Below are positions 1 to 64,000 of a stretch of 64,000 nt of DNA, piece after piece; the first letter of the stretch is position 1; each line of letters opens with the position of its first letter. The notes below the pieces were generated by a model. It was given only the letters and a program-made list of their open reading frames with translations. It was not told where the DNA came from and made no database searches. Origin of the DNA: Halovenus aranensis (GTDB lineage Archaea; Halobacteriota; Halobacteria; Halobacteriales; Haloarculaceae); the NCBI RefSeq assembly GCF_900100385.1, contig NZ_FNFC01000011.1, positions 62,001-126,000 on the forward strand, read 5' to 3'. A program made the translations under genes and the position numbers.

Positions 1-677
1 GCGACCTCCTCAGGAGTCACGGCAATCGGGAGCGAACCAGACACTGTGGTCGCGTCCGCTATCGAGTCGTACACCCAATCGTACTCCGTTCCGGGGACGA
101 GCGAGTCCGACTCAGCGGCCGCACGGTCCTGGAAGTTCGTCTCGACCGGACCGGGTTCGACCAGAACGACCTCGACGTCGAAGGGGTCGACCTCTGCCCG
201 GAGCGCGTCGCTCATCGCCTCCAGTGCGAACTTCGAGGCGCTGTAGGCACCGCCACCAGGCACTGAGAGTCGCCCTTGGACACTGGAGACGTTACAGATA
301 GTGCCCTCGGCCTCGCGCAACAGCGGCAACGCGGCACGCGTGAGACGGTGGGGGCCGTAAACGTTCACGTCGAACTGGTCGTGGAGTTTCTCGGCCGGAA
401 TGTCTTCGAGAGGGCCATACAGCCCGTATCCCGCGTTGTTGACGAGGCAGTCGAGTTCGCCCTGTTCGTCGTCGATGCGGTCGGCGACGCGCGCCACATC
501 CTCGTTCTCGGTCACATCGAGCGTGTCGGTTCGACAGCCCTGTTCGGCGAGGTCGGCAACGTCTGTGTCGTCTCGGCTGGTCGCGTACACCGTCCAGCCC
601 TCGTCGAGAAACTGCTCGGCGGTCGCCCGGCCGATACCAGACGAACAGCCCGTGATGAGTACTGTTTTGTCGCTCAT
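1..677 (-). CDS. SDR family oxidoreductase (C-terminus beyond window edge)
   Basis: This is a classical short-chain dehydrogenase/reductase, an NAD(P)-dependent oxidoreductase with a Rossmann fold. It starts at the ATG complementary to 675-677 and stays open to base 1, so the stop is outside the window. Visible hallmarks are the cofactor-binding TGCSSGIGRA near residue 9, NNAG near residue 87 and the catalytic YSASK with its upstream Ser (CNVSSVQG). The substrate cannot be inferred. It is divergent from the SRAP gene, with 93 bp between them. Confidence 0.9.
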   Translation of the reverse strand, partial: MSDKTVLITGCSSGIGRATAEQFLDEGWTVYATSRDDTDVADLAEQGCRTDTLDVTENEDVARVADRIDDEQGELDCLVNNAGYGLYGPLEDIPAEKLHDQFDVNVYGPHRLTRAALPLLREAEGTICNVSSVQGRLSVPGGGAYSASKFALEAMSDALRAEVDPFDVEVVLVEPGPVETNFQDRAAAESDSLVPGTEYDWVYDSIADATTVSGSLPIAVTPEEV

Positions 678-770
678 AGATGCTCTAACGGTCGGCCGGT
701 AGTTAATTGTCTACGGTCTCGGTCTGCCGGCAGCTGTGGGTTTATTGCGTTCTCGTCCTTGTAATCAGGT

Positions 771-1508
771 ATGTGTGGCCGATACAGCCTGTTCGTCCCG
801 CCCGCGGAGCTGGCCGACCGGTTCGAGGTCGACACCGCGGCCTACGAGCCGCGGTACAACGCTGCGCCGGGACAGTCACTTCCGGTAATCACTGACGAGA
901 ACAGCGAGCGCCTCCGCTCACTGGAGTGGGGATTCGTGCCGCCGTGGGCCGACAGCAGAGACGACGGCGGACACATCAACGCCCGGTCCGAGCGACTGAC
1001 CGAAGCGCCGACCTTCCGGAACGCGTTCGCCGCCGAGACCGTCGACGCCGGGCGGTGTCTGGTCCCCGCCGACGGCTTCTACGAGTGGGTCGAGACCGAC
1101 GGCGGGAAACAGCCCTACCGCGTCACCCGGACCGACGACGCACCCTTCGCGATGGCGGGGCTGTGGGCGCGCTGGGAACCGCCGACGACACAGACCGGGC
1201 TCGACGCCTTCGCTGACGGCACACCCGACGACGACCCGGATGTCGTCGAGACGTTCACCGTCGTCACCACCGAACCGAACGACCTCGTGGCCGACCTGCA
1301 CCACCGGATGGCTGTCATCCTTCCCGACGGCTCCGAACGACGCTGGCTCGAGGAGTCGGTCCCCGAGGCCTCTGAGTTACTGGAGCCCTGTTCTGCCGAA
1401 AAGATGCGTGCGTACCCCGTCTCGACAGCGGTCAACGACCCGGGCAACGATTCGCCGGTCGTCGTCGAAGAAATCAGCGACAGCAGCCAATCAACAGACA
1501 AGGTGTGA
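771..1508 (+). CDS. SRAP-domain protein (YedK/HMCES family)
   Basis: This is a 245-aa SOS-response-associated peptidase family protein. The family crosslinks covalently to abasic sites in single-stranded DNA through Cys2 after Met removal and so protects stalled forks. The sequence starts MCGRYSLF, placing Cys at position 2. It also has the conserved INARSE segment (about residue 65), GFYEW (about 100) and HHRMAVIL (about 178), which carries the active-site His. A TATA-like TTTATT lies near 740, about 28 nt before the ATG, which suggests a leaderless transcript. An acidic Ser/Asp-rich C-terminal tail is a halophile feature. Confidence 0.93.
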   Translation: MCGRYSLFVPPAELADRFEVDTAAYEPRYNAAPGQSLPVITDENSERLRSLEWGFVPPWADSRDDGGHINARSERLTEAPTFRNAFAAETVDAGRCLVPADGFYEWVETDGGKQPYRVTRTDDAPFAMAGLWARWEPPTTQTGLDAFADGTPDDDPDVVETFTVVTTEPNDLVADLHHRMAVILPDGSERRWLEESVPEASELLEPCSAEKMRAYPVSTAVNDPGNDSPVVVEEISDSSQSTDKV

Positions 1509-1537
1509 CCCAACCTCTGGCGAGCGCTCAGGTGGGC

Positions 1538-2377
1538 TCAGTTGTCTTCTTCTTTGAGTTCTTCGAGTTCTGAGTCGACCTCGGACTCGGCAACCTCGGC
1601 TTCGAGGTCGTCGAGGCTCATGTCTCCGTCGGCTGGTTCGTCAACAGAGTCAGTCGACTCTGTCGTCTCTTCGGACTCTCCGTCGCCCATCTCGGATTTG
1701 AGCGTGTCGAGTTCGCGGTCGACGGCGCTGTCGGTCGAGAGCTGCTCGAGTTCGCGGTCGAGGTCGCTCTGGTCGGAGACGGCGTTGTCGAGTGCGCCGC
1801 TTTCGCGGAGTTCGTCGAGTGCCGAGGCACGGGCCTCCATCTCCTCGGTCTGTTCCTCGGCGCGCTCGATGGTCCGGCTGATGTCTTCCATCTCCTCGCC
1901 GGCACCGGTCATCGCCTCGTTGACGCGGGCGCTGGCTTCGGCGGCCTCGTAGCGGGCTTTCATCGTCTCCTTGCGCGTGCGGAACTCCTCTATCTGCTGT
2001 TGGAGCTGGTTTTTCTGCTCGATGAGGCCGTCCTGTTTCTTTTCGAGGTCGGCAATCTGCTGTTCGAGCCCCTCGATTTGGTTCATCTTCTGCTTTTTCT
2101 TCTCGAGGGCACGGCGGGCGAGGTCGTCGCGGTCCTGCTCGACGGCCTGTCTCGCCTGTTCGTTGTGTTTCTCGACGTTCTCTTCGAGCCGGCGTTTCTG
2201 TATCTCCAGGCGCTTTTTCTGGGTCGTCAGGTCCGCGATACCCTGTTTGACGTTCTGGAGTTCGTCCTGCAGTTGCTCGTAGGAGTAATCCAGGGTTTCG
2301 CCCGGGTCCTCCGCCCTGTTGAGCAGGGAGTTGACCTTCGAGCGGATGATATACGACGTGCGCGATAGTATCCCCAT
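1538..2377 (-). CDS. PspA/IM30-like coiled-coil protein
   Basis: This is a 279-aa PspA/IM30 (ESCRT-III-related) family protein, which typically assembles on the inner membrane face under stress. The start is the ATG at 2377 (MGILSRTSYIIRSKVNSLLN), matching the amphipathic N-terminus and the 'RAEDP' motif of the family. The reading frame remains open upstream to 2524, but that extension is Cys/Arg-rich and unlike haloarchaeal protein. Residues about 30-200 form nearly continuous heptad coiled coil. The last 80 residues are very acidic and probably disordered. It is divergent from the hydrolase gene at 2431. Confidence 0.88.
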   Translation of the reverse strand: MGILSRTSYIIRSKVNSLLNRAEDPGETLDYSYEQLQDELQNVKQGIADLTTQKKRLEIQKRRLEENVEKHNEQARQAVEQDRDDLARRALEKKKQKMNQIEGLEQQIADLEKKQDGLIEQKNQLQQQIEEFRTRKETMKARYEAAEASARVNEAMTGAGEEMEDISRTIERAEEQTEEMEARASALDELRESGALDNAVSDQSDLDRELEQLSTDSAVDRELDTLKSEMGDGESEETTESTDSVDEPADGDMSLDDLEAEVAESEVDSELEELKEEDN

Positions 2378-2430
2378 GCCATACAACACGAACCCGCGAA
2401 ACTTAAAATTCTTACATCTGTACGCAACAC

Positions 2431-3033
2431 ATGAACAAACGCCTCTCGATTCCCGGCCCGCGTTCGCTCGATGCAACACTCGACACGACCGACAGTGACA
2501 CCGTTGTCGTCGCGTGCCCGCCACACCCCCAGTTCGGCGGCGACAGACACGATAGCCGCCTGACTGCCGTCAGCGACGGCCTGCTGGCAGAAGATATCGA
2601 CTGCCTCCGATTCGATTACGGCCCCTGGGACGACGGGCACGCCGAGCGACGAGACGTGAGTCAGGCCCTCTCCTGGGCGCGCGAGCGCTACGACGGCGTC
2701 GGGCTCTTTGGGTTCAGTTTCGGCGCGTCGATGTCGCTGCTCGCCAGTGCGAGCAACGAAGCCGCCACGCCAGACGTACTGTCCGTGCTGGCTCCTGCCG
2801 CACAGGTCACGTCAGACGACGACGTGGTCGGGGCGGTCGACGGTGTCAACTGCCCGGCACAGGTCGTCTACGGCGAACGCGACGACACCGCGCGCTGGGA
2901 ACCGGTCATCGAGCGCGCGCGTGAACGAGGGTTCGAGGTCGCGTCGTTCCCCGCCGACCACTTCTTCGTCGGCCAACAATCCAAGGTCGCGGAGACGATT
3001 GTCGACTTCCTTACCGACGCTCTCGGTAACTGA
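2431..3033 (+). CDS. alpha/beta hydrolase, dienelactone-hydrolase-like
   Basis: This is a 200-aa compact alpha/beta hydrolase. The nucleophile elbow GFSFGAS lies near residue 96, the probable acid is in the YGERDDTA segment near residue 150, and the catalytic His is in the FPADHFF segment near residue 176. The order matches the small dienelactone hydrolase/YcjY-like group. The substrate is unknown. It is separated by only 53 bp from the divergent PspA-like gene, so the two may share a control region. Confidence 0.85.
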   Translation: MNKRLSIPGPRSLDATLDTTDSDTVVVACPPHPQFGGDRHDSRLTAVSDGLLAEDIDCLRFDYGPWDDGHAERRDVSQALSWARERYDGVGLFGFSFGASMSLLASASNEAATPDVLSVLAPAAQVTSDDDVVGAVDGVNCPAQVVYGERDDTARWEPVIERARERGFEVASFPADHFFVGQQSKVAETIVDFLTDALGN

Positions 3034-3074
3034 ATCCGTCTCACGCTATATTGTACTTGGCCAACAGATAGACC

Positions 3075-3089
3075 GAATAACATTTATTC
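3075..3089. promoter_or_regulatory. perfect inverted repeat GAATAA-CAT-TTATTC
   Basis: A 6-bp inverted repeat with a 3-bp spacer lies in the 186-bp gap before the HTH regulator gene. It is followed by ACGG, so the local string TATTCACG also occurs in the 16-bp element before the gene at 3970. It may be an operator for the neighbouring regulator; this is inference from position and symmetry only. Confidence 0.35.
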
Positions 3090-3219
3090 ACGGACACAAA
3101 CCAGTCGGTAGCGACGATGCGGGCTGACCCGGGAGTTACGGCCGACGACAGGCGGCGACGCGGACCCGGGACACGTCCACGGTTAGGCAGGCAGCGATTC
3201 CACCGTACGGGGTAACCAC

Positions 3220-3867
3220 ATGTACGTCGAGTTTTACAACACTAGTGATGTTTTGCAGGAAACACTCAAGTCGTTTCCAGAGACGCGAGTCGATATCCGA
3301 GACCTGGCGACGAGCGCGAACACGAGCCTCAGACTCATCTGTGTCGTCAGAGGGACGAATCTGGCAGATTTCGTCGAAACGGCGGCCCACGACAAGATGG
3401 TCGAAAAGGTTGTCACGCTCTCTGACGAGGGAAACGGCGGCCTCGTCCGCCTGACGCTGGTCCCGGAGACAGTCGACCAGAAAGTCTACGAGACGGCGGT
3501 CGAACTCGACGGCCTGTACCTCAACGCCCGCAACACTGACCACGGCTGGTACGTCAAGATGAACTTTCCCGACAAACACGCGTTCCGGGCATTTCAGTCT
3601 CGCTCTGAGGAGTACGGCATGGACATCCAGCCAACGGTCGTCCGGGACCGCCAGTTCTTCCTCTCGGAGGAGGCGTTCGGACTGACCAGGAAACAACAGG
3701 AAGTCCTCGCCGAGGCCATCAAGTCGGGCTACTTCGAGGTCCCGCGCCGGGCCTCGCTGTCGGATGTCTCCGACCGTGTCGGCATCAGCGACCAGGCGGC
3801 TTCGGAACGCATCCGTCGGGGAATGAAGACACTCGCCGAAAACGGAGTCACCGATTACTTCGAGTGA
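3220..3867 (+). CDS. Bat-type helix-turn-helix transcriptional regulator
   Basis: This is a 215-aa haloarchaeal regulator of the HTH_10/Bat-like type. The C-terminal about 55 residues carry the signature LTRKQQEVLAEAIKSGYFEVPR followed by the helix-turn-helix (SDRVGISDQAASERIRRGM). The N-terminal about 150 residues are the uncharacterised sensory/bacterio-opsin-activator-type domain usual in this group. The gene opens a co-directional run with the 3970 protein, a chemotaxis transducer and a receiver protein. The inverted repeats near it (3075, 3915, 4571) are candidate targets. Confidence 0.88.
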   Translation: MYVEFYNTSDVLQETLKSFPETRVDIRDLATSANTSLRLICVVRGTNLADFVETAAHDKMVEKVVTLSDEGNGGLVRLTLVPETVDQKVYETAVELDGLYLNARNTDHGWYVKMNFPDKHAFRAFQSRSEEYGMDIQPTVVRDRQFFLSEEAFGLTRKQQEVLAEAIKSGYFEVPRRASLSDVSDRVGISDQAASERIRRGMKTLAENGVTDYFE

Positions 3868-3914
3868 CTCCGAACTGACCACTCTGGCAGGGATAGGTAA
3901 TGGAAACACTCATG

Positions 3915-3930
3915 TATGCATGTATATTCA
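3915..3930 (+). promoter_or_regulatory. 16-bp element, copy 1 (TATGCATGTATATTCA)
   Basis: The element lies 40 nt before the ATG at 3970. The reverse complement of 4571-4586 matches it at 15 of 16 positions. It contains the ATGCAT palindrome and a TATA-like core, so it could be a regulator operator overlapping the promoter. Function is inferred. Confidence 0.45.
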
Positions 3931-3969
3931 CGCAGTAGCCACTTTACCGCGTCCGGCCTTTCTCAGAGT

Positions 3970-4512
3970 ATGTCTGATTACGACCCGGACGCGGAAGCGA
4001 CTGGAAAGTATATGGTTGCGTTCATCGAGAGCGCAGGGAAAGTCTCCCCCGTCTTCGAGCGAAAGGTCCGCGAGATTTTCGAGAATCACATGGGCACCCT
4101 CGAAGAGGACTCCTGGTATCTCAACGCAAACGTCGAGAAGGCCTTCGACGAGGTGCTCGAGGAGGTCGGCGAGAAGACCATGATGGAAGGCGGCGTCGAA
4201 AGCGGCAAGGCAATCGACTGGCCCAACGAGGTCGAGACGGTCATGGACGGCTTCAACATCTGGAACACGTTCCACGAGGCCGCCTACCGCGACAGCGACC
4301 TCGATTTCCCCGCGGGCAGATACACTGTCGAGCACCTCGGCGACCGCAAGGTACGTATCGGTATCACCGAAGGGTACAACCTCAGTGCCGAGTTCGCCAA
4401 GGGTTGTTCGAAAGGGATTGTACAGGAGCTCAGCGACACGAGCAATCGAACCAGACTAGAGGATACTGAACCGAATCTCGACGAACAGGCCGCCTGGGTT
4501 CTCGAGTGGTGA
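3970..4512 (+). CDS. conserved-looking soluble protein of unknown function in a signalling cluster
   Basis: I do not recognise this 180-aa acidic protein. It has no signal peptide, membrane segment or known catalytic motif. The start at 3970 (MSDYDPDAEATGKY) is preferred over an in-frame upstream ATG at 3916, because that ATG lies inside the 16-bp promoter element. The predicted alpha-helical N-terminal half followed by a beta-rich C-terminal segment (GRYTVEHLGDRKVRIGITEG) would suit a small ligand-sensing domain, such as those of the V4R/heme-NO-binding type, but no diagnostic motif is visible. It lies between a Bat-type regulator and a soluble transducer and is bracketed by inverted 16-bp elements. 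Confidence 0.7.
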   Translation: MSDYDPDAEATGKYMVAFIESAGKVSPVFERKVREIFENHMGTLEEDSWYLNANVEKAFDEVLEEVGEKTMMEGGVESGKAIDWPNEVETVMDGFNIWNTFHEAAYRDSDLDFPAGRYTVEHLGDRKVRIGITEGYNLSAEFAKGCSKGIVQELSDTSNRTRLEDTEPNLDEQAAWVLEW

Positions 4513-4570
4513 GGGGCTGACTGTTAGGTCATCTCAGCGACGAACCGACGGGCGGTCCGCTCGATTTGGT

Positions 4571-4586
4571 TGAATATTCATGCATA
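4571..4586 (-). promoter_or_regulatory. 16-bp element, copy 2 (inverted)
   Basis: Read on the minus strand this is TATGCATGAATATTCA, one mismatch from copy 1 at 3915. On the plus strand it includes the perfect palindrome TGAATATTCA (4571-4580). It lies in the 216-bp gap between the 3970 gene and the transducer gene, about 143 nt before the transducer start. No gene is visible in this gap. Confidence 0.45.
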
Positions 4587-4728
4587 AACTATAATCGAAC
4601 ACCGCAATGTGAATAACCCGTAGGCGTGTTGACAGACCTATCGGCCTCAGAGAAGGGGCAGTTTCGGTGCCGAATCGCAGTTCTGGGGCACTATTGCATT
4701 CCGAGCGACACCCGTAGAGTGAACTGAG

Positions 4729-6039
4729 ATGACTGACATGGCATCTGTATCCGAAGCCGATGAATCGACACGAAAGACAATCGAGCAGATTCGACCGGCC
4801 GAGTTCGACTCCGACCCCGAACTGGAGCGTATCGTCGTCGACAGCGGCGACCGTGCGCTCGAACAGTACGTACAACGGACGGACTTCAACGGGAGGGCAC
4901 CGGAGCAGGTACAGTCGGAGTTACGAACCCAGTTCGAGGGCGTGCTATCGTCGGACGGGGCTGTGCGCACCGACGGCTGGGAGGTCCACCAAGAGACCGG
5001 GAGCTCGTTCCCGGAGTTCGTCGACCTCTATGCGTCATTTCTGGAGGAGTCTATCGGCGAACTCCTGGCCGAAGGCGACAACGAGGAGACCGCAGACCAG
5101 GTGACGGCGCTCGTTCGGGGTGCGCTGAGTGACATCGCCGCTGCAGGCGCGAGCCAAGAGTCGCACGACGACGACCTATCTGCCGAAAACGAAGAGCGCC
5201 TCGACGACGTCCAGCAGGCAGTCGATGACCTGCGGCTGTCGAGCGAAGATGTCTCCGACCGGACGAACACGGTAAACGACCTGCTCGACGGCCAGCAGCG
5301 CCAGGTTAGACAGATTTCCGAGGAAATCAGCACCTTCAGCGCCACAATCGAGGAGGTTGCCGCGAACTCGGAACAGGTCAACAAGACGAGTACGCGCGCG
5401 GAGACGCTCGCGTCCGAGGGGTACGAAACAGGCGAAGCGACGAACCAGCGGATGGAAGACGTCGAGCAGGCCCGGTCACAGGTCGAGGACGACTTCGAGG
5501 TGTTGGCCGAGAAAATCGAGCGCATCGACGAGATTGTCGAAGCCATCACCGACATCGCAGACCAGATTAACATGCTGGCGTTGAACGCCTCTATCGAGGC
5601 CGCTCGCGCCGGCGAAGCGGGTGAAGGGTTCGCCGTCGTCGCAAACGAAGTGAAGGCACTCGCCGAGGAGTCAAAGACCGAAGTCGAGAACATCGAGGAG
5701 CAGGTCGGCGAGATAAAGTCCGAGACGACAGATACGATTTCGAGTCTGAACGAGGTAAGCGAAGAAATCGAGGCCGCAAACGACCAGGTCGAGGAGATGA
5801 TGAACGCGCTGGGCGAGATTAGCGAGGCAAACGAGGAGGTGTCGACCGGCATCGACGAGGTTGCTATGGCGACCGAAGACCTGGCCTCCGGGAGCGAAGA
5901 GATTGCTTCGACAATCGACGAGGTGTCGAAAAACATCACCGAAATCGCCGAAGAGATGGACACCATCGCGGCGTCGAACGAGATGTTCGGCACGATAGTC
6001 GACGACGTGGAAACGCAGGTCAAGAACGTCCGCGAGTGA
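4729..6039 (+). CDS. soluble methyl-accepting chemotaxis-type transducer
   Basis: This is a 436-aa cytoplasmic transducer. There are no transmembrane segments. Residues about 1-140 are an N-terminal sensory region of unknown type. Residues about 150-430 are the coiled-coil signalling domain, with the hairpin tip sequence DQINMLALNASIEAARAGE that contacts CheA/CheW, followed by GFAVVANEVKALAEES. It therefore probably senses an internal cue and signals to the chemotaxis kinase. The receiver gene starts 4 nt after its stop, so the two are likely cotranscribed. I looked for a HemAT-type globin in the N-terminus and could not support one. Confidence 0.92.
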   Translation: MTDMASVSEADESTRKTIEQIRPAEFDSDPELERIVVDSGDRALEQYVQRTDFNGRAPEQVQSELRTQFEGVLSSDGAVRTDGWEVHQETGSSFPEFVDLYASFLEESIGELLAEGDNEETADQVTALVRGALSDIAAAGASQESHDDDLSAENEERLDDVQQAVDDLRLSSEDVSDRTNTVNDLLDGQQRQVRQISEEISTFSATIEEVAANSEQVNKTSTRAETLASEGYETGEATNQRMEDVEQARSQVEDDFEVLAEKIERIDEIVEAITDIADQINMLALNASIEAARAGEAGEGFAVVANEVKALAEESKTEVENIEEQVGEIKSETTDTISSLNEVSEEIEAANDQVEEMMNALGEISEANEEVSTGIDEVAMATEDLASGSEEIASTIDEVSKNITEIAEEMDTIAASNEMFGTIVDDVETQVKNVRE

Positions 6040-6043
6040 ACAA

Positions 6044-6457
6044 ATGGGAGTCACTCACAGCAGGACAGCCGACACCGGGGCAGACATTTGTGTCCTTCAC
6101 GTCGATGACAATCCGGACATGCTCTCGCTAACGGCGACGTTACTCGAGGACGAAGACGACCGGATTACGGTACGCTCTGAGGCAGAGCCAGCGGCCGCTC
6201 TCGAGGCTATCGAACAGCAACGGGTCGACTGTGTCCTCAGCGACTACGAGATGCCAGAGATGAACGGCCCAGCGTTCTTTACCGCGGTCCGGCGGGTCGA
6301 CGAGACTGTCCCGTTCGTGTTGTTTACACAGAAAGCGTCTCCCGAGATGACCGACATCGACGCCGAACAGCTCGACGGTCACGTCCGAAAACGCGGCTCG
6401 ACCGAACAGTACGCCCGCCTGGCCGAGCGTATCCTCGAACACGTAAAAAGCGCATAG
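6044..6457 (+). CDS. receiver-domain response regulator (stand-alone)
   Basis: This is a 137-aa protein made of a single CheY-like receiver. Acidic-pocket residues are in HVDDNPD (about residue 25). The phospho-acceptor Asp is in LSDYEMPEMNG (about 68), followed by a Thr in LFT (about 93) and the switch Lys in HVRKRG. There is no output domain, so it probably acts through protein contact, plausibly with the upstream transducer system, from which only 4 nt separate it. Confidence 0.9.
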   Translation: MGVTHSRTADTGADICVLHVDDNPDMLSLTATLLEDEDDRITVRSEAEPAAALEAIEQQRVDCVLSDYEMPEMNGPAFFTAVRRVDETVPFVLFTQKASPEMTDIDAEQLDGHVRKRGSTEQYARLAERILEHVKSA

Positions 6458-6541
6458 ACGAGTCCCACCCGGCCCGAGTGAACAGCTCACGCGGGGGACG
6501 CGGTCCGAAACGGTTTTGCCCGTTGCCAGCACACGGTCGAT

Positions 6542-8170
6542 ATGCCGACAGATACAGAGTACGATCCGAGTCTGGGTCGGAAGTTCATTTTTGTCACAGG
6601 CGGGGTCATGTCCGGACTCGGCAAGGGCATTACCGCGGCGAGTACCGGGCGACTGCTGGCAAATGCCGGCTTCGACGTGACCGCCGTCAAGATTGACCCG
6701 TATCTCAACGTCGATGCGGGGACGATGAACCCGTTCCAACACGGCGAGGTGTACGTCTTGAAAGACGGCGGCGAGGTCGACCTCGATTTGGGGAACTACG
6801 AGCGATTCCTCGATATCGATATGACCTCGGACCACAACGTCACCACCGGGAAGGTCTACCGCCAGGTCATCGAAAAGGAGCGAGCCGGGGACTACCTCGG
6901 CAAGACCGTCCAGATTATCCCACACATCACCGACGACATCAAGCGCCGGGTCCGCGAGGCCGCGGCCGGCAGCGACGTGTGTATCATCGAGGTCGGCGGG
7001 ACCGTCGGCGACATCGAGGGGATGCCGTATCTGGAGGCGCTTCGACAGTTCGCCCACGAGGAAGACGACGACGATATCCTCTTTGCACACGTGACACTCG
7101 TCCCCTACTCGAAAAACGGCGAACAGAAGACCAAACCCACACAACACAGCGTCAAGGAACTCCGGAGCATCGGCCTCCAGCCGGACGTTCTCGTCGGCCG
7201 GTGTCCGGACCCACTCGATGCACAGACCCGCGAGAAGATTGCGCTGTTCTGTGACGTACCCCACGAGGCGGTGTTCTCGAACCCGGATGTCGAAGACATC
7301 TATCACGTTCCGCTTCGCCTCCAGGAAGAGGAACTCGACGACTACGTCATGGACTACCTCGGCCTCGAAGACGAGGCGGCCCCAGTCGGCCAGCGAGACA
7401 CCGAGTGGCGTGACCGCGTGACCCGGGCGACCGAGGAGACCGTCAAGGTCGCACTGGTCGGCAAGTACGGCCTCGAAGACGCATATATCTCGATTCACGA
7501 GGCACTCAAACACGCCGGTCTAGAGTGTAACGTCGAGGTCGAGCGCGAGTGGATTCACTCGGAGAACCTCGCCGACGGCGAGGACAGCGAACTCGACGGT
7601 ATCGACGGCATCGTCGTGCCGGGCGGCTTTGGTTCGCGTGGCACAGAGGGCAAAATCGAAGCAATCCGTTATGCCCGCGAGAACGACGTGCCCTTCCTCG
7701 GGCTCTGTCTCGGCTTCCAGATGGCCGTCGTCGAGTTCGCCCGAAACGTCCTCGGACTGGAGGGCGCACACTCGGCAGAACTCGAAGAGGAAACGCCGTA
7801 CCCGGTCATCGACCTGTTGCCCGAACAGGAGGACTTCGACGACATGGGTGGGACGATGCGCCTGGGAACACACGTCACCGAAATCACAGCGGGGACGCTC
7901 GCGGCAGACCTCTACGATGACACGACCTGTCAGGAGCGACACCGCCACCGCTACGAGGTCAACCCCGAGTATATCGATGACCTCGAAGACAACGGTCTCG
8001 TGTTTTCGGGTGCCTCTGGACGGCGGATGGAGATTCTGGAGCTGCCAGACCACCCCTACTTCTTGGGGACGCAGTTCCATCCGGAGTTCCGGTCGCGGCC
8101 GACGCGAGCGAGTCCACCCTTTGTCGGATTCGTCGACGCTATCAGTGCGGCCGACGGAGGTGCGTACTGA
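6542..8170 (+). CDS. pyrG: CTP synthase
   Basis: This is a 542-aa CTP synthase, converting UTP, ATP and glutamine to CTP in pyrimidine nucleotide synthesis. The N-terminal synthetase domain has the P-loop-like [11 protein letters not shown] near residue 20 and the [14 protein letters not shown] segment. The C-terminal class I glutamine amidotransferase domain shows the nucleophile in GLCLGFQ (about residue 385) and the HPEF pair near residue 515. Length is normal. Its TGA overlaps the ATG of guaA by one base (TGATG), so the two are translationally coupled. Confidence 0.98.
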
Positions 8171-9087
8171 TGGTCGACGTTGACGCGTTCATCGAGGAGA
8201 AAATCGAGGAAATCGGCACGGAAATCGGCGACTCGAACGCGATTATCGCGCTCTCTGGCGGCGTCGACTCGTCGACGGCCGCCGCGCTCGCCTACGAGGC
8301 CGTCGGCGACCAGCTCACGCCTGTCTACGTCGATACGGGGCTGATGCGTAAAGGCGAGACCGAGGGCATCCGGGAGACGTTCTCGTATATGGACTCGCTT
8401 CGCGTCGTCGACGCGAAAGACCGCTTTCTCGACGTACTGGAGGGAGTCACAGACCCCGAGGAAAAGCGCCACGCAATCGGCGAGCAGTTCATCCGCGAGT
8501 TCGAGCGCGTCGCCGAAGAGACCGACGCCGACTCGCTCGTCCAAGGGACCATCTACCCCGACCGCATCGAGAGCGAGGGGACAATCAAATCCCACCACAA
8601 CGTCGGAGGGCTCCCCGAACGCATCGACTTCGATGAAATCGTCGAGCCGATGCGAGACCTCTACAAAGACGAGGTCCGCGAAGTCGCTCGCGCGCTCGAC
8701 CTCGAAGAAGTCGTCTCCGAGCGCATGCCCTTCCCGGGTCCGGGGCTGGCGGTGCGAATCCTTGGCGAGGTGACCGAAGAGAAACTCGACGTGGCCCGCG
8801 AGGCCAACCACGTCGTCGAGGAAGAACTCGAAGAGTACGACCCCTGGCAAGCGCTCGCTGCGGTCATCGGAAAGGCCACCGGCGTCAAAGGCGACAACCG
8901 CGTCCACGGCTGGGTCGTCGCCGTCCGCTCCGTCGAATCACGCGACGGCATGACCGCCCGCGCACAGGAAATCGACTGGGAAACACTCCAGCGCATCCAG
9001 TCTCGCATCACCGGCGAGAACGAGAGCGTCGCACGGGTGGTCTACGACGTGACCCACAAGCCCCCCGCAACAATCGAGTACGAGTAA
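8170..9087 (+). CDS. guaAB: GMP synthase ATP-pyrophosphatase subunit
   Basis: This 305-aa protein is the synthetase half of a split archaeal GMP synthase, which aminates XMP to GMP using ammonia from a separate glutaminase subunit. The PP-loop [14 protein letters not shown] is near residue 24, and the conserved C-terminal dimerisation region ends KPPATIEYE. No amidotransferase domain is present, and no separate glutaminase-subunit gene was found in this window. It overlaps pyrG by one base. Confidence 0.96.
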
Positions 9088-9088
9088 C

Positions 9089-9415
9089 ATGACTGAGACA
9101 CGCGTCGTCGTCGCAGGCACAGACACACACGACATCGCCGGGCCAATCGAGGACGCTGGCTTTGCCCTCAGCGTCGTCGACGTTGGCAACCGGTCGGCGC
9201 TCGAATCGGTCGACATCGCCGAGGCCGACATCTACGTCCTGACCGAAGCCGCACAGGCCACGTCGATTCCGGTCGCAAAAGACCTCAATCCGGAGCTGAA
9301 GGTCGTCGTCTACACCGAGGAGTCGCTGTCTGACTTCGCGCTCCCACAGACGGACCTGATACTCGACCCCGCGCTGTTCGACCCCGAAGAGGTCACAGCA
9401 GAACTGGACGCGTAA
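9089..9415 (+). CDS. small conserved-looking protein, third gene of pyrG operon
   Basis: This is a 108-aa acidic protein starting one base after the guaA stop, hence in the same operon. It has an alternating beta-alpha pattern beginning [20 protein letters not shown], which resembles the first half of a small Rossmann-like or receiver-like fold, but no nucleotide-binding glycine motif is complete. I do not recognise a characterised family. Its position suggests a link to nucleotide metabolism; this is inference only. Confidence 0.8.
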
Positions 9416-9480
9416 CTCGCGTCAGGCCGGTGTGCTCGGCGGCTCTATCGCGCTCGCTGCCGTCGACTCGTCACAAACGC

Positions 9481-9487
9481 TTAATTA
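9481..9487 (+). promoter_or_regulatory. TATA-like box for the prepilin peptidase gene
   Basis: TTAATTA is preceded by a purine-rich BRE-like AAACGC. It lies 22 nt upstream of the GTG at 9510 and supports that start over the in-frame GTG at 9432. Confidence 0.5.
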
Positions 9488-9509
9488 CGATGGCGACACA
9501 CCGAGTACT

Positions 9510-10586
9510 GTGTTCGATTTCGCCACCATTCCCGATATCCTCCGTCTGGTCGTCCTGCCGGTCTTTGGCTATCTCGCCTGGCGCGACATCAAGACGAGGC
9601 GGATTCCACACCGGACCTGGTACCCGCTCGGGGCGCTCGCGCTCGTCTTGCTCGTCTGGGACGGCTACATGGTCTTTACCGGCGACGCGGCCGCACTCGA
9701 CCAGCGGCTCTTTCTCACGCGCGTAAGCATCTCGGTGCTCGTGCTCGTGCCGCTTGCCTACGGGTTCTGGCTGCTGGGCGGGTTCGGCGGTGCCGACACC
9801 AAGGCGTTCATGCTCATCGCGTTGCTGTTCCCGACATATCCCGACTATCACCTCTGGGCGGTCGGTATCGAGGGCGAGTTTGCGACGCTCCCGCTCGTCG
9901 CGACAGACGTAGGCGTCTTCTCGATGACGATACTGGCGAACACGGTGTTGGTGGGGGCGCTGTATCCGGTCGCGCTCGCGGGCAAAAACGCCGTGACGGG
10001 CTATGTATCGCCGGCGATGTTTGTCGCGACACCTATCGACGCCGCGGCGGCGACCCAGAGGTACGGCGTCTTGCTCGAGTTCGCCGAGGGGCGACTGCGT
10101 GACGCACGCTCGCCGTCGGCGCTGCGCTCGCATTTCTCCTGGCGGCGTCTCGACCTGGATGCGCTTCGGATGTACCTCCAATGGCGCGGGCTCGACCTCG
10201 CGTCGGTCCGGGCCGACCCTGGGCGCTACCGTGACCCGGAGTCGCTGCCCGAGGAGTCGAACTCGCCTGGTTCGGGGTCGGTAGCCGACAGCGACGTTGC
10301 ACCCACAGACACCGCCGTGGAGACTGACGGCGGCACGCTGACTTCGGAGCCAAAAGAGTACGACGACCCGTGGGGAGCCGAGGCCTTTCTCGACGACATC
10401 GATGGCAACGCCTACGGGACCACGCCCGAGATGCTCCGTGACGGGCTGGAGACGCTGGCAGAGGAAGATGTCGTCTGGATTTCACCCGGAATTCCGTTTA
10501 TCGTGCCGATGTTTTTCGGCCTGGTGGTCGCGTTCACCTACGGTGACCTGCTGTTTACGCTGCTTGGCGCCATCGGTATCGCCTGA
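9510..10586 (+). CDS. A24 family prepilin peptidase (PibD/FlaK type)
   Basis: This is a membrane aspartyl protease that processes type IV pilin and archaellin precursors at the cytoplasmic face. The first catalytic Asp lies in [14 protein letters not shown] just after the first membrane helix. The second lies in GGADTKA, the haloarchaeal form of GxGD. Several transmembrane helices follow, then an acidic cytoplasmic loop of about 130 residues and a last hydrophobic hairpin at the C-terminus. I chose the GTG at 9510 (358 aa) because a TATA-like box sits 22 nt upstream. The frame is open to another GTG at 9432 (384 aa). Confidence 0.88.
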
Positions 10587-10654
10587 GCCCCGTGGACAAC
10601 GATACAGGCGACATTTCGACAACCTAATATGATGAGCGACAGGACTAGCATATA

Positions 10655-10855
10655 ATGAGCGAGGCCGCCCGATTGCGTGATAGCACGCAGATTCTCCTGC
10701 CGCGGGATGCACTCGCCGACCTCCGTGCGGACATCGAAGCGGAATTTACCGTCACAGTCCGGTGTGAGGGCGGCAACGTCCGTATCATCGGCAGTCCAGT
10801 CGAGATAAAAAGCGTCAGCGACTTTCTCGCTCGCAACGGCGTCACCGTCGCGTAG
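10655..10855 (+). CDS. VNG_1110C-like small haloarchaeal protein
   Basis: This is a 66-aa protein starting MSEAARLRDSTQILLPR. The pattern matches the small conserved haloarchaeal family (VNG_1110C type) that sits directly before rpl11, as here. A short KH-like arrangement (CEGGNVRIIGSPVEIKSVSDFL) suggests possible nucleic-acid binding, but the family has no established function. It lies 68 bp before rpl11. Confidence 0.8.
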   Translation: MSEAARLRDSTQILLPRDALADLRADIEAEFTVTVRCEGGNVRIIGSPVEIKSVSDFLARNGVTVA

Positions 10856-10923
10856 CCTGGGACCGCTTCTCACTCGCGGGGTGGAAAAGGAATTCTTAAA
10901 CCTGTGCCGACAGAGTATCGGAT

Positions 10924-11412
10924 ATGGCTGACACTATCGAGGCACTCGTTCCCGGAGGTCAGGCCGACCCTGGGCCGCCGCTCGGCCCCGAACTCGGCCC
11001 GACCCCGGTCGACGTGCAGGCTGTCGTTCAGGAAATCAACGACCAGACCGCCGCCTTCGACGGGACTGAGGTTCCCGTCACCATCTCCTACGAGGAGGAC
11101 GGCTCGTTCGACATCGAAGTCGGTGTGCCGCCGACGGCGGAACTCATCAAAGACGAGGCTGGGTTCGACACCGGCAGCGGCGAACCCCACGAGGAGTTCG
11201 TCGCCGACCTCTCGGTCGACCAAGTCAAACAGATTGCCGAGCAGAAACACCCGGACCTGCTCGCCTACGACCTGAAAAACGCCGCAAAGGAAGTCGTCGG
11301 CACCTGTACCTCGCTCGGTGTCACCATCGAAGGCGAGAATCCGCGCGAGTTCAAGGCGAAAATCGACGACGGCGAGTACGACGACATGTTCGGCGAAGCC
11401 GCGAGCGCGTAA
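10924..11412 (+). CDS. rpl11: 50S ribosomal protein uL11
   Basis: This is a 162-aa ribosomal protein L11, binding the GTPase centre of 23S rRNA. It has the typical N-terminus with GGQADPGPPLGPELGP and the C-terminal rRNA-binding domain (KNAAKEVVGTCTSLGVTIEG). It is acidic, as in other halophiles. The L1-L10-L12 genes do not follow; a convergent idi2 gene does. A TTCTTAAACC promoter-like sequence lies about 25 nt before the start. Confidence 0.98.
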   Translation: MADTIEALVPGGQADPGPPLGPELGPTPVDVQAVVQEINDQTAAFDGTEVPVTISYEEDGSFDIEVGVPPTAELIKDEAGFDTGSGEPHEEFVADLSVDQVKQIAEQKHPDLLAYDLKNAAKEVVGTCTSLGVTIEGENPREFKAKIDDGEYDDMFGEAASA

Positions 11413-11475
11413 CGACGCAGACGCGGCCGCTGTTCTCTTTGCTGTTTCAGTCCACCAGCGACCAGCACCGACGGG

Positions 11476-12549
11476 CTATCGCTGGTCGAGAAACGTCTGT
11501 GTTTGGCCGAGGACGACGTGGTCGGCGTCCCGAAGCGCAGCGATAGTCCCAGAGCCAGTGACGAACATCGCTGTTTTGAGTTCTGCGACTAGGTCTTCGA
11601 CGAGTTCAACCACGGCGTCAGTTCCCTGGCCCGCGGGTGTCAGGAACGGCTTCGCTAGCCCGCCCGCACGCGCGCCGAGGGCGACCGCTTTCGCGATATC
11701 GAGCCCCGAGCGCACGCCGCCGCTTGCGAAGACACAGTCGTGAACCTCGCTGGCTTCGAGCGTACTCACCGCCGTCGGCAGTCCCCAGTTTCGGAACCTA
11801 GTCCCCACCTTCTCGTGTCGGCGGTCGTTGGCGGCGGCGGCCCGGTGAGCCTCGACGCCCGACCAGGTCGTTCCGCCCTTGCCAGCCACGTCGATGCAGT
11901 CGACGCCCGCGTCGGCGAGTCGCGTCGCCGTCTCTCGTGAGATGCCGTTACCCGTCTCCTTGACGATGACCGGCACCGAGAGCTCGTCGGCGACGGTTTC
12001 GATGGCAGAGAGACAGCTTCTTGCGTCGACATCACCCTCCGGCTGGGCGGCCTCTTGCAGGAAGTTGAGGTGAATCGCCATCGCGTCCGCGTCTATCATC
12101 TCGACGGCACGCTCAACGCCGCCGACACCGTACTCCGCGAGCTGTGCCGCGCCGATGTTGCCATAGAGAAATGCGTTCGGTGCGACCTCGCGGGTCACCG
12201 TATAGGACTCGGCGACTCCCTCGTCTGGGTCGTCGAGAGCGGCGCGCTGGCTGCCGACGCCCATCGCGATGCCAGTCTCTTCGGCCGCGGCCGCCAGCGC
12301 ACGGTTCAGTTTCGTCGTGTTGGGGTGGCCGCCGGTCATGCTCTCGATGACGATTGGGGCCGCAAGCTCTCTACCGAAAACGTCGACGCTCGTGTCGATG
12401 TCGGCGTAATCGAGTTCCGGCAGTGCCTCGTGAATCAGCCGAACGTCCTGGAATCCGGTGCCACCGGTCTCGACGTCTTCCTCTTCGACAATCCGGATGT
12501 GGTCGTCTTTACGGTCGACAGTCTGGTTCTCGTCCGTGTGCTCGCTCAT
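11476..12549 (-). CDS. fni: type 2 isopentenyl-diphosphate delta-isomerase
   Basis: This is a 357-aa FMN-dependent isomerase interconverting IPP and DMAPP for archaeal isoprenoid lipids. The N-terminal DRKDDHI, the [12 protein letters not shown] segment (about residue 70), GVGSQRAAL (about 98), the [15 protein letters not shown] active-site segment and the FMN-phosphate-binding [10 protein letters not shown] are all visible. It is convergent with rpl11. HMG-CoA synthase of the same pathway is at 47.9-49.2 kb. Confidence 0.96.
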
Positions 12550-12575
12550 TTTCCGGTGCGACGAGCGCGATTGGT

Positions 12576-13211
12576 TTAAACAATCCCTTCGCTCTCGAAG
12601 ACGTCGCGGAGTTCCGCCATCGAGTCGACGACGACATCACACGCCGGCTCGACGGCGGGCTTTGGCGAGAAGCCAACGGCGAGGTCCGCCGCCGTCAGCA
12701 TCGGGAGGTCGTTTGCCCCGTCACCGACGGCGACCGTCTCGGCCCGGTCGACACCGAGGGCGGCACACAACACGTCGAGCGCGTCGTCTTTGGTCCCCTC
12801 GATGAGTGGTCCCTCCACCTCGCCGGTGAGTTCGCCGTCGGCGACCGGCAGGCGGTTCGCCACGACGGTGTCGATGGCTGTGTCGGCCGTTTCGAGGGCA
12901 GCCTCGACCCCGCGCTCGAAGCCGCCGGTCAGAATCGCCGTGTCGACACCCGCCTGGTCGAGCGCGCCGAGCAAGTCGCTCGTGCCCGCTCTGAGTCGGA
13001 CCTGCTCGAAGGCATCGACTGCCCGCGTATCGGGCAGGCCCGCGAGCAGTTCACACCGCCGTCGTAGGCTCTCAGCGTACTCGATTTCGTCGTTCATTGC
13101 CTCCCTCGTTATCTCGTCCATCCGGTCGGCAGCCCCGCACTGCTCGCCGAGCAGGACCGTCATCTCGGAGTCTGAAAGCGTCCCGTCGAAGTCGAAGGCC
13201 ACCAGTGTCAT
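12576..13211 (-). CDS. serB: phosphoserine phosphatase (HAD family)
   Basis: This is a 211-aa HAD-superfamily phosphatase for the last step of serine synthesis. HAD motif [11 protein letters not shown] begins at residue 6, motif II is ILTGGF (about 98), and motif III/IV is [12 protein letters not shown] (about 167). The ATG at 13211 ([11 protein letters not shown]) places motif I where the family has it. An in-frame upstream extension to 13262 is unlikely to be translated. Confidence 0.92.
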
Positions 13212-13282
13212 CACCGTCACCTTCGCGGCGGGGGGACTCAAAGCTCCGGGTTTCGAGAACAAGACACGAACGCGACGGCCGG

Positions 13283-14752
13283 TCAGTCAGCAGCTCCTTC
13301 GGGCACGTCGAGGTCGGGACGCGAGATGTCGCGGTCGCGCTCCTCGCCCTCGATGTCGTAGGGGTACTCCCCGGTGACACAGCCCAGACAGAGGTCTGTC
13401 TCTGAGCGACCCAGCGCCTCGGTGATGGCGTCGATAGAGATGTACTGTAGCGAGTCTGCCCCAATCTCGTCGCGGATATCTGCGATAGATTGGTCTGCCG
13501 CGATGAGTTCCTCACGGGTTTTCATGTCGATACCCATGTAACAGGGAGCGATGATAGGCGGCGACCCGATACGGACGTGAACCTCCTCGGCACCGGCCTC
13601 GTAGAGCAACTCGATGAGCTGTGTCGAGGTAGTGCCACGGACGATGGAGTCGTCGATGAGCGTGACAGTCTTGCCGTCGATGGTCGATTTGATGGGGTTG
13701 AGCTTCAGCCGAACCGCCTGCTCGCGTTCGCCCTGCGTGGGCATGATGAAGGTGCGGCCGACGTAGCGGTTTTTCATCAGCCCCTCGGCGAACTCGGTCT
13801 TCGCGCCGTCTTCGCCGGCGGCCTCTGCATAACCCGTCGCGAAGGCCCGTCCCGAGTCGGGGACGGGCATCACCACGTCCGTCTCGATGCCGGACTCCTC
13901 CCAGAGCTGTCTGCCGAGTTCGCGCCGCACCTCGTAGACCAGCCGGTCGTCGAGCACCGAGTCCGGTCTGGCGAAGTAGACGTGCTCGAAGAAACAGTGT
14001 GCCGTCTGTGGAGCGTCGGCAACGTGATAGCTCTCGTACCCCTCGCCGTCCGGTTCGAGGATGACGAGTTCGCCGGGCTCGACGTCGCGAATCCGCTCGC
14101 CACCGAGCGTGTCGATAGCCGACGACTCGGAGGCGAGGATGTAGCCGTCGTCGATTTCACCGAGAACGAGCGGGCGGTTACCCTGCGGGTCACGGAGGCC
14201 AAGCACCTTCCCGCCGTAGGTAATGGTCAGCGAGTACGAGCCATGGATTCGCTCGACGGTCTCGCGGACGGCGCTGACGAGGCCATCATCGAGCAGATTG
14301 CGCGCGAGGTCGTGTGCGATGACCTCGGTGTCGCCGTTCGAGGTGAAGGCATGGCCCTGTGCTTCGAGCTGGGTGCGGACCTCGTCGGCGTTGACGAGGT
14401 TGCCGTTGTGGGCAAGCCCGAGCGAGCCGCTCTGGAAGGAAACAGAAAACGGCTGGGCACAGCACTCGTTGACGCCGCCAGCGGTCGGATACCGGACGTG
14501 ACCGATTCCCTGTGGTCCCGGAAGCTGGGCGATATCGTCTTCGTCGAAGGCGTCTCCGACTAACCCCATCTCGACGTGTTCGTGTTGCTGGAACCCGTCG
14601 TGGGTGACGATACCGGCCGACTCTTGGCCGCGGTGCTGGAGCGCGTACAGCGAGTAGTAGAGCGGACGCGCTGCGTCGCGGTCGCTCAACGAGATACCGA
14701 CAACCCCGCACTTCTCTCGGAGCTTATTCGCCAGCTTTGCTTTGCCAGGCAT
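13283..14752 (-). CDS. purF: amidophosphoribosyltransferase
   Basis: This is a 489-aa PurF, the first committed step of purine synthesis (PRPP + Gln to phosphoribosylamine). The Ntn-hydrolase nucleophile is Cys15 in EKCGVVGIS after a 14-residue propeptide. The PRTase motif [13 protein letters not shown] (about residue 360) binds PRPP. The start at 14752 lies inside the end of rpl37e (29-nt overlap, different frame). No later in-frame ATG or GTG precedes Cys15, so this start, or one further upstream, is forced. Confidence 0.96.
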
Positions 14753-14894
14753 AGTCTCGGCGTTTCGACGATTTGCCGAAGCCACAGGACGAACATACTT
14801 TCTTTTTTACGTGATAGGACGCTTCACCGCAGCGTCGACACGTAACGTGGACCTTCTGGTTTCGCTCACCCTGCGTGGACGTTCCTTTGGTCAT
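14724..14894 (-). CDS. rpl37e: 50S ribosomal protein eL37
   Basis: This 56-aa zinc-ribbon ribosomal protein is easy to miss because of its size. The translation begins [18 protein letters not shown] and ends [13 protein letters not shown]. The four zinc ligands are CRRC (residues 19-22) and CSSC (34-37). Its ATG overlaps the lsm stop by 4 nt, and its last 29 nt overlap purF. The three genes therefore form a tightly packed lsm-rpl37e-purF operon. The lsm-rpl37 overlap is known in other haloarchaea. Confidence 0.96.
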
Positions 14895-15085
14895 GGTTGT
14901 ATCGAAACGACGTTATCGCCGCGTATAATCGTTGTGTCTTGGCCCGCTTCGACCACCAGATTCATGTGCTGGTCGTAGCCCGTGAGAACGCCAGTGAATT
15001 CCTCACCATCTTTGAGTCGGACGGTCACGTCGTCCCCGACAGACGCTTCCAGCACGTCAAGCGGTCGGTTCCCGGTCTCGCTCAT
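14891..15085 (-). CDS. lsm: LSm (Sm-like) RNA-binding protein
   Basis: This is a 64-aa archaeal Sm-like protein forming a heptameric RNA-binding ring. Sm1 ([24 protein letters not shown]) and Sm2 ([10 protein letters not shown]) motifs fill nearly the whole protein. It is the first gene of the lsm-rpl37e-purF string and is divergent from sucC, with 105 bp between their starts. Confidence 0.97.
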
Positions 15086-15190
15086 ACGTCTACCGGGTGC
15101 CGACGAGCGCTTAAACGTACCGAACCGTGCCGAGCCGGGGTTGTTTCGATACTCCTAACACGCCGACGGTGAAAATAGCTCGTGAACTAC

Positions 15191-16345
15191 ATGAGACTGC
15201 ACGAATATCAGGCGAAAGGCGTCTTCGCGGAGGCCGGCATCCCGACTCCGGCATCGGAGCTGGCCCGGACCGTCGACGAGGCGGTCGAGGCCGCCGAGGA
15301 GATTGGCTACCCGGTCGCTATCAAGGCACAGGTACACGTCGGCGGCCGCGGCAAGGCCGGCGGTATCAAGCTGGTCGACGACGCCGAGGAGGCCCGCGAG
15401 GCAGCCGAGGATATCATCGGGATGGACCTCAAGGGGTACGACGTCGAGACGGTACTGGTCGAAGAGGCCGTCGACTTCACCAACGAACTCTACGTCGGCG
15501 TCACGATGGACCGCGGCGAGGGCCGTCCCGTCGCGATGGTCTCGAAACGCGGCGGCGTCAACATCGAGGAAGTCGCCGAGGAAGAGCCCGAGGCCATCGC
15601 CCGCGAGCACATCGACCCCGCCTTCGGCATGCACCCGTTCCAGGCGCGCAAGGTCGTCTACGACGCCGGCATCGACGGTGCAGTTGCCGGAGAGGTCGCC
15701 TCGATTCTGACGACGCTGTACGAGATGTGGGACGAGCGCGACGGTTCTGACATCGAAATCAACCCGCTGATGGTAACTGAAGACGACGATGTCATCGCCG
15801 CCGACGCCGTTTTCAACGTCGATGGCGACGCGCTGTTCCGCCAGCCCGAACTCGCCGAGATGGAGGAGAAGGCAGCCGACAACGAACTCGAAGCCAAGGC
15901 ACAGGAGTACGGCTTCGAGGGGTCGAACTACGTGCAACTCGATGGCAACGTCGGCATCATCGGCAACGGCGCTGGCCTCGTGATGGGAACGCTCGACCTC
16001 GTCGATTACTACGGTGGCTCGCCCGCCAACTTCCTCGATATCGGGGGCGGCGCAAAGGCCGAACGGGTGGCGAACGCGCTCGATTTGGTCTTCTCCGATG
16101 AAGATGTCGACTCCGTCGTGTTCAACATTTTCGGCGGTATCACCCGCGGCGACGAGGTGGCAAACGGTATCAACGAAGCACTCGACGAGTTCGACGAGAT
16201 TCCGGTTCCGGTCATCGTCCGCCTCGCGGGCACGAACGCAGAGGAAGGCATGGAGATACTCAACACTGACCTCGTGCAGGTGGAATCGACCCTCGAAGAC
16301 GCCGTTCAGGCTGCTGTCGACGCGGCCGAGGAGGTGAAAGCATGA
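15191..16345 (+). CDS. sucC: succinate-CoA ligase (ADP-forming) beta subunit
   Basis: This is a 384-aa beta subunit of succinyl-CoA synthetase of the TCA cycle. It has an ATP-grasp domain with the N-terminal [28 protein letters not shown] (about residue 42), [11 protein letters not shown] (about 192) and [12 protein letters not shown] (about 260). The ATG at 15191 is preferred over a GTG three codons earlier. It overlaps sucD by 4 nt. Confidence 0.97.
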
Positions 16346-17211
16346 GTGTCCTCGTCGACGACGACACCCGCGTCGTCGTGCAGGGTATCACCGGCGGCGA
16401 GGGCAAATTCCACACCGAACAGATGCTCGATTACGGCACGAACGTCGTTGCCGGTGCCGTCCCCGGTAAGGGCGGCCAGGAGGTCGCTGGCGTCCCCGTC
16501 TACGATACCGTCACGCAGGCCGCCCGCGAGGAAGACGCCGACGCGTCGGTCGTCTTCGTCCCGCCGGCCTTTGCCGGTGACGCGCTGTTCGAGGCGCTCG
16601 ACGCCCCGCTTGACCTCGTGGTTGCGATTACCGAAGGCATTCCCACCCAGGATATGAGCCGCGTCTACCGCCGCCTTCAGGAGACGGACACCCACCTCAT
16701 CGGTCCGAACTGTCCGGGTATCATCACGCCGGGCGAGGCGAAACTCGGCATCCTGCCGGGTAACATCTTCAGCTCCGGCAACGTCGGGCTCATCTCCCGG
16801 TCCGGAACGCTCACCTACCAGATTGTCGACAACCTCACGAACCGCGGACTCGGCCAGTCGACGGCCGTCGGTATCGGCGGCGACCCCATCATCGGGACCG
16901 ACTTCATCGACGCACTCTCGCTGTTCGAGGCAGACGACGACACCGACGCTGTCGTCATGTGCGGCGAAATCGGCGGCGAAGACGAGGAGGAGGCCGCCGC
17001 CTACATCGGCGAGCACATGGACACGCCCGTGGCTGGCTTCATCGCCGGCCGGACCGCCCCGCCGGGCAAGCGCATGGGCCACGCCGGCGCAATCGTCTCT
17101 GGCTCCGGCACCGGCACCGCGGAGAGCAAAATTTCCGCGCTCGAAGCCGCTGGCGTGCCAGTCGGTGACACGCCCGAAGAAGTCGCCGACAGCGTCGAAG
17201 ACCTGCTGTAG
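16342..17211 (+). CDS. sucD: succinate-CoA ligase alpha subunit
   Basis: This is a 289-aa CoA-binding alpha subunit. It has the [15 protein letters not shown] nucleotide/CoA-binding start, [14 protein letters not shown] (about residue 117), and the phosphohistidine in GHAGAIVSG (about residue 246). The ATGA overlap with sucC indicates coupled translation. Confidence 0.97.
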
Positions 17212-17262
17212 GCGTCGGCATCGAGCGGTGGATTCTTACTGTTCGTGGCCGTTAGTCTGTGT

Positions 17263-17889
17263 ATGACATTTACGAGTCGCCGGCGGTTTCTCGCGGCCGC
17301 TGGTGGCGGACTGACAACTGCGCTTGCGGGCTGTATCGGCAGCGGTGGATCGTCGGATATCGGTTCGCTTTCGGGCGACGACCGGCCGGTACGGGGCGAC
17401 GAGGACGCGTCCGTCCGGATGGTCGTCTTCTCGGATTTCTCCTGTCCACACTGTGCGCGGTTCGCCCTGCAGGCGGCCCCCGAAATTGTCGAAGAGTACG
17501 TCGCCACGGGTGATGTGGCGTACTTCCACGCTGATTTCCCGATTCCGGTCAGCGAAACGTGGTCGTACCCCGTCGCCAGTGCGGCCCGAGCAGTCTTCGA
17601 GGAGGCTGGCCACGACGCCTTCTGGTCGTTCGCGTCGAACATCTACCGACAACAGGGCCGGTACTCTTACGACGCTATCGAGACCGTCGCCAACGACGTT
17701 GCCGGCGTCGGCGCGGCTGCGCGAAACGCCGCACAGGCAGACGAGTACCGCGACACCGTCGAGAGCGACCGCGAGATGGGGCGAGACTGGGGCGTCCAGG
17801 CGACCCCTGCGGTGTTCGTGGGCGATACCCACGTCGAGAACACCGTTTCGAGCATCACCGACGAGATAGACGCCCAGTTGTCCGAGTGA
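17263..17889 (+). CDS. DsbA-like thioredoxin-fold lipoprotein (Tat exported)
   Basis: This is a 208-aa exported thiol-disulfide oxidoreductase. The N-terminus has a twin-arginine motif (SRRRFLAAAGG) and a lipobox LAGC ending at residue 25, so it is probably a Tat-secreted lipid-anchored protein. The thioredoxin domain carries the redox motif CPHC near residue 63 and a cis-Pro segment QATPAVFVGD near residue 184. The start at 17263 places the RR motif near the terminus. It is convergent with the CPBP protease gene. Confidence 0.92.
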   Translation: MTFTSRRRFLAAAGGGLTTALAGCIGSGGSSDIGSLSGDDRPVRGDEDASVRMVVFSDFSCPHCARFALQAAPEIVEEYVATGDVAYFHADFPIPVSETWSYPVASAARAVFEEAGHDAFWSFASNIYRQQGRYSYDAIETVANDVAGVGAAARNAAQADEYRDTVESDREMGRDWGVQATPAVFVGDTHVENTVSSITDEIDAQLSE

Positions 17890-17895
17890 GCCGGG

Positions 17896-18645
17896 TTACA
17901 CGAGAACCTCGAGCGTCTGGACGAGAATCTGTGCGCCGTTGAACACGGCATGGCCGATAATCGGGACCGCCAAATGCTTCGTCATCGTGTAGCTGACGCC
18001 GAGAACGACCCCCAGTGAGAAAAACAGCCCAACGACGACGGGCTCGCCACCAGAGCCGACGGAGACGTTCGCGTGGACGACGACGAAACAGCCACTCGCG
18101 ACGACGATGGCGACGGCGCTGTGAAACTGTTCTTCGAGTTGGCCCTGAACGAACCCACGAAAGAACGCCTCTTCGAGTGGCACGACCACGAGCGTCGAGA
18201 CCACAAAGAGAACCATATAAAACAGCGGGTCGTCGGCAGCTCCGGCGCTCGATTCGGCAGCCTCTACGTCGAGTACCGCGAACACGCCGGTCGCGAGCGA
18301 GGCGACGACCATCATGGCGAGGCCAGTTGCCGTCCCGTAGAACACCGTCCACTCGGTTACGGCCTCGACCCCGAGGACAGACCGCCACGACTCCCGGTGT
18401 CGCCGGACTGCGAGAGCGACGACCCCGCCGAAGCCGACCACCTGAAGCGCAGCCACGCCGACGAGCAGGTTCGAGAGCGTTCCGGCGTCGCCGACAGCGA
18501 CAACCCGGCCGACGAGCCAGACGACCGCTTCGCCGAGTACCAGCGCCAGCGCGACGGCACCGGTCACGCACGCGAGCCTGCCGAGTCGACTCTCCCACAG
18601 CGACCGCCAGCCGTCGGCGTAAACGGCGCGCATACGTGAATCCAT
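17896..18645 (-). CDS. CPBP intramembrane metalloprotease
   Basis: This is a membrane CAAX-protease/bacteriocin-processing (CPBP, Abi) family protein of about 249 aa with 6-8 hydrophobic segments. Motif 1 is PLEEAFFRGF (EExxxR). The motif 2 His is in VVVHANV and the motif 3 His in IGHAVFNGA. I chose the ATG at 18645 (MDSRMRAVYADGW) because an AATAAA-like box lies about 26 nt upstream. The frame is open to 18768, but that extension is Pro-rich and not membrane-like. Confidence 0.87.
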   Translation of the reverse strand: MDSRMRAVYADGWRSLWESRLGRLACVTGAVALALVLGEAVVWLVGRVVAVGDAGTLSNLLVGVAALQVVGFGGVVALAVRRHRESWRSVLGVEAVTEWTVFYGTATGLAMMVVASLATGVFAVLDVEAAESSAGAADDPLFYMVLFVVSTLVVVPLEEAFFRGFVQGQLEEQFHSAVAIVVASGCFVVVHANVSVGSGGEPVVVGLFFSLGVVLGVSYTMTKHLAVPIIGHAVFNGAQILVQTLEVLV

Positions 18646-18802
18646 CTCGGCGACGACTAAATGGTTTATTCTGTCAGGCTGGCCCCGAGCAGGCGAAGGT
18701 CGTGTCCAATCGCCGCTGTCCGGTGGCAGCTGTGTCTCCCCCAGCGTTGCTGGCTCTGAAACTGGCAATCAGTATTACGTCGTGACAGCCTAATTATCGA
18801 GT

Positions 18803-19213
18803 ATGAACGCGCGGTTAGACCGTATCCTTCGGGAAGAACTCCTGCGGAGTGTCGCGTGGATTGGGCTGGGACTGGTCGGCTGGGCGACTGTCGTCGACGG
18901 TCTCGCGTGGCTGGATGCATCGGTCTCGACGGTGTTCGGGCTGCCGGTGTTGACGTGGGCGGTCCTGACCGCAGGGACAATCAGCGTCCGGTACGCCTCG
19001 GGTGCAGACCTACAGATGCAGACACAGCGGTACTCGTGGACGAGCGTGGCCACCGGCCTCGCGCTCAACAGCCTCGCAGCGGCGTATCTGGTCGTCATCG
19101 AAGGGCTCGGCGTTTTGCCCGTTGGTGTCGCGTGTGTCGCTATCACCGCTGTCACCGTCGGCTGGTACTGGTACATCGGCTGGTTCGCTCCCACCAAGCT
19201 CAGCGTCCAATGA
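18803..19213 (+). CDS. four-helix membrane protein of unknown function
   Basis: This is a 136-aa protein with four predicted transmembrane helices (about residues 15-40, 45-65, 82-105 and 108-128) and a short charged N-terminus MNARLDRILREELLRS. No motif identifies a function. A TTACGTCGTG/TAATTA promoter-like region precedes it. It is transcribed towards gyrA, separated by a 155-bp gap in which I see no gene. Confidence 0.75.
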   Translation: MNARLDRILREELLRSVAWIGLGLVGWATVVDGLAWLDASVSTVFGLPVLTWAVLTAGTISVRYASGADLQMQTQRYSWTSVATGLALNSLAAAYLVVIEGLGVLPVGVACVAITAVTVGWYWYIGWFAPTKLSVQ

Positions 19214-19368
19214 ACGTCCGTCGTATCGAAAAACGGGCAGACGTACGCGGAATCATCTATGCGCGTGGCGTATGAGCTGTCGCGCACACCAGCGTTTCTC
19301 TCTGATTGGAGACGCATCTTCGGCGTCTCGACAGCGACGAGTGTAATCGGGAAAAGCGTTACAGGCCG

Positions 19369-21876
19369 CTATTCCTCGCCCGGAACCACGGTGACCGTCG
19401 ACACCTGGTCGCCATTCTCGGTCGTCATCACGGTGACGCCCATCGTGTTCCGCCCCTGGGTCGATATCTCGTCGACCGGACAGCGCATAATCTGGCCCCG
19501 GTCGGTCATGGCGACGATGTCGTCCTCGGCGGCGACGGCCTTGACTGTCGCCACCTGGCCGTTTCGCTCGTCGGTTTTGATGTCAACGAGGCCTTTCCCG
19601 TAGCGAGACTGGCGTCGGTACTCCGAGAGGAGCGTCCGTTTGCCGTAGCCGTTGTGCGTGACCGTCAACAGTGCGCGTTCGTCGGCGTCGTCGGTCGCGA
19701 CCATGCCGGCGACGTGGTCGCCGTCCTGGAGGTCGATACCGCGGACGCCGCGGGCATTCCGGCCCATCTGTCTGACCTCGTCCTCGGCGAATCGGATTGT
19801 CATTCCCTGCTCGGTTGCGACCACTAGATCGCCCGTGCCGTCGGTCACCTCCACGTCGACCAGTTCGTCGCCGTCCTCCAGAGAGGCGGCGATGATACCG
19901 GTCGAGAGGATGTTCTCGAACTCCGTCACACAGGTACGTTTGACGTAGCCGTCACGGGTCACCATCGTGATACACTCGTCCTCGCCGAAGTCGTCGGTGC
20001 AGACGACCGCGGTCAACTCCTCGCCGTCGTCGAGGTCGATGAGGTTGACCGCAGACTTCCCGCGAGCGGTTCGGGACATCTCGGGTATCTCGTAGGTCTT
20101 GAGCCGGTAGACCTGCCCCTGGTTGGTGAAACAACAGAGGTAGTCGTGGGTGTTCGCCCGGAACACCTTCGAGACTCGGTCACCCTCCTTGGGGTCTGCG
20201 CCGATGATGCCCTTCCCGCCACGGCCCTGCGGGTCGAAGGCGTCGACCGGCATCCGCTTGATGTAGTCCTGTTCGGTGATGACCACGAGCGAGTCCTCCT
20301 CGGGGATGAGGTCCTCGTGGGTGACCTGCCCCTCGTCTTCGAGAATCGACGTTTTCCGTTCGTCGCCGTACTCCTCGGCGACTTCGCGGAGTTCGTCTTT
20401 GATGACCGAGAGGAGTTTCTCCTCGCTCGCGAGGACGCGTTCGAGGTACTCGATTTCCTCCTGAATCTCGGCGTACTCGGCCTCGATTTCGCCGGCCTCC
20501 ATCGAGGTCAGCGAGCCGATCTGCATCCGCAGGATGTGTTCTGCCTGCTCTTTGGAGAACGCAAAGTCCGACTGCACGTCGGGGTATTCGAGCTCGACAT
20601 CGAGTGTCGTCGGGTCAACCTCGCCTTCGAGGACTGCCTGGGCCTCGTCGCGGTCGGCGGACTCGGTGACGAGGTTGACGATGGCCTCCGCGGTGTCGAC
20701 AGCTTCGAGCCGACCTTCGAGGATATGCGCGCGGTCTTTGGCCTCGTCGAGGTCGTGTCGGGCACGTCGCCGGACGACCTCTTTGCGGTGGTCGAGATAG
20801 TGTTCGAGCGTCTCCTTCAGGGTCAACACCTGGGGCTGGTCGTCGACCAGCGCGAGGTTGATGACGCCGAATGTCGATTCGAGGTGATGATCGAGCAGTT
20901 GGTTCTCGACGACGTCGACGTTCGCGCCGCGCTTGAGGTCGATGACGACCCGGACGCCGTCGCGGTCGGACTCGTCGCGCAGGTCAGAGACGCCCTCGAT
21001 GACGCCCTCGTTCACGTCGTCGGCGATGCGCTCGACCATCCGCGCTTTGTTCTCCTGGTAGGGGAGTTCGGTGATGACGATGCGGTCGCCGCCGGTCTCG
21101 TTGCGCTGGATGTCGTACTCGGCGCGCATCCGGAGCCGGCCGCGGCCGGTCGCATACGCCGAGTAGATTGCGTCTTTGCCGACGATGTTGCCGCCGGTCG
21201 GGAAGTCCGGCCCCTTGATGTGGTCCATCAGGTCCTCGACCTCGCAGTCGGGGTTGTCGATGAGGTGTATCGTCGCGTCGACCACCTCGTTCAGGTTGTG
21301 CGGCGGGATGTTCGTCGACATCCCGACGGCGATACCCGAGGAGCCGTTGAGCAGCAGGTTCGGCAACTTTGCGGGCAACACCGCGGGCTCCTGGAGCCGG
21401 TCGTCGTAGTTCGACTGGAAGTCGACGGTGTCTTTCTCTAAGTCTTCGAGCAGTTCCTCGGCGACCGTGGCCATCCGGGCCTCGGTGTACCGCATCGCGG
21501 CGGGCGGGTCGCCGTCCATCGAGCCGAAATTCCCCTGACCGTCGACGAGCGGATAGCGAAGCGAGAAATCCTGTGCCATCCGCACGAGCGTGTCGTAGAT
21601 GGCCTTGTCACCGTGGGGATGGTAGTCACCCATCGTCTCCCCGACAATCGAGGAGCACTTGCGGTGTCCCGACCCCGACGTGACGCCCATCTCGTGCATG
21701 GCATAGAGGACGCGCCGGTGGACGGGTTTGAGCCCGTCGCGCACGTCGGGCAGGGCTCGACCCGCGATGACGCTCATCGCGTAATCGATGTAGCTCTGTT
21801 CCATCTCGTCTTCGATGCGAACGCGCTCGACGTTCGCTGCCGGTACCTCCACGTCTTCAGGCGTGTCTGAACTCAT
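19369..21876 (-). CDS. gyrA: DNA gyrase subunit A
   Basis: This is an 835-aa type IIA topoisomerase subunit that cleaves and religates DNA. The catalytic Tyr is in MRYTEARM (about residue 130), preceded by the [15 protein letters not shown] region. The C-terminal beta-pinwheel carries repeats such as [13 protein letters not shown] and [13 protein letters not shown]. The GyrA box reads QGRGGKG, where the bacterial consensus is QRRGGKG. It starts 11 nt after the gyrB stop. Confidence 0.98.
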
Positions 21877-21887
21877 ACTCTCTCACC

Positions 21888-23855
<1,968 letters not shown>

Positions 23856-23863
23856 TTAAAGGT

Positions 23864-23881
23864 CACGCACGCGTGCGCGTG
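23864..23881. promoter_or_regulatory. 18-bp alternating purine-pyrimidine tract beside the gyrB promoter
   Basis: All 18 bases alternate pyrimidine-purine, consisting only of CA/CG/TG steps, a composition prone to Z-DNA under negative supercoiling. It lies 2 bp outside the gyrB TATA box, in the BRE position, in the 165-bp region shared with divergent top6B. A supercoiling-sensing role is inference. Confidence 0.45.
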
Positions 23882-23954
23882 AGTTCGGTCTCTATGTCGG
23901 GCGGTTTATCGGTCGCTCGTCGGGCGTTTACTTTCGCTCTGGTTGCCGACAACA

Positions 23955-23960
23955 TTTAAC
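23955..23960 (+). promoter_or_regulatory. TATA-like box for top6BA
   Basis: TTTAAC lies 27 nt before the top6B ATG at 23988, the usual distance for a leaderless haloarchaeal transcript. Confidence 0.5.
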
Positions 23961-23987
23961 CCCGGGTGTGATACATACGGGTACACG

Positions 23988-26369
23988 ATGACATCGTATC
24001 AGTCGCGTCTCGGCAGCGGGGACGGGATTGCCGAGGAGCTGGCCGAGGGCCAGCGCGCCATCTCGATTGCGGAGTTCTTCGAGAAGAACAAGCATATGCT
24101 CGGGTTCGACTCCGGAGCCCGGGGCCTCGTGACCGCCGTCAAAGAGGCTGTCGACAACAGCCTCGACGCCTGCGAGGAGGCCGGTATCCTGCCGGATATC
24201 TACGTCGAACTCCAGGACGAGGGCGATTACTACCGCCTCATCGTCGAGGACAACGGTCCCGGCATCACGAAAGAGCAGATTCCCAAAATCTTCGGGAAGT
24301 TGCTCTATGGCTCCCGGTTCCACAAGCGCGAACAGGCCCGAGGTCAGCAGGGAATCGGGATTTCTGCGGCAGTTCTTTACTCCCAGCTCACCTCCGGCAA
24401 GCCCGCGAAAGTCACCTCCCGAACCCAGTCAAGAGACGAGGCACAGTACTTCGAGGTTATCGTCGACACCGAAGAAAACGAACCCGAAATCAGCGTCGAG
24501 GAGACGACGACCTGGGAGCGGCCACACGGCACGCGCATCGAACTGGAGATGGAGGCGAACATGCGCGCCCGCCAGCAGCTCCACGACTACATCACCCATA
24601 CGGCGGTCGTCAATCCCCACGCCCGAATCGAGCTCAAAGAGCCGAAAGCGGAGTTCAAATACGAGCGGGCGACCGACCAGCTTCCGGCCGAGACCGAGGA
24701 GATTCGGCCACATCCTCACGGCGTCGAACTTGGGACCCTCATCAAGATGGGAGAAGAGACCGACTCGTACTCCATTTCGGGATTCGTTCAAGAGGAGTTC
24801 ACCAGGGTCGGCCAGAAGACCGCCGACGCAATCATCGACAGCTTCCGTGACCGCCACTTCGGCCGGGAGATGACATGGCAGACCCCCCAGGCTCACGAAG
24901 ACGTCGCCATCGAGGAGACAGTCACCGAAGCCGTCGTGAACAAAGGCCAGGAGGCGACGGCAGACTTCGCCGACGGCGTTGCTGATACGCTGACCAGCCA
25001 CGACCGGGTCGCGCACCACCAGGTCCTCGAAGCGGTCGAAGCCGTCGGCGACGAGGTCCAGGCGGAGTACGGTACCACCTTCGGCTCGACGGTGCGAGAG
25101 AACGCCGTCGAGGCCGCCTGGGGGGCGATTACTGCCACACGCGAGTCGGACATCTACGCGCTGGTCGACGAGGCGACGACGACACGCAAAGACGACGCCG
25201 TCGTCGAGGCGATTACCGAGCGCCTGGCGGCCAAGTTCGAACAGGGCGAGCGCCACCGAGTCACCCGGGACGACCTCCGGTCGTTTGTCGACCGTGCGGC
25301 CGACATGACCGAAGAACGCGACGACGCCACGTTCGGCGACACCGCCCGTGAGAACATCGTCGACGCGCTCTGGGAGACTGCCGCCCTCGTTCCGGACGAC
25401 CCGCCGAAGATTCACGACGTGGCCGCCGAGCGCGACACCGCCTCGGAGCTACTCGACGCGATGCGCGCGGTCGACATCATGTCCCCACCGACGGGCTGTC
25501 TGGCCCCAATCACCGAAGACCTCGTCGAGAAGGGTCTCGGCAAGGAGTACGACGCCGACTTCTTCGCAGCGGCGACCCGAGACGCCTCGGTTCACGGCGG
25601 TGACCCCTTCATCGTCGAGGCCGGCATCGCCTACGGCGGCGACGTCGAGTCCGACGGCTCGGCGGAGGTGCTCCGGTTTGCCAACCGAGTCCCGCTGGTC
25701 TACCAGCGCGGGGCCTGTGCGACGACCGACGTGGTCAAGAACATCAACTGGCGCAACTACGGCCTCGACCAGCCGGGTGGGAGCGGCGTCCCGAACGGGC
25801 CGGCGGTCATCATGGTCCACGTTGCCTCCACGAACGTCCCCTTCACTAGCGAGTCCAAAGACGCCATCGCCAACGTTCCAGAAATCGAAGACGAAATCGA
25901 ACTCGCAATCCGGGAGGCCGCCCGCGAATTGAAGAGCTTTCTCAACAAGCGACGGTCGATGCGCCAGCGCCGCGAGAAACAAAACAAGCTGGCGACCATC
26001 CTCCCCGAAATGGCACAGAAGCTGTCCGGCGTGACCGAGCGCGAGGACTTGGAGATAGACAACACGATGGCTCGCATCATGAACGACGTGTTAGTGGCCC
26101 GCGAGCGCGACGGCGAGACAGTCCGACTCGTCGTCGAGAACAACGACGACACCAATGCCGACCCGGAAATTACCGAAATCGTCGACGCGGAGCCGGCCGA
26201 GGTAAACGGCGCGAACGTCGTCGAGATGGACGGCGAGTGGTTCCTCAAGTGGAGCCCGACCGTCTCGGCGGGCGAACAGGCCACGCTCGAATACACGCTC
26301 GCTACAGACGCCGACCCCGAGGTCGCAGTCGACGGTATCGAGGACGAGAAACTGACAGTGGACGCCTGA
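23988..26369 (+). CDS. top6B: DNA topoisomerase VI subunit B
   Basis: This is a 793-aa GHKL ATPase subunit of topoisomerase VI. The ATPase domain shows [14 protein letters not shown] (about residue 58), DNGPGI (about 88), and [20 protein letters not shown] (about 105). Crenarchaeal Top6B is about 530 aa. Here an acidic, mainly helical stretch of roughly 230 residues (about 290-510) is inserted before the PPTGCLAPI transducer-domain segment, followed by a C-terminal Ig-like part. The ATG at 23988 is supported by the TATA box. The frame also extends upstream to 23943. top6A follows after 4 nt. Confidence 0.97.
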
Positions 26370-26373
26370 ACCC

Positions 26374-27465
26374 ATGAGCACTGACGATACATCCGACGCC
26401 CGCGAACAGTTGCTGAGTCTCGCTAACCAGTTCTACGAGCAGTTCGAGGACGGGACCGTCCCCAGCATGGAGGTACCGACCCGGACGAAGACCAACATCG
26501 AGTACGACGAAGACAGCGGTGTCTGGGTCTACGGCGACCGAACGTCGACCCGGAGTGCCAACTCCGTGCGCGGTGCCCAGAAGCTCCTGAAGGCGACCTA
26601 CGCCATCGACTTCCTCGCCCGCCAACTCGAAGAGGGCCGCTCCTCGACACTGCGTGAACTCTACTACCTCTCCGAGTCGTGGGACCTCGACGAGGCCCAG
26701 TTCTCCAGCCAGGACGAGTCGAACCAGCTCATCGAGGACTTAGAAATCGTCTCGGGAGTCACCCGCGAGGACTTCCACATGCGTCCCGAGGAGTCGGGCG
26801 CGACGGTGATGGGACCACTGGAGATTCGCGAACAGACACGCCGTGGCGAGCGTGAGATTCACTGCCAGGAAGACGTGGGCGAGGGCGGCTACCAGATTCC
26901 GAACAACCCCGATACCATCGAGTTTCTCGACAACGACGCCGACTTCGTGCTGGCCGTCGAGACCGGCGGCATGCGCGACCGCCTTGTCGAGAACGGCTTC
27001 GACGAGGAGTACAACGCCCTGGTCGTCCACCTGAAGGGCCAGCCCGCGCGGGCGACCCGTCGGCTCACCAAGCGCCTGCACGACGAACTCGACTTGCCGG
27101 TCGTGGTCTTCACTGACGGTGACCCCTGGAGTTACCGCATCTACGGCTCGGTCGCGTACGGCTCTATCAAGAGCGCACACCTCTCTGAGTACCTCGCGAC
27201 CCCGGAGGCGCAATACGTCGGCATCCGGCCCGAGGACATCGTCGAGTACGACCTGCCGACGGACCCGCTGTCTGACTCTGACGTGAACGCCCTCGAATCC
27301 GAGCTCGAAGACCCCCGCTTCCAGACCGAGTTCTGGACCGAGCAGATAGAACTCCAGCTCGACATCGAGAAGAAATCAGAACAGCAGTCACTCGCGGCTC
27401 GCGGCCTGGATTTCGTGACCGACACCTACCTCCCCGAGCGCCTGACCGAGATGGGCGTCCTCTAG
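26374..27465 (+). CDS. top6A: DNA topoisomerase VI subunit A (Spo11 homologue)
   Basis: This is a 363-aa catalytic subunit that makes the double-strand break. The active-site Tyr is in [11 protein letters not shown] (about residue 92). The Toprim acidic residues are in [13 protein letters not shown] (about 250). It sits directly behind top6B. Its 3' end overlaps the convergent zinc-ribbon gene by 4 nt. Confidence 0.98.
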
Positions 27466-28364
27466 GTGTCTTCTGTCAGCGTCGACTCCTCGTCGGTGTC
27501 CTGTGTCGGTCCCTCGGTCGCTCCGGAGACACCGGGGGCTGTCTGTTCGTCCATCGCCGCCAGCTCAGCATCGAGCGTGTCGGTCTCGCCGACGCGTGCC
27601 GTCCGACACTCCTCACAGTACCAGTTCTCGCCGCGTTCGATGGTGTACAGCGGGACGCCCGCGACGACGTAGGACTGCTCGTACTCTCGTTTGAGGCCAC
27701 GGTCGACGCGGTCGAAACAGACCGAACACGGCTTGTCGGTGTTCCTGACGAACTGCTCGTCGACGGTGGTCGTCGGGCCGAACGTCGTCGGCGGATGACG
27801 GTTCTCGATGCGTCGGCGGGTCGGCGGTAACAGAAGCGTCGCCAGAATCAGGCAGGTCACTGCGAGTGTGATGCCGACCGGCGACGTGCCAAAGGAGGTG
27901 AGGATAGCGATTCCGAGAGCCACCGACAGCAGCCCTTTCGCGTAGCCCGAGACGGTGCCGTCCTGGTCGTCGGTGTCCCGGTTTTTGCCCCCAGTCGCCG
28001 CTGTCCGTGCAGGCTGACCCGGTCGACTGTCTTCGCCGTGAGCGCGGAGTACTTTCCGCTCGGCGGTGTGTTCGTAGTGATACCAGCCATACAGGAGGTT
28101 ACCAACACCACCGGTAAACAGCAACAGGAGGATGTGGACGGGCACTGAGCCGTAGGTGCGGTTCACGAGCGCGACCTCGTCGCCGCCGTCGTACTGCACG
28201 GCCCAACCGTTGGCGAGGTGGTCGCTGACCCGCGCCCGAAACTGCTGGTGGCTCCGGTCTGCCCGTGACGAACCGGTGAGGTCGTGACCGCACTGGCCGC
28301 AGTAGCGGTCGCTCTCGTCGACATCCCTGCCGCAGTTCGGACAGTACGAGGTGGTCGGATTCAT
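27462..28364 (-). CDS. zinc-ribbon membrane protein
   Basis: This is a 300-aa protein. An N-terminal double zinc ribbon (CPNC at about residue 8, CGQC at about 22) is followed by a soluble segment, a hydrophobic segment near 70-95, two further membrane helices near 145-185, and a C-terminal second zinc ribbon (CSVC near 216, CEEC near 252). Architecture suggests a membrane-anchored protein with cytoplasmic metal-binding ends. Function is unknown. Confidence 0.8.
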
Positions 28365-28451
28365 CGCGTGTATAGACCTCCGACGGCGCTTGTCTCCGGT
28401 GAGGCGGCCCTCGTAGAAAACGATGTTGCCCTGTTTCGCGGCCGTGGCAAG

Positions 28452-28871
28452 TCACCGGATAACCGTGACAGACGCGGGTGAGCGTTCGACCACTCGCTCG
28501 GCGACACTTCCCAGAAAGAACCGCTCCAAAGCGGACTGGCTGTGACTCCCGAGGACCACGTGGTCGATATCGTCGTCAATCTGTTCGAGAATCACCCGCG
28601 ATGGTTTCCCGTGTTCGAGAGTAGTCACCACCTCGGTGCCGTGTTCGGCCGCCAACTCCTCGGCCTCGGACAGATGTGTTCGGCCCTCCTCTTCGCGCTT
28701 CTCGTAGATATCACCCAACTTCATTCCGACCGTCCGCTCGGGCTGGTACGTGACCGACGTATCGACCACGAACAAGACGAGCAACTCCTCGTCGGCGAAC
28801 GTCTCGCAGGCAAACGACAGCGCGTCGCGAGCGTTGTCAGACCCATCGAACGGAACCAGTATTCGTGACAT
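28452..28871 (-). CDS. universal stress protein (UspA family)
   Basis: This is a 139-aa UspA-fold protein. MSRILVPFDGSDNARDAL is the classical first strand. The ATP-binding-type motif near the C-terminus is present as GSHSQSALERFFLGSVAERVVE. The start at 28871 (MSRIL) is preferred over a frame extension to 28883. A TATATAAA-like box at 28905-28914 lies about 34 nt upstream on its strand. It is divergent from nhaC. Confidence 0.93.
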   Translation of the reverse strand: MSRILVPFDGSDNARDALSFACETFADEELLVLFVVDTSVTYQPERTVGMKLGDIYEKREEEGRTHLSEAEELAAEHGTEVVTTLEHGKPSRVILEQIDDDIDHVVLGSHSQSALERFFLGSVAERVVERSPASVTVIR

Positions 28872-28904
28872 AACACCACACATTCAGAGAAATACCCGCT
28901 TTGC

Positions 28905-28930
28905 TTATATAAATACACACACTTTTATAT
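28905..28930. promoter_or_regulatory. back-to-back TATA boxes of the usp/nhaC divergent promoter
   Basis: TTATATAAAT at 28905-28914 serves the minus-strand usp gene. TTTTATAT at 28923-28930 lies 24 nt before the nhaC ATG. The boxes are only 8 bp apart, so initiation on the two strands may compete. Confidence 0.5.
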
Positions 28931-28954
28931 CGAATACTGCTGTGCGTCTACAAT

Positions 28955-30553
28955 ATGGTTGAAGCAACGGTCTGGTCGGTCGTGCCGCCGCTTGTTGCGA
29001 TTGGGCTGGCAATCATCACGCGGAAGGCAATACTGTCGCTGTTCCTCGGCATCTGGTCTGGCGCAGTTCTGTACACCGGTAACGTCGGTATTATTCAGAC
29101 GTTCGACTGGATAGTCGCCGCGATACTCGCAGACGAGGGGTTCCACGTCCGTATTATCCTCTTTACGCTGTTGCTCGGGTCTGGCGTCGCGATGATATGG
29201 CGCCTCGGTGGTGCAGTTGCGATACGAAACTGGGCGATGACCCGAATTGACTCCCAGCGCACGGCCGGGCTGATGGCCTGGGGTCTCGGGACCGGCTTCT
29301 TTTTCGACGACTACGCCAACACAGCTATCGTCGGGAGCACGATGAAAGAGATTTCCGACAACCTCCGTATCTCGCGGGAAAAACTCTCCTATCTCATCGA
29401 CTCGACCGCAGCGCCGGCGGCGACACTCGGCATCTCCTCGTGGGTCGCCTTCCAGATATCGATGATCGAGCTGGGCTACGAGGAGACCGGCCTGCCCGAA
29501 GAAGAGATTCCTGGCGGATTCAGCGTCTTTCTCGAGGCGTGGCCGTTCAACATGTACTCGATTCTGGCGATTGTGATGGTCTTCGTCATCGTCGTCACAC
29601 AGCGGGATTTCGGCGAAATGCTGTTTGCCGAGCGTCGCTCGGCGACCACCGGGAAAGTCAACCGCGACGGCGCGCGGCCGATGCAGGACGTGGAGGGTGA
29701 CCTCGGGAAGCCGAACGTCGACGACCCGAAAATCGCGACGTTCGTCGTCCCGATACTCGTCCTCGTCGTCGGCGTACTCGGCGTCGCGGCCTGGACCGGG
29801 AACGTCTTCCAGGGCGCTGGGGTCGAGGAGTTCAGCGACAACGCCGACTTCACGCTCGCGTTGTTGCTCGGCTCGTTCGGCATGGTCGCCTCGTCGTACG
29901 TCCTCGGGTACGCCTACGGCATCCTCTCGCTGGGCGAGAGCGTCGACACGACCATCGACGGCTTCGGCATCATGCTGACGGCAGTGACGATTCTGGTGTT
30001 GGCGTGGTCGCTGGGCGAGACGGTCTCTGCCCTCGAGACGGGACGGTTCGTCTCCGAGCAAATCGACGGCCTCGTCGGCGAGAATCTGTTGCCGGTAATC
30101 GTCTTCCTCGCAGCCGCGTTCACGGCCTTCTCGACTGGCTCCTCGTGGGGCACGATGTCGATTCTTACGCCGATTGCGATACCGGTTGCCTGGGATATCG
30201 CGGCCAGTCACGAACTCGTTGCGGTGATGGTCGGGATGATATTCTCCGGCGCAATCTTCGGTGACCACAGCTCGCCGATTTCGGATACGACTGTCCTCTC
30301 TGCGACGTTCAGCGGGGCCGACCTCATCGACCACGTTAGGACACAGCTGTACTACGCCGTCACCGTGGCGCTGGTCGTCATCGTGCTGATGCTCATCTGG
30401 GGCTTTACCGGAGTGACGCCGTGGCTACTCTTGCTTCTCGGTATCGGGATGGTTGTCGGGCTGGTCTATGGGCTCTCTACGCTCCAGACGAACGTCTTCG
30501 ACATCGAGCCGATACAGGAGCCAGAGTACGAGGAGATATCACAGGACCAGTAG
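28955..30553 (+). CDS. nhaC: Na+/H+ antiporter, NhaC family
   Basis: This is a 532-aa polytopic membrane protein of the NhaC type with about 11-12 helices. Conserved polar motifs are FFFDDYANTAIVG (about residue 113), the STAAPAAT segment (about 151), SSWGTMSILTPIAIP (about 395) and IFGDHSSPISDTTVLSATFSG (about 430). It probably exports Na+ for pH and salt homeostasis, although related proteins can exchange organic acids or amino acids. It is convergent with the M24 gene, 6 nt apart. Confidence 0.92.
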   Translation: MVEATVWSVVPPLVAIGLAIITRKAILSLFLGIWSGAVLYTGNVGIIQTFDWIVAAILADEGFHVRIILFTLLLGSGVAMIWRLGGAVAIRNWAMTRIDSQRTAGLMAWGLGTGFFFDDYANTAIVGSTMKEISDNLRISREKLSYLIDSTAAPAATLGISSWVAFQISMIELGYEETGLPEEEIPGGFSVFLEAWPFNMYSILAIVMVFVIVVTQRDFGEMLFAERRSATTGKVNRDGARPMQDVEGDLGKPNVDDPKIATFVVPILVLVVGVLGVAAWTGNVFQGAGVEEFSDNADFTLALLLGSFGMVASSYVLGYAYGILSLGESVDTTIDGFGIMLTAVTILVLAWSLGETVSALETGRFVSEQIDGLVGENLLPVIVFLAAAFTAFSTGSSWGTMSILTPIAIPVAWDIAASHELVAVMVGMIFSGAIFGDHSSPISDTTVLSATFSGADLIDHVRTQLYYAVTVALVVIVLMLIWGFTGVTPWLLLLLGIGMVVGLVYGLSTLQTNVFDIEPIQEPEYEEISQDQ

Positions 30554-30559
30554 CGCCGG

Positions 30560-31774
30560 CTACCGAATGACGTTCGCCTCCAGATTTCGTGGGAAATAGG
30601 TCAACTGCTCGGTGCCGTCCTCGGTCACTGCGACCGTATCGGAGTGACGATACCCCGCGTTGTCGGTGTAGATGCCGGGCTCGATGGTGTAGACGTGGCC
30701 GGGCTCCATGACGGCGTCGGCCGCGTCTCGGCTGTCGCGTTCCTCGCAGTGGGTTCCCCACCCGCGGTCGATATAGGGCGGTTCGTGGGCACCCATCCCG
30801 ATGTTGTGGCCGACGTGGTGCTGTGCGAGGTCGGTGATGCCCTGTTCCTCGAAGTACGACCAGACGGCGTCGTCGACGGCGGCGAGTTCGACTCCCGGCC
30901 CCATCTCCTCGATAGCGATGCGCTGGGCTTCGAGCATCAGTTCGAAGTAGTGTTCGTCCTCGTCGCTGACCTCACCGACGAACATCGTCCGTTCGAGTTC
31001 CGAGAAGTAGCCGTCGACGTTCGCCGAGGCACCGGTAATCAGCACGTCGCCTTGCTCCAGACGCCGATTTGCGGTGTGGCCGTGGGGGAGACGCGTCTGT
31101 GGCCCGGAGATGAACCCAGCGTGGGCAGGTCCGTCGCCGCGGACCGTCGCCACGTACCGGTCTCCGAGCGTATCGAGTATAGCCCGCGAGGCACGCAGCG
31201 AGGCCCGCTGACTGACTGTCGCCGGGTGTGTGCCCGGTTCTGTCTCGTCGGCCAGATACCGGTGGGCGAGGTTCCCCCAGCGCGCTGACTCGCGGATGAG
31301 GTCGATTTCGGCGTCGGATTTGGCCCAGCGCATCCGGTCGACCCACGACTGCGTGTCTACGTCGACGTACTCTGTCAACGGCGGTCCCTCGTACCCCATG
31401 ACGCCAGGTGCGCCCTCGCCGTCGGCGAGGACCGTCGTCACGTCCAGTTCCGAGAGCATCCCCGCTATCGTCTCGATTGGACGCCCCTGTGGATAATCGA
31501 AGTAGGTGTGGACTCGGTCGATGTGGTCGTTGTCGGCGATGCGCTCGCGTTCGAGTCGGGGAACGGTGATAGCGACTGTCTCCTCGGTCACCGCCAGCAT
31601 GGCGGGCCGTTCGGTCTGGATGTGACCGAATCCGGTCAGGTAGCCAATACTCGTCGCGCCGAACCAACCGGCGGCGTCGGCGTCGGTCTCGGCGAGTCGT
31701 TCCCGAACCGCCTTCAGGCGGTCGTCGTACTCGCTGGCTGGCAGCTCCGTCGACAGGTCTGCAGGTGCTGACAT
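30560..31774 (-). CDS. M24 family (Xaa-Pro peptidase/creatinase-like) protein
   Basis: This is a 404-aa pita-bread-fold protein with an N-terminal creatinase-like domain (residues 1-165) and an M24 catalytic domain. HHVGHNIGMGAHEPP supplies the catalytic His. Several of the five metal ligands of prolidases are not conserved: the ITGASANVDGYFSELERT segment lacks both Asp ligands, and GYRHSDTV has Ser where the last Glu is expected. That pattern and the ending NLEANVIR are closer to creatinase or ectoine hydrolase (DoeA) than to a true aminopeptidase. The substrate is unknown. Confidence 0.85.
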   Translation of the reverse strand: MSAPADLSTELPASEYDDRLKAVRERLAETDADAAGWFGATSIGYLTGFGHIQTERPAMLAVTEETVAITVPRLERERIADNDHIDRVHTYFDYPQGRPIETIAGMLSELDVTTVLADGEGAPGVMGYEGPPLTEYVDVDTQSWVDRMRWAKSDAEIDLIRESARWGNLAHRYLADETEPGTHPATVSQRASLRASRAILDTLGDRYVATVRGDGPAHAGFISGPQTRLPHGHTANRRLEQGDVLITGASANVDGYFSELERTMFVGEVSDEDEHYFELMLEAQRIAIEEMGPGVELAAVDDAVWSYFEEQGITDLAQHHVGHNIGMGAHEPPYIDRGWGTHCEERDSRDAADAVMEPGHVYTIEPGIYTDNAGYRHSDTVAVTEDGTEQLTYFPRNLEANVIR

Positions 31775-31862
31775 ATCCGCTGTTCGGCCGACTGGGTTCT
31801 AACCCTTTTGCCGGAGACAGAACGAGTGGCCTATTCCGCTGAAACACATACCTCCCCTCGAA

Positions 31863-32963
31863 ATGTTGTTCGATTCAACGTCGCTGCAGGGGTTGACGCT
31901 CGACAACCGTGTCGGTCTGGCGCCGATGACGCGGGTAAGTGCGACGGCCGACGGATGTGCGACCGACGAGATGGCGCAGTACTACGCGAAGTTCGCCGAC
32001 GGCGGGTTCGCGTTTCTCGTCACAGAGGGAGTCTACACCGACAGCGCCTACAGCAAGGGCTATCTGAACCAGCCGGGGCTGGTCACAGACGACCAAGTCG
32101 ACGCGTGGGAACAGGTTGTCGACGCCGTCCACGACGCCGGCTCGCCCATCTTCGCACAGCTGATGCACTGTGGCGCACAGAACCAGGGGATGCCGCCGTC
32201 AGAACCCCAGGAGACTATCGCGCCGTCACCAGTCCAGCCGGAGGCCGAGAAGTCCGAGGCCTACGGCGGGAGTGGGTCCTATCCCGTGCCCGAGCAGGCC
32301 ACCCACGACGACCTCGAAACGGCGCGTGAGGGGTTCGTCTCGGCGGCCACGAATGCCGCCGAGGCCGGCTTCGACGGCGTCGAGATACACGGCGCAAACG
32401 GCTACTTCCTCAACGAGTTCCTCTCCTCGACGATGAACCAGCGTGACGACGAGTACGGCGGTGACCCGGAGGCGCGCGTCCGGTATCCGGCCGAAGTCGT
32501 CTCCGCAATCGCCGAGGCCGTCCCCGAGGATTTCGTCGTCGGCATCCGGGTCTCACAGACGATGGTGACCGACACCGACCACCAGTGGGACGAGGGCGAA
32601 GACGCCGCGGCAGTGTTCTTCGAGGAACTGTCGGCCGCCGGGGCGGAGTTTATCCACACGACAGAGCCGGACGCGACGGTCGCCTCGTTCGGCGAGGACG
32701 GCCTCACGCTCGCAAAAGCGGCTGTCGAGTACGTCACCGACGACACGGTCGTCATCGCAAACGGTGGACTGGGAACCCCGGCGGCCGCGCGCAGTGCACT
32801 CGAAGACGGTGCAGACCTCCTGACGCTCGCGACGGGCGCACTCGCAAACCCCGACTGGCCACAGCGAGTCGCCGACGGCGACGAACTGACCGAGTTCGAT
32901 TATCGGGAGTTCCTGCGGCCGGAAGCGACTATCTCTGAGCACGAACTCACACTCGAGGACTAG
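31863..32963 (+). CDS. NADH:flavin oxidoreductase, old yellow enzyme family
   Basis: This is a 366-aa FMN TIM-barrel protein. The N-terminus has LDNRVGLAPMTRVSA. The FAQLMHCGAQNQG segment lies near residue 98 and GVEIHGANGYFLNEFLS near residue 170. VIANGGLGTPAAARSAL is the FMN-phosphate site near residue 300. Enoate or xenobiotic reduction is the family role; the substrate is unknown. It is divergent from the M24 gene. Confidence 0.94.
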   Translation: MLFDSTSLQGLTLDNRVGLAPMTRVSATADGCATDEMAQYYAKFADGGFAFLVTEGVYTDSAYSKGYLNQPGLVTDDQVDAWEQVVDAVHDAGSPIFAQLMHCGAQNQGMPPSEPQETIAPSPVQPEAEKSEAYGGSGSYPVPEQATHDDLETAREGFVSAATNAAEAGFDGVEIHGANGYFLNEFLSSTMNQRDDEYGGDPEARVRYPAEVVSAIAEAVPEDFVVGIRVSQTMVTDTDHQWDEGEDAAAVFFEELSAAGAEFIHTTEPDATVASFGEDGLTLAKAAVEYVTDDTVVIANGGLGTPAAARSALEDGADLLTLATGALANPDWPQRVADGDELTEFDYREFLRPEATISEHELTLED

Positions 32964-32993
32964 GCGAGACCCGGGGGTGGTCCATGCAGTCGT

Positions 32994-33278
32994 CTATTCC
33001 GGTGTCACGTCGACGTGGTCGAGCATCCACTCGACGTGGTCGTGGAGGCGCTGCTCTCCCGCTGTCGTCAGCGCGTACACGTCGTGGATGCCCTCTGTAC
33101 GTGTCTCGACGAAGCCGGCATCTTCGAGGGCATCGAGAGCGCCGTAAAACGACTTCGGGTCGATGCGTGTGTCGTACAGCGATTCAAGTCGAGATTTGAG
33201 CGCCTGTGCCTGCCGTGGCTCGTCGGCGAGCAACACACAGATATCTCGGCGGCGGCCGCTCTGGAGAAATCGTGGCAT
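32994..33278 (-). CDS. PadR-like winged-helix regulator
   Basis: This is a 94-aa winged-helix protein ([20 protein letters not shown] start) with the pattern [21 protein letters not shown] and the wing [18 protein letters not shown]-like region typical of PadR family repressors. The ATG at 33278 is preferred to a GTG three codons earlier. It lies between the convergent OYE gene and the divergent hisI gene and could regulate either; this is inference. Confidence 0.8.
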
Positions 33279-33380
33279 ACCGGACACACTCGCGGCGGTG
33301 GCTTGTGTATTTCGACGGAGCCGTCTCCAGTCGGGAGAGCCATCCCAAGACCTATGCAGATGAGCATCTACCTCTCGTGT

Positions 33381-33752
33381 ATGAGTACCAAACCGCCGGA
33401 CCCTGCCTTCGACGAGCAGGAGTTACTGCCGGCTATCGCCCAGGACGCCGACTCCGGTGAAGTGTTGATGCTCGCGTACGTCTCCCAGGAGGCGCTCGAA
33501 CGGACCACCGAAACCGGGCTGGCACACTACTACTCCCGGAGCCGTGACGAACTCTGGCAGAAAGGCGAGACGAGTGGGAACGTCCAGCACGTCGAGGAGG
33601 TCCGGGTCGACTGCGACGGCGATGCACTCCTCTATCTCGTCGACCAGGACGGTGGCGCCTGCCACACGGGCTATGAATCGTGTTTCTACCGGACACTCGA
33701 CGGTGATGTCGTCGCCGACCGTCTCTTCGACCCGGACGATGTCTACGAGTAA
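33381..33752 (+). CDS. hisI: phosphoribosyl-AMP cyclohydrolase
   Basis: This is a 123-aa HisI of histidine synthesis, hydrolysing the PR-AMP ring. Zinc and Mg ligands are in [12 protein letters not shown] (DxDxD-like) and in the C-terminal [12 protein letters not shown]. The ATG at 33381 ([15 protein letters not shown]) gives the family's usual length. The frame is open far upstream but only as read-through of the PadR gene's antisense. It overlaps the next gene by 14 nt. Confidence 0.95.
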
Positions 33753-34875
33753 CCGCCCGACAGAGCCCGACCTCGTCGCAGAGCTCGACGACCTCGACAG
33801 CCGGTACGAGCAGGCCGTCGAGCGCGTCGAGGAGTTCGGTGAGGCCGACCTGCGAGAGCTGGCGGATGTCTACGGGCAGTTTACCGACGTACTCGACCGG
33901 TTCGAGGAGGACGTCACCGACGACGGCGGAGACATCGAGACGAACATCCAGTTCCAGAGCGCCATCGCCGAGGTCGTCGAAGAGGTCTCGGAGGAGATGC
34001 TGCTCGCCGAGGTCTTCGAGGAGTGCGACGAGATGCTCCAGCAGCGGTGGTTCCACGAGTCCGACATCAGGGAGGTGCGCGAACAGCTCGAACCGGTCGC
34101 AGACCTCGTCTCACGCCTCGAAGAGCGCGACGAGATACTCGACTCCTACCGCAAGACGCGGCGGGACATCCGGTATCGGATTCGCGAACTCGACGAGCAC
34201 ATCACAGACCTCGAACGGCTGGCCCGCCTCGCCGACGCGGACCTCGATGCGCCCACAGAGACGTTACGCGAGCCAATCGAGACGTACAACGACGCCGTCA
34301 CCGACGCCTTCGACTCGTTCACGCGAGAGGCGTCGACGCGGGAGGTGTTCGACTTTCTGGACGCGATGACCGACTACCCGCTGGTCCCTTTCGAGAAGCC
34401 CGACGCGGAGCTTCTCGAATACGTCCGAGAACATCCCCCGGGCGAGGAGTCGATTCCGACGCTGCTCGAGTACGCAGACTACTCGGAGTCGAAGCTCTCA
34501 CACTACGTCGACGAGCCGAACACGCTCACCCGCGTCGTCGGCCGGAAACAGACGTATCTCGACGGGCTGGACGGTGGGCCGCTGACAGTCTCGTGGCCGC
34601 CGCCAGCGGCCGAGGAACTCCAGTATCGCTGTCGCGAGCTGACCGCCGCAGTCAACCGCTTCGCACCGGACGTGGTCGAGCAGCTTCGCGAGGTTGCAGC
34701 CCTCCCCCGGACGACCGACTACGAGCGGATTCGCGACGCCGCGGTTGTCCGCGAAGACCTCAGCGAGGAGGAACGCGAGCGCATCCGAAGCGACGATATC
34801 GAAGCGGAACTGTCGGCGGCACGCACGGAGCGCGAGACCCTCGAACACGCCCTCGAAGGCTACCCCGACCGGTAG
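33739..34875 (+). CDS. long acidic coiled-coil protein of unknown function
   Basis: This is a 378-aa soluble protein starting [18 protein letters not shown], with its ATG inside the last codons of hisI (14-nt overlap). It is almost wholly alpha-helical with coiled-coil segments at about residues 12-60, 95-165 and 330-375, and contains a conserved-looking [14 protein letters not shown] stretch near 245. It resembles uncharacterised haloarchaeal proteins. I infer no function. Its stop is directly abutted by the stop of the convergent KaiC-like gene. Confidence 0.8.
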
Positions 34876-35961
34876 TCAGAAGATATTCGCCTGCTGATAG
34901 ACCGAGATTCCCTCGTCGGTCATCTCGTAGGGTTTCTGCTCGCGGGAGTGGTTGGCGTTCCGAATCTTCTGGATTTCGACCGCCAGTCGCGTCTCCTGTG
35001 TCTCGCCGCGGACGTACTGGAGGACGAACACCGCATCGGTGAGATACTCGATGATGCCGTGTCGAGAGGCATACGCGTTCGACTCGCTGGCTTCGCTCGT
35101 GAGAAACGTCGTCACGCCGGCCTTTTTCAGCGACCGGGTGAAGTCGAACACCTCGGTGCGCCGTTTTGCCTGGTCGTCGTACATCATCTCGAGCAGCGAG
35201 ACGGAGTCGAGAACGAGTCTGTCCGCGCCGAAATCCTTGATGAGTTCTGGGAGCTCCGCCTGGATGTTGTCCAGGCTGTTTGCCATCTCGACGGGGTCGA
35301 GGTCGACGACGGCGAGTTGGCCCTCTCGCTCGTATCGCTCGAAGTCCCAGCCCCACTCGTTTGCAGTGGCAGTGATAGCCTCGCGGCTCTGTTCGAGTGT
35401 CATGAACACCGCATTCTCACCGTTCTTGAGACCGTGGTTCAGGAACTGGAGCCCGAAGGTCGTCTTGCCGGTCCCGGCACTGCCGATGACGACGATGAGG
35501 TGTTTCTCCGGAACCCCGCCCTGTATCATCTGGTCGAGCCCCTCGATACCCAAATCGAGGCGTGGAATCTCCGACTCGAAGTCCTCTTCGGCGAAATCGC
35601 CGTCGTCGCCGGCACCACCGAACGCGTCACCGAACCCCTCGTCGAACAGGCCGTCGTCTTCACTACTGCCAGCATTTTCGGCGCCGCCGAAGGCACCGCC
35701 CGCGCCGTCATCTGCGCCGAAATCGTCGCCGAAGGACTGACTGTCATCGTCGGAACCGACCGACTGTGTCCAGTCGGCTGACGACTCCGCCTCGCCGTCG
35801 TCTGTGCCAGCCTCATCAGTCCAGCCTGCCTCGGCATCTGTCGCCGCTGTGTCGCTGTCGTCTGCCGAGCCCCAGTCCTCGCTGTCGGTGCTGTCCTCGT
35901 CCGAGTCACGGAGGCCCTGCTCGAACCAGTCCTCGTCGTCGGAGGCCCCGTCCTCGCTCAT
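34876..35961 (-). CDS. KaiC/RecA-superfamily ATPase with long acidic N-terminal tail
   Basis: This 361-aa protein has a RecA-like core (residues about 130-361) with Walker A GSAGTGKTTFG (about 163) and Walker B RLVLDSVSLLEM (about 255), as in archaeal KaiC-like or 'HTR-like' ATPases. Residues 1-130 are an extreme Asp/Glu/Ser/Gly-rich tail containing short repeats of the DGFGDAFGG type. The chosen ATG at 35961 (MSEDGASDDEDW) begins the acidic tail. The in-frame extension to 36459 is not haloarchaeal-like. A signalling or motility-linked role is plausible but unproven. Confidence 0.85.
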   Translation of the reverse strand: MSEDGASDDEDWFEQGLRDSDEDSTDSEDWGSADDSDTAATDAEAGWTDEAGTDDGEAESSADWTQSVGSDDDSQSFGDDFGADDGAGGAFGGAENAGSSEDDGLFDEGFGDAFGGAGDDGDFAEEDFESEIPRLDLGIEGLDQMIQGGVPEKHLIVVIGSAGTGKTTFGLQFLNHGLKNGENAVFMTLEQSREAITATANEWGWDFERYEREGQLAVVDLDPVEMANSLDNIQAELPELIKDFGADRLVLDSVSLLEMMYDDQAKRRTEVFDFTRSLKKAGVTTFLTSEASESNAYASRHGIIEYLTDAVFVLQYVRGETQETRLAVEIQKIRNANHSREQKPYEMTDEGISVYQQANIF

Positions 35962-36123
35962 CGCCCTGACACCTCCGCCAGCAGTTGCATACCAGACGGT
36001 TATCCCTCTCAGTGTTAAAACGTTCGCCCACCGTACGGTCGCCGTCGGGTCTGTAGCGGCCACAGCCACGCCAGCGGAACCGACTCCGACACAACGAAAT
36101 AACCGGCCCTCGAAAGGCGGCGT

Positions 36124-36309
36124 ATGGCAGACGACCACGACGACCGGCCGGCGTACGACCCGAGCGAACCGACGCCCCCAGAGCGCGAACCGCCGTACAG
36201 ACAGACAGCACCACAGAGCGCGTTCACCGGAACTCAGGTCACGATTGGATGTCTCGTCTCGGTCGTCGGGCTTGCGGTCATTTTCGGCCTGCCGCTCGTG
36301 CTTGCCTGA
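36124..36309 (+). CDS. small single-span membrane protein
   Basis: This is a 61-aa protein. A hydrophilic, Pro-rich N-terminus (MADDHDDRPAYDPSEPTPPE) is followed by one C-terminal transmembrane helix (about residues 38-60). The composition is typical of real small haloarchaeal membrane proteins. Function is unknown. The 157 bp between it and tRNA-Met show no gene. Confidence 0.65.
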   Translation: MADDHDDRPAYDPSEPTPPEREPPYRQTAPQSAFTGTQVTIGCLVSVVGLAVIFGLPLVLA

Positions 36310-36466
36310 TACCGAGTCGTTACCGCCAGCGCTCTCTGAGATGTGTCTCGTCTCATGACACACCGATATCGATACCCGAATCGCCGCAATGACGCCGTGG
36401 GGATTGTTGCCGATGGCGACTGCGGATGAGAACGTTAAAGACGACCACCCCATTATCACCGAGTGC

Positions 36467-36600
36467 GCCCGGGTGGCTTAGCTGGTCATAGCGCCGCACT
36501 CATAGGGTTTCAATCGACGCGGCACACTCCGGCATTCCCGCGGGGCTTGCCTCGTACCTGGGACATGCGGAGATCGAGGGTTCGGAGCCCTCCCCGGGCA
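36467..36600 (+). tRNA. tRNA-Met (CAT), elongator, with intron
   Basis: The acceptor stem GCCCGGG/CCCGGGC with discriminator A closes the molecule; CCA is not encoded. The anticodon stem CCGCA/TGCGG encloses the loop CTCATA-A with anticodon CAT. A 60-nt intron, about 36505-36564, sits after position 37, the canonical archaeal site, so the mature tRNA is about 74 nt. The T arm is GAGGG/CCCTC. An elongator tRNA-Met intron is known in other haloarchaea. Confidence 0.93.
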
Positions 36601-36697
36601 TTTTCACACACTCACAACACCAAGCGACAGCAGCGACTGTGTGCCGAGGTTGCCACGCAGTGACCGAGCGCGTCGCGGCAACCGAAATCGTGGCCGA

Positions 36698-39019
36698 TTA
36701 GTCGTCGACAGTCAGCGTCCCTTGAATATCGCCGTCGTCGGTGATTGCGCTGACGACGTACTCGCCCAGAGCTGGCACCTCGTCGTCACTGACCGTCGCC
36801 GTCACCCGGTCCTCCTCGCTTGGGGCGAGTGACTCGCTCGATTGCTGCTGTTCGAACAGCGTCTCGGAGGCGGCCTGATACATGAGTGCGACGGCCCCCG
36901 CGACGTGGGGTGCAGCGGCGGAGGTGCCGTTGAACCCGAACACGTCTTCGATTGGACCGCGGGCAGCCGTCGAGACGTGTGACGGTCCGGCGATGTCGAT
37001 GCCCCGTCGTCCGTCCTGGGTCGGGCCCTGCGAGGAGTAGCCTTTCAGATCGCCCTTGTTTCGCTCGAATGCCAGTCCCGTCTCACCGTCGCCGCCACCG
37101 AGGTCGACCGCCTGGACCGCGGCGACCGACAGCAGGTTCGAGTCGCGGCTCAGCGCCGGAATCCCGATAGACCGTGCGTCCGTCGCCCACGGAGTAGGGA
37201 TGTTGACATCGCCGAACTGTCCCCAGACATCGAAGTGGTGGTCGTCGTCGGCGTCTATCTCCTCGACTTCGAGGTAGATTGGAAGCGCCTGCGTGGACTG
37301 AACGGCTCCTGTGACGGTCTCGTCTGCCGTGGAGACGTAGCTCGAAAGCAGGTCCGAAAACCCGGGGACGCCGACAGCCACGGCTCCCGGGTCGTTCGTG
37401 ACGTTGAACGTCACCTCGCTCCCATTTTGCTTCCAGTCGACGACAGGATTCGTCTCCCACTCTCCGTCGACGTTGGGGTCCTGACTCAACAGCGGCGTGC
37501 CGTCATCGGCCCGGAACTCGATTGGGTTGGCGTCCCAGGCCTCGTTCTCAATCGTAATGCGTTGCCCCTCTGGGAACTGAAGGTCGGGATTGGGACCAGA
37601 AGACGCCACGACGCTCCCCTCGGCGTCTCCCGTAACGTCGTTAACGACCCACGCGCCGTTTGCAACGTCCACCGTGACCGTCGTCTCACCTTCGAACCAC
37701 TCCGCGAGCACGACGATTGTCTCCCAGGGGTTGTTGGTCTCGGACGCTTCGACCGGGTCGTCGGCCTCGGGGGTTGGATACAGTCGGGCCTCGTACACCT
37801 GGTCGTCGACGACCGGGTCAGCATCCCAGTGTGTTACCGTCCAGCCGATGTCGTTCGAGAGCGGGCTAAACATCCCGTCCCACGCGTATGCCGTCACGTC
37901 GACCGGGGTCTGGATTGGGAGTCGCGTGGATACCGGCAGGTCCGCGTCGAAGTTCGCGTCGAAATTCAGCAGGCCGTCCCCGTCGAAGACGCCGTCTCCT
38001 TGCGAGTCGTACGCATCGCCGTTTTCCTGTGGGAGCGGAATCGCACCAAGCGTCTCGTCGAACATCCAGGCCACCTCGACCGCGGCGGAGTTGCCAGCGG
38101 AGTTGACGAAAACGGAGTCCGTGTTCTCTGTGAACTCTGCGATACGGAGACTTATCGGGTCGAACCCATCGATACGAAAGTCCGGAAGAAAGCCAACCGA
38201 GAAACTCACAACGTCTACCTCTGGGAACTTTGCTTCGAGTGTGTCAAGAGCGGTGGGCAGGTTGGGCGGGTCTAGGGCCCTGAGGTCGCCGAGAACGAGG
38301 TCCGCGTCGGGCGCGATGACCGAGACGATGTCCGCGCATGCGTCCCCGTGGCCGCCCGATTCCCGGTAGAATGTGTCGAAGTCGCTGTCCTCGGGGTCGG
38401 CTCCGAGCGTTGCGATAACCTGGTCGGCGTACTGTTCGTTGTCGACATCGAACGGGGCGACGTCGAGTACCGCGACTGTCGTGTCCTCTGCGGTGATTCC
38501 CTGGGCGTGTAGGTCGTCTGCACCGAGTATCTCTCGCCCCTCTGTCTTCGGGAGGGCTGTGGTGTTGGCCGTCTCTGTGTCGTCTGCCTCGCTGGGGAGG
38601 TCGATTGGGTCCGGGAGGTCGGCCTCGGTAATCCCGTACTCGGCCAGAACGTCCTGCCAGTCCTCGACCGGTTCTCGCGGTACCTCGATGCCGTCGGGAA
38701 GGTCGAGATGTCTCACGTTCGGTCTGGGATTGCCGTGTGGTTCCGGGGACACGAACTCGTTGACCAGCCGTATCGCACTCGACTCCGCCACCTCTCTAAC
38801 ACGGTCGGTCGCAATATCGGCGACGACTAGCGTGTCGTAGCTGTGTACCACATCCCCACCGGCCTTCTCGACGGCCTCGACTGCCTCGTCGCGTTGGCCG
38901 GGCACTGTGTGAATCTGCAGACGGATTTGCTCACTAGTCTGGACGGTGAAGGCGTCTTCGCTAGGTATTTTTCGTTCAACTGAAACACCGATCGAGGAAC
39001 GAGCATTGTCTTCGCTCAT
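36698..39019 (-). CDS. S8 subtilisin-like serine protease with large insertions
   Basis: This is a 773-aa subtilase with an intact triad: Asp in VAVLDVAPFD (about residue 188), His in SGGHGDACADI (about 220) and Ser in NGTSAAAPHVAG (about 705). The N-terminal about 95 residues resemble an I9-like propeptide (IRLQIHTVPGQ, then YDTLVVADIATDRVREVAE). About 350 residues are inserted between the conserved GNSA segment (oxyanion region) and the Ser motif and appear beta-rich. No Tat or Sec signal is visible from the ATG at 39019 (or 39037), which is unusual for a halolysin-type enzyme. Confidence 0.9.
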   Translation of the reverse strand: MSEDNARSSIGVSVERKIPSEDAFTVQTSEQIRLQIHTVPGQRDEAVEAVEKAGGDVVHSYDTLVVADIATDRVREVAESSAIRLVNEFVSPEPHGNPRPNVRHLDLPDGIEVPREPVEDWQDVLAEYGITEADLPDPIDLPSEADDTETANTTALPKTEGREILGADDLHAQGITAEDTTVAVLDVAPFDVDNEQYADQVIATLGADPEDSDFDTFYRESGGHGDACADIVSVIAPDADLVLGDLRALDPPNLPTALDTLEAKFPEVDVVSFSVGFLPDFRIDGFDPISLRIAEFTENTDSVFVNSAGNSAAVEVAWMFDETLGAIPLPQENGDAYDSQGDGVFDGDGLLNFDANFDADLPVSTRLPIQTPVDVTAYAWDGMFSPLSNDIGWTVTHWDADPVVDDQVYEARLYPTPEADDPVEASETNNPWETIVVLAEWFEGETTVTVDVANGAWVVNDVTGDAEGSVVASSGPNPDLQFPEGQRITIENEAWDANPIEFRADDGTPLLSQDPNVDGEWETNPVVDWKQNGSEVTFNVTNDPGAVAVGVPGFSDLLSSYVSTADETVTGAVQSTQALPIYLEVEEIDADDDHHFDVWGQFGDVNIPTPWATDARSIGIPALSRDSNLLSVAAVQAVDLGGGDGETGLAFERNKGDLKGYSSQGPTQDGRRGIDIAGPSHVSTAARGPIEDVFGFNGTSAAAPHVAGAVALMYQAASETLFEQQQSSESLAPSEEDRVTATVSDDEVPALGEYVVSAITDDGDIQGTLTVDD

Positions 39020-39391
39020 CGTTGCCAAAGTGCACATCTGCCAGTTGGTTAACTAACTGCCGATTGTGTCGATTCAATCCGTGCATTCAGAGACGGGTGC
39101 GGCCGGTATGTGCCGTATTGTCTCCGCGTCGCTTTGCACAGATACCGGTTCATACTGATTACTGCGGGTCGTTTCTCCGATATCACCGTCAGTGAGTGCT
39201 GATAGCTGACTGAGATACAGTACGGCGCAACTTCGTCGACGGCAGGTCAGATAACGCGCCGCCAGCGTCGTATAGACCCGTTGTCCAAGCGTAGGCTCTC
39301 GTTGTCGGTTTGCAGTCGGCGATTACAGAAACGGGGCCTCCCCTTTGTGAGTGATACAGGTGTCAGCGGTCAGCGACGCCGGGACCCACCA
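39020..39391. other. 372-bp intergenic region without a gene
   Basis: Divergent promoter region between the subtilase and DUF1102-like genes. On the minus strand a TTAGTTAA box lies about 37 nt before the subtilase ATG. In-frame codons upstream of 39392 exist but are Arg/Ser-rich and not convincing coding sequence. I see no RNA gene. Confidence 0.5.
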
Positions 39392-40312
39392 ATGAAACGA
39401 CGTACCTTCCTGATAGGCGCTGGCAGTACAGCTATCGGCGGCGCCGCGCTCGTGAGTTCGGGCGCGTTTAGCCGCGTCGAATCGCACAGAGACGTGAGCG
39501 TGCAGGTCACGAACGACGCAAACGCGTACCTCGGTCTCCAGCCGGGAGGCTCCCTGAACGGAGACAACTACGTCGCGGAAGACGAAAGCGGCCACATCGA
39601 AATCGACATCGGGGAGATTCCCGAAGCCGAAAACCCAATCGGCGGTTCGGGTGTCAATTCGGACTCCCTGACGTTTTTCGATAATCTCCTCACGGTCTGC
39701 AACCAGGGCACAGAGGACGCTGCGTTTTTCATCGACGCCGACGGACTCGAAACCGGCGGTGCCGAGGTCGTCTTCTACGTCGGGTCGGCCCTCGATGGCG
39801 GCGACGACACAATCAGTTCCATCACCGACGCAGACGGCGTCAGTGGGTTCGCGCCTGCGGCCCTCGAGTTGGGCGAGTGTATTAACGTCGGATTACTCGT
39901 CGATACAGGTGCTGGTAGTGACTACACGAACGCACAGACGGTCGACGCCAACCAGAGCGGACCGCTCGTCGACGGCGAGGTCACGATTGTCGCCGACGTC
40001 GACACAGAGGCCGGAGACGCAGTCGCACTCCTCTCTGAGTTAGACATCGACGGTCAGGGCCCCGCCGCCGTCGTCAACCCGGGCGACCCGTTCGACATGG
40101 CGGTGACTGTGACGAACACAGGTCGTCGTCCGGCGGCGTTCGGTGTCACGTTCGACATATCCAGAGACAGGAGCCGAGGCGATGTGCGGAGTAGCCTCTT
40201 CGAGACGGGGACTGCTATCGCAGACGACGACGTCGGCGAGCCGGCCAACACGAAAATCGGGTTCGGACAAGTCGACGCCAGCGCCGCATACGACGGTCTG
40301 ACCGCGGATTGA
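39392..40312 (+). CDS. Tat-exported DUF1102-like secreted protein
   Basis: This is a 306-aa protein starting MKRRTFLIGAGSTAIGGAAL, a Tat signal with KRRTFL and a hydrophobic core. The mature part (VQVTNDANAYLGLQPGG, then GVNSDSLTFFDNLLTVCNQG) matches the haloarchaeal DUF1102 group, beta-rich surface or secreted proteins. The second half repeats an Ig-like beta pattern (VNPGDPFDMAVTVTNTGRRPA). It is followed after 65 nt by a small lipoprotein gene on the same strand. Confidence 0.88.
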   Translation: MKRRTFLIGAGSTAIGGAALVSSGAFSRVESHRDVSVQVTNDANAYLGLQPGGSLNGDNYVAEDESGHIEIDIGEIPEAENPIGGSGVNSDSLTFFDNLLTVCNQGTEDAAFFIDADGLETGGAEVVFYVGSALDGGDDTISSITDADGVSGFAPAALELGECINVGLLVDTGAGSDYTNAQTVDANQSGPLVDGEVTIVADVDTEAGDAVALLSELDIDGQGPAAVVNPGDPFDMAVTVTNTGRRPAAFGVTFDISRDRSRGDVRSSLFETGTAIADDDVGEPANTKIGFGQVDASAAYDGLTAD

Positions 40313-40377
40313 CTCGCCACAAGCAGCGTCGCATCACTGAAACAGCCGTTGCAGTGCACGGAACGCCTATATCTGTC

Positions 40378-40893
40378 ATGGACGAAACTGTGGACGTGGC
40401 CCGAGACAGACGGGGAGTGCTTCGGGCGGGCTGTGGGTGTGTGAGTCTCGTCCTCTTTGGAGGCTGTGTCGACGACCAGCCGGAGGACGCGGCAAACAGG
40501 AGTTCGAGCGCCGCTGACGGCGGTACGGACGGTTCGTCGTCAGAAAACAAGACCGAATCGACCGCAGCCGACGGCAACACAGGCGAGGCTGACCCGACAG
40601 ACAGTATGCCAGAGCGAAGTCCACTCTCGAACGGTGTCGCACAGGTAGCTGCCGCTGACAATCCGGAAGCGGTCGCCGACGCACACGACATCGAGTATCG
40701 AGACGGTGAGGTTCGCGTTCTGGTACAGCTCGAACCCGGTGGCGAGCTTCCCGAAGATAACATCAGTACGGTGATAACCGAACTCGAGGGATCAGTCACG
40801 GCCTGGGTCGCGGTCGATTCTCTCGTGGCGCTGGGTGACGACGAGAATGTCAAGTCGGTGCGACCGGTCCCCGCGACCGAGCCTCACAGTTGA
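40378..40893 (+). CDS. small lipoprotein with subtilase-propeptide-like domain
   Basis: This is a 171-aa protein with a twin-arginine-like start (RDRRGVLRAGCGCVSLVLFGGC), so probably a Tat-exported lipoprotein. A Ser/Thr/Glu-rich linker of about 60 residues follows. The C-terminal about 75 residues (from EVRVLVQLEPGG to ENVKSVRPV) show a beta-alpha-beta-beta-alpha-beta pattern like the I9 inhibitor/propeptide fold and like the N-terminus of the nearby subtilase. The ATG at 40378 is chosen because it starts close to the signal. An inhibitor or chaperone role is inference. Confidence 0.75.
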   Translation: MDETVDVARDRRGVLRAGCGCVSLVLFGGCVDDQPEDAANRSSSAADGGTDGSSSENKTESTAADGNTGEADPTDSMPERSPLSNGVAQVAAADNPEAVADAHDIEYRDGEVRVLVQLEPGGELPEDNISTVITELEGSVTAWVAVDSLVALGDDENVKSVRPVPATEPHS

Positions 40894-40985
40894 GCAGAGA
40901 CGTTTGCCGTCGGTGAAGCGAACGCCAGTGGGTGGGCTGGCACGCCGAATAGACACGGTACTGTCGCACGTATTACGCAGAGAAG

Positions 40986-41058
40986 TAGTCCCGGGAAGAT
41001 TCGAACTTCCGTCGTCAGCCCCAGAAGCTGACAGGATTGGCCACTACCCCACGGGACT
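40986..41058 (-). tRNA. tRNA-Gln (CTG)
   Basis: A 73-nt cloverleaf on the minus strand. The acceptor is AGTCCCG/CGGGACT with discriminator A. The anticodon stem TCAGC/GCTGA has loop TTCTGGG (anticodon CTG). The T arm contains GTTCGAATC. There is no intron and no encoded CCA. A TATA-like sequence (CATAAATAC on the minus strand, about 41080-41088) lies about 25 nt upstream and is probably its promoter. Confidence 0.95.
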
Positions 41059-41087
41059 CCAACTTTGGATAATTCACGGGTGTATTT

Positions 41088-41351
41088 ATGCGTGTCGAAG
41101 CAGCCGAGCGATTGTCCCGGTTTCTCGTACCACCAGCGGCGGGTCCAGACCGAGATTTATATGCCAGAACACAACCACGAACCCCATGCTCTGAGTCCGC
41201 ACCGCGAAGCGACACGCGGGAGTCCGACACATCGCTTCGCGTCTGTAGGTCGTGTCGGCTGTTCGCCATCCGGACGACGGAACAGTACTGTGAGGCCGCG
41301 TGGCGTCACAACATATCGACACCTACATGCTCCGGGGCTAGAGAACGATAG
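41088..41351 (+). CDS. possible small Cys-rich ORF directly before purO
   Basis: Weak call. The reading frame ends 3 nt before the purO ATG. Its last third (VCRSCRLF, then QYCEAAW, then CSGARER) looks like a CxxC zinc-finger microprotein. The only in-frame ATG/GTG start visible is ATG 41088, which overlaps the tRNA-Gln promoter, and the N-terminal half is not convincing. A TTTATAT box at 41156 could instead give a transcript starting near 41185, where this frame has no standard start. It may be decayed or spurious. Confidence 0.25.
   Translation: MRVEAAERLSRFLVPPAAGPDRDLYARTQPRTPCSESAPRSDTRESDTSLRVCRSCRLFAIRTTEQYCEAAWRHNISTPTCSGARER
41156..41162 (+). promoter_or_regulatory. strong TATA-like box TTTATAT upstream of purO
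   Basis: A good match to the haloarchaeal TATA consensus, placed about 193 nt before the purO ATG. If it is used on the plus strand, purO has a leader of about 170 nt, exceptional in this group. It could also be read on the minus strand towards tRNA-Gln. Confidence 0.4.
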
Positions 41352-41354
41352 AGC

Positions 41355-41960
41355 ATGTACGTTGGACGATTCGTCGTCGTCGGCCCGACTGTCGGCGCGT
41401 ACCGTGTCTCGTCGCGGTCGTTCCCGAACAGAGCGGCAACAAAGCGGGACGACACCATCACCGTTGGCCCCACACCGGACGCGCCAGAAACCGACAATCC
41501 CTATATCGCGTACAACTGCGTTCAGGTCACCGACCGGGGCGCAGTTATCGGAAACGGGTCCCACGTCGACCCAATCGCCGAGAAGCTCGCGCTTGGCTAT
41601 CCCGCGCGTGATGCGCTGGCTGAGCCACTGCTCGCTCTCGATTTCGAGAAAGACGACTACGACACACCGCGAGTAGCGGGTATCGTCGGCGTGAGCGACG
41701 ACCCGACGGCGACAGAAGTTCCGGCCGGCTACGTCGGGATAGTCCGCCGGGATGGCCTCGTCGTTGAAGCAGTCGACGAACCGACCCTGGTTGCCACCTA
41801 CGAACGCGACAGCCCGGAATCGTTCGACCTGACGGCCGACAGCGCCGCCGGCGCTGCCCGAGAGCTGTATGGCCACGAGTTCGAACACGCTGTGTGTGCA
41901 GCAGGTGTCGAGGTAACCGACGACGGGTTCGAGACGGCCGTCGTCAACGACAGCAAGTAG
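41355..41960 (+). CDS. purO: archaeal IMP cyclohydrolase
   Basis: This is a 201-aa PurO, closing the ring of FAICAR to give IMP, the archaeal replacement for the PurH cyclohydrolase domain. The typical start [26 protein letters not shown] and the [12 protein letters not shown] segment near residue 70 are present. With purF, pyrG and guaA, it makes nucleotide synthesis well represented in the window. Confidence 0.95.
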
Positions 41961-42065
41961 CACCCGGCGGGCCAGACGGCAAAGCGGTGCGGCCACCGCA
42001 GCGTGGACGGGTTGCCAGGTGTGACTCAGACCAACAGACAGCGCCTGTCGTGCCAAACGAGGGGA

Positions 42066-42071
42066 TTTATT
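42066..42071 (+). promoter_or_regulatory. TATA-like box for the HTH gene at 42096
   Basis: TTTATT ends 24 nt before the ATG at 42096 and supports that start over earlier in-frame codons. Confidence 0.5.
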
Positions 42072-42095
42072 CTGTCGGCGCTCCGTATCCAGGGT

Positions 42096-42476
42096 ATGGA
42101 AGCCGACCCTTCGCCCCAGGATTTCCGCGACCTCATGCTCGAAGAGGAGCCGGGTCTCGAAGAAGTGTTGACCTGCGTGTTTGGGATTCAGCGCCACGAA
42201 GCCCGCACCTACGAGGCATTACTCGACAATCCGGGCAGCACCGTCGAGGAGCTCGCAACTGAACTCGACCGCGACCGGAGCAACGTCAACCGTTCACTGT
42301 CGACGTTGCGGGAGAAAGAACTAGCAGACCGCGAGCGCCGGCTCCTCGACGGCGGCGGTCACGTCTACCAGTACAGCCCGACGCCGCTCCCGGACGCCCG
42401 AGAGTTGATGCACGAGACGCTTGACGCGTGGGCGGGCTACGTCCACGACCGCATCGAGGAGTTCGGGGACGACTGA
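42096..42476 (+). CDS. TrmB/MarR-like winged-helix transcriptional regulator
   Basis: This is a 126-aa protein with a winged helix-turn-helix (residues about 30-90: FGIQRHEARTYEALL, VEELATELDRDRSNVNRSL, wing GGGHVYQYSP). The Cys-containing EEVLTCVFGIQ start is common in haloarchaeal TrmB-type regulators. No ligand domain is attached. The target is unknown. It precedes thrC, which has its own promoter. Confidence 0.85.
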   Translation: MEADPSPQDFRDLMLEEEPGLEEVLTCVFGIQRHEARTYEALLDNPGSTVEELATELDRDRSNVNRSLSTLREKELADRERRLLDGGGHVYQYSPTPLPDARELMHETLDAWAGYVHDRIEEFGDD

Positions 42477-42517
42477 GAGGCACCTGATTTTTATCGGTCC
42501 CGACCGACGTGTCGGTA

Positions 42518-43783
42518 ATGACCAGTCAGTCCCACTTCGACCTGAGCGGCGAGGAACCCACCTGCGCGACTGAGGGAGTCTGGCTTTCGTGTATCGCCTG
42601 CGGCGAGGAGTTCGCGCCCTTCGAGACGGTCCGGTACGTCTGTGACGACTGCGACGGACTGCTCGAAGTCAGATACGCCGACCTGCCAACCTGGGAGGAC
42701 TTCGACGGCCGTGGCGTCTGGCGGTACGACGCGGCCCTCCCCTTCGAGACGGGCGTCTCGCTTCCAGAAGGGGCGACGCCACTACACGACGTGCCACGTC
42801 TGGAGTCCTCGATTGGCGTCGACCGGTTGCGAGTCAAACACGAGGGTATGAACCCGACCGGAAGCTTCAAAGATAGAGGGATGACCGTCGGCGTCCGCGT
42901 CGCAGAACAGATGGGAGTCGAGCGGTTGGCGTGTGCCTCAACGGGGAACACGAGCGCTGCGCTCTCGGCGTATGGCTCGCGTGCCGGCCTCGAAACGCTC
43001 GTGCTTCTTCCACAGGGAAAAGTCGCCGCCGGCAAGGTCGCGCAGGCGAGTCTTCATGGTGCACGCATCTTGGAAGTCGACGGCAACTTCGATACCTGTC
43101 TCGATATCGTCGGCGACCTCGCTGAGCGTGGCGATGTCTATCTGTTGAACTCGCTCAATCCGTTCCGGCTGGAGGGACAGAAGACAATCGGGCTGGAGAT
43201 ACTCGAACAGTTCCGGGACGAAGAGGAATCCTATCCGGACCGAATCGTGCTTCCGGTCGGCAACGCTGGCAACACCGCCGCACTCTACAAGTGCCTTCGT
43301 GAACTCGTGGCAAGCAGTGCACTCGGAGACGCCGATATGCCGAAGCTGACCGGTGTCCAGGCAGAGGGGGCCGCTCCGATGGTCGAGGCAATCGAAGACG
43401 GGAGAGCGGAGACGCGTCGCTGGGACTCTGTCGAGACGAGTGCGACGGCAATCCGCATCGGCAACCCCGTCAACGCCCCGAAGGCACTCCCCGGTATCCG
43501 CGAAACCGGCGGGACTGCCGTCGCGGTCACCGACGGCGAGATTAAAGCCGCACAGCGCGAGCTTGCCAGAGAAGGCGTCGGCGTCGAGCCGGCATCTGCA
43601 GCGTCGATTGCAGGCCTTCGTTCACTTCGCGAGGAGGGCGTCGTGACTGCCGACGAGCAGGTCGTCTGCCTCACTACTGGACATCTCCTCAAAGACCCCG
43701 AAGCCGCCGTCGAGGCAGGGACCGAGCCAGAGGCAGTGCCGGGGACGACACAGGGTGTTCGAGACTATCTCGAGCTGAAGTAA
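42518..43783 (+). CDS. thrC: threonine synthase
   Basis: This is a 421-aa PLP enzyme converting O-phosphohomoserine to threonine. An N-terminal zinc-ribbon-like segment has CIAC and CDDC (about residues 22-45). The PLP Lys is in GSFKDRGMT (about 114), STGNTSAAL is near 140 and the PLP-phosphate loop is PVGNAGNTAALY near 246. The ATG at 42518 is used: TTTTAT ends 23 nt before it. Aspartate kinase of the same pathway lies at 50-51 kb. Confidence 0.95.
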   Translation: MTSQSHFDLSGEEPTCATEGVWLSCIACGEEFAPFETVRYVCDDCDGLLEVRYADLPTWEDFDGRGVWRYDAALPFETGVSLPEGATPLHDVPRLESSIGVDRLRVKHEGMNPTGSFKDRGMTVGVRVAEQMGVERLACASTGNTSAALSAYGSRAGLETLVLLPQGKVAAGKVAQASLHGARILEVDGNFDTCLDIVGDLAERGDVYLLNSLNPFRLEGQKTIGLEILEQFRDEEESYPDRIVLPVGNAGNTAALYKCLRELVASSALGDADMPKLTGVQAEGAAPMVEAIEDGRAETRRWDSVETSATAIRIGNPVNAPKALPGIRETGGTAVAVTDGEIKAAQRELAREGVGVEPASAASIAGLRSLREEGVVTADEQVVCLTTGHLLKDPEAAVEAGTEPEAVPGTTQGVRDYLELK

Positions 43784-43787
43784 TCGG

Positions 43788-44951
43788 TCACGCCGTTGGG
43801 CGGAGTCCGAGAATCTCGCGGGCAGCCCCGCTCACCTGTTCGATGTGTTGGTCCGGACAGTAGACGCCCAGCCGCCAGCGCGTTCGCTCGGCCGCGCGGA
43901 TGCTGGCTGCGAGTTCGGACGTATCTTCGAGCCGTCGGACGATTCCGTCGACGACGACGTTTGTGCCAAGTTCTTTGAGCCCCGGTCTGCTCGGTACGTC
44001 GACGATGACTGCCTCGGGGTCGACGCCGGCGGCCGTTGCAATCTCGTGCTCGGCGTCACGGGCATCTGCGTATGTCACGTCAAGAATCTCGGAGGGAACG
44101 CGGTCCAGTCCCGCCCAGACTGCCCGTTTGTAGAGATTTCGCCGCTCGATTCGCCGACCAAGCTCGGTCTCCTGGAGCGCGACCAGCAGGTCGTGGTCGG
44201 CCATCCGGCGGAACTCGGCAACGGGTGTCTCCGTCGCCGCCAGGTATCGTTCACAGGCTCGGTCGAGCATCGCGCCGGCGATTCGCGACACGTGGTGGCG
44301 GTAAACGACGGTGTTCATCAGCGAGCGGGCCAGTAACAGCGACTCCGCGGTCGGGACGTTCCCCGCCGCGAGGGTGAGCCGGTCTCCCTCCAGCCGGAGT
44401 TCGCGGATGAGTCGCCCGTGGTCGACAGTTCCGTACGGAACTCCCGTGTGGTGGGCGTCTCTGACAAGGTAATCCATCCGGTCGACGTCGAGTTCGCCGG
44501 CGACGAGCGGGCCGAGCCGTCCCTTCCCGGCGATGAGGTCAGTAACGCGCTCGGGGTCGAGACCGTGTGATTCGAGCACATGACAGACCTCTCGGTCGGC
44601 GTCCGTGAGTAGCCAGCCGACCTCGTCGTGGTCGGTGCCCGTCCGCCGGCGGATGAGGTCTTCTGTCTGGTGTCCGTAAGGCCCGTGGCCGATGTCGTGT
44701 AACAGCGCTGCAGCGCGGGTGTGTTTGGCCGTATCGGCGTCGACGCCGAGGTGGTCGACGGCGTTGCTGGCGAGGTGGTAGACACCGAGACTGTGTTCGA
44801 ATCGGGTGTGGTTCGCCGCGGGGTAGACGAGCCGGACTGTCGAGAGCTGTTTGATGTGGCGCAGACGCTGAAAGGTGGGTGTATCGACCAACTCAGCGGC
44901 CACAGGGTCGAGTCTGATATAGTCGTGGACGCTGTCTTTGACCGGGTTCAT
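43788..44951 (-). CDS. HD-domain phosphohydrolase (SAMHD1/dGTPase-like)
   Basis: This is a 387-aa HD-superfamily protein. Metal ligands are His in TRFEHSLGVYHL (about residue 52), HD in LLHDIGHGPYGH (about 84) and a distal Asp in DVDRMDYLVRDAHHTG (about 155). This arrangement matches SAMHD1-like or dGTP triphosphohydrolase-like proteins. The start at 44951 (MNPVKDSVHDYIRLD) fits the family. The frame is open 9 codons further upstream. It is convergent with thrC. Confidence 0.92.
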   Translation of the reverse strand: MNPVKDSVHDYIRLDPVAAELVDTPTFQRLRHIKQLSTVRLVYPAANHTRFEHSLGVYHLASNAVDHLGVDADTAKHTRAAALLHDIGHGPYGHQTEDLIRRRTGTDHDEVGWLLTDADREVCHVLESHGLDPERVTDLIAGKGRLGPLVAGELDVDRMDYLVRDAHHTGVPYGTVDHGRLIRELRLEGDRLTLAAGNVPTAESLLLARSLMNTVVYRHHVSRIAGAMLDRACERYLAATETPVAEFRRMADHDLLVALQETELGRRIERRNLYKRAVWAGLDRVPSEILDVTYADARDAEHEIATAAGVDPEAVIVDVPSRPGLKELGTNVVVDGIVRRLEDTSELAASIRAAERTRWRLGVYCPDQHIEQVSGAAREILGLRPTA

Positions 44952-45025
44952 TGTCGAATTAATCAACTCCCGCCACATTGTGGTTTCGTTTCCGCCAGAG
45001 CGGGGTCGCGGGCGAGACAGTCAGT

Positions 45026-45385
45026 TCACTTCAGGTGACTGGTAACCACTTCGAGAAATCCCGCTCGCTGGAACGGCTTGGTCAGATAATCGACGGCGCC
45101 AGCAGCCACCGCGGCTTTCAGTTTCTCGTCTTGCCTGTTGCCCGAGCAGATGACGGTCGTCGCATCTGCGTCGTACTCGATGATGTCCTCACTCGCGCCG
45201 ATGCCGTCGAGCACTGGCATCCGCACGTTCATCACGACGACATCTGGGTCGTATTCCTTGTATGCCTCGATGCCCTCGACGCCGTTTGTCGCCTCTGGGA
45301 CGACAGTCCCAGCGGTCTCGTCGAGGAGTGCGCGATAGAGATTCTACATGAACGTCGCATCGTCGACGAGTAAAACGTCCCCCAT
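45026..45385 (-). pseudogene. CheY-like response regulator, interrupted by an in-frame TAG and lacking the phospho-acceptor Asp
   Basis: Read from the ATG at 45385, the sequence encodes a normal-length receiver (about 119 residues) beginning MGDVLLVDDATFM. Codon 14 (45344-45346) is TAG, exactly where family members usually have Arg before NLYRALL. After it the frame continues intact to the stop at 45026, with LTKPF (switch Lys) preserved. A second lesion is in the phosphorylation motif, which reads VVVMNVRMPVLDG with Asn (45227-45229) in place of the phospho-Asp. An internal GTG/ATG could still give a 69-residue fragment, but it cannot form a receiver. Confidence 0.85.
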
Positions 45386-45432
45386 CCCTGCCCGGACCAA
45401 CGTACCCCCCGACTATAGGTTCCGGCGTCCGT

Positions 45433-46062
45433 TCAGGCCCCTTCGACGAGCCTGCGGAGGTGTTCTGGCGGGACCGCACCGCGGGCGGCATGCTCACCGA
45501 AGACGAACGTCGGCACCCCCGTAATACGACGGCTCTGTGCGGCGGCAAAGGCCTCATCGAGTTGATCCGCGCTCGCGTCGTCGGCGAGCGTTTCGGCGAC
45601 GAAGCCGTCGGGGAGGTCTGCCTGTTCGGCGACCGAGGCGAGTACCGACTGTTCGCCGATATCACGCCCGTCCTCCCAGAGCGCATCGAACACGCCGCGG
45701 TGGAACGTATCGAACCTGTCGGGGTACTGTTCCGAAGCCCGGAGCCCGACACGCTGTGCGTCGTATGAGTCGATGTCCTTCGAGAGGTTCTGTACCATGT
45801 CGACCCCGTACTGGTCGGCCAGTCGCTCGACGTTCTTGCGTGCTTCCTCGTAGTACTCCTCGTCTTTGCCGGTATCGACGTCGTGGTCGATGGTGCCGTC
45901 GGGTCGGCGCTGGCTCGCCCGGAGGTCGAAAGGCTGCCAATGGACAGCCAACGGCCCGTCGCGCTCCGTTCGATAGCTATCGAGCGAGACGTATCCGAGA
46001 TAACAGAACGGGCAGACGTAGTCGGCGTAGACGGTAAGCTCAGCAGTGGCTTGGTGACTCAT
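45433..46062 (-). CDS. DsbA-family (FrnE-like) oxidoreductase
   Basis: This is a 209-aa cytoplasmic thioredoxin-fold protein of the DsbA/FrnE/2-hydroxychromene-carboxylate isomerase group. The redox motif CPFC is near residue 17 (YADYVCPFCYLGY). A helical insertion follows, and the cis-Pro segment ITGVPTFVFGEHAARGAVPPE near residue 180 is typical of FrnE. There is no signal peptide, unlike the DsbA-like lipoprotein at 17.3 kb. Confidence 0.93.
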   Translation of the reverse strand: MSHQATAELTVYADYVCPFCYLGYVSLDSYRTERDGPLAVHWQPFDLRASQRRPDGTIDHDVDTGKDEEYYEEARKNVERLADQYGVDMVQNLSKDIDSYDAQRVGLRASEQYPDRFDTFHRGVFDALWEDGRDIGEQSVLASVAEQADLPDGFVAETLADDASADQLDEAFAAAQSRRITGVPTFVFGEHAARGAVPPEHLRRLVEGA

Positions 46063-46106
46063 ACACCCTGTTAGCGCGCCAGCTACAAAGTCCCGTCGCG
46101 GTCGCG

Positions 46107-46949
46107 TTAACAGAGGCGTTCGTACTCCTGGTCGGTGAGTTCGATACCCGCGGCAGCGACGTTCTCTTCGAGGTGGTCGAGACTCGACGTGCCGGGAATC
46201 GGCAGCGTCACGTCGGAGTGTTCTAATAACCAGGCGAGGGCAATCTGGTGGCGGGTCGCGTCGTGGCTGTCGGCAACGGCACGCAGGTCGTCACCAACTT
46301 CGCCCAGGTCACCGGCAGCCATCGGATACCACGGAATAAACCCGATACCGTACTCCTCACAGGCCTGAAGTACGTCCTCGTCGTCGCGGTGGGCGACGTT
46401 GTAGCGGTTTTGGACGGTGGCAACTTCGACGTGGTCGCGGGCAGTTTCGAGTTGCTCGACGGAGACATTCGAGAGGCCGACGTGATCGACAAAGCCATCG
46501 TCTTTCAGCTCCGCAAACGCCATCACAGAGTCTTCAAACGGCGTGTCGGGGTCGGGCCGATGGAACTGGTAGAGGTCGATAGTATCGACCCCGAGGCGGT
46601 CGCGGCTGACGAGCACCTGATTGCGGATGTAGTCGGGGTCGCCATGGGGAAGCCACTCACCCTCACTGTTGCGGAGCAGCCCCGCCTTCGTCGCGACGAC
46701 GACATCATCGGCAGGCGAAAGCGCCTCGCCCAGCAGTCGCTCGCTCACGCCAGGACCGTACGAGTCCGCCGTATCGATGAAATCGACGCCCATCTCGACG
46801 GCTTCCCTGACGATGTCGACTGCCCCGGCCTCGTCGTCGGGCGTGCCAATAACGTCGTCGCCGGTGATACGCATGGCACCGTACCCCAACCGGTGGACAG
46901 TCAGCTCTCCGCCGATATCGAACGTGTCGCTCCCGTTGTGTGCTGCCAT
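46107..46949 (-). CDS. aldo/keto reductase
   Basis: This is a 280-aa NADPH-dependent TIM-barrel oxidoreductase. Catalytic Asp and Tyr are in FIDTADSYGPGVSE (about residue 60), Lys in VVATKAGLL (about 88), and the active-site His-type position in DLYQFHRPD (about 130). The cofactor site PIPGTSSLDHLEENVAA is near 250. The substrate is unknown. The ATG at 46949 is preferred to a GTG one codon earlier. Confidence 0.94.
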   Translation of the reverse strand: MAAHNGSDTFDIGGELTVHRLGYGAMRITGDDVIGTPDDEAGAVDIVREAVEMGVDFIDTADSYGPGVSERLLGEALSPADDVVVATKAGLLRNSEGEWLPHGDPDYIRNQVLVSRDRLGVDTIDLYQFHRPDPDTPFEDSVMAFAELKDDGFVDHVGLSNVSVEQLETARDHVEVATVQNRYNVAHRDDEDVLQACEEYGIGFIPWYPMAAGDLGEVGDDLRAVADSHDATRHQIALAWLLEHSDVTLPIPGTSSLDHLEENVAAAGIELTDQEYERLC

Positions 46950-47040
46950 CACAGGCCGTTCGAGTGCGGGATAAAAACAGTCACCGGTCGCCGACCCTCG
47001 AACAGAAGCGCTCTTCAGTAACGTTCATTACAGAAAGTTC

Positions 47041-47085
47041 ATTCTGATTACACTTATGTGCATATGGTCCATCGGTACAGATACG
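47041..47085 (+). repeat. conserved upstream segment, copy A
   Basis: These 45 bp directly before the ATG at 47086 align without gaps to 47557-47601 before the paralogous gene (30/45 identical; 15 of the first 17). They contain the promoter-like core GATTACACTTAT and the ATG-proximal AGATAC. Confidence 0.6.
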
Positions 47086-47352
47086 ATGAGACAACCACAA
47101 TCAGCCGAGACGGCAGTCGGGACGAGAGAGTACTGTGAGACGATGAAAAGCCTCGTTGCGGCGGTGCTAACCCTGCCGCTGCTGGTCGCGTTCATGGTCG
47201 CACCTGCGGTTATGACTGGTGGGACGGTCGGCGTTGTCGCTCTCAAACTCTGTGAAGGACTGTACCCCCACGTGGTCAGTTTCGCCACGAAAAGGCGGCG
47301 AACGAGAGGACAGCACGACCAGTACGAGCCACAGCTTCCGTCTGGCAACTGA
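47086..47352 (+). CDS. small membrane protein, paralogue A of a tandem pair
   Basis: This is an 88-aa protein starting MRQPQSAETAVGTREY with one long or two closely spaced hydrophobic segments (about residues 22-55: VLTLPLLVAFMVAPAVMTGG, then VGVVALKL) and a basic C-terminus (KRRRTRG). It aligns with the protein at 47602 through the membrane part. Function is unknown. The ATG at 47086 is chosen because it matches the paralogue and its conserved upstream segment. Confidence 0.65.
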   Translation: MRQPQSAETAVGTREYCETMKSLVAAVLTLPLLVAFMVAPAVMTGGTVGVVALKLCEGLYPHVVSFATKRRRTRGQHDQYEPQLPSGN

Positions 47353-47556
47353 ACAGCCACCCGTGACCAGTACAGTTACCCCCTGTCGTGTCGGCCTCGA
47401 CGGAGACGAGACGCTGGCCCTCGGTGAGTATCGGATTGATTGTACATTCTGGCACGAGTAGCCGTGCTCTGTCTTAGCCGAAAGTCGTTATATGCGGCCG
47501 CTTATCGACGCTAACAGACTAAAAAATATTTCAGTAACCGGTCTTACAAAACTATA

Positions 47557-47601
47557 ATTCAGATTATACTTATCCGTATACACCCCGTTTGTTTAGATAC
47601 A
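47557..47601 (+). repeat. conserved upstream segment, copy B
   Basis: The counterpart of 47041-47085, immediately before the ATG at 47602. GATTATACTTATCCGTATA provides a TATA-like element. The 249 bp between the first gene's stop and the second gene's start contain an AT-rich patch near 47519-47532 and no gene. Confidence 0.6.
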
Positions 47602-47874
47602 ATGAGACAGCTACCACCAGTGACTGGAACTGCGAACAGACAGATAGACGACCGCGAGAACTGGGTGCGTGGTGCGTTGCTCGTGACCGTACTTGGAGTG
47701 CCAGCCCTGGTCGCGCTCATGGCCACACCGGAAATCGTCTTCGGCATGGTGGTCGGTGTCGCCGGCCTCAAACTCGTCAAGTGGGGCTTAGGCTGCATAG
47801 GGACCAGCGACGATGCCGACCAGTCGAAGAGGCCGTGTGATGAGCGGTCGACCTGGAAAACCACCGCCGACTGA
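47602..47874 (+). CDS. small membrane protein, paralogue B of a tandem pair
   Basis: This is a 90-aa protein starting MRQLPPVTGTANRQID. The hydrophobic core VLGVPALVALMATPEIVFG, then VVGVAGLKL, mirrors paralogue A. The tail is polar (SDDADQSKRPCDERS). It is convergent with HMG-CoA synthase, 6 nt apart. No function is recognisable. Confidence 0.65.
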   Translation: MRQLPPVTGTANRQIDDRENWVRGALLVTVLGVPALVALMATPEIVFGMVVGVAGLKLVKWGLGCIGTSDDADQSKRPCDERSTWKTTAD

Positions 47875-47880
47875 GGGGCG

Positions 47881-49218
47881 TTACTCGACGTAGCTGTATT
47901 TGCGTTCGCCCATTCGACCCCAGCCGTCGAAGACGAATTCGCCGTCGGGCGTCGTCAGGGGGTCCATCTCGATTGACTCGTCGTGGTTGTGTACGTCGTG
48001 AATCTGCTCGTACTCGTCGAACGTGATGTCCCGGCGGTTCTCGACCTGTTCGTCGATATTCAGCTGACTGATTTCGTCCTCCCAGCCGGGCTGGATGGCC
48101 TCGGCGTGGATCTCGGCCTGTGCACCGCTGCCGTACGAACCGACGAGCAACTGCCGTCCGGTGAGGTCACGGCCGTCTTCGAGCGCTTCCTGTAGGCCGG
48201 CCGCGCGGGCGATATGGACCGAGCCCGTGTACCAGTTCCCGACGTACCGGGAGATAGCGAGCGTTGGCTCGATAGTTTCTGCATACCACTCTTCGTACAT
48301 GTTCGTCTCGGTCAGCGTTTCGGTGTACTCTTTTTGCGCTTCGAGGAACGCATCGTGAGAGTCGAACTCCGTCTCACGGGGCTGGTGACCGATTTCGTCG
48401 GCGACTTCCTCTTCGACCTCGGTCCCGCGGATGCAGTGTCGGAAACCGAGCGCGGCGGCCCGACGAACCATGCCCGGGAACGGCGTATGGAACGGGATGA
48501 GCGCGAAGTTATCGGGATGGGTGTCGCCGCCGTTGCGCTCGAAGTCCTCCATCGCCTCGCGCATCCGGGCCAGATACACCTGCATCGACCGCTTCCCGTC
48601 GACGCTGGGGAACTGCTGGTTGGGTTTCAGGAAGTCCGTCTCGTCGGCGCTGCCATACCCCTGTGCGTCACTGAAGGCGACGAGGTCAGGGTTTTCGTCG
48701 ATGAGCATCGCCACCGCACCGGCGCCCTGGGTCGATTCGCCTGGGTCGTCACGCTCGTAGAGCGCGGTGTCTGTCGCGATAACGAGCGCCTTCCGACCCT
48801 GGTTGCGACCCGCACGAATCCAGTTGTACGCGTCGTCGAGTGCCTGCGTCCCCGCGACACAGGCGAACTTGCGCTCGCCTTTGTTGGCGTGATGGAGGTC
48901 GTCCTCGAAGACCTGTTCGAGACAGCCCGCGACGTACGTCGAGACGGGTTTGGACTTGTCGAACGCGCTCTCGGTCGCCACGTCGATGCGACCGATGTCG
49001 CTCAACGAGAGGTCTTTCCGGTCAAGCAGGCGATGGGAGGCGTTTGCCGCCATCGTCACGATATCCTCGTACACGTCCGGCAGCGAGGACGTGTACAGCC
49101 CCAGCCCCTTCGTGAACTTCTCCGGGTCGTCGCCCTGTGCGGGCGCGAACGTCCCCGGAAGGTCGAGCTTCAGTTTCCCTGTCCGTATCTCGATGCCGTC
49201 GATGCCTACTTCTGCCAT
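47881..49218 (-). CDS. hmgB: hydroxymethylglutaryl-CoA synthase
   Basis: This is a 445-aa thiolase-fold enzyme condensing acetyl-CoA and acetoacetyl-CoA in the mevalonate pathway for archaeal lipids. The catalytic Glu is in VATESAFDKSKP (about residue 83), the nucleophile Cys in FACVAGTQALDD (about 117) and His in IPFHTPFPGM (about 240). Length is typical of haloarchaeal HmgB. A CTTATACGAG promoter-like sequence lies upstream on its strand. Confidence 0.97.
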   Translation of the reverse strand: MAEVGIDGIEIRTGKLKLDLPGTFAPAQGDDPEKFTKGLGLYTSSLPDVYEDIVTMAANASHRLLDRKDLSLSDIGRIDVATESAFDKSKPVSTYVAGCLEQVFEDDLHHANKGERKFACVAGTQALDDAYNWIRAGRNQGRKALVIATDTALYERDDPGESTQGAGAVAMLIDENPDLVAFSDAQGYGSADETDFLKPNQQFPSVDGKRSMQVYLARMREAMEDFERNGGDTHPDNFALIPFHTPFPGMVRRAAALGFRHCIRGTEVEEEVADEIGHQPRETEFDSHDAFLEAQKEYTETLTETNMYEEWYAETIEPTLAISRYVGNWYTGSVHIARAAGLQEALEDGRDLTGRQLLVGSYGSGAQAEIHAEAIQPGWEDEISQLNIDEQVENRRDITFDEYEQIHDVHNHDESIEMDPLTTPDGEFVFDGWGRMGERKYSYVE

Positions 49219-49353
49219 ACATGACTGTGGCGCGAACTCGTATAAGTGTGTGTCGACTGTTCATTCGTCGATTGTCGAACACCGGGCGACAGGCTATCTG
49301 CCGACAGCCGTCGCCGGACCAACAGTGAAGTTACTCGCCAGACAACAGTCGGT

Positions 49354-50013
49354 ATGAACGTCGGTGTTCTTTCTGACATTCACGGGAACAAGGTGGCTCT
49401 GGAGGCAGTGCTTGCTGACATGCCGCCGGTAGACGCGCTCGTCTGTGCCGGTGATGTCGTCGGCTACAACCCCTGGCACGCCGACTGCGTCGAGACGTTG
49501 CGCGAGCGAGGAGTACCGACGGTGATGGGCAACCACGACCGCGCCGTGGTCGGTGACTCGGGGTTTGGATTCAACAGCATGGCCGGCGCAGGCGTTCAGC
49601 ACGCACAGGAAACCCTCGACGAGGGGCACGTGGAGTGGCTGGCGGCGCTCCCCGACCAGCGCAGCGAGTTCGACGGGCGCGTCCGACTGGTCCACAGCCA
49701 TCCAGACCACCGCGGCCACTACACGTATCCCGAGGAGTTCGGCCCCGACCTGCTCGGAGCAGAGTCGGTGCTCGTGCTGGGACACACCCACGTCCAGCAC
49801 CACGAAATCTACGACGAGGGAGTCGTGATGAACCCGGGGAGCGTCGGCCAGCCACGCGACGACGACCCGCGGGCCGCCTACGGCGTGCTCGACCTCGATA
49901 CGCTGTCGGTGACTGAACACCGGGTCACGTACGACATCGACCGCGTTCAGGAGGCAGTCGGCCGTGCAGGACTGCCAGAACGAATCGGAAACCGGCTCGA
50001 ATCGGGCCGCTAG
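49354..50013 (+). CDS. metallophosphoesterase, YfcE/MJ0936-like
   Basis: This is a 219-aa calcineurin-type phosphoesterase. Metal ligands are DxH in VLSDIHGNKVAL (residue 8 on), GDVVGYNP (about 34), GNHD (about 59), HSHPD (about 114) and GHTHVQHH (about 143). The ATG at 49354 begins exactly at the core domain. Its 3' end overlaps the convergent aspartate kinase gene by 4 nt. The substrate is unknown. Confidence 0.93.
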   Translation: MNVGVLSDIHGNKVALEAVLADMPPVDALVCAGDVVGYNPWHADCVETLRERGVPTVMGNHDRAVVGDSGFGFNSMAGAGVQHAQETLDEGHVEWLAALPDQRSEFDGRVRLVHSHPDHRGHYTYPEEFGPDLLGAESVLVLGHTHVQHHEIYDEGVVMNPGSVGQPRDDDPRAAYGVLDLDTLSVTEHRVTYDIDRVQEAVGRAGLPERIGNRLESGR

Positions 50014-51191
50014 AACAGGTCCTGCAGGAGTTCGAGCGCGCGGTCGCGTTCTTCCCAGTCGACGAACACCGAGACAGACGTCGCGCTCGTGATAACATCG
50101 TTGAGGTTGATGTGTTCTGACGCCATCGGTTCGAGCAAGCCGTGGAGTGAGCCGCTCTGTTGGGGGAGGTCACCGCCGGTGATACGGATGACGGCAAACG
50201 TCGACTCGACGGTGACACTCGACATGACCTCGTCGTCGACGACCTGCTCGTGGACGAGTGCTTCTGCGGATTCGGCCTCCTCGACATCGGTGTAAAACGT
50301 TAGCGAGTCCATCCCAGAAGAGACCGCCTCGACGTTGATTTCGGCCTCTGCCAGGGCTGAGGACAGCGACGCGAGGATGCCCGGCTGGTTGCGAATCGCC
50401 CGCCCTGCGACGGTGATACAGGTCAGTTCTCGCTCCTGAAGGTCGATGAGGTTCTCGAACTCGCCCTCGACGGTCGTGCCTCCCGAGAGCAGGTCACCGT
50501 GTTGGTGATGGACGACGCGAACGCCGAACTCGTCTGTCTTGTACGTAAGTGCCGACGGGGCGATAACCTCGGCCCCGCGAAAAGAGAGGCTCCGAATCTC
50601 GTCGACGCTTATCTCGCCGACGTTGCGCGCCCCCTCGACGACACTTGGGTCGCCGGTCATTACGCCCTCGACATCGGTGACGATGACAACTTCGTCAGCG
50701 TCGAGATAGTTCCCCAGCATAACCGCCGTCGTATCGCTCCCGCCCCGGCCAAGCGTCGTCACGTTGCCGTCGTAGTCTTCGGCCAGAAAGCCGGTGATAA
50801 CCGGAACGACCCCGTCATCGAGCAGGTCGGTGCAGGCGCGTGCCCGCTTCCGGGTCGCCTCGCTGTCAACTTCGCCGTAAGCGTCGGTGAGAATCGGCCA
50901 GGCGGCGTCGCCAGGTTCGAGAAAGACCGCGTCGATGCCCTGTGCGTCGAGTGCGCCTTTGAGCATCCGGACGGCAGTCCGCTCGCCCATGCTTACGATT
51001 TCGGCGCGGTCGGCCTCGTTTGCGTCGAACTCGATGGCCGACAGCAGTCGGTCGGTCGTCCCACCCATCGCACTGGCAACGACAGCGACCTCGTGGCCTG
51101 CGTCGACAGCCTCGGCGATAGACTCGGCAGCCCGCGTGACGCGCTGGCCGGTTCCCACGCTCGTCCCGCCGAACTTGGCGACTACGCGCAT
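50010..51191 (-). CDS. lysC: aspartate kinase
   Basis: This is a 393-aa enzyme for the first step from aspartate to Thr, Met and Lys. The N-terminal MRVVAKFGGTSVG binds ATP, and the kinase segment TTLGRGGSDTTAV is near residue 152. Two C-terminal ACT domains (ITVAGRAIRNQPGILASL and FAVIRITGGDLPQQSGSLHG) suggest allosteric control by an amino acid. The ATG at 51191 is used; the frame extension to 51320 is not coding-like. Confidence 0.96.
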   Translation of the reverse strand: MRVVAKFGGTSVGTGQRVTRAAESIAEAVDAGHEVAVVASAMGGTTDRLLSAIEFDANEADRAEIVSMGERTAVRMLKGALDAQGIDAVFLEPGDAAWPILTDAYGEVDSEATRKRARACTDLLDDGVVPVITGFLAEDYDGNVTTLGRGGSDTTAVMLGNYLDADEVVIVTDVEGVMTGDPSVVEGARNVGEISVDEIRSLSFRGAEVIAPSALTYKTDEFGVRVVHHQHGDLLSGGTTVEGEFENLIDLQERELTCITVAGRAIRNQPGILASLSSALAEAEINVEAVSSGMDSLTFYTDVEEAESAEALVHEQVVDDEVMSSVTVESTFAVIRITGGDLPQQSGSLHGLLEPMASEHINLNDVITSATSVSVFVDWEERDRALELLQDLF

Positions 51192-51294
51192 ACCCCCACC
51201 TCGTTGCCGGTCGAAAGCGTTCCGTTCATGCCCTCGGATTCGGCGTGGGCGTGGATAACTGCTTTCATCCTCGCAAAAATCGACGACGGCCTGG

Positions 51295-51729
51295 CTACTT
51301 GGGAGACATGGCCTTCCCAAGCACAGTCAGCAGTGACAACAACACGAGCATCGGTGCCTGGCACAGTAAAATCAAGACGAGTGCCTGATTCAGCGTCACG
51401 TCGAGTTCGACGTAGAAGATGGCCTCTGGCACGGCCCACCACGACATCGCCGCAAGCAGGAAAGAGAACGCCACCAGCACCGCGACAGCGTTTTTCGGCG
51501 CGGCGAGAAACTGGTTGTACCGCTGAACCCCCTCTGCCGCCCGGAACAGTCCCCCCACAATCACGACCGCAGTGACCACCCAGACGGCTGCGAACGGATC
51601 GACTGTCACGAGCATGTCGACCACGTCGCCGAGAACCGCTCTGTTGAGGTAGAGGAAAGGTGGCCACGCCAGCACCACGTACACGAGCAGAAAGCCCAAC
51701 ACGGTCCGATACCGGTTTGTATCGGCCAT
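51295..51729 (-). CDS. four-helix membrane protein of unknown function
   Basis: This is a 144-aa protein starting MADTNRYRTVLGFLLVYVV with four predicted transmembrane helices (about residues 9-30, 43-65, 80-100 and 110-138). A TTATAAATAAT promoter-like sequence lies about 25-35 nt upstream on its strand. No functional motif is visible. Confidence 0.75.
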   Translation of the reverse strand: MADTNRYRTVLGFLLVYVVLAWPPFLYLNRAVLGDVVDMLVTVDPFAAVWVVTAVVIVGGLFRAAEGVQRYNQFLAAPKNAVAVLVAFSFLLAAMSWWAVPEAIFYVELDVTLNQALVLILLCQAPMLVLLSLLTVLGKAMSPK

Positions 51730-51932
51730 ATTGGAGATACGCTGTCATATTATTTATAACTGGTAGTCTATGATAACACAGCCCGTGTACCGCCGGCAGT
51801 CGCCAGCGACCACAGGCCAGCGTGTTCGCTGACGCGAAGTACCACGAAGCGTACAAAACAGTTACCAGATAGCCACGAGAAGTCGGCGGCTGTGAGTCTG
51901 TTAACGGACCCGCGAAAACGGCGCTGAGTCGC

Positions 51933-52583
51933 GTGGGTGGGCTGGCACTGGTGTTTCTCGCAGTCAACGTCTACCGCCTCTCGACGGCCGTCCTCTCCGA
52001 GAAGTTGATGCGGACGTCGGCATCTCGGCGGCCCAGTTGGATGTTCTCTGCGACCCGGTGGCTCGAACAGCCGACCCTCGAGTCGATCAGCGTCCCGCTT
52101 GTCGCCTTTGGCGTGCTCTATGCCTCGTTCAAACTCGTCACCGCGGGCGCGATGATGACGACAGGCTGGATAGAGGACACCCTGGGTCCTCGCCGGTTTT
52201 TCCTGTTGCTCGCGCCGCTGTGTGCCATCGCCTACGCGACTATCGCAGTCGTCCCGTTGTTCGTCCTCCCCGTCATCTATCTGCGCCGCGTGTTGGGCCG
52301 CATCTCCGGGCCGATTCGCAACCAATACGTCAACGACAGACTCGACGACGCCGGACGGGCGACGGTCCTTTCGGGCGTCTCGATGGTCTTTCGTCTCGCC
52401 AGCGGCGTCACGAGTGCTGCCTTCGACCCGATTGCAGAGTCGACGGGCCCGGTGACGTTTCTGGCGGCCGCCGGCCTGACGATATCTGCCCTCGCTGGCC
52501 TGCTCTGGATAGCCACGGACCCAGTTCGCACGAGCGACACTCCGGCCACGGCTGACAGACCAGCGCCAGCGGGCACAGACTGA
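51933..52583 (+). CDS. MFS transporter, C-terminal half only (probable truncated gene)
   Basis: This 216-aa product corresponds to the second half of a major facilitator protein, with about 5-6 helices. One is followed by GWIEDTLGPRRFFLLLAP, an MFS inter-helix loop. NDRLDDAGRATVLSGVSMVFRLASG matches the TM10-TM11 region, which usually lies about 100 residues before the C-terminus. The N-terminal six helices are missing. The GTG start at 51933 is only the first possible codon after an in-frame TAG at 51870. A neighbouring frame just upstream reads LLTDPRKRR before a stop, suggesting a frameshift. Confidence 0.55.
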   Translation: MGGLALVFLAVNVYRLSTAVLSEKLMRTSASRRPSWMFSATRWLEQPTLESISVPLVAFGVLYASFKLVTAGAMMTTGWIEDTLGPRRFFLLLAPLCAIAYATIAVVPLFVLPVIYLRRVLGRISGPIRNQYVNDRLDDAGRATVLSGVSMVFRLASGVTSAAFDPIAESTGPVTFLAAAGLTISALAGLLWIATDPVRTSDTPATADRPAPAGTD

Positions 52584-52714
52584 ACACGACGAGAGCCGCT
52601 GGGACATAGTGATTGTTGCGAGTCGTTCCCGCCGTGCCAACGTCTCAGCCGATGGCCCGTAACACGGCGATACACGTCACTGAGTCACGGAACTGCAAAA
52701 TCACACTCGGACAC

Positions 52715-54574
52715 TCAGACGTGCTCGTCGAGGAACTCGACGACCTGTGAGTAGGCCTCGATTTGGTTGTCGAGCTTGGCGATACCGTGGCCCTCGTCCT
52801 CGAAGATGAGCTTCTCGACGGGTACGTCCTGCTCGCGGGCACCCTCGACGATCTGTTCTGCCTCACCGACCGGAACGCGTGGGTCGTTCTCGCCGTGGAG
52901 CACAAACAGGGGTGCCTCGATGTTCTCGATGTTGTTGAGCGGGCTAATCTCCTCGAGGAACTCGCGGTCGTCTTCGAGCGAGCCGTACTCTGCCTCCCGG
53001 AGCGAGCGCCGCCAGGGCCCCGTGTTTTCGAGGAACGTGACGAAGTTCGCGATGCCGACGATGTCGACGCCTGCGGCCCAGCGCTCGGGGAACTCGGTCA
53101 CCGACGCGAGCACCATGAAGCCGCCGTACGAGCCGCCCTTCGCGACGAACCGGTCAGGGTCGACGGCGTCCTGTTCGGCGAGCCAGTCGAGTGCGGCCCC
53201 GATGTCGCGGACCGAGTCCATTCGGTTTTCCACGTCGTCGAGATGGGTGTACGAGCGCCCGTAGCCGGTCGACCCCCGGACGTTCGGCTCGAAGACGGCG
53301 TACCCCTGTGAGAGGAGATACTGGGTGAGGCCGGTAAAGGAGGGGCGGCGCTGGCTCTCGGGACCGCCGTGGATGTCGACGATGACCGGCACACCCCCGT
53401 CTGGTATCTCCGGCGGCAGTGACAAAAAGGCGGGAATCTCCCTGCCGTCGAAACTCTCGTAGTGAACGATGTCTGGCTCGACGAACGTCTCGCGTGGAAT
53501 CCCAGCAGTCGAGGCGTTCGTCCAGCGCGTCACGGCGTCGGCATCCGCGCCGTCCTCGCGCAGTGCAGCCACGTCGAGGACCGCGACGTTGTTGTTGAGC
53601 GTCCGGCCGTTCGAGGAGAGTGCGAGTCGGTCGCCGTCTGGACCGAAGCTGATTCCACCGGCGACGTTGCCCGGAACCTCGGGCATCGGCGACTCCGTTA
53701 TCTCCGTCTCGCCGGTCAACTCGCCCAGTGTCAGTTCTGTGTAGCCGTCGACGTTACGCGAGTAGACGAGCAGGCCGCTGTCCTGGTCGAGTGCGACGCC
53801 GCCGACGTTCCAGTCGCCGCCCTCGCGGACGGTGTCGAGCTCGCCTGTCTGGGCGTCCATCCGGGCGAGATAGAGGGTATCGGCACCGCGGTCGGTCGCG
53901 ACATACAGCGCCTCGCCGTCGGGACTCCACTGCGGACTCCGGTACCGAACCTCGTCGTCGTCGGGGTTGAGGTGTCGCCGCTCCCCGGTGTCAAGGTCGA
54001 GCACCGAAACATCCTGGTCGAAGCCGGAGTGCGATTCGACGAGAATGAGCGCGTCGTCGTCGGGACTCCAGCCGCCGACGGTGAACCAGCCGTCGCCCTC
54101 GAAGACGAGTTCGGCGTCGTCGCCGGTCGCGTCTCTGTCCTGGACGTAGATATCGAAGACGGACTCGTCGCGGCGGTTCGACGCGAAGGCGAACTGCTCG
54201 CCGTCGGAACGCCACCCACCCCAGTAGTGTTTGGCGTCGGGCGTGTCCGTCAGCGGCGTGATGGTTCCGTCGTCGTCCAGTCTGAAAAACTGCTGGCGCT
54301 CGTTGCCACCCTCGTCCATGCCGAATATCAGCTCCGACCGTTCCGGCGAGTAGCTGCAAAACGAGACCGGTTCGTCGTAGAAGGTCCGCTGGACGGGCCA
54401 GGCTCCCGGCTCTGACACGGTCCACACCTGTGGCACGCCGGTCGTATCGAGCAAGAACGCGAGCGTTCCATCCGGCCCGAGCGACCCACCGTGTGCCTGT
54501 CGTATCGTCAGGTATCGTTCGAGGTCGTACACAGCTACCGGGAACGGCTGCACGGCCCAAAGAAGTTGTGTCAT
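52715..54574 (-). CDS. S9 family prolyl oligopeptidase-like peptidase
   Basis: This is a 619-aa protein. The N-terminal beta-propeller (residues about 20-370) has repeated WSPDG/FASNR-type blades. The C-terminal alpha/beta hydrolase has Ser in GGSYGGFM (about residue 468), Asp in GENDPRVPVGEAE (about 565) and His in DEGHGI (about 598), the acylaminoacyl-peptidase order. No signal peptide is seen, so it is probably cytoplasmic and trims oligopeptides. A TATA-like AATATATTG region precedes it, shared with the divergent HTH gene. Confidence 0.94.
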   Translation of the reverse strand: MTQLLWAVQPFPVAVYDLERYLTIRQAHGGSLGPDGTLAFLLDTTGVPQVWTVSEPGAWPVQRTFYDEPVSFCSYSPERSELIFGMDEGGNERQQFFRLDDDGTITPLTDTPDAKHYWGGWRSDGEQFAFASNRRDESVFDIYVQDRDATGDDAELVFEGDGWFTVGGWSPDDDALILVESHSGFDQDVSVLDLDTGERRHLNPDDDEVRYRSPQWSPDGEALYVATDRGADTLYLARMDAQTGELDTVREGGDWNVGGVALDQDSGLLVYSRNVDGYTELTLGELTGETEITESPMPEVPGNVAGGISFGPDGDRLALSSNGRTLNNNVAVLDVAALREDGADADAVTRWTNASTAGIPRETFVEPDIVHYESFDGREIPAFLSLPPEIPDGGVPVIVDIHGGPESQRRPSFTGLTQYLLSQGYAVFEPNVRGSTGYGRSYTHLDDVENRMDSVRDIGAALDWLAEQDAVDPDRFVAKGGSYGGFMVLASVTEFPERWAAGVDIVGIANFVTFLENTGPWRRSLREAEYGSLEDDREFLEEISPLNNIENIEAPLFVLHGENDPRVPVGEAEQIVEGAREQDVPVEKLIFEDEGHGIAKLDNQIEAYSQVVEFLDEHV

Positions 54575-54733
54575 TCGTGCGCACTCGACTACGCGCGGTC
54601 CCCTCCCGAAGCAATATATTGGGAATATAATGACGTTTAATCACAGCATCAATACCAGGGAATAGAGTACAATAAACAAGTGTTTGGCACGGGAAGACCA
54701 ACATTTACAAGGGCACGAGAAAAGAGTGGACGT

Positions 54734-55012
54734 ATGGGTACCAGAATTGAGGACCCAGACGCTGTGACACCACGCCTGTCTGAGACCGAGTACAGAGACC
54801 GGCTACGGGAGTTGCCACCGAGCGCGAAGCTGGTCGCGCGGGTTCTCGAAGCAGAGGGGGCACTCGCCCGAGGCGAACTCGCAGAGGAGTCGTTACTGCC
54901 AGAGCGGACGGTCAGGTATGCACTGAACAGGCTCGAAGAGCACGACCTCGTCGAGCGGCAGTACAGTCTTACCGACGCCCGGAAGCAGATGTACGCCGTG
55001 ACCGCCCAGTAA
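54734..55012 (+). CDS. winged-helix (MarR/ArsR-like) regulator
   Basis: This is a 92-aa protein starting MGTRIEDPDAVTPRLS. The helix-turn-helix covers residues about 30-85 (LPPSAKLVARVLEAEGALARGELAEESLLPERTVRYALNRL in sequence order, followed by the wing). The ATG at 54734 is supported by ATTTACAAG about 30 nt upstream. The target is unknown; the divergent S9 peptidase is a candidate. Confidence 0.85.
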   Translation: MGTRIEDPDAVTPRLSETEYRDRLRELPPSAKLVARVLEAEGALARGELAEESLLPERTVRYALNRLEEHDLVERQYSLTDARKQMYAVTAQ

Positions 55013-55062
55013 GCGAAGCTGTTTCGACAACCGTTTTAACCCGGAACCGCTTGCACACATCA

Positions 55063-57108
55063 ATGGCTACGTGTATCATCTGTGGCACATCTGTCGATGG
55101 TCGCGTCTGTGACTTGCACGAAGAAGACGTCGTCTTCGAGTTCCGGGGGACACAACCGGACGAGTTGACGCCGCGGCGCTACTACCGCGGCACCGTCGAC
55201 GGCTACGCCGAGTTTGGCATCTTCGTCGACATCGGCGACAGCGTGACCGGCCTGTTGCACAAAAGCGAACTCAACACACGCCTCGATAGCATGGACCTCG
55301 AACCGGGCGATATGGTCTTCGTTCAGGTCCAGAACGTCCGAGACAACGGTAACGTCGACCTCGGCTGGTCGATTCGCCAGGACGAGTCCCAGTTCCGCGG
55401 GACACTTATCGACGACCCAGACGCCGAGACCGACCTTCTCGCCGAGGAAGTCGACGACGAGGACGACGAGGGCGACACCGACGACTCGGAGTCGACCGAC
55501 CCGGAGCCCGTCGAAACCGAGTCTGTCGAGACAGCATCCGAGCCGGCCCAAGAGTCGGCGAGCGAGGAGACGCCCGAACAGCTCGATACCCCGGGCGTGA
55601 CAGTCGACGAACTCGACGACTACGTCGGCGACCGCGTTCGTATCGAGGGAGAAGTCGCCACCGCGCGCCAGACCAGTGGACCCACTATCTTCGAGCTTCG
55701 CGACGAGACCGGCACCGTCGACTGTGCCGCCTTCGAGGAAGCTGGCGTGCGTGCCTATCCAGACGCGGGTGAGGGCGACGTCGTCCGTATCGAGGGAGAA
55801 GTCGAGCGACGCCGCGGCGAGTTGCAGGTCGAAACCGAGGCACTGGTCGTCCTCGAAGACGAGGAGCGCGAGGAAGTCACCGGACGGATGCGTGACGCAC
55901 TCGTCGAGCGCGCCCGTCCCAGCGATGTCGAGCCGCTCGCCGAGGACCCGGCTGTCGAGGCGGTGCTTGACGACGTGAAAGACGCCGCAACCGCCGTTCG
56001 ACGTGCCGTTCTCGAAGGGCGGCCAGTCGTCGTTCGTCACGCCGCAACCGTCGACGGCTACGTTGCGGGCGCAGCAATCGAGCGAGCGGCGCTCCCACTC
56101 ATCCGCGAGGAGCACGCCGGCACTGACGCGGAGTACCACTACTTCGACCGCCGGCCCCTAGAAGATGCCGTCTACAGCATGGACGACGCGACCAACGACG
56201 TGACGACGATGCTCTCGAACAACGAGCGCCACGGCGAGCAGTTCCCGCTTTTCGTCTTCGTCGCCACGGGCGGCACCGCCGAGTCTCTGGACGGCTTCGA
56301 CCTGCTCGACGTGTACGGCGCCCGGCGCGTCGTCATCGACGAGCGCGCAATCGACAGCGAAGTCGCCGAAGCTGTCGACGTACTCGTCGGTCCAGACCAG
56401 CACGACGGTCCGGCAACGACGGCCACCGCACTGGGCGCCAACGTCGCCGCACACGTCAACGAAGACGTTCGTGCCGACCTCGGTCACCTCCCCGCAGTGA
56501 GCTACTGGGAAGGGACTCCCGACCAGTATGGCGACCTTGCCGCTGCGGCCGGCTACGACGCCGACGACACTCGAACGCTCCGTGAAGCCATCGCGCTGGA
56601 GGCGTTCTATCAGTCCTACGAAGACAAGCGCGAACTCATCATCGACCTGCTGTTTAGCGCCGACGCGAGTGACCCGGCCGAACTCGCGACCCACATCAGC
56701 GAACAGTACCGGACCCGCATGGACGACGAACTCGACACCGCCGAGGCGAACCTCGAACGCCGCGACCGCGACGGCGAGACAGTGCTCGTCCTTGACACCG
56801 ACGCTTACACCCACCGCTTCGAGTTTCCGCCGACACAGCTGTTGCTCGACGAGCTGTTCCGACGCCACCGCGAGGACTGCATCGCGCTCGTCGGCATCGA
56901 CGAAGACGAGGCCTACATTCGGACCGACGAGGATGTCGACATCCGCGACCTCGTGGCGACGGCCCAGGAGTCGGCACCACTGGCCGCTCTCGATGCCCGC
57001 GGTGCCCGCGAAGGTCGTGTCGAGTTCCTGCGTGGTGAGCGCAAGAGTGCACAGGAAGCACTGCTCGATGCACTCGCCGGTGTCTTCTCGGCATCTGCCC
57101 CCGCGTAG
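55063..57108 (+). CDS. zinc-ribbon/S1/OB-fold/DHH (RecJ-like) protein with degenerate active site
   Basis: This is a 681-aa multidomain protein. A zinc ribbon has CIIC and CDLH (residues 4-20). An S1 RNA-binding domain follows (about 35-110: GTVDGYAEFGIFVDIGDSVTGLLHKSEL). Then come an acidic linker, an OB-fold (about 180-265) and a RecJ-type DHH region (about 300-681). DHH signature residues are changed: motif I reads VRHAATVDGYVAG, and the DHH triplet position reads VIDERAID. It may therefore be a non-catalytic RecJ paralogue binding RNA or DNA. The ATG at 55063 fits the zinc ribbon. Confidence 0.88.
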   Translation: MATCIICGTSVDGRVCDLHEEDVVFEFRGTQPDELTPRRYYRGTVDGYAEFGIFVDIGDSVTGLLHKSELNTRLDSMDLEPGDMVFVQVQNVRDNGNVDLGWSIRQDESQFRGTLIDDPDAETDLLAEEVDDEDDEGDTDDSESTDPEPVETESVETASEPAQESASEETPEQLDTPGVTVDELDDYVGDRVRIEGEVATARQTSGPTIFELRDETGTVDCAAFEEAGVRAYPDAGEGDVVRIEGEVERRRGELQVETEALVVLEDEEREEVTGRMRDALVERARPSDVEPLAEDPAVEAVLDDVKDAATAVRRAVLEGRPVVVRHAATVDGYVAGAAIERAALPLIREEHAGTDAEYHYFDRRPLEDAVYSMDDATNDVTTMLSNNERHGEQFPLFVFVATGGTAESLDGFDLLDVYGARRVVIDERAIDSEVAEAVDVLVGPDQHDGPATTATALGANVAAHVNEDVRADLGHLPAVSYWEGTPDQYGDLAAAAGYDADDTRTLREAIALEAFYQSYEDKRELIIDLLFSADASDPAELATHISEQYRTRMDDELDTAEANLERRDRDGETVLVLDTDAYTHRFEFPPTQLLLDELFRRHREDCIALVGIDEDEAYIRTDEDVDIRDLVATAQESAPLAALDARGAREGRVEFLRGERKSAQEALLDALAGVFSASAPA

Positions 57109-57153
57109 GTAAGACAGCCAAACTCTTTGTAGCTCCGGCCCGGCCGCACGTGT

Positions 57154-57897
57154 ATGGACGTTCAGCTACTCGAAGCGACGGCTGACCCGGAACGACTTAT
57201 CTGTCAGGCAGCGCGAAACGACTACATGGAAGAGTACGTGGCCGACGCCTCCTTCGAGGACGTGATGACAGCCATCGACGGCGACTCCCTCGAGGACAGG
57301 CAGGAGACGCTCATCCATCACCTGCTCGACCACGGCCACTTTGGCCCGTTCGAACATCCACACGCTACGTTCGCCGTCGAGGGCATCAGTCGCTCGTGTA
57401 TGGCCCAACTCACCCGCCACAGACACGTCTCCTTCGACGTGCAGTCGATGCGATATGTCTCCTTTGACGAGGTTGACCCCGAGGACGTCCACGACGGCGA
57501 GATGGTTGTCGTCCCGCCCTCGGCGACGGACCCCGACTGGGTCGGCCGAAATCAGGAGTCCGGTCCCGTCGACGATGAGACTGCCGCCGAACGCGAGGCA
57601 CTCTTCCGGGAGACGATTGCCGACTCGTTCGAGGCTTATCAGAACCTGCTAGAAAAGGGGATGCCGCCCGAAGACGCCCGCTACGTCCTTCCCATTGGCA
57701 CCAAGGTGAACCTCGTCATGTCGATGAACGCTCGGATGCTGATGCACGTCGCAGACATGCGTGCCGCTGCCGACGCCCAGTGGGAGATTCGTGAACTGAC
57801 CGAAGGCGTTCTCAACCTCGCCGCGGAGTGGTGCCCGACTACCTTCGAGTACTACGACGAGAAGATGCACAACCGCAAAAACAGGCTTGCACCGTAG
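57154..57897 (+). CDS. thyX: flavin-dependent thymidylate synthase
   Basis: This is a 247-aa ThyX making dTMP from dUMP with FAD. The signature RHRHVSFDVQS (RHRx7S) is near residue 88. FGPFEHPHATFAVEGISR, the FAD/dUMP contact region, precedes it. YVLPIGTKVNLVMSMNARMLMH near 170 carries the conserved Asn/Arg residues. It starts 45 nt after the DHH gene, on the same strand. Confidence 0.97.
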   Translation: MDVQLLEATADPERLICQAARNDYMEEYVADASFEDVMTAIDGDSLEDRQETLIHHLLDHGHFGPFEHPHATFAVEGISRSCMAQLTRHRHVSFDVQSMRYVSFDEVDPEDVHDGEMVVVPPSATDPDWVGRNQESGPVDDETAAEREALFRETIADSFEAYQNLLEKGMPPEDARYVLPIGTKVNLVMSMNARMLMHVADMRAAADAQWEIRELTEGVLNLAAEWCPTTFEYYDEKMHNRKNRLAP

Positions 57898-57977
57898 CTG
57901 ATGGCAGGTGTTACTCTCTCGCATTGCCGGATGAAAGCATAATCGTTATACGGGCTTGCCCGCCTACGAATTAATGC

Positions 57978-58052
57978 GCTCTGGTAGTGTAGTCCGGCCA
58001 ATCATATTGCCCTCTCGAGGCAATGACCGGGGTTCAAATCCCCGCCGGAGCA
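57978..58052 (+). tRNA. tRNA-Glu (CTC)
   Basis: A 75-nt cloverleaf. The acceptor GCTCTGG/CCGGAGC includes one G-T pair, with discriminator A. The anticodon stem TTGCC/GGCAA has loop CTCTCGA (anticodon CTC). The T arm is CGGGG-TTCAAAT-CCCCG. It is followed by a T-rich run (CTCTTTTCCC) that may terminate transcription. A TTATACGG box lies about 30 nt upstream. The integrase gene follows 188 bp downstream, so its 3' end is the likely integration target. Confidence 0.95.
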
Positions 58053-58096
58053 CTCTTTTCCCTCCACTGCCCCGTGGTTTTTGTCTGTGAACTGAT

Positions 58097-58108
58097 GGTG
58101 ATTTCACC
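58097..58108. promoter_or_regulatory. inverted repeat GGTGATTTCACC before the integrase
   Basis: A perfect 5-2-5 palindrome between tRNA-Glu and the integrase gene. It could be an operator or a recombinase arm site; only the symmetry is seen. A direct repeat (ATCGACCG/AATCGACCG) follows near 58137-58154. Confidence 0.35.
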
Positions 58109-58109
58109 A

Positions 58110-58241
58110 ATGTTCAAGACCACTAAAGTTAGGAGGATCGACCGAATCGACCGCTGTGTTGCGATTCGTTCTAGTGCGCGACCAAGTAGACTCGAAGGAT
58201 TCTGTCGGGACAGTCCCAGACACGACGGTGGTGAGGACTGA
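58110..58241 (+). CDS. possible 43-aa leader protein coupled to the integrase
   Basis: Weak call. ATG 58110 opens a short frame (MFKTTKVRRIDRIDRC start, very basic) whose TGA overlaps the integrase ATG as TGATG. Translational coupling is possible, but the composition is not haloarchaeal-typical and the frame may be chance. Confidence 0.25.
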   Translation: MFKTTKVRRIDRIDRCVAIRSSARPSRLEGFCRDSPRHDGGED

Positions 58242-59344
58242 TGGTTGACCTCGATGACTATCCGATCGTCACTGAACCGTCGGAGTCGTACCTAAACAAG
58301 CGACAACTCGTGGACTACAGAGCAGAACGTGAGAACTGTCTCGAGTGGCTCTTGACGTTCGGAAAGAACCCAGAGAGGGCAGAAGGCTACGCCGAAGGGA
58401 CTGTCAAACCTCGTTGTTACCGGATGGATCGATTCTACAGATTCGTCTGGGATCACGAAGGTGGGTACACGGCAAACATCACTCACGAACACGCCGACGA
58501 TTGGCTGGGACACCTCGCTCAACGGGATGTCAGCAACACCCACAAGAACAATTGCTTGAAGTCACTGCAGATGTTGCTCAAGTGGCGACGCCACCAGCAC
58601 GGACTCGCCGAGTGGGAACCTTCGTTTAGGTTCTCGAAGGAGAAGAGTTCACAGCCACGCGATTACCTCACGATGGAAGAACGCAGTGCTATTCGTGATG
58701 CTGCGCTGGAGTACGGTTCTGTTCCGAGTTACCACAACCAAAGTCCGGCAGAGCGTGAACGCTGGAAACGGTACCTTGCACAGCGGTTCGAGAAGCCGAA
58801 GTCGGAAGTCACGCCTACAGACTGGGGTCGTGCCAATGGCTGGAAGATCCCGTCACTGGTCTGGGTGTGTTTGGACGCTGGACTTCGTCCTACAGAGGTC
58901 GAACGGGCTGTGACATCGTGGGCAGATACTGAGAACTGTGTGCTACGGATTCCGAAAGAGGACAGTGCAAAGAACGTCGACAACTGGATTGTTGGATTAC
59001 GTGATAGAACCGCGACTTTCCTGGAACGCTGGCTTGAGGAACGAGAAACATACGGTAAGTACGACGATACGGAAACGCTCTGGATGACTCGTCAGGGAAA
59101 CCCATACGGGACACATTCGTTACGCTATCTCCTTCATCAACTCTGCGATATTGCAGACATCGACAGAGAAGACAGACAGATGAGTTGGTACGCAGTGAGG
59201 CACTCCGTTGGTACGTATATGACCCGAGAGGAAGACCTTGCTGCCGCTCAGGCACAGCTACGACACAAGTCCCCTGAGACGACGATGAAATACGATCAGG
59301 CACCTGTCGAAGACAGACAGGATGCATTAGATCGGATGGGGTAA
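58241..59344 (+). CDS. int: tyrosine recombinase/integrase of an integrative element
   Basis: This is a 367-aa phage-type integrase with an N-terminal SAM-like core-binding domain (about residues 20-125) and a catalytic domain. Catalytic residues visible are Arg in CLDAGLRPTEVE (about 213), His in WYAVRHSVGTYM (about 318), the second Arg/His pair in QLRHKSPETTMKY (about 340) and the nucleophile Tyr at the end of that motif. It lies directly after tRNA-Glu, reading away from it, as in haloarchaeal integrated viruses and plasmids. The coding sequence has noticeably more A/T at wobble positions than upstream genes. Confidence 0.93.
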   Translation: MVDLDDYPIVTEPSESYLNKRQLVDYRAERENCLEWLLTFGKNPERAEGYAEGTVKPRCYRMDRFYRFVWDHEGGYTANITHEHADDWLGHLAQRDVSNTHKNNCLKSLQMLLKWRRHQHGLAEWEPSFRFSKEKSSQPRDYLTMEERSAIRDAALEYGSVPSYHNQSPAERERWKRYLAQRFEKPKSEVTPTDWGRANGWKIPSLVWVCLDAGLRPTEVERAVTSWADTENCVLRIPKEDSAKNVDNWIVGLRDRTATFLERWLEERETYGKYDDTETLWMTRQGNPYGTHSLRYLLHQLCDIADIDREDRQMSWYAVRHSVGTYMTREEDLAAAQAQLRHKSPETTMKYDQAPVEDRQDALDRMG

Positions 59345-59475
59345 CAATTATCAAGCTTTGACAGAGTGTCATAGAACGGTTACTACACTCATTTTCTGGC
59401 CACCCGAGTCACTCAGTACAGGGCAAGCAGTGACCGGTGAGGTATCTATCCTACCAGATATTCGTTAGATACCGA

Positions 59476-59613
59476 GTGCTGAATACAGGGCGCGAATACA
59501 GCACCCACGACCCCGGCGACTGCGACTGTTGGGACGCCGACGCCGAACTCCCGTGTTGGCCGTGCTACCGGGACGGGTTCGACGTCCCGAATATGAGTGC
59601 AACCAGAGAGTAA
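59476..59613 (+). CDS. small Cys-rich protein (DCDCW...CWPC)
   Basis: A short frame reading NTGREYSTHDPGDCDCW, then LPCWPCYRDGFDVPN, with four Cys in two CxC/CxxC pairs plus conserved Trp, suggestive of a zinc-binding microprotein. It resembles small proteins I associate with haloarchaeal plasmids and proviruses; that is memory, not a search. The GTG at 59476 gives 45 aa. Another in-frame GTG lies about 14 codons upstream, so the start is uncertain and the N-terminus may be truncated. Confidence 0.5.
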   Translation: MLNTGREYSTHDPGDCDCWDADAELPCWPCYRDGFDVPNMSATRE

Positions 59614-59672
59614 GGGGCTCCGATTTTATTCTCCATTGAGTCGGCTCGGAATACAATTACCTATTTAAATAT

Positions 59673-60545
59673 TTATAAGATTTCAATCTCATCAAAATGC
59701 ATCGATTTTGGATTGCCTTGATTGCTGCCGCTTGCAACATTATAGCCACTATTCCCTGCCTGAAAATTATTGGATGCTATGACGACGGAACTAATGGGAT
59801 CTTGAGTCAAGAAGTGTACGATAGTTTGACGTGTTGTTCCAGATGCGAGATCCTCTCCCGTGAGCATAATTTCACTGCGTTCCCAATCAAAATCGAAAGT
59901 GAACCGCACCCAGCGTTCAAAACCGTCACCCTGATACCAGTTCTCGCCAGATGCTCCTGCTCTCCGCCAGACCGTCCACTCGGGGCTGTTTGTGCCGCCG
60001 CCGCTCACAATTTCTTCATCCTCATTGAGAAACGCTATAGCTCCATTCTGCTGATTATCGTATTCATAGAAGTGAAACCGGATTCGGTCCGGACGGCCAG
60101 TTCCCGGGAGCTCCCACCGAAGATCAGGGTCGGTGTTAGGAGTAGTCTGACTTTGAATGCGAATACTATATTCGCCGTCGTGTGCTGTTGCAGACGACGG
60201 TTCCCAGTTAGCATCATTCACCTGCTCAAATGGTGCGACGGTCTGGTCCTCAAACCCCGCACGTAACGGAAGATTAAGGCCTGTTGCCGTGTCTGGTTCA
60301 TCCGGCTCTGTCTCTGTCTGCGACCCATCTTCAGTCTGTGATGAGTCATTTTCAACCTGTTCCCTTCGCTGGATTTCAGGGTCACGCGGCGCGTAGTCCT
60401 CACTGTCAATTACACCATCTCCGTCCGTATCTTGGATATTATTCTCATCGTCACCGCCTCCTCTCAGCGCACTACAACCTGCCAACCCGCTCAGAAGTGT
60501 TACACCTCCCAAGCGGAGCACCCGCCTCCGTCTGGCATCATCCAT
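59673..60545 (-). CDS. exported lipoprotein with calcium-type DxDGD motif and a concanavalin-like C-terminus
   Basis: This is a 290-aa protein. The N-terminus MDDARRRRVLRLGGVTLLSGLAGC has a twin-Arg and a lipobox (Tat lipoprotein). DTDGDGVIDSEDYAPRDPEIQ (about residues 39-60) is a thrombospondin type 3-like calcium motif. A Thr/Glu linker follows. The C-terminal about 190 residues are beta-rich with many aromatic residues (ANWEPSSATAHDGEYSIRI, then FTFDFDWERSEIMLTGED), like a carbohydrate-binding or LamG-type fold. Wobble GC is clearly lower than in chromosomal genes, consistent with an element cargo gene. Confidence 0.75.
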   Translation of the reverse strand: MDDARRRRVLRLGGVTLLSGLAGCSALRGGGDDENNIQDTDGDGVIDSEDYAPRDPEIQRREQVENDSSQTEDGSQTETEPDEPDTATGLNLPLRAGFEDQTVAPFEQVNDANWEPSSATAHDGEYSIRIQSQTTPNTDPDLRWELPGTGRPDRIRFHFYEYDNQQNGAIAFLNEDEEIVSGGGTNSPEWTVWRRAGASGENWYQGDGFERWVRFTFDFDWERSEIMLTGEDLASGTTRQTIVHFLTQDPISSVVIASNNFQAGNSGYNVASGSNQGNPKSMHFDEIEIL

Positions 60546-60989
60546 ACATGATGAAATAATAGCTGTTCAAAAAAACCTGAGGATTGTCTGACGTACAGCA
60601 ATGTATCCACCCTTCGAGGTGTGTCACGGCGTCCGGCGAACGTCGTAGTTTACTACAAATCCCGACGCTGATTCTCCCGCGAAGTTCTATTGGCCTGTTC
60701 TGACTTCACACTCTGTATGTTGCATACCATCTCAAATATTATTCTTGTTTGGCAGATCCTTCACCGCTCAATTTACAGTGCAACTAATCGGTTGACTCGT
60801 CCAATTCACGGTGAAACCAACCCACGAGAATGATTATCTGAACGCTACGTCCCAGTGTTGTTTGTGCCACGGGGACGCCAGCAGGCGTCAATAGAGTCGG
60901 GGATATCGTGGTGCTCGCTTTGAGCAGTCGGCACAGACACACTCTTCTGGAATGCGCGCTCACCGACTGCCCTTTCGGATACTGTCGTC

Positions 60990-61008
60990 CGAGAGACGAA
61001 GTCTCTCG
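60990..61008. repeat. hairpin, 8-bp stem with GAA loop
   Basis: CGAGAGAC-GAA-GTCTCTCG, perfect stem. It is the first of three closely spaced hairpins (next at 61015 and 61051). Confidence 0.6.
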
Positions 61009-61014
61009 TGATCA

Positions 61015-61033
61015 CGAAAATCTTCGATTTTCG
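61015..61033. repeat. hairpin, 8-bp stem with TTC loop
   Basis: CGAAAATC-TTC-GATTTTCG, perfect stem, 6 bp after the previous hairpin. Confidence 0.6.
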
Positions 61034-61050
61034 AACGACCTCGTTACGTG

Positions 61051-61065
61051 GGCGGACAGGCCGCC
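61051..61065. repeat. hairpin, 5-bp GC stem
   Basis: GGCGG-ACAGG-CCGCC. An imperfect inverted repeat CGGTTCGGAA/TTCCGACCG follows at about 61075-61103. Confidence 0.45.
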
Positions 61066-61204
61066 TCCGAAGGACGGTTCGGAATCCGCTCCGTTCCGAC
61101 CGATTCCTACTGTTCAATAGGGCGGCCTGTCACTTACACATCAGCGTAGGAAACTCACGGGGGGCGTTTGAACGGTGGGACGTTCCCAGAGTGACGGCGC
61201 GTAT

Positions 61205-61224
61205 CCACGGCCTGAAGGCCGTGG
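61205..61224. repeat. hairpin CCACGGCC-TGAA-GGCCGTGG
   Basis: An 8-bp perfect GC-rich stem with a TGAA tetraloop, the kind of palindrome found at the right end of haloarchaeal IS200/IS605 (IS1341-like) elements. No intact TnpA or TnpB gene is nearby, so it would mark a remnant or MITE. Confidence 0.5.
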
Positions 61225-61416
61225 TATTGCGCCTGCTCAACCTATAACCGACCCGCAGAACGGACACGTGCCGAGTTCCGACGCTGAGTTTGACATAGAG
61301 ATTTTGAAGGGGGGAACTTGGAGCGTGTGACAAAGTTCCAAGCTCCGTCTTAATGTTATCACTCCGCATTTAAACCAATTAGGTGAGTTCGGTGAAAGCG
61401 ATAGTCGGAACCGAGA

Positions 61417-62769
61417 TTACTGAACCGAAGAAACCTCGACAGCGTACTCCTCCGCCAACTCCACGACATCATAGACGTGAATCCCCGATTTGAACCACAG
61501 CACACGGTCATCCATCCCATCAAAGTCCTCCGACGAGCAATCCAATCGCTCCGATACGGCAACGATGAGGTTCTCACGGTCAGCATCTCGGATTTTCCCC
61601 AGCTTCTCGTCGAGATATTCTGGCGTCCAGAACCCGACGATCTCGAATACCACCCGCCGACCATCAGGGTGCTCGATAGCGAAATCGGGGAGCATCACCT
61701 CAGCACCCAAGTCCAACACGTCATCTTCTCGGACGAGTTCCCAGTCTGTGTTCGCCCGTTCCCATTTCTGGGCAAGTGTCCGTTCCACGTCGGAGTCAAA
61801 GTCGCTTTGAGCCGAGTAGTGTGAAGACAAACCTTCGGTGTGGTCAAGCTCAAACAAAAGCGTCCGATCCGTTGACCCGCCATCCTCGTCAAGAATGTCA
61901 GCTTCCATTTCCCAGCGGTCACACAACGGGAGGGCAGGCAGGAAATTTGCCATCCGTATCCCGTACTTCCGCGATTTCGAGAAGAGAGAGGCCGCTCCAT
62001 CCAGTGTGGCTTCGTATCCGTCTGCAACGTCAGTACTCCCCACGCGGTTCCCGTGGCTGTCGATTGGATAGATACGGTGAATCAACCCGAATAGCTTCAC
62101 GTAGCTGAACACCGTCGCAAACGAGTCCCAGACCCGCACTCGCATCTCCGTAGCATCATAGAGGACGGCCTGTGCCAGAGCCAGATTGTATCTGGTGAGA
62201 AGCCAGTCAACCGTAATTGAGTCCTCAGCGTAGGATTCTTCACTATCGCCCGTTAGCCGTGTCGTCGTGGCTGAGTCATCTTTTTGTTCATATTCATCGG
62301 AAACACGGTTTCCGAACCGTACGAGACGTTTGTTCTCCTCCAAGTCTGCGTACATCCCTTGGTAGCACTCTTCAAGTGAGATACCCAGCTTGTCAGCAAC
62401 GGAACTGTACACTCTCAACTTCTGTGTGTCCTCACCCAGCGTTGGTTGACGGACAATTGGATAACTCTCGTTTGCCTTTTCGAAGAGTGCTTTGCGAATC
62501 TCTCGTGGGTTAACTGGAGCGACCGTCTCGAACTCACACTCGTCTTTGAGCAGTTTCGCAAGTCCTTGGACGATTTTATAGTCGGTATCAGCAATAGTGA
62601 GTTGGTCAATCGTATCTTCCAAGTCTCCTTTTGGCTCACCGAGATGCTCCTCGAAAATCTTGATAAGTTCCGCAGCTGTCTCTCGATACTGTTGCTCATC
62701 AGTATCGATGAACAACGGAGTAATGCTATCCTCGTGTATGCGTGAGCGTGCGAGGTCAGCTGTCAGCAC
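61417..62769 (-). CDS. DUF790/Bax1-like nuclease, partner of XPB helicase
   Basis: This is a 450-aa protein of the DUF790 family, whose characterised members (Bax1) bind archaeal XPB and act as structure-specific nuclease. The N-terminus MLTADLARSRIHEDSITPLF is family-like. The C-terminal nuclease-like core has VMLPDFAIEHPDGRRVVFE followed by IVGFWTPEYLDEKLGKI, giving a PD-(D/E)xK-type arrangement with Asp and Glu near residues 365 and 378. Its ATG lies inside the end of the helicase gene (14-nt overlap), so the two are translated as a pair. It probably works with the helicase on DNA repair or element-specific DNA processing. Confidence 0.85.
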   Translation of the reverse strand: MLTADLARSRIHEDSITPLFIDTDEQQYRETAAELIKIFEEHLGEPKGDLEDTIDQLTIADTDYKIVQGLAKLLKDECEFETVAPVNPREIRKALFEKANESYPIVRQPTLGEDTQKLRVYSSVADKLGISLEECYQGMYADLEENKRLVRFGNRVSDEYEQKDDSATTTRLTGDSEESYAEDSITVDWLLTRYNLALAQAVLYDATEMRVRVWDSFATVFSYVKLFGLIHRIYPIDSHGNRVGSTDVADGYEATLDGAASLFSKSRKYGIRMANFLPALPLCDRWEMEADILDEDGGSTDRTLLFELDHTEGLSSHYSAQSDFDSDVERTLAQKWERANTDWELVREDDVLDLGAEVMLPDFAIEHPDGRRVVFEIVGFWTPEYLDEKLGKIRDADRENLIVAVSERLDCSSEDFDGMDDRVLWFKSGIHVYDVVELAEEYAVEVSSVQ

Positions 62770-64000
62770 TCGCTGTCACCCCCTGCCGTCGTCGTTCGGA
62801 GACGTAGGTTTCCATTGTGTCTTCGGTGATAATCTCGTAGAGACGAGCAGGTTGACGGTCGTCTGTCGGTCGGAGAATCCGTCCCAGCCGTTGTGCGTAC
62901 TGTCGTTTCGAGGCACTCCCAGACAGAATAATGCCCACATTCGCAGACGGAACGTCGATGCCTTCATCCAACACCTGTGAGGTAGCCAGCATCGAGTACT
63001 CTCCCGTCCGAAACCGCTCCAAGATCTCGGTGCGTTCCTCAGTCTCGGTCTGGTGTGTGATACACGGCACGACGAACTCTTGGGAAATCTCGTAGGCGAA
63101 CTCGTTGTTAGCAGTAAAGATGATTGTACGGTCGTCGTAATGCCGTTTCAAGAGATTATCGAGCGTGTCCAGCTTCTTTTCAGCCGTGCGGGCGATCTTC
63201 TCCGCCCGTTGCTTGGCGATGAGAGCCCGTCGCCCCTGTGGGTCGTACGAGGTGCGTTTGAGGAACTCAGCATAGCCGTTCTCTTTCCAGAGGTCAAAGT
63301 CGTGGCTATCCACGTAGTCACGGTAGATCTGATACTCCTCATCGTAGGTTGTCCGCTCGTCGTTGGTGAGTCCGACTTGGAGGTGAATCGTCTCGTACTC
63401 GCTGAGAAACTCGCCAGCAAGCTCGTCAACCTCTTCTCGATAGACAACTGTCCCAAGCAAGTCCTCCAGCTCTTCGTGTGCTCCATCGGCACGCTCGTAG
63501 GTAGCTGTCAATCCAAGCCTATACGGAGCAATCATCATCTCGGGAATTTGCTGGTAGGTTGGGGCTGGCAAGTGGTGAACCTCATCGACGACGAGGAGCC
63601 CGAACTGGTCGCCGTACTCGTTGATGTAGCGGTAGGCAGAGTCGTAGGTCGTTACTGTGATGTCCGCTATCTCGTGGCTTCCTCCCCCAAGAACGCCGAC
63701 ACCGTCTGGAAGTTGGTCACCGAAGGCATTGGTGAGAGTCGCGTGCCACTGGTTCATCAGGTCGATAGTCGGCACGACGACGAGCGTACTCACACCTGCG
63801 TCAGCAATAGCTTGGACGGCGAGGAACGTTTTCCCGCTTCCAGTCGGGAGGACGACGCTTCCTTGACGGTTGTTGTCTTGCCACGCAGAGAGAGCGTCCT
63901 GTTGGTAATCTCGTGGTTCGATGGCGACAGACGGCGTGAGATAGAACTCTGAGTAGGCACGAGCGTCATCGATTAACTCAGCCACAGTTGCTGTGGATTC
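62756..64000 (-). CDS. XPB/Rad25-type DNA helicase (N-terminus beyond window edge)
   Basis: This is superfamily 2 helicase. The frame is open to base 64000, so the true start is probably outside; a GTG at 63985 exists within the window. Visible motifs are the Q-like YQQDALSAW, Walker A LPTGSGKTFLA, DEVH in VVDEVHHLPAP, the TAT motif in GLTATYERADG (the ERAD part occupies the XPB RED-motif position), and motif VI RQYAQRLGRILRP. The thumb-like helical insertion before the second RecA domain is present. XPB unwinds DNA for nucleotide-excision repair. Here it is paired with the Bax1-like gene. Confidence 0.88.
   Translation of the reverse strand, partial: ESTATVAELIDDARAYSEFYLTPSVAIEPRDYQQDALSAWQDNNRQGSVVLPTGSGKTFLAVQAIADAGVSTLVVVPTIDLMNQWHATLTNAFGDQLPDGVGVLGGGSHEIADITVTTYDSAYRYINEYGDQFGLLVVDEVHHLPAPTYQQIPEMMIAPYRLGLTATYERADGAHEELEDLLGTVVYREEVDELAGEFLSEYETIHLQVGLTNDERTTYDEEYQIYRDYVDSHDFDLWKENGYAEFLKRTSYDPQGRRALIAKQRAEKIARTAEKKLDTLDNLLKRHYDDRTIIFTANNEFAYEISQEFVVPCITHQTETEERTEILERFRTGEYSMLATSQVLDEGIDVPSANVGIILSGSASKRQYAQRLGRILRPTDDRQPARLYEIITEDTMETYVSERRRQGVTASADS

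Follow-up and report, generated by a model that had tools for sequence, protein, structure and literature searches.

Does the pair of inverted 16-bp sequences bracketing a 180-aa gene of Halovenus aranensis form a looping operator, does it mark the ends of a small insertion, or does each copy serve a promoter of its own? The window, i.e. the whole stretch of 64,000 nucleotides analysed here (contig NZ_FNFC01000011.1, positions 62,001 to 126,000), displayed TATGCATGTATATTCA at 3915-3930 (+) and TATGCATGAATATTCA at 4571-4586 (-), which confirmed the original prediction of two copies in opposite orientation with 15 out of 16 identical positions. When up to three mismatches were allowed, the 16-mer matched the window three times against 0.08 expected, and none of 100 shuffled sequences contained three matches or more. 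The conserved unit is located 3 bp to the right of this initial register and consists of a near-palindromic dyad, GCATG-N6-CATGC (Table 1). Both copies read almost alike on the two strands, so their relative orientation says little and the "inverted pair" constitutes no evidence for either looping or insertion ends. When promoters were tested for palindromes of any kind, the dyad of the window was not outstanding (p 0.611).

Table 1. Features of the dyad locus (positions in the window; fold, promoter and operator assignments are predictions).
Feature	Position	Strand	Remarks
Bat-type regulator, 215 aa (BAT + HTH_10)	3220-3867	+	Pfam; first candidate for dyad binding; member of the linked clade
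Dyad 1, GCATGTATATTCACGC	3918-3933	.	9/10 arm bases; 36 bp before ATG 3970 (37-52 bp upstream); proposed operator or upstream activating site
H-NOX-fold protein gene, 180 aa	3970-4512	+	member of a family of 20 paralogues; fold predicted
Dyad 2, GGTTGAATATTCATGC	4568-4583	.	8/10 arm bases (by inspection); 145 bp before transducer ATG 4729
TATA-like CTATAAT	4589-4595	+	5 nt after dyad 2; putative core promoter of the transducer
Methyl-accepting chemotaxis transducer	4729-6039	+	MCPsignal 1.7e-39, residues 236-401 (Pfam)
Response regulator receiver protein	6044-6457	+	Response_reg 1.2e-17 (Pfam)

An 88% orthologue of the 180-aa protein was encountered in Halovenus salina JCM 30072 and the motif is conserved upstream of it: dyad 1 was identical at 15/16 positions, as compared with 45/94 over the other positions of the 110-bp upstream stretch. 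Promoters of nine gene pairs from the two species were aligned, five of which displayed the GCATG dyad. In these five, the dyads were identical at 73 out of 80 positions (15, 14, 14, 15 and 15 of 16 per pair) and their arms at 48 out of 50, against 233/470 in the remaining promoter DNA (45, 48, 53, 41 and 46 of the other 94 bases). The second window copy was kept in H. salina as GTTGAATATTCATGCA (16/16), together with the TATAAT that follows it, and both copies are about 650 bp apart in each species. Such conservation within otherwise diverged promoter DNA, combined with the recurrence of the element upstream of paralogues elsewhere, identifies GCATG-N6-CATGC, at the level of sequence comparison, as a conserved cis-regulatory element and not an insertion end, and supports the operator reading. 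As judged by eye, one of the four other aligned pairs kept a different palindrome, CTGCATATGCAG, one kept scattered blocks, one aligned poorly and one looked coding.

The mechanically called ORF begins at 3916, inside the motif, and its frame is open in both species, which would allow the motif at 3915 to be preserved as the translated start of an 18-residue extension (ATG 3916). Substitutions separating the two species were distributed over codon positions as 7/5/5 in the 54 nt upstream of 3970, as opposed to 10/2/47 over the initial 450 nt of the gene, and the start at 3970 is supported because these 54 nt lack a third-position excess. With, in addition, a stop codon closing the frame ahead of the ATG in three of the ten dyad promoters and a dyad 2 lying outside called genes, a translated extension is highly improbable.

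The initial 16-mer, whose sequence had been fixed before the family of the 180-aa protein was known, displayed 12 matches with up to three mismatches in the genome outside the window. Three of them preceded family starts by no more than 120 bp (binomial 8.5e-8, or 3.5e-5 for the two that are left when one touching a start is omitted), and the motif was thus not scattered at random. In counts made with the dyad consensus, which are not independent because it was derived from these same family promoters, the exact dyad occurred at two sites in the 3.29 Mb genome, 40 and 51 bp before family paralogues, and at three sites in H. salina, two of them 40-51 bp before family genes. By the same measure, seven out of 20 family promoters of H. 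aranensis reached p <= 0.05 against their own shuffles. Dyads with one mismatch numbered 26 in this genome, including the window site, a site preceding family gene C28_84566 by 9 bp and a site (9/10; C42:178853-178868) 47 bp before HTH_10 gene C42_178179, the neighbour of family gene C42_177550. The context was determined for 19 of the 23 remaining sites, 14 being inside rough ORF calls and five intergenic or at gene edges.

Besides the gene in the window, clear dyads preceded C7_107166, C42_62363, C42_273283 and C25_86464, making five genes in all, the other four with one copy each within the 120 bp scanned. None of the six other HTH_10-linked family genes exceeded 7/10 for the GCATG dyad. 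All five dyad genes share one region of the family tree, and common promoter descent therefore contributes to the pattern. A broader rule, by which each paralogue promoter would bear a palindrome of its own, appeared weak: p was under 0.05 for 3/19 promoters, with a combined value of 0.052, against 1/29 controls; C14_76687 was left out of the count since its upstream DNA looks coding. This slight enrichment, the clustering in the tree and the TATATT contained in the window copy would suit dyads that are a conserved core-promoter peculiarity, inherited via gene duplications and served by no dedicated regulator. This reading is quite unlikely, as it accounts poorly for arms so much better conserved between species than the remaining promoter and for the conserved copy borne by the transducer, which lies outside the family.

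The two conserved copies, similarly spaced in both species, could also act as a paired operator looping the 640 bp in between. Looping is unlikely, given that each copy has an ordinary promoter location of its own and that the four other clear dyad genes have one within the 120 bp scanned. Even less room is left for a small insertion with the 180-aa gene inside and the two copies as its ends, to which we assign an almost negligible probability: the opposite orientation of the copies flanking this gene is meaningless for near-palindromes, and the paralogue copies are single and promoter-placed. The proposed verification, namely whether relatives precisely lack segment 3915-4586, was carried out on nine congener loci (of 16 congeners besides H. 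salina in the genus search). The hydrolase located at 2431-3033 in the window directly adjoins pyrG in six of them, while in the other three (G007, G013 and G017) different genes lie between, none of which matched a query for regulator, family, transducer or response regulator. None of the nine loci had the regulator or the transducer while being devoid of the bracketed segment. As the entire regulator-sensor-transducer-response-regulator block was missing, the variable unit is this block and not 3915-4586, and the idea of a small insertion received no support.

The interval from hydrolase to pyrG (window 3033-6542) is variable within the genus. Regulator, H-NOX-fold gene and transducer are found together both here and in H. 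salina, where the transducer orthologue occupies the same place and no counterpart of the response regulator was called between transducer and pyrG. The N-terminal 165 residues of the transducer (window 4729-5223) are 63% identical to those of this orthologue; no convincing Pfam domain match was obtained outside the signalling part, and a two-sequence structure model of the N-terminal part was too poor to use (pLDDT 46).

The family to which the 180-aa protein belongs comprised 20 copies in H. aranensis and ten in H. salina in whole-genome searches. Of 59 relatives listed, 11 had a match at E <= 0.001. Class-wide, a member was detected in 84 out of 292 genomes searched, with a single one in 73 of these 84; in another genus, two genomes had at least eight members each, 11 being the largest number of candidates scored per genome. 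The window protein matched neither Pfam nor NCBIfam at E <= 1. Its AlphaFold2 model, built on a 25-row alignment (pLDDT 95.2, pTM 0.90), was searched with Foldseek (E 5.9e-5, TM 0.64), and the best 39 matches were H-NOX proteins or guanylate-cyclase chains. VIA-align gave Z 12.6 and rmsd 3.5 over 163 aligned residues of 3nvr_A; its rows 1-37 were H-NOX or guanylate-cyclase H-NOX domains and row 38 was VirS (Z 9.8). VirS, TRAPP/Bet3 and BcsD chains, with lower Z values (9.8 and below), were not preferred as fold matches. An H-NOX fold is therefore predicted over the whole domain, residues 10-180 resembling H-NOX and the heme domain of soluble guanylate cyclase.

H-NOX proteins are characterised by the heme-propionate motif YxSxR and a proximal histidine, and in bacteria free-standing H-NOX sensor genes are known beside signalling genes. 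Unlike them, the family displayed no YxSxR motif in columns 132-136 across 79 distinct rows; in a weak alignment to H-NOX chain 6ocv (E 0.37), the window residues ITEGY were opposite YQSKR and His102 was opposite the 6ocv histidine. The proximal-His column was variable (Tyr in 39 and His in 28 of the 79 rows); Gly12, Gly75, Gly116, Gly145 and Trp180 were present in at least 72. Pfam HNOB (PF07700) had no match at E <= 1 in either Halovenus genome. DUF2378 (PF09536) matched two out of 25 members (best 3.7e-5), the window protein not being among them; genome-wide, it had no match in H. aranensis and one place over the cut-off in H. salina, only when its neighbours were included in the frame. Given the absence of PF07700 and YxSxR, the variable histidine and the marginal DUF2378 matches, the family is, on its predicted structure, H-NOX-fold and not H-NOX. 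A literature search pairing H-NOX with haloarchaea returned nothing, from which no wider absence from print is claimed.

Cysteine occupied each of columns 134 and 140 in 30 of the 79 rows; the window protein has Glu and Ala there. Both columns lie in a CxxxPYPC-like stretch, and L074 displayed a further Cys pair near its C-terminus. In the 25-row Halovenus alignment, the pair formed by columns 134 and 140 was encountered solely in C28_72351. It is similar to the Cys cluster reported for V4R-type domains, and in this respect some family members are like V4R and MetOD1, which are, as is DUF2378, relatives of HNOB (MetOD1: PMC5847659). The window protein differs from both in lacking these cysteines and in not being fused to a receiver domain. 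The report on MetOD1 also deals with BAT-HTH_10 architectures in Halobacteria and with an HNOB/V4R-like domain in methanogens (PMC5847659).

Which protein could recognise the dyad? Both domains of the 3220-3867 protein scored over their Pfam cut-offs (HTH_10 60.4 bits for a cut-off of 23.1, BAT 30.1 bits for 25.8). The genome encodes 28 HTH_10 domains, which were found within 1 kb of seven out of 20 family genes, against about 0.46 expected (chance about 2e-7); in H. salina, four out of ten family genes adjoin three HTH_10 genes. Only two further proteins of H. aranensis matched the 3220-3867 protein at E <= 1e-20 (C7, 44%; C53, 33%), and both are encoded beside family genes. The seven linked regulators formed one clade among the 28 (FastTree 0.951), which none of 200,000 random sets of seven did. 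Ten linked regulators, including three from H. salina, also grouped into a clade with two unlinked congener homologues (UFBoot 94). Linkage and clade together make the Bat-type regulator a credible candidate, as had been proposed. Three results speak against a strict pairing of regulator and partner. Distances among regulators and among their partners were not correlated in a mirror-tree comparison (r = -0.20; 3771 of 5040 permutations do as well). Congeners G007 and G013 displayed regulator homologues (45% and 42%) and no family gene. Near the family genes of five other genomes (G210, G164, G212, G050 and G185), a local HTH_10 profile that recovers 28/28 HTH_10 of H. aranensis found no HTH_10 for any of 21 family genes within stretches of 5-5.5 kb; the linkage was consequently seen in Halovenus only.

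The reading we favour, with moderate confidence, is that the shared dyad serves as an operator or activating site for a Bat-type regulator, through which sensor genes and transducer would be switched together. GCATG-N6-CATGC is a palindromic promoter element common to part of the H-NOX-fold family and to the upstream region of the transducer, and it would be bound by an HTH_10 dimer, for which the 3220-3867 product is the first candidate. From its position beside the core promoter, this operator or upstream activating site would put the 180-aa gene, the transducer and a number of unlinked paralogues under joint control. The H-NOX-fold protein may itself sense a small ligand, which need not be a gas bound to heme, and would act in trans on the linked regulator or the transducer.

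A different, unlinked regulator might occupy the dyad instead, the neighbouring Bat-type gene being a bystander, an alternative that we consider possible, if doubtful. A 16-bp palindrome suits many helix-turn-helix dimers, and the third exact dyad of H. salina is found 234 bp beyond a gene that, on visual inspection, resembles TetR genes. Moreover, four out of five clear dyad genes (C7_107166, C42_62363, C42_273283 and C25_86464) have no HTH_10 within 1 kb, so that the regulator would have to act in trans or be another protein. Against a bystander, the linked HTH_10 genes are one clade, and one of them, C42_178179, has the near-complete dyad mentioned above shortly before its own start. Among six linked regulators of H. 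aranensis that were scanned (C7_115186 was left out), it was the only one above 7/10 upstream.

The further suggestion that the regulator controls itself through a partial match near 3086 was contradicted. TATTCACG is located at 3085-3092, and it was not conserved before the H. salina orthologue even though the surrounding DNA aligns; the best dyad within 150 bp upstream of the regulator reached 7/10.

A wider and more speculative picture, to which we give low confidence, would be an intracellular signalling network private to Halovenus. In it, about 20 stand-alone H-NOX-fold sensors, having lost the standard heme motif, would each be tuned to a ligand of their own and be read out by a dedicated branch of Bat-type regulators and at least one soluble chemotaxis transducer, while a shared operator would cross-wire them, one sensor-regulator pair setting the levels of several others. 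A fold known mainly for NO and O2 sensing would thereby have multiplied in an archaeon as independent modules and been joined to a regulator branch of its own. To our knowledge, most Bat-type regulators lack a known signal; ligand, regulator and promoters would become concrete targets for them, and the defined 16-bp site would allow a direct test of the sensor-regulator pairing.

The 3220-3867 protein consists of just BAT and HTH_10, like NarO and DmsR, which are described as haloarchaeal Bat-type HTH_10 regulators without PAS and GAF (PMC11218638). A regulatory site is likewise described upstream of bop (PMC3184054, PMC1447603). In contrast to Bat, NarO and DmsR, the linked clade described here adjoins H-NOX-fold genes.

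Comparable elements are documented in other haloarchaeal promoters. The semi-palindrome CGAAYATDKTYG is located 66-79 nt before the ATG in three out of four denitrification promoters of Haloferax mediterranei; its mutation significantly lowered activity in two of the four, and the regulator was not identified in H. mediterranei (PMC10062603). The dyad resembles it in being short, palindromic and comparably placed in a number of promoters, but its sequence differs and the genes carrying CGAAYATDKTYG encode denitrification enzymes (PMC10062603). The activating sequence of GvpE, about 20 nt long, is adjacent to BRE/TATA of gas-vesicle promoters (PMC9501494). It shares with the dyad a TATA-adjacent position in a haloarchaeal promoter, but its sequence and its activator, GvpE, are others; the activator proposed for the dyad is putative, as is the direction of its effect.

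In ten promoters, the dyads ended 36-51 bp before the start codon. A TATA-like stretch often followed, at about -27; TATA geometry varied: of the 7-mers downstream of the dyad, the one richest in AT was located at -36 to -21 in seven of the ten. Leaderless transcripts are common in haloarchaea, and a TATA-like stretch at about -27 would fit them as well as an activating site beside TATA. Other palindromes were encountered in the family. Upstream of the tandem second copy C7_106516 (C7:106516-107055), a perfect 14-bp palindrome, GCAACAATTGTTGC, precedes the ATG by 37 bp (p 0.003 against shuffles), and family members in two f17 genomes (L117 and L120) were preceded, as seen by eye, by a different AT-rich palindrome of the TTATCA...TGATAA type.
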